In this document: one piece after another, positions 1 through 24,886 of the stretch
How the letters are laid out: each line of letters begins with the position of its first letter
Numbering within the stretch: position 1 is the stretch's first letter
The notes under the pieces: model-generated
What the model was told of the DNA's origin: nothing
The model's database searches: none
What the model saw: only the letters and a program-made list of their open reading frames with translations
From: a virus
Length of the DNA: 24,886 nucleotides
IMG/VR virus record: IMGVR_UViG_3300031566_000346
Span: 1-24,886 of that record
Strand: one strand, 5' to 3'
Made by a program: the position numbers and the translations under genes

Positions 1-1
1 A

Positions 2-145
2 AAATCCGTGGCGGAATTGTTCGGCGGCAACATGCCGTCCAAGTGGTTTGTGTTCGTCACTCATTCGATGGTGCAGACGCTGAACACCACGGCGAGCAAC
101 GGCGGCCAAGTCTGGATGCAGGGCATCACGGAAACGGTTGTCTAG
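2..145 (+). CDS. C-terminal end of an upstream phage virion-type protein (partial)
   Basis: The frame is open from the left edge to a TAG at 143-145 and gives the last 47 residues of a protein whose start lies outside the window. The tail contains FGGNMPSKW and ends QGITETVV. It has the look of short beta-rich phage structural proteins, but I cannot name a family. The next gene starts two bases after the stop, so the two are probably translated together. Confidence 0.6.
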   Translation, partial: KSVAELFGGNMPSKWFVFVTHSMVQTLNTTASNGGQVWMQGITETVV

Positions 146-147
146 CC

Positions 148-954
148 ATGCGCCAACGCTCTGCACCGCTGATTCCGTTCTATCTTGACTACACCGTGTC
201 GTGGAATTCTGGGATCACGCTGCCCGATCACCGGGGCGTCCGCAAAACCGGCCCGCTCACGATGATGGCGGGGTTCATCCCACACAAGAATCCACAGAAT
301 AATTTCGGCTACCTGCTCGCAACCTGCAACAACGTGGGGAGTGGTGGCTTGCGTTTTATGATTGATAGTTACGGCCCGCCGCTAACAATTACCACGGGCT
401 TCACGTCGTCAACTGGCGGCACGGCCCCCTACATCACCGGGAGTTATAGCGCATTCGCAGCAGGCGATTACGTCGATGCGGCGACGACCTATGATGGCGG
501 GATACTCGCGTCAGGCATCAACACCTACATCGGCATCAACGGCGCGCCCGCGACCCTGAACGGCGTTGCTGCAAGTGGCAACGGTTCCGGGGTCGGAGTG
601 GTGACGGCGGGCATTCCGATCACGATAGGCAACAGACCGGGTGGGGCGCGGGTGACTGATGCGTCAAGCTTTTATACGGCGTTATGGGATCGCGTCCTCG
701 ACCTGCAAGAAATCAGGAAAGTGCAAAAACTAGGTCCGCTCGCGGTGCGCGATAGCATGGTGTTGTGTTGGGCCAATGATCGGGACTGGGGACCGGCGGA
801 TTTGTCACCGACTGCAAAGGTTGCGAATCTTGTTGGCAGGCAAAGTCCATTCGCGCCGCGCCTGCGAATCGGGCGTGCGGCATTCGCAGCTGAATCTTTA
901 GGCTTTCCCATTCCAGTAATACAACGGCATCTACAACAGCAGGGGATCGCATGA
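148..954 (+). CDS. LamG/concanavalin A-like phage protein, probable tail or fibre component
   Basis: This 268-residue product looks like a LamG-type jelly-roll protein. The sequence alternates short polar strands and glycine turns, and includes ITIGNRPGG followed by SFYTALWDRVLDLQEI. That order, a late beta strand and then a W/L-rich stretch with RxLxxxEI, is common at the end of concanavalin A-like domains. Such domains in phages usually bind glycans or decorate virions. I chose ATG 148 because it lies two bases after the previous stop. A longer reading from GTG 43 would overlap the previous gene. The Shine-Dalgarno is weak, which suggests translational coupling. The final ATGA overlaps the next start. 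The domain call is by pattern only. Confidence 0.6.
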   Translation: MRQRSAPLIPFYLDYTVSWNSGITLPDHRGVRKTGPLTMMAGFIPHKNPQNNFGYLLATCNNVGSGGLRFMIDSYGPPLTITTGFTSSTGGTAPYITGSYSAFAAGDYVDAATTYDGGILASGINTYIGINGAPATLNGVAASGNGSGVGVVTAGIPITIGNRPGGARVTDASSFYTALWDRVLDLQEIRKVQKLGPLAVRDSMVLCWANDRDWGPADLSPTAKVANLVGRQSPFAPRLRIGRAAFAAESLGFPIPVIQRHLQQQGIA

Positions 955-1430
955 ACTATCCCATTCGATACGCAACCGCCAGCCAGGAGGTTCCGTTGGG
1001 ACCGTTCTTGGACAGCACCGACGGCGATACGGAAGAGTCGGGATTGACGATCGCCAACACAGACATCAAGCTGCACAAGGCCGGAGCGACGACGCTCGCA
1101 AGCAAGAACAGCGGCGGCGCCACTTACATTTCCAATGGCGTCTACTACGCTGTTCTGGATGCGACCGATAGCGATACGCTGGGCGCGCTGACCATCTTTG
1201 TCCACGTTGCTGGCGCGCTGGCGGTTAAACTTAACTGCACGGTTCTGCCGGCTAATGTCTACGATTCATTGATCTCTGGAACCGAATGGCTTGAAACAAC
1301 CAGCCTGCGCGCGGACTTCGACATAGCTGGCAGCTTGCTGACCGTGAAGAAGCAGGACGGCAGCACGACGCAATTCACCAAGACGATCACCACCAGCGCA
1401 GGAGCAGATCCAATCATAGGGCTGGATTGA
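951..1430 (+). CDS. Conserved phage protein of unknown function
   Basis: The product has 159 residues. It starts at ATG 951 inside the previous stop (ATGA) and has AGGGG a few bases upstream. The middle reads DIKLHKAG, then SGGATYISNGVYYAVLDATD, then GALTIFVHVAGA. This arrangement is familiar from phage tail or virion regions, where an N-terminal beta domain senses 'DIxLxKxG' followed by a Y/F-rich strand and DATDTDT-like turn. I recognise the style but know no assigned function. The last 25 residues are polar (KKQDGST, then TKTITTSAG). A structural role is inferred from its neighbours. Confidence 0.6.
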   Translation: MNYPIRYATASQEVPLGPFLDSTDGDTEESGLTIANTDIKLHKAGATTLASKNSGGATYISNGVYYAVLDATDSDTLGALTIFVHVAGALAVKLNCTVLPANVYDSLISGTEWLETTSLRADFDIAGSLLTVKKQDGSTTQFTKTITTSAGADPIIGLD

Positions 1431-1431
1431 A

Positions 1432-3180
1432 ATGTCCGCAGGATTCAGGTCACTTGCCCTGTTGGAGTTGGGCGGGGTCGGCGCTAACCCGACAATAGCG
1501 GATGGCGTTGCCGCAGGCGCTTCTACAGTCATTGGCGTAGGTGCCAGCGAGTTTCGTGGTGTTGGGGCGGCGACCGGCGATAGTGCCGTCGTTGGTGTTG
1601 GCAAATCCGAGATTCGGGCGGTCGGCGCGGCCAGCGGCAGCAGCACGGTGTCGGGGGTCGGCGCAGGGACTGTTCGGGCGGTTGGGTCTGCGGTTGGGGA
1701 TGGCGCCGCGCTTGGCGTTGGCGCCGGGGCTATTCGAGCGGTTGGTGCGGCGGACGGCTCCTCGACTGTGGTCGGCGTCGGCTCATCGCCTGGCGGCTTC
1801 TTTTCGCTCGCGCTTCTTGAGCTTGGCGGGGCTGGCGCGCAGTCCGTTTCCGGGTCTGTCGGGGCGACTGCCGGCGGATCTACGGTCCTGGGCGTTGGCG
1901 CGGCGGAGGCTAGGGGGGTCGGGGCCGCTGCGGGTGACAGTACGGTATCCGGGGTTGGCGCGGCGACGGTGCGCGCGGTCGGCGCGGCCAGCGGGGATTC
2001 CACGGTACTCGGCGTTGCCAGGGTCGAGGTTCGGGCCGTTGGCACCGCATCCGGGGATTCGACCGTCATCGGCATTGCCGAGCTGGCCGGGACCGGCGTA
2101 GGCACGGCGGCAGGCGACAGTACGGTTGTCGGGGTTGGGCGGTCAGAGGTTCGAGCAGTCGGAGCGGCGACGGGCGATTCGACGGTTGCCGGCATTGGGG
2201 CAGGCTCGACCAGGGCAGTAGGCGCCGCCAGCGGGTCCAGTACGGTAGCCGGCGCGGCGCGCGCGGACAGCCGGGGCGTGGGCAATGCGACCGGCGACAG
2301 CACGGTACTTGGCGTCGGAACCTTCGCCAGCACGTCCGGCTCGCCGGGGATAGCATCGGGCAGCTCGACGGTCATCGGCATAGGCCGCACCGAGGCCCGC
2401 GCAGTAGGCGCCGCATCCGGGGCCAGCACGGTCGCCGGCATCGGCATCGCGGCGGCGCTTGCCGTTGGAACGGCGTCGGGCAGCTCGACCGTGGCTGGAT
2501 CCGGGCAAGCTGAATCCAAGGGTGTCGGCAATGCGTCTGGATCCAGCGCCGTCGCCGGGGTGGGCGACTACACCAGCACGGCGGGGGCGATCGGCACCGC
2601 CTCTGGTAGCTCGTCCGTGGTCGGCGTTGGGCGCGCGGAGTTCAGGGCGGTCGGAGCGGCGTCGGGGTCCGGGACCGCAGCCGGCGCCGGGGTCGGGGCC
2701 AGCCTGGCAGTCGGTACGGCGTCCGGGTCATCGACCGTGGCCGGCGTCGGCAGGAGCGATGCGCGCGCGGCGGGCGCGGCGACGGGCGACAGTACCGTTG
2801 TCGGGGCCGGAGACTTCGCCTATACCAGCGGGGCCGGCGAGGCGGCAGGGTCGAGCAGCGTGGTTGGCATTGGTCGGTCGATCGTCCGGGCGGTCGGGGC
2901 TGCCGGCGGCGAGAGCGAAGTCATCGGCATCGGGCGCGGGCGCCGCAAGGCCGACAACAACGAGCGCATTGACGTGTTCGTTGTCGCAGTTCGAGCCGAC
3001 ATCATCACCGCGCTTGACGCCGTGGCGATCACGGCCACGGTCGCCCCGCGAACCGACATCATCCTTCCGATTGGACGCACGGACATCATCTATGTGGCTG
3101 ATCGGGCTGATGTTCTGGCACAATCCGACGAGCGCGCAGACGTGGACGCCTTAGATCCGCAGCGCGCCGATGTGCTTTGA
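1432..3180 (+). CDS. Gly/Ala/Ser/Val repeat protein of a phage structural region
   Basis: The product has 582 residues. Residues about 25-505 are roughly 24 copies of a 20-residue unit close to AVGAASGDSTVVGVGRSEVR. A header, GF-(R/F)-SLALLELGG-(V/A)-GA, occurs at residues 4-18 and again near 122-136, as if an array with its own leader had been duplicated. The last 60 residues carry a different short repeat built on R-(A/T)-D-(I/V). There is no signal peptide or catalytic motif. Units of this kind should form a regular beta stack or fibre, so a fibre, head-fibre or stalk role is likely, but this is inference. It starts one base after the previous stop. Third-position G/C bias supports this strand over the open antisense frames. 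Confidence 0.7.
   Translation: MSAGFRSLALLELGGVGANPTIADGVAAGASTVIGVGASEFRGVGAATGDSAVVGVGKSEIRAVGAASGSSTVSGVGAGTVRAVGSAVGDGAALGVGAGAIRAVGAADGSSTVVGVGSSPGGFFSLALLELGGAGAQSVSGSVGATAGGSTVLGVGAAEARGVGAAAGDSTVSGVGAATVRAVGAASGDSTVLGVARVEVRAVGTASGDSTVIGIAELAGTGVGTAAGDSTVVGVGRSEVRAVGAATGDSTVAGIGAGSTRAVGAASGSSTVAGAARADSRGVGNATGDSTVLGVGTFASTSGSPGIASGSSTVIGIGRTEARAVGAASGASTVAGIGIAAALAVGTASGSSTVAGSGQAESKGVGNASGSSAVAGVGDYTSTAGAIGTASGSSSVVGVGRAEFRAVGAASGSGTAAGAGVGASLAVGTASGSSTVAGVGRSDARAAGAATGDSTVVGAGDFAYTSGAGEAAGSSSVVGIGRSIVRAVGAAGGESEVIGIGRGRRKADNNERIDVFVVAVRADIITALDAVAITATVAPRTDIILPIGRTDIIYVADRADVLAQSDERADVDALDPQRADVL
1504..2949 (+). repeat. Tandem coding repeat, about 24 units of 60 bp
   Basis: The DNA repeats in steps of 60 bases and encodes A/G-V-G-x-A-(S/T)-G-(D/S)-S-T-V-x-G-V-G-x-x-x-x-R. 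A few units are 66 bases and end in STSG, STAG or YTSG rather than R (near 2320-2340, 2570-2585 and 2815-2832). Units differ at many silent and some coding positions, so the array is old or diversifying rather than a fresh expansion. Confidence 0.85.
1795..1839 (+). repeat. Second copy of the protein's N-terminal header
   Basis: Codons at 1795-1839 encode GFFSLALLELGGAGA, nearly the same as GFRSLALLELGGVGA encoded at 1441-1485 at the very start of the gene. The copy interrupts the 20-residue periodicity. This points to fusion of two arrays or duplication of a gene start. Confidence 0.8.
2992..3177 (+). repeat. C-terminal R-(A/T)-D-(I/V) short repeats
   Basis: The end of the repeat protein switches to units of about 9-10 residues: RTDIILPIG, RTDIIYVAD, RADVLAQSDE, RADVDALDPQ and RADVL. 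They are preceded by a longer RADII unit, and ERIDV just upstream may be a further copy. The composition is unlike the glycine-rich array, so this is probably a separate capping or attachment segment. Confidence 0.75.
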
Positions 3181-3204
3181 CAACTCGCAGACAGGAGCAA
3201 GACC

Positions 3205-4095
3205 ATGGCTGGCAGAACCGAGGAAGAGCTGGAACAGGAGCAAATTGAACAGGAAAACGAGAAGGCGCGCGAGCGCGGCGATTTCGTAGACGACGACGAT
3301 CCGCCCGCAGACGATGACAAGGGCGAGGATGCCGACGAGGCCGATCCGCCGGCAGGCGAGAAAGAGGACGAGCCTCGCGCCCCGGTTCCCTACGCCCGGT
3401 TCAAGGAAGTCAACACCAAGGCCGAGGCGGAGCGCGATGCGCGGATCAGGGCGGAAGCGGAAAGGGATCTTCTGTTGCAGCGCGGGAAGGAAGGCGTACC
3501 GGCACCGGCTGCGCCAACCCCGCCTGTCGATGTTCGTGCGCTACGGCGGAAGGCGCGGGAAGCCTTGCTCGAAGGCGACATCGACAAAGCCTCCGAGCTA
3601 GACGACAAGGCGGATGAGGAAATCTCCCGCCTGGCCGAAGAACGTGCGGTGCAGCGGTCGGAGCAATCCAATGCCGCCCGCGATCTTGCCGCCGCCGCAA
3701 GCCGGGTCACGGCCAAGTATCCCTTCCTCGACTCGAATGGCGACGACGCCGACCAGGACGCAATCGAAATGGTCATCGCCATGAGGAATGCCAACATCCA
3801 GCGGGGAATGTCGCCCGGCGAGGCGTTGGAGAAGGCCGGCGAGAAGGTGGGCAAGCTGTACGCCAAGGAAGCCCCGGAGCCTGCGGAAGATGACCGCAAC
3901 AAAGCGCGGACGCAAGAGGCATTGCGGCGATCGGCCAGGGCCGGACTTACCCAACCGCCGCCGACAGCCGGCGGGCGCGGCGAGCGCGGGCGCGGGTCAA
4001 CGACGGACGTGGACGATGTTGCAACTCTGTCCGATGAAGAATTCCGCAAGCTGCCGGAAAAGGAAAAGGCTAGACGCCGGGGCGATATTGTGTAA
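3205..4095 (+). CDS. Head scaffolding protein
   Basis: The 296-residue product lies directly upstream of the major capsid gene, the usual place for a scaffold. The first 55 residues are strongly acidic (DDDDPPADDDKGEDADEAD). A helical, Glu/Arg/Ala-rich region follows at about residues 60-165 and is likely coiled coil. The C-terminal part has a basic RGERGRG stretch and a final helix ending EKARRRGDIV. Scaffolds often bind capsid protein through a basic C-terminal helix, so this layout fits. AGGAG stands ahead of ATG 3205. There is no catalytic motif, so no maturation protease is fused. The call rests on composition and position. Confidence 0.75.
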   Translation: MAGRTEEELEQEQIEQENEKARERGDFVDDDDPPADDDKGEDADEADPPAGEKEDEPRAPVPYARFKEVNTKAEAERDARIRAEAERDLLLQRGKEGVPAPAAPTPPVDVRALRRKAREALLEGDIDKASELDDKADEEISRLAEERAVQRSEQSNAARDLAAAASRVTAKYPFLDSNGDDADQDAIEMVIAMRNANIQRGMSPGEALEKAGEKVGKLYAKEAPEPAEDDRNKARTQEALRRSARAGLTQPPPTAGGRGERGRGSTTDVDDVATLSDEEFRKLPEKEKARRRGDIV

Positions 4096-4308
4096 GAGTC
4101 GCCTCGTAGTGGCCTGGCCCCATCGGGCTATGTGAAGCCCCGACTGGCCCCCGTAAGGGGCCACTCGCCCCGCCCAAGGCGTTAAACAGGGTCCGGTCCT
4201 CCCCCGGTCAGTGCGGTAGCCCCTCGGCGCTACAAGTCCGTGTATACCCGCACCGCGCAGCGAGAAGCGCGAACCGTGTATCCACTATCGACTTGAAGGA
4301 GCGCCACC
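4096..4308 (+). other. Intergenic leader before the capsid gene with several possible hairpins
   Basis: This 213-base gap holds no convincing gene. Possible hairpins are 4123-4143 (GGGCT with AGCCC, one bulge), 4145-4163 (TGGCCCC with GGGGCCA, five-base loop) and 4216-4233 (GTAGC with GCTAC). The GGGGCC arm at 4157-4162 could instead pair with GGCCCC at 4116-4121, so two alternative folds exist. No T-run follows any of them, so a classic terminator is not supported. I could not identify a promoter with confidence. Confidence 0.4.
4296..4301 (+). promoter_or_regulatory. Strong Shine-Dalgarno of the capsid gene
   Basis: AAGGAG lies seven bases before ATG 4309. This is the ribosome site expected for the most heavily made virion protein, and it fixes the start. 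Confidence 0.8.
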
Positions 4309-5409
4309 ATGGCAGCAACCAATTTTGCGAGTCTCATCGCCTCGCAGAAACTCGTCTGGTCCCGCGACGTTTGGCAAGCCGCGCGCGACATGATGTTCAT
4401 CAATCGCTTCCTGGGCGGCCAGGAAAGCGTCATCCAACGTGTGACCGAGCTGACCAAGACCGAGAAGGGCGAACAGTGCATCATGCAACTGGTCGCGGAT
4501 CTGGTCGAGGACGGCGTTCAGGGCGACAACGAGCGCGAAGGCGTCGAAGAGGCGATGCAGGCTTACAGCCAGATCATCAACATCGACCTGATTTCGCACG
4601 GCGTCAAGAACAAGGGCAAGCTGGCCGACCAGAAAACCGTTCTGGACTTCCGCAAGCTCGGCAAGGACCGGCTGGCCTACTGGCTCGCCAATCGCTGCGA
4701 CCAACTGGCGTTCCTTGCCCTGTCTGGCATCGGCTTCGGATTCAAGAACGATGGCGGGACTCGCGCCAGTTCGACGTTCGGCAACCTGACCTTCGCCTCG
4801 GACGTGGTTGCGCCGTCGAGCAAGCGCGCGCTCATGTGGAATGGCACGGCTCTGGTGCCGAGCGTGACGGCCTCGATCGCTTCGACGTATGTGCCGAGTT
4901 ACAAGATGGTCGTGGATGCCGTGGCCTACGCCAAGGACCACTACATTCGGCCCCTGACGAGCGGCGGCAAGGAATACTACGTCGCCTTCGTCAAGCCCGG
5001 CACCCTGGCGGGGCTGAAAAAGGACGCCGACTACCAGCGCGCCGTGGTTGGCGTGGCGACCAAGAGCGGCACCGATTCGCCGTGGTTCACTGGCGGCACG
5101 GTGACGATCGACGGTCTGGTGATCCATGAGCATCGGCTGGTCTACTCCACCAAGGGCGCGGCATCCGGCTCGAAGTGGGGCGCCGGCAGCGCCATCGACG
5201 GTACGCGCACCCTGATCTGCGGCGCGCAAGCTCTCGGCATGGCCGACCTGGGACCGCCGGAATGGGACGAAAAGACGTTCCAATACGGTTCGCAGCAAGG
5301 CATCAACGTGGACAAGATGTTCGGACTGCTGAAACCGCAGTTCTACAGCATCTACGATGCGTCGGTGCAGGACTTCGGCTGCATGACCATCGATCACTAC
5401 CTGGCCTAA
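4309..5409 (+). CDS. Major capsid protein, N4-gp56 / DUF4043-like
   Basis: The 366-residue product matches the pattern of N4-gp56 family major capsid proteins. These have an HK97-like fold but lack the long N-terminal scaffold domain. Near the start is FINRFLGGQESVIQRVTEL, followed by a Glu-rich region and ISHGVKNKGKLADQKTVLDF. In the middle is a capsid-like YYVAFVKPGTLAGLKKDADY, with VTIDGLVIHEHRLVY and DGTRTLICGAQALGMADLG after it. The order of substrate-binding loop, VxPxx helix and 'G.QAL..A.G' strand is typical of the family. It follows the scaffold gene and precedes a small decoration-type protein. Length and position both fit. Confidence 0.85.
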   Translation: MAATNFASLIASQKLVWSRDVWQAARDMMFINRFLGGQESVIQRVTELTKTEKGEQCIMQLVADLVEDGVQGDNEREGVEEAMQAYSQIINIDLISHGVKNKGKLADQKTVLDFRKLGKDRLAYWLANRCDQLAFLALSGIGFGFKNDGGTRASSTFGNLTFASDVVAPSSKRALMWNGTALVPSVTASIASTYVPSYKMVVDAVAYAKDHYIRPLTSGGKEYYVAFVKPGTLAGLKKDADYQRAVVGVATKSGTDSPWFTGGTVTIDGLVIHEHRLVYSTKGAASGSKWGAGSAIDGTRTLICGAQALGMADLGPPEWDEKTFQYGSQQGINVDKMFGLLKPQFYSIYDASVQDFGCMTIDHYLA

Positions 5410-5447
5410 CGCAACAGGCGCGAGGGAACCCTCCCTTAGCCAAACGT

Positions 5448-5485
5448 GAAACGCGACTGCGCCGAACCCCGGCAGGTCGCGTTTC
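5448..5485 (+). promoter_or_regulatory. Hairpin between capsid and decoration genes
   Basis: GAAACGCGAC (5448-5457) pairs perfectly with GTCGCGTTTC (5476-5485). An inner GCCG/CGGC stem (5461-5464 with 5470-5473) extends it across a small internal loop. No T-run follows. The decoration gene's AAGGAG sits only seven bases downstream, so this could be a weak terminator or an RNA-processing or stability element that sets unequal expression of the two genes. Confidence 0.6.
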
Positions 5486-5505
5486 GCACATAAAGGAGCA
5501 ACATC

Positions 5506-5913
5506 ATGGCAGCATTCAAGAAACAATCTGGCCGTCAGCAACCCATCGTTGCGGTCGCCTTGTTCGACTTCACGCAGCTCGTTTCCGCCGCCGCCAAGGG
5601 GCTGATCGAATTGCCGCCGGGTGCCGAAGTGTTGAGCGGCGCCATCGTGACCACGATCGTCTGGAACAGCGGCACGTCCGACGTTGCGGTTGTCGGTGAC
5701 GCCGGCTCGGCCAACCGTTACCGGGCCAGCGCGACGTTCGCTGCGGTCGGGCGCTACGCCCTGACCCCGACCGGGTACGTCACCACGGCGCCGACCAACG
5801 TGACGATCACTTGGACCGGCGCCGGCACGGCGATCACGACCGGCTCCGCGCGGCTGATGGTCGAGTACATCGTCCACGGTCGCTCGCAGTTCAATCAAGG
5901 CCTGGACGACTAA
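5506..5913 (+). CDS. Probable capsid decoration/cement protein
   Basis: This small 135-residue protein follows the major capsid gene. It has a short polar N-terminus (KKQSGRQQP), then mostly beta strands with Thr/Val/Gly, for example VLSGAIVTTIVWNSGTSDV and NVTITWTGAGTAITT. It ends VEYIVHGRSQFNQG. Small beta-rich proteins at this spot in podoviruses such as Bordetella BPP-1 are cement proteins, so that role is inferred. AAGGAG lies at 5493-5498, seven bases before ATG 5506. The strong terminator downstream ends this head module. Confidence 0.6.
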   Translation: MAAFKKQSGRQQPIVAVALFDFTQLVSAAAKGLIELPPGAEVLSGAIVTTIVWNSGTSDVAVVGDAGSANRYRASATFAAVGRYALTPTGYVTTAPTNVTITWTGAGTAITTGSARLMVEYIVHGRSQFNQGLDD

Positions 5914-5965
5914 CCGAATTGGCTCTTCCTGTCGAGCCTACTGCGTTCCGCCAGCACGGAACATT

Positions 5966-5998
5966 TGGGGGCCGGTTTCGGCTGGCCCCCACTTTTTT
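5966..5998 (+). terminator. Rho-independent terminator after the head genes
   Basis: TGGGGGCC (5966-5973) pairs with GGCCCCCA (5984-5991). Two more inner pairs are possible around a TTTCGG loop, and a run of six T at 5993-5998 follows. This is a textbook terminator and separates the head genes from the neck and tail genes, at least in part. Confidence 0.9.
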
Positions 5999-6019
5999 CA
6001 ATCACCGGAGTAAAAGCAC

Positions 6020-6445
6020 ATGGCCGTAAAACTATGGTCCCCCAAAGGCGACATGGACGATGGATCAACATTTCTGTCTTTGACAAGCGGGCATACCTGC
6101 ATCATTCCGCACGACAAGGAGGGCGTCGAAGTGCCGCTTCGTTTCCGCAAGGAGGCGATTGCGCGCGGCTGCATCCCGGTCGGGATGGAAGAAGAAGCGG
6201 ACGAGGCCGGCGGGTTCGATCGCTCCAAGGTCATCCGCGACAACATCAAGATCATGTTGGAGGACGACGACTCCGCCAACTTCACCACGGACGGCAAGCC
6301 GGCGATCGACAAGTTGGCGAAGCTCTGCGGTTTCCAGCTCGCGCGCTCCGAGGTCAACCGCGAGTGGGACGCGATGATGAAGGAGGACGGCGACGAGGCC
6401 GTTGAAGTCCTGAACGTCACCAGCGAACCGAAGGGCAAGAAGTGA
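6020..6445 (+). CDS. Small acidic phage protein of the neck region, unknown function
   Basis: The 141-residue acidic protein begins at ATG 6020 with GGAG at 6007-6010. The N-terminal half is beta-like (TFLSLTSGHTCIIPHD, then VEVPLRFRKEAIARGC). The second half is helical and charged (DRSKVIRDNIKIMLEDDDS, then IDKLAKLCGFQLARSEVNRE). Proteins of this layout often sit between capsid and adaptor genes in podoviruses, but no role is known to me. Its stop TGA overlaps the next start as GTGA, so translation is coupled. Confidence 0.65.
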   Translation: MAVKLWSPKGDMDDGSTFLSLTSGHTCIIPHDKEGVEVPLRFRKEAIARGCIPVGMEEEADEAGGFDRSKVIRDNIKIMLEDDDSANFTTDGKPAIDKLAKLCGFQLARSEVNREWDAMMKEDGDEAVEVLNVTSEPKGKK

Positions 6446-7158
6446 CCCTCAAGGAAATGCTCGCCATTTGGCGCGGGCGGATGGACGACATAGCCAAGCC
6501 CTATCTGTGGTCGGACGCAGAAGGGGTGTTCTTTGCCAACGAGGCGGAGAACGAGGCTTGTGTCCGCGCCAGCCTGCTCGAAGAGGATTCTGTAGACAGC
6601 GCGCTCGTCAACATCGACGGCGAGGCTGATGTTGCCGAATACTCGCTGGACCCACGCATCATCGAAGTACGGTCGGCTATGTGGGGTGGGCATTTCCTGG
6701 AACCTGTATCGCGTTCGCAGTTGGAGGATCAATCCGTGCGAACGCGATACGGGGGCTACTTCGAGCATCGGGAATGGGCGCCCAACGTGGACTGGTCAAC
6801 CCTGACCGGGACGCCGCGCCTGTTCATTTCCCCGCAGGAGAAGTACCTGACCATCGTGCGGAAGCCGACCGTGGCGGCGCCGATCCGCCTGTCGGCCTAC
6901 CGCCTGCCGCTTGAACCGATGGATCTGACGGACCCCGACCGAGGCCCGGAGATACCGTCGCGGTATCACTTGTTCTTGATCGACTGGATGGAACACTTGG
7001 CGCTCGACATCACGGACCCCGATAAGGGCAACCCGGAGCGGGCGGCAAAGAAAGAGGTTTCATTCACGACAAAGTTCGGGGTGCGTCACGATGCCGACAC
7101 GCAGCGGACGCGGAAGGAAAAGCGGTCCAACCAGGTCCGCATGAACCCGAGCTGGTGA
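6442..7158 (+). CDS. Head-tail adaptor/connector-like protein
   Basis: The 238-residue product starts at GTG 6442, overlapping the previous stop. Its first region is helical and acidic, then comes a mixed beta part with SRSQLEDQSVRTRYGG and TPRLFISPQEKYLTIVRKP. Next is the helix PSRYHLFLIDWMEHLAL, followed by a charged, basic tail. The 'YH..LIDWM..LA' helix before a KGNPE turn resembles phage adaptor proteins of podoviruses (DUF6682-like). These sit under the portal and link it to the tail. Position between the head genes and the nozzle gene supports this. The precise family should be checked with a profile search. Confidence 0.6.
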   Translation: MTLKEMLAIWRGRMDDIAKPYLWSDAEGVFFANEAENEACVRASLLEEDSVDSALVNIDGEADVAEYSLDPRIIEVRSAMWGGHFLEPVSRSQLEDQSVRTRYGGYFEHREWAPNVDWSTLTGTPRLFISPQEKYLTIVRKPTVAAPIRLSAYRLPLEPMDLTDPDRGPEIPSRYHLFLIDWMEHLALDITDPDKGNPERAAKKEVSFTTKFGVRHDADTQRTRKEKRSNQVRMNPSW

Positions 7159-7159
7159 C

Positions 7160-8410
7160 ATGAAGCCCTATCCCCTGCCCGCCTTGATGATCGGCCTCGA
7201 TACGCTTTCGAGCGAAACGTCGCTGCCGAAGGGCGCGGTGCGGGTAGCGAACAACATCACGATCCAGAACAACGGCGACTGGCAGCGCCGGCCAGGCTTC
7301 GAGGATTTTCTGACCCTAGACGGCGCGCATAGCCTCTGGCAGTCGGCGGCGCAGACGCGGGTACTGGTCGCGGCGGGCGACACGCTCTATGACGTGGATC
7401 TTGAGGGCGGGGCGGCGGCGCCGCTGTTCGTTGGTTTGCCATTCGAGGAACCCGTCGAGTACACCGACTGCGGGCCGGACATTTACTTCACGGCGGGCGG
7501 GGTGCTGCGGAGCATCGACCCTGACGGCAACGTGCGCCGGCCCGGAATCATGGCGCTGTTGGGCGAGCGCCCGACGCTGACCCCCACGGTAGGGGGCATG
7601 GCGGCGGGGCGCTACGGCGTGGCCTACGCGGTCCTGAACGAGCGGGGGGAAGAGTCACCCCTGTCGAGCGTGGAGTTCATCACCCTGACTGGCGGCGGCA
7701 TTCTGGTGTCCGGGATTCAGACGGCACCGGGCGTCACCGAAATGAACGTCTACGTCACGACGCCGGACGGCGATCGGCTGTACCGCTACGCCAAGCTGCC
7801 CATTGCGGCGAGCTGTTCGATCGTGGACAACCTGGCGGCGGACGACAGCCGGGCGGCGGAGCGGTTGGACTGCCAGCCCATGCCGGGCGGCGAGATTGTC
7901 CGCTACTTCAACGGCAGGCTGTACGTCGCCGCCGGCAAGTGGCTGTATATCTCCCGCGCGCTCGACTACGGGGTGTCCAGCACCATCGAAGGCTGGATGA
8001 CCTTTCGCCGGTCGATCACGGTCATGGAGCCGGTTGCCGGCGGGATCTTCCTTGGTCTGCGCGAACGCACGCTGTTTTTGCGCGGCAACGGGCCGAGCGA
8101 CTTCCAGCTCATCGACGCCGCCGGCAATCATGGTGCGGTCCCGCACACCGGGGTCGAGGTCGCCGCTGACTACTTCAACCCCGACATGGTTCCAGATCGC
8201 GCAACGCCGGTTGCCTGCTGGCTGTCCGAGGTCGGGTTGGCTATCGGTCGCCCTGACGGGAGCATTGCCTACCCGCAGGCGGGCCGGATCAAGATGGATG
8301 CGGGACCGGGGCGCCCGCTGTTCATGCAGCAGTTGGGCATCAAGCAAGGCGTTTTCCAACTGGAAACGCTGACAATGGGTATCGGCGGAGCGGTCGATAC
8401 CACAATTTAA
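7160..8410 (+). CDS. P22 gp10-like tail nozzle / DNA stabilization protein
   Basis: The 416-residue product opens with VRVANNITIQNNGDWQRRPGF. That is the 'A.N....N.G...RRPG' start typical of podovirus tail nozzle proteins (P22 gp10, T7 gp12 functional class), which fold as beta-propellers and close the tail tube. Repeated blade-like strands follow, for example TLYDVDLEGG, DIYFTAGGVLRSIDPDG, GRLYVAAGKWLYIS and GGIFLGLRERTLFLRG. A fibronectin-like insert seems present at about residues 135-220 (AGRYGVAYAVLNERGEESPLS). It begins one base after the adaptor stop. The role is inferred from pattern and gene order. Confidence 0.65.
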   Translation: MKPYPLPALMIGLDTLSSETSLPKGAVRVANNITIQNNGDWQRRPGFEDFLTLDGAHSLWQSAAQTRVLVAAGDTLYDVDLEGGAAAPLFVGLPFEEPVEYTDCGPDIYFTAGGVLRSIDPDGNVRRPGIMALLGERPTLTPTVGGMAAGRYGVAYAVLNERGEESPLSSVEFITLTGGGILVSGIQTAPGVTEMNVYVTTPDGDRLYRYAKLPIAASCSIVDNLAADDSRAAERLDCQPMPGGEIVRYFNGRLYVAAGKWLYISRALDYGVSSTIEGWMTFRRSITVMEPVAGGIFLGLRERTLFLRGNGPSDFQLIDAAGNHGAVPHTGVEVAADYFNPDMVPDRATPVACWLSEVGLAIGRPDGSIAYPQAGRIKMDAGPGRPLFMQQLGIKQGVFQLETLTMGIGGAVDTTI

Positions 8411-8420
8411 GGAGCTGGAC

Positions 8421-9026
8421 ATGATCGCGCTGACCACACTCAAGAAGCACTACCAGGAAATCCGCCGCGCCCTGACCAATCACAAGTGGGACCGTGACGA
8501 CCGGGGCAACGTAGCGATCGGGCGCATGGGCCTGCTGGCTGCTGGCGTCTACAACGTCCGTGTCAACAAAGGTCCGTGGTCCGAGGACATCCCCAACATC
8601 CTGCCGGTCGAGGGGTTGATTGTTGTCTTGGGGATTCTCGGCAACCACATCAGCATCCCGTCCCTGTACCTGTCCCTGTACGCGACGGCGTTGACGCCGA
8701 TCAGCACGCACACCGGCGCCAGTTATACAGCGACATTCGGAGAAATCACGTCCGGCACCGAGGGCTATACCGAGGCAACGCGGGTGGCATGGACGACGGC
8801 GGCGCCTTCGGTAACGGCGATTCTGAACAACTACGCCAGTCCGGCCACGTTCACCATTGCGACGGCCAGCACGCTCAACGTCAACGGGGTGGCGATGCTG
8901 ACCACTTCGGCCAAGGGCGACACGTCCGGGAAGCTGGTTTCGGCTACGCGGTTCAGCTCCACGCGAACGTTCAGCGATACCGACGAATTCGACATCAAGT
9001 ATCAAATCGGCCTGTCCTCGACGTGA
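8421..9026 (+). CDS. Conserved podovirus structural-region protein
   Basis: The 201-residue product has AAGGAG at 8409-8414 and ATG at 8421. It starts with a basic helix (TTLKKHYQEIRRALTNHKWDRD). A hydrophobic stretch follows (VEGLIVVLGILG), then YLSLYATALTPISTHTGASY, EGYTEATRVAWT and repeated Thr/Ala/Val strands. I recognise this arrangement from several podoviruses of Burkholderia, Bordetella and Pseudomonas, where it lies between nozzle and fibre genes. No function is established to my knowledge. It could be a fibre adaptor or tail-tip part. Confidence 0.6.
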   Translation: MIALTTLKKHYQEIRRALTNHKWDRDDRGNVAIGRMGLLAAGVYNVRVNKGPWSEDIPNILPVEGLIVVLGILGNHISIPSLYLSLYATALTPISTHTGASYTATFGEITSGTEGYTEATRVAWTTAAPSVTAILNNYASPATFTIATASTLNVNGVAMLTTSAKGDTSGKLVSATRFSSTRTFSDTDEFDIKYQIGLSST

Positions 9027-9029
9027 TCC

Positions 9030-11339
9030 GTGGAGAAATACTTTCCCGCCGATGTATCGCTGCGGGTTGAGGGTGACTTAGCGGCAGCGCAATCGCTGTT
9101 CCCCGCAGCGCGGCAACTGCTGTTCCGCGCGCTGCGGCGGCAACAGCTTGGCGGCATCACCAACGTCAATCAGGCGATCAACGGCACAGATGGGTCGCTG
9201 GTGTCGGTCTACCTGGCCGGCGCGTTGAAGCACGTCTATGTCCAGCCGGCGTCGCGCAAGGCGGCGCCGCCGGTTCCGGTCGAGAAGGAAGAGCTAGAGC
9301 AACATTTGCCGACCTATGTTCCGCACATGGTCAGCGGCGCGGCGCGTAAAGAGGGTCATTCGCACATTTGGGTACGGGAGATCCTCCATGGTGGCGATCC
9401 ATCCACGTTCGAGTTGCATCAGTTCAATCCGAGCGGCGTTACGGAGGTTGTTTACGGGCTTGACGCGAACTGGCAGGACATAGAAAAACTAGGCATTACC
9501 CAAGGCGGGGCGGTGGACGCTTCGGCCCAAGCAATCAGCGCGTATCCGAAGGCGTCGATGTTCTCTGGCGCTATGACGCGGTTTTACCAAGCGTTGCTCG
9601 GCTTGGGCCGGCTTGCGGACGTGGCGCAGCCTGAATACCTTACTGGCGCTCTGCCCGACACGGAGCCTGACGTTACCGTGTTCCCGCAATTCGACTGGCA
9701 TTGGGTTCGTACTCATGGGGTTTACAACGCCGGCAAAGATCCGTGGATTGTGGAAATTAGCAAGTTGAATGGCGTTCTGGCGATGCCTATGCCGCTGTTC
9801 GACAACACTAGCGGCAAGGGATACCGGAACTGGTTGAAGCGGATAGGCGATACGGAAACTGGCGGGCTTGTTTCGGAGTTCGGCGGAATACCGACGGGCG
9901 AAAAATTCCCGACAGGAACCGAGTTAGCGGACGCGATTGCTGCCGGGAAAATCCTGGTGTTGTTGTCGCCTGACGACCTGTTGCCGTTCTACTACGATGC
10001 CGACTATGACGTGACGAAGAGTCCATTTTTTGCGGGGTGCGGTTGGGCGTTCAATACCGATGGCACGGAGGCGCACAATACATGCAATTGGTACTCGCAC
10101 CCGGAGATTGCGTTGGCGTCGCTTGACGATTGGACTACAGACGGGGAGAACGCCTCCGCAGCGTACAAGAGGTACATGAGAACGGAACATTGGAAATTGA
10201 AGATCACGCTGTCCAATGTGAATCGCAATATAACGCCGGAGGCACCTGCCGGAACCGGAACGGCGATACTGACACTTGTTGAAGATGGTTTGTTGTTCAG
10301 CGAGTCCGACGCTTCAAACGTGGCGAGTCCTCCTGCGCTTTTGCCTTATGCCGTCATGCACTTCCCGAAGGATGCCGACACCGACGAAACGGATCGGTTT
10401 TTCTTTTTCGGGAGGAACTCCCAAAAGGATTATGACGTTGACTTTGCGCCCATTGTTGTTTTTTTCTTGGGCGACGAGTTGCAGGTTGTGCGGCAGGCGC
10501 GGAACGGGATTTCTACCGGGCTTATTGGCGGGATAGTCGCGCAGGTTGCGGACGTTCCTTTGGAACCCGATCCGGCATCGTCATTCAAGGAAATTAGTTT
10601 TGGCACACAGCTTACGGTGGGTTTTTTTACGGGGTCCCCGGCGTTCGGATTCCCCGAGCGCACCGCGATTTTCGACGTGCAGACGGCAACTCACGTTCTG
10701 GAAGGGGGGGGGTATTTTTGCGACGCATTGGATATGCGCGAGAATCAAGTCTATAGCGGAGTGGTTTACACTTGGTCGTATGATCCAAATTGGGTTTACA
10801 TTGACAGCATCCCCCCTGTTGGATGGAACCCCGATCCCTATTGGGTTTACCCGTACCCAGGCCCCAACCCGATATACACAGCCGCAGGAAATGAGATACG
10901 CGTAACGGTTGGTGGCGATCCAGGGTTTTACCGCGAAATGGGTATGTTCATTCCAGCGTATTGCCGCGAAAGTTTTGGGGTTCTTTGTTCAGACCATAGA
11001 TTCCACCCAAGTTTCCTAGCGGACTTTTCTGATTTTGTGGAGGAAGAGCCATCGACGCAACGGTGCGTCGTGACCAATGCCGGCGTGATCGAATTACAGT
11101 CGGATAATTTCGATAGAAATGATTTTTTTTTCCAATTCCGGAATTACGGAGTACTCCGGACGGTCTATGTTGGGGCAACGGTGAACGTTGGGGAGTCTAA
11201 GTCTCTGGTCATTTCTGATGGGCTGCAAAACGCCGTCCTGCCGGCGTCATGGGGCAACGTGGTTATTGACGAGCGCGGGGATCTTGGTATCCCGGAAAAC
11301 ACGCCAGCCAAAGAAATATCCTATGTGGGGCTGCCATGA
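9030..11339 (+). CDS. Large probable tail fibre/spike protein
   Basis: This 769-residue product starts at GTG 9030, three bases after the previous stop, without a clear Shine-Dalgarno. The first 85 residues look like an attachment part, then come mixed beta segments rich in Trp, Tyr, Phe and Asp. Near residues 575-615 is an aromatic-proline stretch (YDPNWVYIDSIPPVGW, then NPDPYWVYPYPGPNPIY). There is no hydrolase motif I can name. From about 9700 on, codons turn A/T-rich at third positions (TTT, GTT, CCT) unlike the neighbours, which suggests a more recent origin. The gene carries several homopolymers of 7-9 bases. Size, place and composition suggest a host-recognition protein, but this is inference. 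Confidence 0.55.
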   Translation: MEKYFPADVSLRVEGDLAAAQSLFPAARQLLFRALRRQQLGGITNVNQAINGTDGSLVSVYLAGALKHVYVQPASRKAAPPVPVEKEELEQHLPTYVPHMVSGAARKEGHSHIWVREILHGGDPSTFELHQFNPSGVTEVVYGLDANWQDIEKLGITQGGAVDASAQAISAYPKASMFSGAMTRFYQALLGLGRLADVAQPEYLTGALPDTEPDVTVFPQFDWHWVRTHGVYNAGKDPWIVEISKLNGVLAMPMPLFDNTSGKGYRNWLKRIGDTETGGLVSEFGGIPTGEKFPTGTELADAIAAGKILVLLSPDDLLPFYYDADYDVTKSPFFAGCGWAFNTDGTEAHNTCNWYSHPEIALASLDDWTTDGENASAAYKRYMRTEHWKLKITLSNVNRNITPEAPAGTGTAILTLVEDGLLFSESDASNVASPPALLPYAVMHFPKDADTDETDRFFFFGRNSQKDYDVDFAPIVVFFLGDELQVVRQARNGISTGLIGGIVAQVADVPLEPDPASSFKEISFGTQLTVGFFTGSPAFGFPERTAIFDVQTATHVLEGGGYFCDALDMRENQVYSGVVYTWSYDPNWVYIDSIPPVGWNPDPYWVYPYPGPNPIYTAAGNEIRVTVGGDPGFYREMGMFIPAYCRESFGVLCSDHRFHPSFLADFSDFVEEEPSTQRCVVTNAGVIELQSDNFDRNDFFFQFRNYGVLRTVYVGATVNVGESKSLVISDGLQNAVLPASWGNVVIDERGDLGIPENTPAKEISYVGLP
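10704..10712 (+). repeat. Tract of nine G inside the fibre-like gene
   Basis: Nine consecutive G encode GGG in LEGGGYFC. Loss or gain of one base would stop or alter the protein, so this could be a slippage site. Confidence 0.85.
11123..11131 (+). repeat. Tract of nine T inside the fibre-like gene
   Basis: Nine consecutive T encode most of FFF before QFRNYG. Two runs of seven T also occur in this gene, near 10459-10465 and 10622-10628. Confidence 0.85.
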
Positions 11340-13048
11340 GTGCGACCGTTTGGAATGCAGCAGACAAGCACGCCAATATCTCGCTATCGAACGCGGATAC
11401 GACAGCCGCTTGCACGACAGGCACCGAAGTTGCTGTTCGCTCGACTCGCCCGAAATCGACGGGGCTGTTGTATTTTGAAGTGTTGCTGTCCTCGACTGCC
11501 AACCCGGATCTTTGCTGTATCGGCGTTGCCGACAATACGGTTGATCTGTCGCTTCCGCTTTCTGACGCGACGCAGGTTGCGTGGTGCCTGCGCGGTAACG
11601 GCGACCTGTACGACAACGGCGTGGCTGGCGCAACGCTCACCGCGTTTTCCAGCGACGATCTGATTGGCGTCGCGCTGGACTTTACCAACGGGTATGTCTG
11701 GTTTTTTATCAATGGTGTGCTGGCGAACGGCGACACCAATCCGCCGGACGCCACCAACTACGATTTCAACACGCTGACCGGGACCGTTCACGCAGCCGTC
11801 GGCACCGAGCCTACGGGGCCGGCCCTGACGGGTAGATGGCAAGACGCGGACCTCGCCCTATTGCCGTCAGGCTTTGACGATTGGGACTACGATCTGCCGA
11901 CCCCGGAAACACTGACATCAGACGCAACGTTTTCGGAGACATTCGATTTCAGCGGGTCGCGTTACAAAGGGTGGATTTCCGATAGCGCCATCGCGGTCAA
12001 TGCGATTGAGTTGCGGCGCGTCCTGTCGCTGGCTTCGACCGGCGCAGCAACGTCAACGTCGCAGGAGCGGCGGCGCCTGGTGTTGTCGAGCGACGCCATC
12101 GCGCAAGGAACCGTGCTGCACACCAATTACAGCAACTTGACGCTGACCAGCGCGGGGGTCGGTTACAACGAGATGAACTTGCTTTGGCGCGCAACGGCAA
12201 CGTCGGATGCTGTCGCGCAGGAAACGATGCTGAACCGCCGCCGGCTGACCCTGACAAGCGCGGCGGTCGCGTCCAGCGCGGCGACGACGCTGGCGCGGCT
12301 CAAGGCCACGCTGACGGAATGGGGCGTGGCAACGGACACCATGACGGGCCGGCGTAGCGTGCGCCTGACCAGTTTGGTCGAGGCGGTCAGCACTGTTGTT
12401 CAGTTGTACCGGGCTGTCTCCACCCTGACCAGCGATGCTACGGCGGTCAGCACGTTCTCCGGCGCGGCCCACATCGTCATGGCCCTGGAAAGCTTGGCCC
12501 TGGCGCAAAGTCTCGCGTCCGGGAAGTGGACGGCGCGGGCCACGCTCGAATCGCTGGCCGAGGCGGAGTCGTTCGTGCGCCTGCCGGGTGAGCGGCGCAA
12601 TTCCCTGTGGACGAACACCACGACTGCCGCTGCCGTGACGTGGGAAGGACTGCCGTTCAACTCCATGTTGGAGGTTGACGGTCTGGTGTACGGTGCCGGG
12701 CAAGACGGGCTGTATCTATTCACCCCGGAGCTGGACGACAACGGCGAGCCGATCGACGCCAACGTGACGTGGGATCTGGACAGCATGGGCACGGCGGCGC
12801 GCAAGCGTGTCGGCCACGTTTACGTTGCCGGGCGCGCCGAGGAACCGTTCACGGTCGGCATCGTCAACCATCAAGGCAGCTTCGAGTACACCACGCGCCT
12901 GCCCGGCGTGCCCCATGCGACCAACCATCGGGCGAACACCGGGCGCGGGCTGGACTCGTCCTTCTACCGCTTCGCCGTATCGAACCCCGGCTACTTCGAG
13001 GTCAAGGGCGTGATCGTGGACTATCTCGAAACCGAAAGGAGAATCTAA
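11336..13048 (+). CDS. SPRY-domain tail protein with a repeat stalk
   Basis: The 570-residue product starts in the previous stop (ATGA). Residues 1-185 look like a SPRY/B30.2 beta sandwich: WNAADKHANISLS, then TGLLYFEVLLSS, a short IGVAD strand, WCLRGNGDLYDNG, then DLIGVALDFTNGYVWFFING. SPRY domains bind partners, and a few phage tail proteins carry them. Residues about 190-415 are around 11 loose repeats of 20 residues near RRLTLTSDAVAQETM. The C-terminal 150 residues are a separate beta domain (LPFNSMLEVDGLVYGAGQDG, then RKRVGHVYVAG, then GLDSSFYRFAVSNPG). That region resembles C-terminal segments of other podovirus tail proteins. A receptor-facing or baseplate role is inferred. Confidence 0.65.
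   Translation: MSATVWNAADKHANISLSNADTTAACTTGTEVAVRSTRPKSTGLLYFEVLLSSTANPDLCCIGVADNTVDLSLPLSDATQVAWCLRGNGDLYDNGVAGATLTAFSSDDLIGVALDFTNGYVWFFINGVLANGDTNPPDATNYDFNTLTGTVHAAVGTEPTGPALTGRWQDADLALLPSGFDDWDYDLPTPETLTSDATFSETFDFSGSRYKGWISDSAIAVNAIELRRVLSLASTGAATSTSQERRRLVLSSDAIAQGTVLHTNYSNLTLTSAGVGYNEMNLLWRATATSDAVAQETMLNRRRLTLTSAAVASSAATTLARLKATLTEWGVATDTMTGRRSVRLTSLVEAVSTVVQLYRAVSTLTSDATAVSTFSGAAHIVMALESLALAQSLASGKWTARATLESLAEAESFVRLPGERRNSLWTNTTTAAAVTWEGLPFNSMLEVDGLVYGAGQDGLYLFTPELDDNGEPIDANVTWDLDSMGTAARKRVGHVYVAGRAEEPFTVGIVNHQGSFEYTTRLPGVPHATNHRANTGRGLDSSFYRFAVSNPGYFEVKGVIVDYLETERRI
11909..12580 (+). repeat. Degenerate coding repeat, about 11 units near 60 bp
   Basis: The encoded units look like R-x-x-L-T-L-T-S-D-A-V-A-x-x-T and recur every 18-22 residues between the SPRY-like domain and the C-terminal domain. 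Copies are diverged in both protein and DNA, so the array is old. It likely forms a stalk. Confidence 0.65.
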
Positions 13049-13049
13049 T

Positions 13050-15059
13050 ATGTCGCTTGAAGGCATCCCCGATCCGACTCCCGCCACTCCGTTCTACAAC
13101 TCCGTTCGGGACGCGACGCATGACCCGACCGTTCCAGAGCTGATCGACCAGACCAACGATCTGGTGACGGACTTTTTGGAGGCCAATAAACTCTTTGCCA
13201 ATGAGGCGGTTGCGGACGCGCAGGCGGCAATGGCCGCGCTGGCGGACGCCAAGCTACCCCCGGCCCTGCCGGACCCACCCCCGGCGCCATCGATCGTCAC
13301 CAGCGTCAACGGGTCGATCGGGTTGAATTTCGATACACAACCGGAGCTTGGCGCGATCAGCAACGATCAGGGTGCGTTCTCGACGTTCGACGCGGATGCC
13401 GTGGACATCCCGGACATATCGGGCGAGATTCCGGCCTATGTGCAGATAGTGAACGGGATCAGTATTCCCGAGGCTCCGGCCTTCACTTTGCCGTCAGATC
13501 CGCTGGTGCCGGGCATCGACACGTCGCTGAACCTGCCGTCGGCGCCCGCGCAGTCCTATGGGGCTTCCCCGGTTTTGCTCGACTTCAATATGCCGGTCTA
13601 CACGCCGGTTGTCCTGCCGGTGTTCGGAGACGCGGCGCCGGAGTTCGACGTGCTGCCGCCGGAGCCGGTCATCAACTGGACCGAACCCACCTACTCGTCG
13701 GACGTGAAGGAGGCGGTCAGGCTTACGCTGCTGTCCATGCTGGCCGGCGGGACGGGTCTGCCGGAGGATGTTGAGCGGGCGATTTGGGAGCGCGGTCGCG
13801 CACGCGAGGAAGCCGGCGCGGCTAAGAGCATCGAAGAGGCGATTGAGCAATGGGCTGTCCGAGGTTTCTCGGCGCCGCAAGGCTACCTAGACGGGAAGAT
13901 TTACGCGCTCCGCGACGATACGCGCATGAAGATCAACGCCATGTCGCGCGATGTAATGGTGAAGCAGGCCGAGCTTGAACAGACCAACCGTAATTTCGCG
14001 GTTGAGAAGGGCATCAGCTACGAACAGGTGTTCACTACGCTGTTCTTGCAGGTGGTCGAGCGCAATTTCCAGATCGCCAAGTTCACGGTCGAAACCCAAG
14101 TTCAAATCTACAACATGAGGGTGACGGCTTTCAACGCCGAGCAGCAGGTATTCGCGCAGAAGATCACCCTGTATCGGGCACAGCTCGAAGGGGCGTTCGC
14201 CTATCTCAAGGCGTTCGATTCGCTCGTCATGGCGGAGAAGGCCAAGGCCGAGGTTAACGTCGCGCGAGTGCAGGCGTTCGAGGCAAAGGTGAAGGCATAT
14301 TCCGCCCAAGTAGATGCTTTCAAGGCGCTGATCGAAGGAGAAAAAATCCGCTCCGAAATCCAGAAAACCCGCATCGAGGTCTACAAAGCACAGGTCGAGG
14401 GGCAGGTTGCCAAGATCCAGGGTAAGCGATCGGAGTTCGACGCCTACGTTGCCCGTGTTCAAGGCGAGTCCGCGAAGGCCGGGCTAGAAGAAGCCAACTC
14501 GCGGGCCTACGTCGCGCGCGTCCAAGGTATCGCGCTCAAGAACGACATCAACGTGAAGCGCGCTGACGTACAGATCCAGGCGAACAGACTCAATCTGGAC
14601 TTTGATATTGCCAACATGAACCGGGTCAGCACCCTGCACGGCACGGAGTTGGCGAAGATTCAGGCCAATCTCGCGGCGTTCCAGGCGCTCACTTCCAAGG
14701 CGACGGCCAAGTATTCCACGGACAAGGAGCGGTTGGGCTTCGAGTTGCAATCGCAGATCGAATTGTCCCGCATCGCCATCGCCAAGTACCAAGCTCTGTT
14801 GGAACAATGGAGGGTCCGGGCCGGCGAAATCATCCAGATGGCGAATATCAACGCGGAGAGCTTGCGCGCGGCAGGGGTAATAGCGTCCAATCTGGCATCG
14901 GGCGCGATGGCCGGAACGCACGTTTCCGCCGGCATTTCGGCGGGCGCATCGGCGGGCGAGACGCACGGTGTCAGTACGTCGAACCAGTCGTCGCAAAGCA
15001 AGTCCGAGGGGACGAGCAATTCGTACTCTGTCAGTCACGATTTTTCACACAAGGTATAG
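13050..15059 (+). CDS. Long coiled-coil virion protein, possibly internal/ejected
   Basis: The 669-residue product has AAGGAG at 13036-13041, eight bases before ATG 13050. Residues 1-210 are proline- and acidic-rich with little helix (PALPDPPPAPSIV, VLLDFNMPVYTPVVLPVF). Residues 220-620 are almost entirely helical, rich in Ala, Gln, Lys and Glu, and probably form long coiled coils (AKAEVNVARVQAFEAKVKAY and similar). The last 50 residues are Ser/Gly-rich with GAMAGTHVSAGISAGASAG. Long helical proteins between tail and ejection genes of podoviruses are often internal virion proteins, and that is my best guess. A tail-shaft role is also possible. No enzyme motif is seen. Confidence 0.6.
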   Translation: MSLEGIPDPTPATPFYNSVRDATHDPTVPELIDQTNDLVTDFLEANKLFANEAVADAQAAMAALADAKLPPALPDPPPAPSIVTSVNGSIGLNFDTQPELGAISNDQGAFSTFDADAVDIPDISGEIPAYVQIVNGISIPEAPAFTLPSDPLVPGIDTSLNLPSAPAQSYGASPVLLDFNMPVYTPVVLPVFGDAAPEFDVLPPEPVINWTEPTYSSDVKEAVRLTLLSMLAGGTGLPEDVERAIWERGRAREEAGAAKSIEEAIEQWAVRGFSAPQGYLDGKIYALRDDTRMKINAMSRDVMVKQAELEQTNRNFAVEKGISYEQVFTTLFLQVVERNFQIAKFTVETQVQIYNMRVTAFNAEQQVFAQKITLYRAQLEGAFAYLKAFDSLVMAEKAKAEVNVARVQAFEAKVKAYSAQVDAFKALIEGEKIRSEIQKTRIEVYKAQVEGQVAKIQGKRSEFDAYVARVQGESAKAGLEEANSRAYVARVQGIALKNDINVKRADVQIQANRLNLDFDIANMNRVSTLHGTELAKIQANLAAFQALTSKATAKYSTDKERLGFELQSQIELSRIAIAKYQALLEQWRVRAGEIIQMANINAESLRAAGVIASNLASGAMAGTHVSAGISAGASAGETHGVSTSNQSSQSKSEGTSNSYSVSHDFSHKV

Positions 15060-15068
15060 AGGCTCACC

Positions 15069-16649
15069 ATGAAACCAATCGACATGAATGATCCGTGGGG
15101 AACCGGGATTGGTGGGTTCGGTGTGCAGCGGATTGGGCAGCTCAACCAGGCGAAGCAGCGCAACAACGCGCGGCGCGGCGGGACGCCGAATGCCCCGGAA
15201 ATCAATGACGAGCCGGCGCCGGCCCAAGCTGGCGCTACGCCGGTTTCCGGGGTGCCGCAGCGGCGAGCGCAGGGGCAGGCGATCTTGGGCTTGGGGATGG
15301 CCGATCCGAATTATTGGAAGCTGCCGGGTTCGTCGTCGGCGCCGCAGCAGATCGCCGGCTTTGGTGCAGGAGTAGGGCCGTCGGTTCCGCCTGGGGGCGG
15401 AGTTGCGCGCACCGCTGGCCTGCGGGAGTTCTTGGGCCAAACCGAAGAGGCACAGCCGGTTCCGTTGAGCGCCGCGCCGACACCTCGCGGCCCCTACTTT
15501 GCGGGCAGGCTGCGGGATGCGATAAGTTCTATTGGCGTGCCGGAGGCTCGCGGGCCATTCGCCGGGGCGCTCCTTGGCGGCGCGCCGTCCGGTATCGGCG
15601 GGGCCAGCGTTGCCGCCTCGACTCCGCAGAATGGCGGCTTCATGGGTCCGCCTGCCGAGCAGGGCCGCGCGGTCACGGTCCCGCCGCCGGGCGAGGGCGT
15701 GTCCTACGCCGTTCCGCCGAAGGGCGAGGGAATGTCGAGCCAGGTGCCGTCGATCGCGCAGCCAGGTTCCGCCGGAACGCCGGGGAGCGACCACAACCCC
15801 AACGAGTTCGCCCAACAGCACAAGCAGATGCAACAGGACGAGCAGATAGCGCAGATTAGCAAGAACATGAGCATGGGGGCCAACGCGAACCGGGCTGCCG
15901 CTTGGCAGGACAACCAGACCAAGGCGGGCGAGGCGCGCGTTGCCAAGTGGCGCGCGGCCAACGGGGCGGACATGGTTCTCGCGCCGGAAAACAGTGGGTA
16001 TGACCAACAGCGGCAAGCGATCCGTCAACAGGCCATTGATGCTACGCGGGAATCCGAGCAGGCCGGCGGTGTGCTGCGAGAGGCCAACGCTGCCATCCCG
16101 TATGCCGGGGTGCGCGACCCGATCCGAGATTTCGCCATGCAGCAGGAAACAGCCAACAAGACCGGGCTGGCGAACCAGGCGATCACGCAGGGCAACGTCA
16201 TGCGTCCGTTGCAGGTTCAGGACGCGCAGCAGCGCATTGCCGGCGGGCAGATCCAGAACCAGCTCGGCGGCTACCAGATCGACGCGGCAGAGAATGACAA
16301 GGCATTGCTCAACAAGATTGCCGGCGCCAAGACGCCGGAGGAACGCGAATCGTTCGTCAAGGCGTTGCTGGCCGGGCGCGGGAAGCAGGAGAAGTATGAA
16401 GTGGTCGATCTGCCGACCGGCGGCGTTAACCCACTGACCGGGCAGTTGAATACGATGCGGGTTGGCTTGAGCAGTTCCGGCAAGATCGTTGACCCGCGCG
16501 AGCAGGCGAACGCGGGCGGACTGCCAGAGGGGGAAACGCAAGCATCAATGATCGAACGCGCCAAGAAGCAGGTCGCCAATAAGCAGATGACCGCAGAGCA
16601 GGCAATGGCTGAATTGAAAAGCAAATATCGCATCGACGCGAGGATCTAA
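15069..16649 (+). CDS. Low-complexity probable ejection/internal virion protein
   Basis: The 526-residue product starts at ATG 15069 after GAGG at the previous stop. A second in-frame ATG stands at 15084. Residues 1-250 are Gly/Pro/Ala/Gln-rich and probably disordered (PPPGEGVSYAVPPKGEGMSS shows a repeated P-x-GEG motif). Residues 255-420 are helical and Gln-rich (QHKQMQQDEQIAQISKN, then VQDAQQRIAGGQIQNQLGG). The end is a basic helix (MIERAKKQVANKQMTAEQAM). It lies directly before the giant polyvalent gene, whose products are carried in virions. I infer a co-ejected protein. No family is recognised. Confidence 0.55.
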   Translation: MKPIDMNDPWGTGIGGFGVQRIGQLNQAKQRNNARRGGTPNAPEINDEPAPAQAGATPVSGVPQRRAQGQAILGLGMADPNYWKLPGSSSAPQQIAGFGAGVGPSVPPGGGVARTAGLREFLGQTEEAQPVPLSAAPTPRGPYFAGRLRDAISSIGVPEARGPFAGALLGGAPSGIGGASVAASTPQNGGFMGPPAEQGRAVTVPPPGEGVSYAVPPKGEGMSSQVPSIAQPGSAGTPGSDHNPNEFAQQHKQMQQDEQIAQISKNMSMGANANRAAAWQDNQTKAGEARVAKWRAANGADMVLAPENSGYDQQRQAIRQQAIDATRESEQAGGVLREANAAIPYAGVRDPIRDFAMQQETANKTGLANQAITQGNVMRPLQVQDAQQRIAGGQIQNQLGGYQIDAAENDKALLNKIAGAKTPEERESFVKALLAGRGKQEKYEVVDLPTGGVNPLTGQLNTMRVGLSSSGKIVDPREQANAGGLPEGETQASMIERAKKQVANKQMTAEQAMAELKSKYRIDARI

Positions 16650-16652
16650 CCG

Positions 16653-18656
16653 ATGGCATCCATCATGGACCCGTTGCCGGGTGAAGCGCCGCGCAAGAAA
16701 AAGCCGTCCATCATGGACCCGCTGCCAGAGGAATCGTCGGCGCTCCGGCGCTACGTTGCAGATCCGGCACTGTCGTTTTTCGCCAAGGGCGCGCTTGGAA
16801 TCGGCGAAGGAGTCGTCGGCCTAGCTGACATCGCTACGCTCGGCAAGGCCGGGAAAGCATTGGAAAACATTGGGGAGCGCATTTCCCCACCGCCTCCGAA
16901 TACCGGAGGGGTTATGCCGCCAGATTGGAAGCCGTCATTGGCGGACAATCTTCCTCGCGTCAGGGATCTCGGCGTTGACTTCAAACGTGCCGGCGAGGTT
17001 CTTGAGTCCTTCATGTCGCCAGAACAACAGGCGGTAAACAAGAAGGTAGGGTTGGCGATGGAGGGCGGCTTTATCCCTGCCGTCAAAGAGGCCATACAAA
17101 ATCCATCTTATCTTGCTCATGGGGTATTGCAGTCCATCCCCTTGTCGATCGGTGGAGCGGGGATTGGCAGCCTAGTTGCCAAGGGGGCTGGCGTGGTCGC
17201 GCCCAAACTCGCTGGCGCTCTTGCCGGACGCGCCGGAGGACTTGCGCGCGGGGCCATTGGCGAGGGGGCAATAAGCGGTGGGATGGGGGCGGAGCAAGGT
17301 AGACAGGAAAGCCCTGACCGTGAATTGACATTGAAGCAGGCTCTTATCCATGCGGGCAGCGGCGCGCTGACCGGCGGAATAGCGGGGGCCAGCGGCGGGT
17401 TATCGCGCAGACTCGGCATTACCGACATCGACACCGCGATTGCAGGAGGCGGGCTTGGGAGCGCAACAGCCAGAGGCGCCCAAAAGGGAATGATGCGCCG
17501 GGCCGGAGAGGGGTTTGTTACCGAGGGGGTCATAGAAGAAGGATTGCAGTCGGCGCAGGAGCAGGCGATGCAAAATCTCGCCGCTGGCAAGCCGTGGGAT
17601 GAGGGTGTTGGCGGGGCTACCGCGATCGGGATGTTGACAGGCGGACTCCAAGGCGGCGGCGCGGCGGCATTGTTCCACGGGAAACAACCCGTCCCGGTCC
17701 CCGAATCAATAGACCAGCAGTTCGAGCGCGCCTATGGCGTGGCGCCTGGCGGGCTGACCGACGAGCAGCTATCGGGGATGGATGTGCAGCGGGCCGAGGC
17801 GGGCGTGGGACCACCCGCACCGCCGGCCCCGTTCGACCCGAATGCCTACTACGACGGGCTGGTTGGGGATCAGCAGGCGCCGCCCGCCGCGCCAGCTCCC
17901 GACCCCCTGCACAAGCCCAACGCCGGCCCGCTTTCGCGCGCTGGCGCGATCGCCGTGGACACCGGGCTATCTGCGGACCCCTTCGGGGCGCCGGCCCCGA
18001 CAGAGGCGTTTGTGCCGCGCGCCGAGGTCACGACGCCCCCGGACTTGCAGATGCAGAACCGGGACCGTTCGCGGCCTGGTTCGATCGCGCAGATGAACGC
18101 CATCGCCAACAACCCGGACTACGATCGCCTGGGCGTTGGTCGATCCCCCAACGAGGCCGCGCCGATGGTATCGGTCGGGGCCAATGCGCCAGTCATCCCG
18201 GAAACGGACTTCGGCACCACCAGCCGGGTTGTCATGGGGGATGGTTCGAAGATCGGCGTCCGCTATGCCGTGGTCGAGGCCGATTCGGTGCTGGCGTCGC
18301 ACAACATCGACGGTTCGGTGAACGGCGACTACTTCGCCGCCGTGCCGCCTGGCACCATGCGCGCGCTGAACAACGGGCGAATTGCGGCCCTGCAAGCGGC
18401 CCACGCGCGGGGAACCACGGAAGCCTACAAGCAAGCCATGATAGAGGATGCGGCGGCTCATGGGATAGCCCCGGAGTCGATCGCCGCCAAGAAGGCGCCC
18501 GTCCTTGTCCGGGTCTACGATGACGCCGAGAATGCCCGGCCCAACATGGGGGCTATCTCGAACCCGCAATCCATGCGTCCGCGTCGGAGCAGGCGCAGAA
18601 CGACGCTCGCCTGCTGGATGTGGCCGCGCTCACGACCGACGAGAACGGTGACTTGA
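16653..18656 (+). CDS. Giant polyvalent (DdrB/DarB-type) protein, N-terminal part up to a frame break
   Basis: ATG 16653 follows GAGG at 16640-16643. The open frame gives 667 residues, but only about the first 640 look native. Two copies of SIMDPLP open the protein. Residues about 156-250 and 320-342 are glycine-rich and hydrophobic (SIGGAGIGSLVAKGAGVV, SGALTGGIAGASGG), like membrane-active parts of ejected proteins. A proline-rich linker comes next. From about residue 520 (FGTTSRVVMGDGSKIGVRY) a DdrB-like ParB-fold domain begins, with NNGRIAALQAAHARGT as its likely active motif. The sense then moves to the -1 frame. The final 26 residues here are Arg/Trp-rich and not family-like. Confidence 0.75.
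   Translation: MASIMDPLPGEAPRKKKPSIMDPLPEESSALRRYVADPALSFFAKGALGIGEGVVGLADIATLGKAGKALENIGERISPPPPNTGGVMPPDWKPSLADNLPRVRDLGVDFKRAGEVLESFMSPEQQAVNKKVGLAMEGGFIPAVKEAIQNPSYLAHGVLQSIPLSIGGAGIGSLVAKGAGVVAPKLAGALAGRAGGLARGAIGEGAISGGMGAEQGRQESPDRELTLKQALIHAGSGALTGGIAGASGGLSRRLGITDIDTAIAGGGLGSATARGAQKGMMRRAGEGFVTEGVIEEGLQSAQEQAMQNLAAGKPWDEGVGGATAIGMLTGGLQGGGAAALFHGKQPVPVPESIDQQFERAYGVAPGGLTDEQLSGMDVQRAEAGVGPPAPPAPFDPNAYYDGLVGDQQAPPAAPAPDPLHKPNAGPLSRAGAIAVDTGLSADPFGAPAPTEAFVPRAEVTTPPDLQMQNRDRSRPGSIAQMNAIANNPDYDRLGVGRSPNEAAPMVSVGANAPVIPETDFGTTSRVVMGDGSKIGVRYAVVEADSVLASHNIDGSVNGDYFAAVPPGTMRALNNGRIAALQAAHARGTTEAYKQAMIEDAAAHGIAPESIAAKKAPVLVRVYDDAENARPNMGAISNPQSMRPRRSRRRTTLACWMWPRSRPTRTVT
16659..16727 (+). 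repeat. Duplicated N-terminal SIMDPLP coding motif
   Basis: TCCATCATGGACCCG occurs at 16659-16673 and again at 16707-16721, 48 bases apart, each followed by a Leu-Pro codon pair. The motif might be a packaging or ejection tag. Confidence 0.75.
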
Positions 18657-18658
18657 TG
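18546..18658 (+). other. Frame break (-1) within the DdrB-like domain
   Basis: Up to about 18575 the protein sense is in the frame of ATG 16653, ending RPNMGAISNPQSM. From about 18578 it continues one base back as SASEQAQNDARLLDVAAL with strong third-position G/C bias. The giant frame is closed before 18524 by a TGA at 18521-18523, so the switch lies between those points. A run of five G (18548-18552) is the only slip-prone spot. No X-XXY-YYZ heptamer is seen. The old frame stops at TGA 18654-18656, which overlaps an ATG in the new frame (TGATG). Options are a base lost in this genome, a sequencing error, frameshifting or coupled restart. Confidence 0.8.
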
Positions 18659-21600
18659 GCGCCGGAGAACGAAGCGGCCATCAAGCAATTCCTGGCGGCG
18701 ATCCCGGCGTCGGAACAAAACGAGCTGGTCGGCAAATCCGGCTACACCAAGCAACTCGCAGACCGGGTGCGCGGCGCGGTGTTCGCCAAGGCATACGGCA
18801 ACGCCGACATCGTGAGCCAGGCTGTCGAGGACTCCGACCCGGAAACCAAGAACGTCCTGTCGGCCCTGACGATGGCCGCGCCGGAGTTCGCCAAGGTCGA
18901 GCATGGCGCCCCGCTGGACGTGCGCCCGGCAATGGTCGAGGCAATCGGCATCATCCGGTCGGCGCGGCAACGCGGGATCAAGGTGGCGGACCTGGCCGCG
19001 CATCCTGACTTGTTGGGGCGCGATCCGTACACGCAGAAGATGACCGACTTCATGGTGCAGAACGCGCGCTCTCCGAAGAAGATGGCGGCGGTATTTGCCG
19101 AGGCCGCACGGTTCCTGCAAGACGAGCAGCAGGCCAAGACTTCGGGCGATATGTTCGGGCGTCCTGCTGCCACCATTGCCGACATGACCAAGCGGGTCAA
19201 TGCTTACCTGGAGAAACTCTATGGCTCTGAAATCAATCGCTTCGCCGCAGAAGAAATCACCCCCATCCAACGAGAACAGCCAGCTTCGGGAGCAAGAGGC
19301 GGAGCTGATGATGCACTTCTTGATGACGGTCGGAAGCCGAATCAACAACGGCGAGCCGCCGCTGACGAGGGGCGCGCTCCGCCAGCCGCAAGGGAACCGC
19401 AAGGCGACCTAGCCGGGATCGTCCCTGACATTCAGGACGTTACCCAACTGCACAACAGGGAAACCGCATCAATCTCGCGCGCCGGGCATAGCGTTGAGTC
19501 GATGCCGGCGGAGTTGCAACTGTTTGTCGATACAGTCCGCGAGAGCGCAGAGATTGCCGCGTTGCCGGCTGAACAGCAGAAGGTATTGCTGGATCACTAC
19601 GGCAAGGCAGCGAGGGCGAAGGCCGAATACGACGCGATCGTTACCCGGATTTCAGAAGCGGTCAACGGCAAGCCTGGCCTGACGAAGTTGAAGGGCATCG
19701 GTCGGGCGGTCGAGAAAATCGTCGGTGACTACGACGGTGACGCCAGCCAGATCAAGGACATTCTTCGCGGGACCGTCAAGGTCGATACGCTTGAGGACGC
19801 GCAAGCGGCGGTCGCGCTTGTCCTAAAAGAGTTCAACGTGCTGGAGAAGGGCCGGCGCAACTTGTTTGCGGACGGTACGCCAGATCCAATCGACGGATAC
19901 CGCGATGCGAAATTCAACATCAGCATCGGCGGAATCACGGCAGAGGTTCAGGTTGGCATCGCGGAAATGCTTGATGCCAAAGAGAATGGGCCTGGTCACA
20001 AGCTGTACGAAGCTCGGCAGGACTTGGAGCGACTTGTTGGCTCCAGGGAAATGACCATCAAAGAGCGGGCATTACGGGATTCCCTGAACGCGCAGATGCG
20101 CGCGGTCTACGGGCCGGCGTGGGCCTCTGCCACCAAGGCGCGGAATGCAGCCTCGTCGATGGGGGCGCCGTTGCGTCGGGCCGAGCCGGGGTCGAACGGG
20201 CGCGGCGGCGAAACGTCGAAGCAGGCGCAGTACGGGGGCGACCCCCAATCCAAGGCGACCGGCATCCCTTCAACGTCGAAGAATTCCGCCGAAGGCCGGA
20301 ACGACTCTGGCAGCAATTTGGATGGTAGTTTCATTGATAACCCCATAGTAAAGGACGGCAAGAAAGAAAGCAATCAGTCAAGCCCACTTGACAAGAATCA
20401 TCCGGCCATTGTTGCCCTGTCGCAGCACAAGGATGCGGCTGCGGCGTTCACCACCCAGGACGGCATGATGGATATTGCCGACCTGGTTTCAGACAAAGAC
20501 CAGTCGAAAGACCCGAAGGTTCTGGCCGGCGGCACCGACCCGCGCGTGAAAGCGGCTACGTTCATGGTCGCCTCCATCGCTGGCAAGGAGAAGCCCCGCG
20601 CCCCCATTCTGGTGGAAAAGCGCCCGGATGGAAAGTACCAAGTCATTGACGGCAACGCGACCATGCAGGCGGCAAAGCTGGCCGGCTGGACGAAGGTGCC
20701 GGTTCAGTTCCAGGAAGCCCCGCCGGCAGCGCGGGAGCCGTCTTTCACCCTCACCGGCAGCGAACGGAAGGCCGACAAGAACCCGGCGCAGATCGGCTTG
20801 TTCGACGCCGCTGACGACTTCATTCGCACGTCGGTCGCCAAGCTGGTCGATCCGGCGCGGGACACCCCGAAGGGCAGGACGGCGCGCGAGCAGGCGCTAC
20901 GGGATCTGACTCGCGCCGGCAGGGTAAACGTGGTCGCCGCTGCAATCAATGCCGACATGATTACTGACGGTTCGGCCAGCATCGTCGGGCGCGAGGTCAC
21001 GTCCGCCGCTGACCTAGCAGCGGTCGCCCAGGTGTACCGCGACCCCCGGTTTGAAACCCTGCGCTATCTGTTTGTGAAGGACGGGAAGGTTGTATTCGAG
21101 TCCGCAGTTTCGTCGCGCCTGCCGGCAGCGGCATCGGCGTTCGCGGGGAATTGGCCGACGTTCATGAAATACATCAAGGCCCGGCTTGCAGACCTTGATG
21201 CGGACGGGTATTACCTGATGCACAACCATCCGTCCGGCGATGCCAGCGCATCCAATGCGGACAGGGCGCTGACCGAGCAGATTGCCAAGCTGGTCCCGAA
21301 GTTTCGCGGGCACGTCATCATCGACACCAACGAGTTCAATACCCTGAACGCGGCAGGCCGGGAGAATTTGCAGAAGGCGGATTTCGGCGCACAAGCTCCG
21401 CAGGAGAAACCGGCGATCGGGGGAACGACCGTTGCTCGGGGGGTTTTGGGGTATCGCGTTACTTCTAATTCGTCCGTGGCTAGGATCAGCAAGTTGCTAC
21501 AACAGCCAGGGAACGTGCCCTTGATCGGGATCTCTGCCGATGGCCGGGTTGTGTATGCCGCGACGATCACCACGGATGACCTGATGAGCAAGGGGCTGCG

Positions 21601-24600
21601 GTTCCCTGCCACTATGCGGCGCCTGGCGCGCGCGTCCGGGTCCGGCGGCGGGATGTTCATGACCGGGTTGAACGAGAAGGAATGGCAGAACGCAAAGCAT
21701 TGGGTGCAATCCGGGATTATGCGTGATGCCTTTTCGACGGACGGCAAGAGCGCCCTTCGATATCTGCTTGACGACGATGAACGTGTGGCCTCGCCGGCTT
21801 ACTTTGGGAAGTCGGAGTATGCAGGTGGGCGCTTGGTTCGCAATGCCGGCATCGTTGCCGAGCCGACTGCGCCCTACGATCCCTATGACCTGTTCGGGAA
21901 TGCGGGCGAGGTCACGGCAAAGACCAAGGCGGCGACCAAGAAGAAGGCGCCGGCCATTGCCGCCCTTCCGTCAAGCCAACTTGACTTGTTCGGGAACCCG
22001 GCGAATACTGGTAGTGAAGGAGGCAAAAATGGACGTGATGAAAACGGTCAAGCTGGCCCTAGAGGACCGCAACCCCAAACTGTACCGGGAGCTGGAACAG
22101 TCGGGGCGCCTCAAGGAGTTCTGCCAGGAACGGGCGGACCAGATTTGGGAAGCGGTAATCGAAATGACGGAGAACAGCCCGGAGGTCCGCAAGGCGTTCA
22201 GCCCGAAAAGCAACCTGTCGTTGATGGAGAAGGCGGCGGTGGGCAACAGCCAGCAGCAAGTGGCAATGGAAATCGCCCTCGACGCTTACCTGGAGTTCCC
22301 GCAGGACGAGACATCCCCGCCAAGACCGGGCGCAACCACGCTTTCAGCGACGACGATTTAAGCTACGCCGGAGGCTGGCTGACCAAGGGGCGGCAGAACG
22401 TCGCCGCCGTGCGCTTGCTGCGCCAGCTCGAACAGGAAGGCCGGCAAGCCACGAAGGAAGAACAAGCCGTCCTCGCCAAGTATGTCGGATGGGGGGCCGG
22501 CGAGCTTGCCAACAAGCTATTCGGCGGGAACCGCTGGAACCTGGACAAGTCATGGCAAGACCTTCGCTCCGAGGTCGAGGATCTGCTGTCGTCTGACGAG
22601 CTGGCCGAGGCGTCCAAATCCACGCAGTACGCGCACTACACATCGAAGGAGGTCGTGCGCGGGATGTGGGAAGCGGTGCGGCGCATGGGCTTCAAGGGCG
22701 GCGCCATCCTCGAACCAGGCTCCGGCATCGGGGTATTCCCCGGATTGATGGGGCCGGAGCTGGCGAACAACACGGCGTACACCGGCATCGAATTCGAGCC
22801 GATTGCCGGCGGCATCCTCAAGCAGCTCTTCCCCGACGAGCGTATCCACTTGGGCGACTTCATTAAATCGAAGCTGCCCAAAGACTTCTACGACTTGGCG
22901 ATCGGCAATCCGCCGTTCGCTGGCTTTCAGGTCTTGGCGGACCCGGAGTACCGGAAGCACGGCTTCCTGTTGCACGACTACTTCTTTGCCAAGACCGTCG
23001 ATCGCGTCAAGCCTGGCGGGATGATGGTGTTCGTCACCAGTCACGGCACGATGGACAAGAAGAACGACAAGGCCCGGCAATACCTGGCCGAGCGCGCTGA
23101 CCTGGTTGGCGCCATCCGCTTGCCGCAAACCGCATTCAAGAAGAACGCCGGCACCGAGGTTGTGACCGACGTACTGTTTCTCCGCAAGAAGGTTCCGGGC
23201 GAAAACTTCGAGCATGGTCAGGACTGGCTCGGCGTGAGCGGCGTTACCGGCGCGGACGGCAAGCTCCTGCAAAAGACCACGGAGAAGGGGAAGGAGCAGA
23301 TTTTCGTCAACGAGTATTTCATTGCCCACCCGGAAATGGTGCTTGGCACCCATTCAACGATGGGGTCAATGCGCTCGGCCAGCGAGTACACCGTCGAGCC
23401 GCGCGAGGGGGCCATAGAACAGCAGTTCCTTGATGCGGTCAACGCGCTGCCGGAGAACATTTACAACCCGGACCACGGCACGTCCGCCGACGCGGCGAAG
23501 GTGCAGCAGCTTGACCTTGACCCGAAGCACAAGAAGGAGGGCGGGTTCTATCTGTCCGACTCCGGGGTATTGATGCGCGTGGTCGATGGGGTTGGCAAGG
23601 CGTACATCAGCCAGAAGGCAGGGAAGGCGGCGGCAGAACAAAACGCCGTCCTGAAATCCTATGTTCCGCTGCGCGATGCGTTGAAGCAGGCGCAGTACGA
23701 CCAGTTGAACAATGGGCCGTGGGAGCAATCCCTTGCTGCGTTGCAGAAGGCGTACAAGGCGTTCGTTCGCAATCAGGGCAACATCCGGGCGAACACCCCA
23801 TACGAGCGGACGACCACGACACAGGACGAGGTAACGGGCGAACCGGTTGAATCGGTCAATAAGTACCGCCGCTGGAAGCACCAAGAAACCCTGCGCCAAG
23901 ATCCGGACTACTGGCTTGTCGCGGCGCTGGAAAACATCGACGAGGAAAGCGACGAGATTACGTCATCCAAGGCGCTGGCCGAGCGGGTCTTGGAAAAGCC
24001 GTCCGCGCCAGTTATCGAAACCGCAGGCGATGCCCTGGCGGCAACGCTAAACGAAACCGGCAAGGTAGACATTCCTCGCATTGCCGATCTGGCCGGGCTG
24101 TCCGAGGAAGAGGCTCTTGCCAGCCTGGCCGGCGCCATCTACCGGGCGCCGTCCGGGGAGTGGCAGACCGCCGACGAATACCTGTCCGGCGATGTACGGC
24201 AAAAGCTGGTCGAGGCGATGGAAGCAGCGGCGGCAGACAAGCGGTATGCGCCGAACGTCGAGGCGCTTCGTGCCGTGCAGCCACGCGAGATCCCGGCGGA
24301 GGACATCAATGTTCGCCTGGGGATGGCTTTCATTGAGCCTGACGTCTACGAGCAGTTCGCCAAGGAAGAGCTTGGCGTGACGGTCAGCGTAACGCACGTC
24401 CCGGCTACGGGCCGATGGATTGTCGAGCGCAGGCGCAACTGGAACGACACCGACGACTACGCGGTAGGCAGTTGGTCGGGCGCGGACATCATGGCTCACG
24501 GTATGTCCGGGGCGCCGATCCGCGTTACCATGCCCGGCCCCACCAAAGATAGCAAGCCCGTACTCGACTCGAACGCGACGGCGGCGGCGATCGCCAGAGA

Positions 24601-24886
24601 GCAAGAAATGCAACTCGCGTTCGGCTCCTGGCTGTTAAAGGACGAGGAGCGATCGGCCAAGGCCGTTGCCGACTACAACACGAAATTCAATACCGTGGTC
24701 CCGCGCCAGTTCGACGGTCGGCATATGTCCCTGCCAGGCACGTCCAAGCTATTCAACATTTTCGATCACGTTAAGCGCGGGGCGTGGCGGATCATCCAGT
24801 CCGGCAATACCTACCTGGCCCATGCGGTCGGCAGCGGCAAGACGTTCCAGATGATTATTTCCGCGATGGAGCAGAAGCGCCTGGGC
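18656..24886 (+). CDS. Giant polyvalent protein continued: ParB-like, RelA/SpoT-like, JAB, methylase and helicase (partial)
   Basis: The frame is open from 18524 to the right edge. ATG 18656 is the first ATG, and 2077 codons lie in the window. After the rest of the DdrB-like domain, residues about 344-461 match a RelA/SpoT-like nucleotidyltransferase (DILRGTVKVDTLEDAQAA, GYRDAKFNI, AEVQVGI, GHKLYE). Residues about 578-685 are ParB-like (KYQVIDGNATMQAAKLAGW). Residues about 781-905 hold a RadC/JAB domain with HNHPSG at 21221-21238. From about 1236 comes an adenine-N6 methylase with EPGSGIG at 22712 and NPPF at 22907. A helicase begins with Walker A GSGKT at 24830-24844. Such proteins guard incoming DNA. 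Length recalls the roughly 4600-residue Bcep22 virion protein. Confidence 0.85.
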   Translation, partial: MAPENEAAIKQFLAAIPASEQNELVGKSGYTKQLADRVRGAVFAKAYGNADIVSQAVEDSDPETKNVLSALTMAAPEFAKVEHGAPLDVRPAMVEAIGIIRSARQRGIKVADLAAHPDLLGRDPYTQKMTDFMVQNARSPKKMAAVFAEAARFLQDEQQAKTSGDMFGRPAATIADMTKRVNAYLEKLYGSEINRFAAEEITPIQREQPASGARGGADDALLDDGRKPNQQRRAAADEGRAPPAAREPQGDLAGIVPDIQDVTQLHNRETASISRAGHSVESMPAELQLFVDTVRESAEIAALPAEQQKVLLDHYGKAARAKAEYDAIVTRISEAVNGKPGLTKLKGIGRAVEKIVGDYDGDASQIKDILRGTVKVDTLEDAQAAVALVLKEFNVLEKGRRNLFADGTPDPIDGYRDAKFNISIGGITAEVQVGIAEMLDAKENGPGHKLYEARQDLERLVGSREMTIKERALRDSLNAQMRAVYGPAWASATKARNAASSMGAPLRRAEPGSNGRGGETSKQAQYGGDPQSKATGIPSTSKNSAEGRNDSGSNLDGSFIDNPIVKDGKKESNQSSPLDKNHPAIVALSQHKDAAAAFTTQDGMMDIADLVSDKDQSKDPKVLAGGTDPRVKAATFMVASIAGKEKPRAPILVEKRPDGKYQVIDGNATMQAAKLAGWTKVPVQFQEAPPAAREPSFTLTGSERKADKNPAQIGLFDAADDFIRTSVAKLVDPARDTPKGRTAREQALRDLTRAGRVNVVAAAINADMITDGSASIVGREVTSAADLAAVAQVYRDPRFETLRYLFVKDGKVVFESAVSSRLPAAASAFAGNWPTFMKYIKARLADLDADGYYLMHNHPSGDASASNADRALTEQIAKLVPKFRGHVIIDTNEFNTLNAAGRENLQKADFGAQAPQEKPAIGGTTVARGVLGYRVTSNSSVARISKLLQQPGNVPLIGISADGRVVYAATITTDDLMSKGLRFPATMRRLARASGSGGGMFMTGLNEKEWQNAKHWVQSGIMRDAFSTDGKSALRYLLDDDERVASPAYFGKSEYAGGRLVRNAGIVAEPTAPYDPYDLFGNAGEVTAKTKAATKKKAPAIAALPSSQLDLFGNPANTGSEGGKNGRDENGQAGPRGPQPQTVPGAGTVGAPQGVLPGTGGPDLGSGNRNDGEQPGGPQGVQPEKQPVVDGEGGGGQQPAASGNGNRPRRLPGVPAGRDIPAKTGRNHAFSDDDLSYAGGWLTKGRQNVAAVRLLRQLEQEGRQATKEEQAVLAKYVGWGAGELANKLFGGNRWNLDKSWQDLRSEVEDLLSSDELAEASKSTQYAHYTSKEVVRGMWEAVRRMGFKGGAILEPGSGIGVFPGLMGPELANNTAYTGIEFEPIAGGILKQLFPDERIHLGDFIKSKLPKDFYDLAIGNPPFAGFQVLADPEYRKHGFLLHDYFFAKTVDRVKPGGMMVFVTSHGTMDKKNDKARQYLAERADLVGAIRLPQTAFKKNAGTEVVTDVLFLRKKVPGENFEHGQDWLGVSGVTGADGKLLQKTTEKGKEQIFVNEYFIAHPEMVLGTHSTMGSMRSASEYTVEPREGAIEQQFLDAVNALPENIYNPDHGTSADAAKVQQLDLDPKHKKEGGFYLSDSGVLMRVVDGVGKAYISQKAGKAAAEQNAVLKSYVPLRDALKQAQYDQLNNGPWEQSLAALQKAYKAFVRNQGNIRANTPYERTTTTQDEVTGEPVESVNKYRRWKHQETLRQDPDYWLVAALENIDEESDEITSSKALAERVLEKPSAPVIETAGDALAATLNETGKVDIPRIADLAGLSEEEALASLAGAIYRAPSGEWQTADEYLSGDVRQKLVEAMEAAAADKRYAPNVEALRAVQPREIPAEDINVRLGMAFIEPDVYEQFAKEELGVTVSVTHVPATGRWIVERRRNWNDTDDYAVGSWSGADIMAHGMSGAPIRVTMPGPTKDSKPVLDSNATAAAIAREQEMQLAFGSWLLKDEERSAKAVADYNTKFNTVVPRQFDGRHMSLPGTSKLFNIFDHVKRGAWRIIQSGNTYLAHAVGSGKTFQMIISAMEQKRLG
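19210..19213 (+). promoter_or_regulatory. Shine-Dalgarno of nested gene 1
   Basis: GGAG lies seven bases before ATG 19221, an optimal distance, although it also falls inside the giant frame's own codons. Confidence 0.6.
19221..19412 (+). CDS. Nested out-of-frame small gene 1 (63 residues), unknown
   Basis: The ORF sits +1 to the giant frame, in the linker between the DdrB-like and RelA/SpoT-like domains. It encodes a polar N-terminus, then QLREQEAELMMHFLMTVGS, a likely amphipathic helix, then a basic tail. By hand count 51 of 63 codons end in G or C. In 19281-19355 it has 21 of 25, whereas the giant frame over the same stretch has 7 of 25, so codon bias has switched frame. It has its own ribosome site. 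I do not recognise a family. It could be an independent small protein or the remnant of a gene once separate from the giant gene. Confidence 0.55.
   Translation: MALKSIASPQKKSPPSNENSQLREQEAELMMHFLMTVGSRINNGEPPLTRGALRQPQGNRKAT
22017..22023 (+). promoter_or_regulatory. Perfect Shine-Dalgarno of nested gene 2
   Basis: AAGGAGG lies five bases before ATG 22029. It is the strongest ribosome site in the giant gene and lies inside a linker, where the giant frame has no use for it. Confidence 0.75.
22029..22361 (+). CDS. Nested out-of-frame small gene 2 (110 residues), unknown
   Basis: The ORF is +1 to the giant frame, in the linker between the JAB and methylase parts. It encodes a mostly helical protein (MKTVKLALEDRNPKLYRELE, then RLKEFCQERADQIWEAVIEM, then SLMEKAAVGNSQQQVAMEIA) with a polar Pro/Thr tail. 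Of its first 40 codons 34 end in G or C. In the overlapping giant frame, 40 codons from 22022 give 12 and encode only a Gly/Pro/Gln linker. The ribosome site is ideal. The LYRELExSGxLxEF helix recalls short proteins beside DarB-type genes on mobile elements, from memory only. Function is unknown. Confidence 0.75.
   Translation: MDVMKTVKLALEDRNPKLYRELEQSGRLKEFCQERADQIWEAVIEMTENSPEVRKAFSPKSNLSLMEKAAVGNSQQQVAMEIALDAYLEFPQDETSPPRPGATTLSATTI

Follow-up and report, generated by a model that had tools for sequence, protein, structure and literature searches.

Small genes lying within larger genes are classical features of phage genomes; gene E of phiX174 lies in D, and Rz1 of lambda lies in Rz. The polyvalent proteins, including the DarB-like methylase-helicase proteins, have been surveyed (PMC5512222), and the text of that survey mentions neither TnpV nor an overlapping gene. 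TnpV of Tn4451 has been postulated to act in excision (PMC3158075), and no description of an overlap between TnpV and a giant polyvalent gene was found in the open-access literature. Here we analyzed a window of 24,886 nucleotides, positions 1 to 24,886 of the viral record IMGVR_UViG_3300031566_000346, in which one segment of a DarB-like giant gene very probably encodes two proteins, as judged from the sequence: a +1 gene of the TnpV superfamily, equipped with a ribosome-binding site and an ATG of its own, and the giant itself, whose read-through would gain a disorder-prone linker. The features of the locus are as follows.

18620 to 24886, plus strand: giant polyvalent (DarB-like methylase/helicase) gene, continuing past the window end
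22017 to 22023, plus strand: Shine-Dalgarno sequence AAGGAGG, 5 nt upstream of the nested ATG
22028 to 22360, plus strand: giant-frame linker NGRDENGQAGPRGPQPQT..., overlapping the nested gene, open and of low complexity
22029 to 22361, plus strand: nested gene of 110 aa, putative TnpV superfamily member, +1 relative to the giant frame
22400 to 23401, plus strand: start of the DarB-like adenine methylase region, used as the query for relatives

The region from 22400 to 24886 matches phrog_10089 (DarB-like antirestriction) with an E value of 6.5e-263, which identifies the methylase-helicase fusion of a DarB-like protein; the Eco57I-type methylase match falls slightly below its cut-off, and the helicase part extends beyond the window end. 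Upstream, the ORF at 16653-18656, in frame 0, and that of the giant, in frame 2, give consecutive matches to phrog_5143, at profile positions 343-405 and then 432-673, and in the relatives L002-L006 the giant is in each case a single ORF. The giant is probably one gene that begins at the ORF 16653-18656 and is broken by a single frame change where the two ORFs overlap, in the region 18524-18700; the change may be an assembly error, a real split or a frameshift. Just ahead of the nested start, at 21977-21991, the giant carries QLDLF, a textbook sliding-clamp-binding motif, and similar LFG motifs lie close by.

The original prediction of a 110-residue ORF, +1 to the giant frame, at 22029-22361 was confirmed at the exact coordinates, with the start ATG at 22029 and the stop TAA at 22359-22361, and the predicted AAGGAGG five bases from the ATG does start at 22017. 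The codon counts given earlier were reproduced exactly, 34 of the first 40 codons ending in G/C in the nested frame versus 12 of 40 in the giant frame, and when 40-codon windows were scored for GC3 over the entire giant ORF, the minimum fell at the site of the nested gene. The giant ORF has no stop across the nested ORF, and its translation there is rich in Gly/Pro/Gln/Asn, supporting the earlier claim that the giant yields just a linker over the nested gene; no conserved sequence was found in this linker among the relatives. That the nested ORF is a mere chance ORF in GC-rich DNA has a negligible probability. Long +1 ORFs are indeed common in these giants, with 250 other ATG-started ORFs of at least 80 aa at other sites of the giant ORFs (868 kb in all), so that open length by itself is no evidence for a nested gene; what lifts this ORF beyond chance, and refutes that explanation, is the homology at the same site and in the same frame in relatives, together with the start signals and the substitution pattern described below.

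Because single-sequence searches with the window protein gave no match in phages, plasmids, viral contigs or genome contigs, the methylase of the giant was needed as a handle for relatives. In total, 124 loci (viral loci and phage and plasmid records) were gathered, mostly via the methylase domain of the giant, with 28 found through the nested gene itself; one viral set of 80 loci comprises the best 80 of 441 and is biased to methylases resembling that of the window, and since some loci share contigs, unique DNA was counted. The original prediction had named as its test relatives that keep the linker and lose the nested frame or its Shine-Dalgarno sequence, and it withstood this comparison: a homologous nested ORF lies just upstream of the methylase, within a few hundred bases, in 121 of the 124 loci, and it is +1 in all 121, with no homologue in the other alternative frame. 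The three loci lacking it are the plasmid helicase loci L015 and L016 and the distant viral locus L008, the last being the only exception among the loci fetched by the methylase alone. The homologues found with proteobacterial family profiles were all nested in a giant (28/28). The 95 unique nested sequences (89 starting with ATG and 6 with GTG) fall into 80 clusters at 90%, 58 at 60% and 23 at 40% identity, and the hosts of annotated members include Burkholderia, Pseudomonas, Klebsiella, Erwinia, Vibrio, Sinorhizobium, Ochrobactrum, Agrobacterium and Microcystis.

Two loci have at this site a +1 nested ORF, 80-86 aa long, with no detectable similarity to TnpV, namely, L008 (about 5678-5917) and Bacteroides phage BKO1-TP3 (L128, 4651-4911); the latter had no relatives in viral contigs and is not claimed as a homologue. 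Among the matching phage records with gene annotation, only the giant is named, PBC5 apart. In Sinorhizobium phage PBC5 (L012/L035/L263), the nested gene and the upstream half of the giant share one reading frame, two DarB-like genes are annotated, and the small gene is absorbed into a longer ORF; the relatives of PBC5 have one open giant, and the PBC5 arrangement may be either a frame error in the 2001 sequence or a natural split. A Monoglobus plasmid (L267, NZ_OY725736.1, 4022-8348) carries a TnpV annotation, and its SNF2 gene is annotated as beginning only at 6271 even though that frame is open from 3160. Nested overlaps of this kind apparently lead annotation to shorten the giant.

In order to follow selection on the two frames, substitutions were counted in 20 disjoint pairs of relatives, with the neighboring methylase as the flank. 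At giant codon positions 1/2/3 there were 342/183/173 substitutions in the overlap versus 315/178/1102 in the flank; that is, the silent position in the overlap is shifted to the third position of the nested frame. The nested protein was conserved above the linker in 19 of the 20 pairs and equally in the remaining one. An ATG combined with a Shine-Dalgarno match of at least 6 nt was found at 41% of nested starts versus 0.8% in selection-matched controls, with a weak Shine-Dalgarno sequence (at most 4 matching nt) at 34 of the 95 starts. The earlier claim that selection acts on the nested frame is borne out by this substitution shift and start-signal enrichment. As for the giant frame, synonymous-codon shuffling of the nested genes predicted 109 giant-frame stops in the overlaps and none was observed, while third-frame stops were at their expected level (616 versus 628 expected). 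Nested codons ending in T were never found before codons beginning with AA, AG or GA (0/2898), versus 494/6865 elsewhere, and large hydrophobic residues make up 9.5% of the linker versus 26.5% of the nested protein. According to these counts, the overlap DNA is dual-coding, with both frames selected.

The window protein itself scored 13.4 bits (E value of 0.075) against Pfam TnpV (PF14198), below the gathering cut-off of 27 bits, which two relatives exceeded (L002, 31.1 bits; L006, 28.3 bits), and 20 of 64 nested proteins matched TnpV at an E value of 0.01 or lower. With hhalign, the nested family profile aligned with clostridial TnpV over 79 columns (probability, 96.5; E value, 7.6e-10); a second nested subfamily (MNLQNWISQAREHWK...) reached a probability of 9.9 to TnpV with its profile alone and of 73 to the window family. 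The AlphaFold model of the nested protein is all-helical with a pLDDT of 88.5, mostly above 90 in the first 87 residues, and its helix order matches that of the clostridial TnpV model as compared without superposition; an N-terminal beta-hairpin is predicted for clostridial TnpV and is absent in the window protein model. On these profile and model comparisons, we class the window protein in the TnpV superfamily, where it is divergent, and not as a TnpV by Pfam's own criterion. A PHROGs search assigned no family to the window protein, a related nested subfamily matches phrog_938, a long-ORF profile, at its C-terminus only, fold searches of PDB and BFVD gave no confident relative and no match indicating function, and PDB sequence searches with the nested protein returned nothing useful.

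In clostridial gut elements, SNF2/methylase giants likewise contain a bona fide TnpV (142 bits) nested in +1. A clostridial scan found 69 of 80 TnpV genes nested, a figure that is biased because the search was seeded with nested copies; a survey of the family in ten genomes gave 85 TnpV matches, and 10 of the 29 that were read are nested, all of them +1, which is the fairer estimate. No TnpV was found in 14 control genomes. Across 54 unique clostridial nested copies there were 0 giant-frame stops versus 164 expected, and on the clostridial tree the nested state requires about five changes, at least three of which are forced. Some free TnpV genes follow immediately after the gene of a type IV coupling protein (L221, L229, L230, and L212), a relaxase (L225 and L231) or a serine recombinase (L232). 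We put forward tentatively that nesting may have arisen or disappeared on more than one occasion, each time in +1, and that proteins of the TnpV family may from ancient times have been a second component of the methylase-helicase systems of antirestriction, with one stretch of DNA coding for both the giant and its small partner in phages as well as in mobile elements of Clostridia, across different phyla.

The Shine-Dalgarno sequence and ATG, together with the in-frame stops near upstream of many nested starts, lead us to infer that the nested gene would be initiated independently on a polycistronic message, the same mRNA that encodes the giant. Programmed frameshifting from the giant, which would give its N-terminal part a TnpV tail with no independent initiation, is quite improbable; the in-frame upstream part of PBC5 would suit it, but PBC5 is alone among the relatives and its sequence dates from 2001, while Shine-Dalgarno sequence plus ATG is strongly enriched at nested starts and in 32 of the 95 loci an in-frame stop no more than 10 codons upstream leaves scant room for a slip site. 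That the giant is not read through at all, with separate upstream and downstream genes and a linker left open by an accident of GC content, is how annotation sometimes splits such loci, as with the SNF2 gene started behind TnpV in the Monoglobus plasmid; however, the complete lack of giant-frame stops in both the phage and the clostridial sets, and of any T-ending codon where such a stop would result, makes this extremely improbable. The TnpV reading would be the older one and the linker would have been overprinted when the flanking coding regions fused across a small TnpV gene, since TnpV also occurs as a free gene and no sequence is conserved in the linker. The fixed +1 register may follow from stop avoidance, as a silent third-base change in the nested gene suffices to remove any giant-frame stop (T-AA, T-AG or T-GA, spanning two nested codons).

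As to function, we suggest with reservation that the product may serve the DNA-entry/antirestriction machinery as an accessory protein, working with proteins that act on incoming mobile DNA and possibly a partner of the giant; its partner proteins would be the methylase/SNF2 helicase here and the coupling protein or relaxase elsewhere. The original prediction had raised a partner or brake of the nearby methylase/helicase as an idea, and both stay hypothetical. Overlap alone can explain co-inheritance and does not require a functional link to the giant, and this, with the occurrence of free TnpV genes apart from any giant, would fit a separate effector, for host takeover or inhibition, that merely shares DNA with the giant. 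Against such an effector, which we consider somewhat unlikely, stand the consistent nesting of the proteobacterial-profile homologues and the frequent position of the examined free clostridial copies beside DNA-transfer genes. A role as an excision or recombination directionality factor, the function postulated for Tn4451 TnpV from similarity to lambda Xis, would agree with the one free copy directly behind a serine recombinase, but the nested copies go with methylase/helicase giants and not with integrases. Lambda Xis is moreover a winged helix, whereas the fold predicted here is all-helical, and we regard an Xis-like role as improbable.

New beyond the original prediction are the kinship with the TnpV superfamily, the free clostridial copies and the recurrence of nesting in Clostridia. 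An out-of-frame gene is conserved across phages of many hosts and is missing from the phage records examined; TnpV, a family without known function, gains a clear genetic context, and the polyvalent antirestriction proteins gain a small companion that can be tested. The set also constitutes a natural experiment in overprinting, in which one family occurs free and nested and, when nested, always in one frame.

Compared with known systems, the window giant is one of the DarB-like polyvalent methylase-helicase proteins by its phrog_10089 match, whereas P1 DarB itself is without a nested gene, as are the Thermus relatives. With TnpV (PF14198), known from Tn4451/Tn6104-type and clostridial elements, the window copy shares homology over helices 1-5, the predicted order of the helices and the +1 nesting; it differs in scoring under the Pfam cut-off, in lacking the N-terminal beta-hairpin and in its position, directly before the methylase in a giant of the proteobacterial phage type, whereas the clostridial TnpV of L132 lies about 2.4 kb upstream of the methylase. 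As in the classical cases of phiX174 E and lambda Rz1, a small same-strand gene with its own start lies wholly within a larger one; here, however, the small frame comes from a widespread family with free members, the larger frame is likely the newcomer in the overlap, and the arrangement recurs in unrelated mobile elements.
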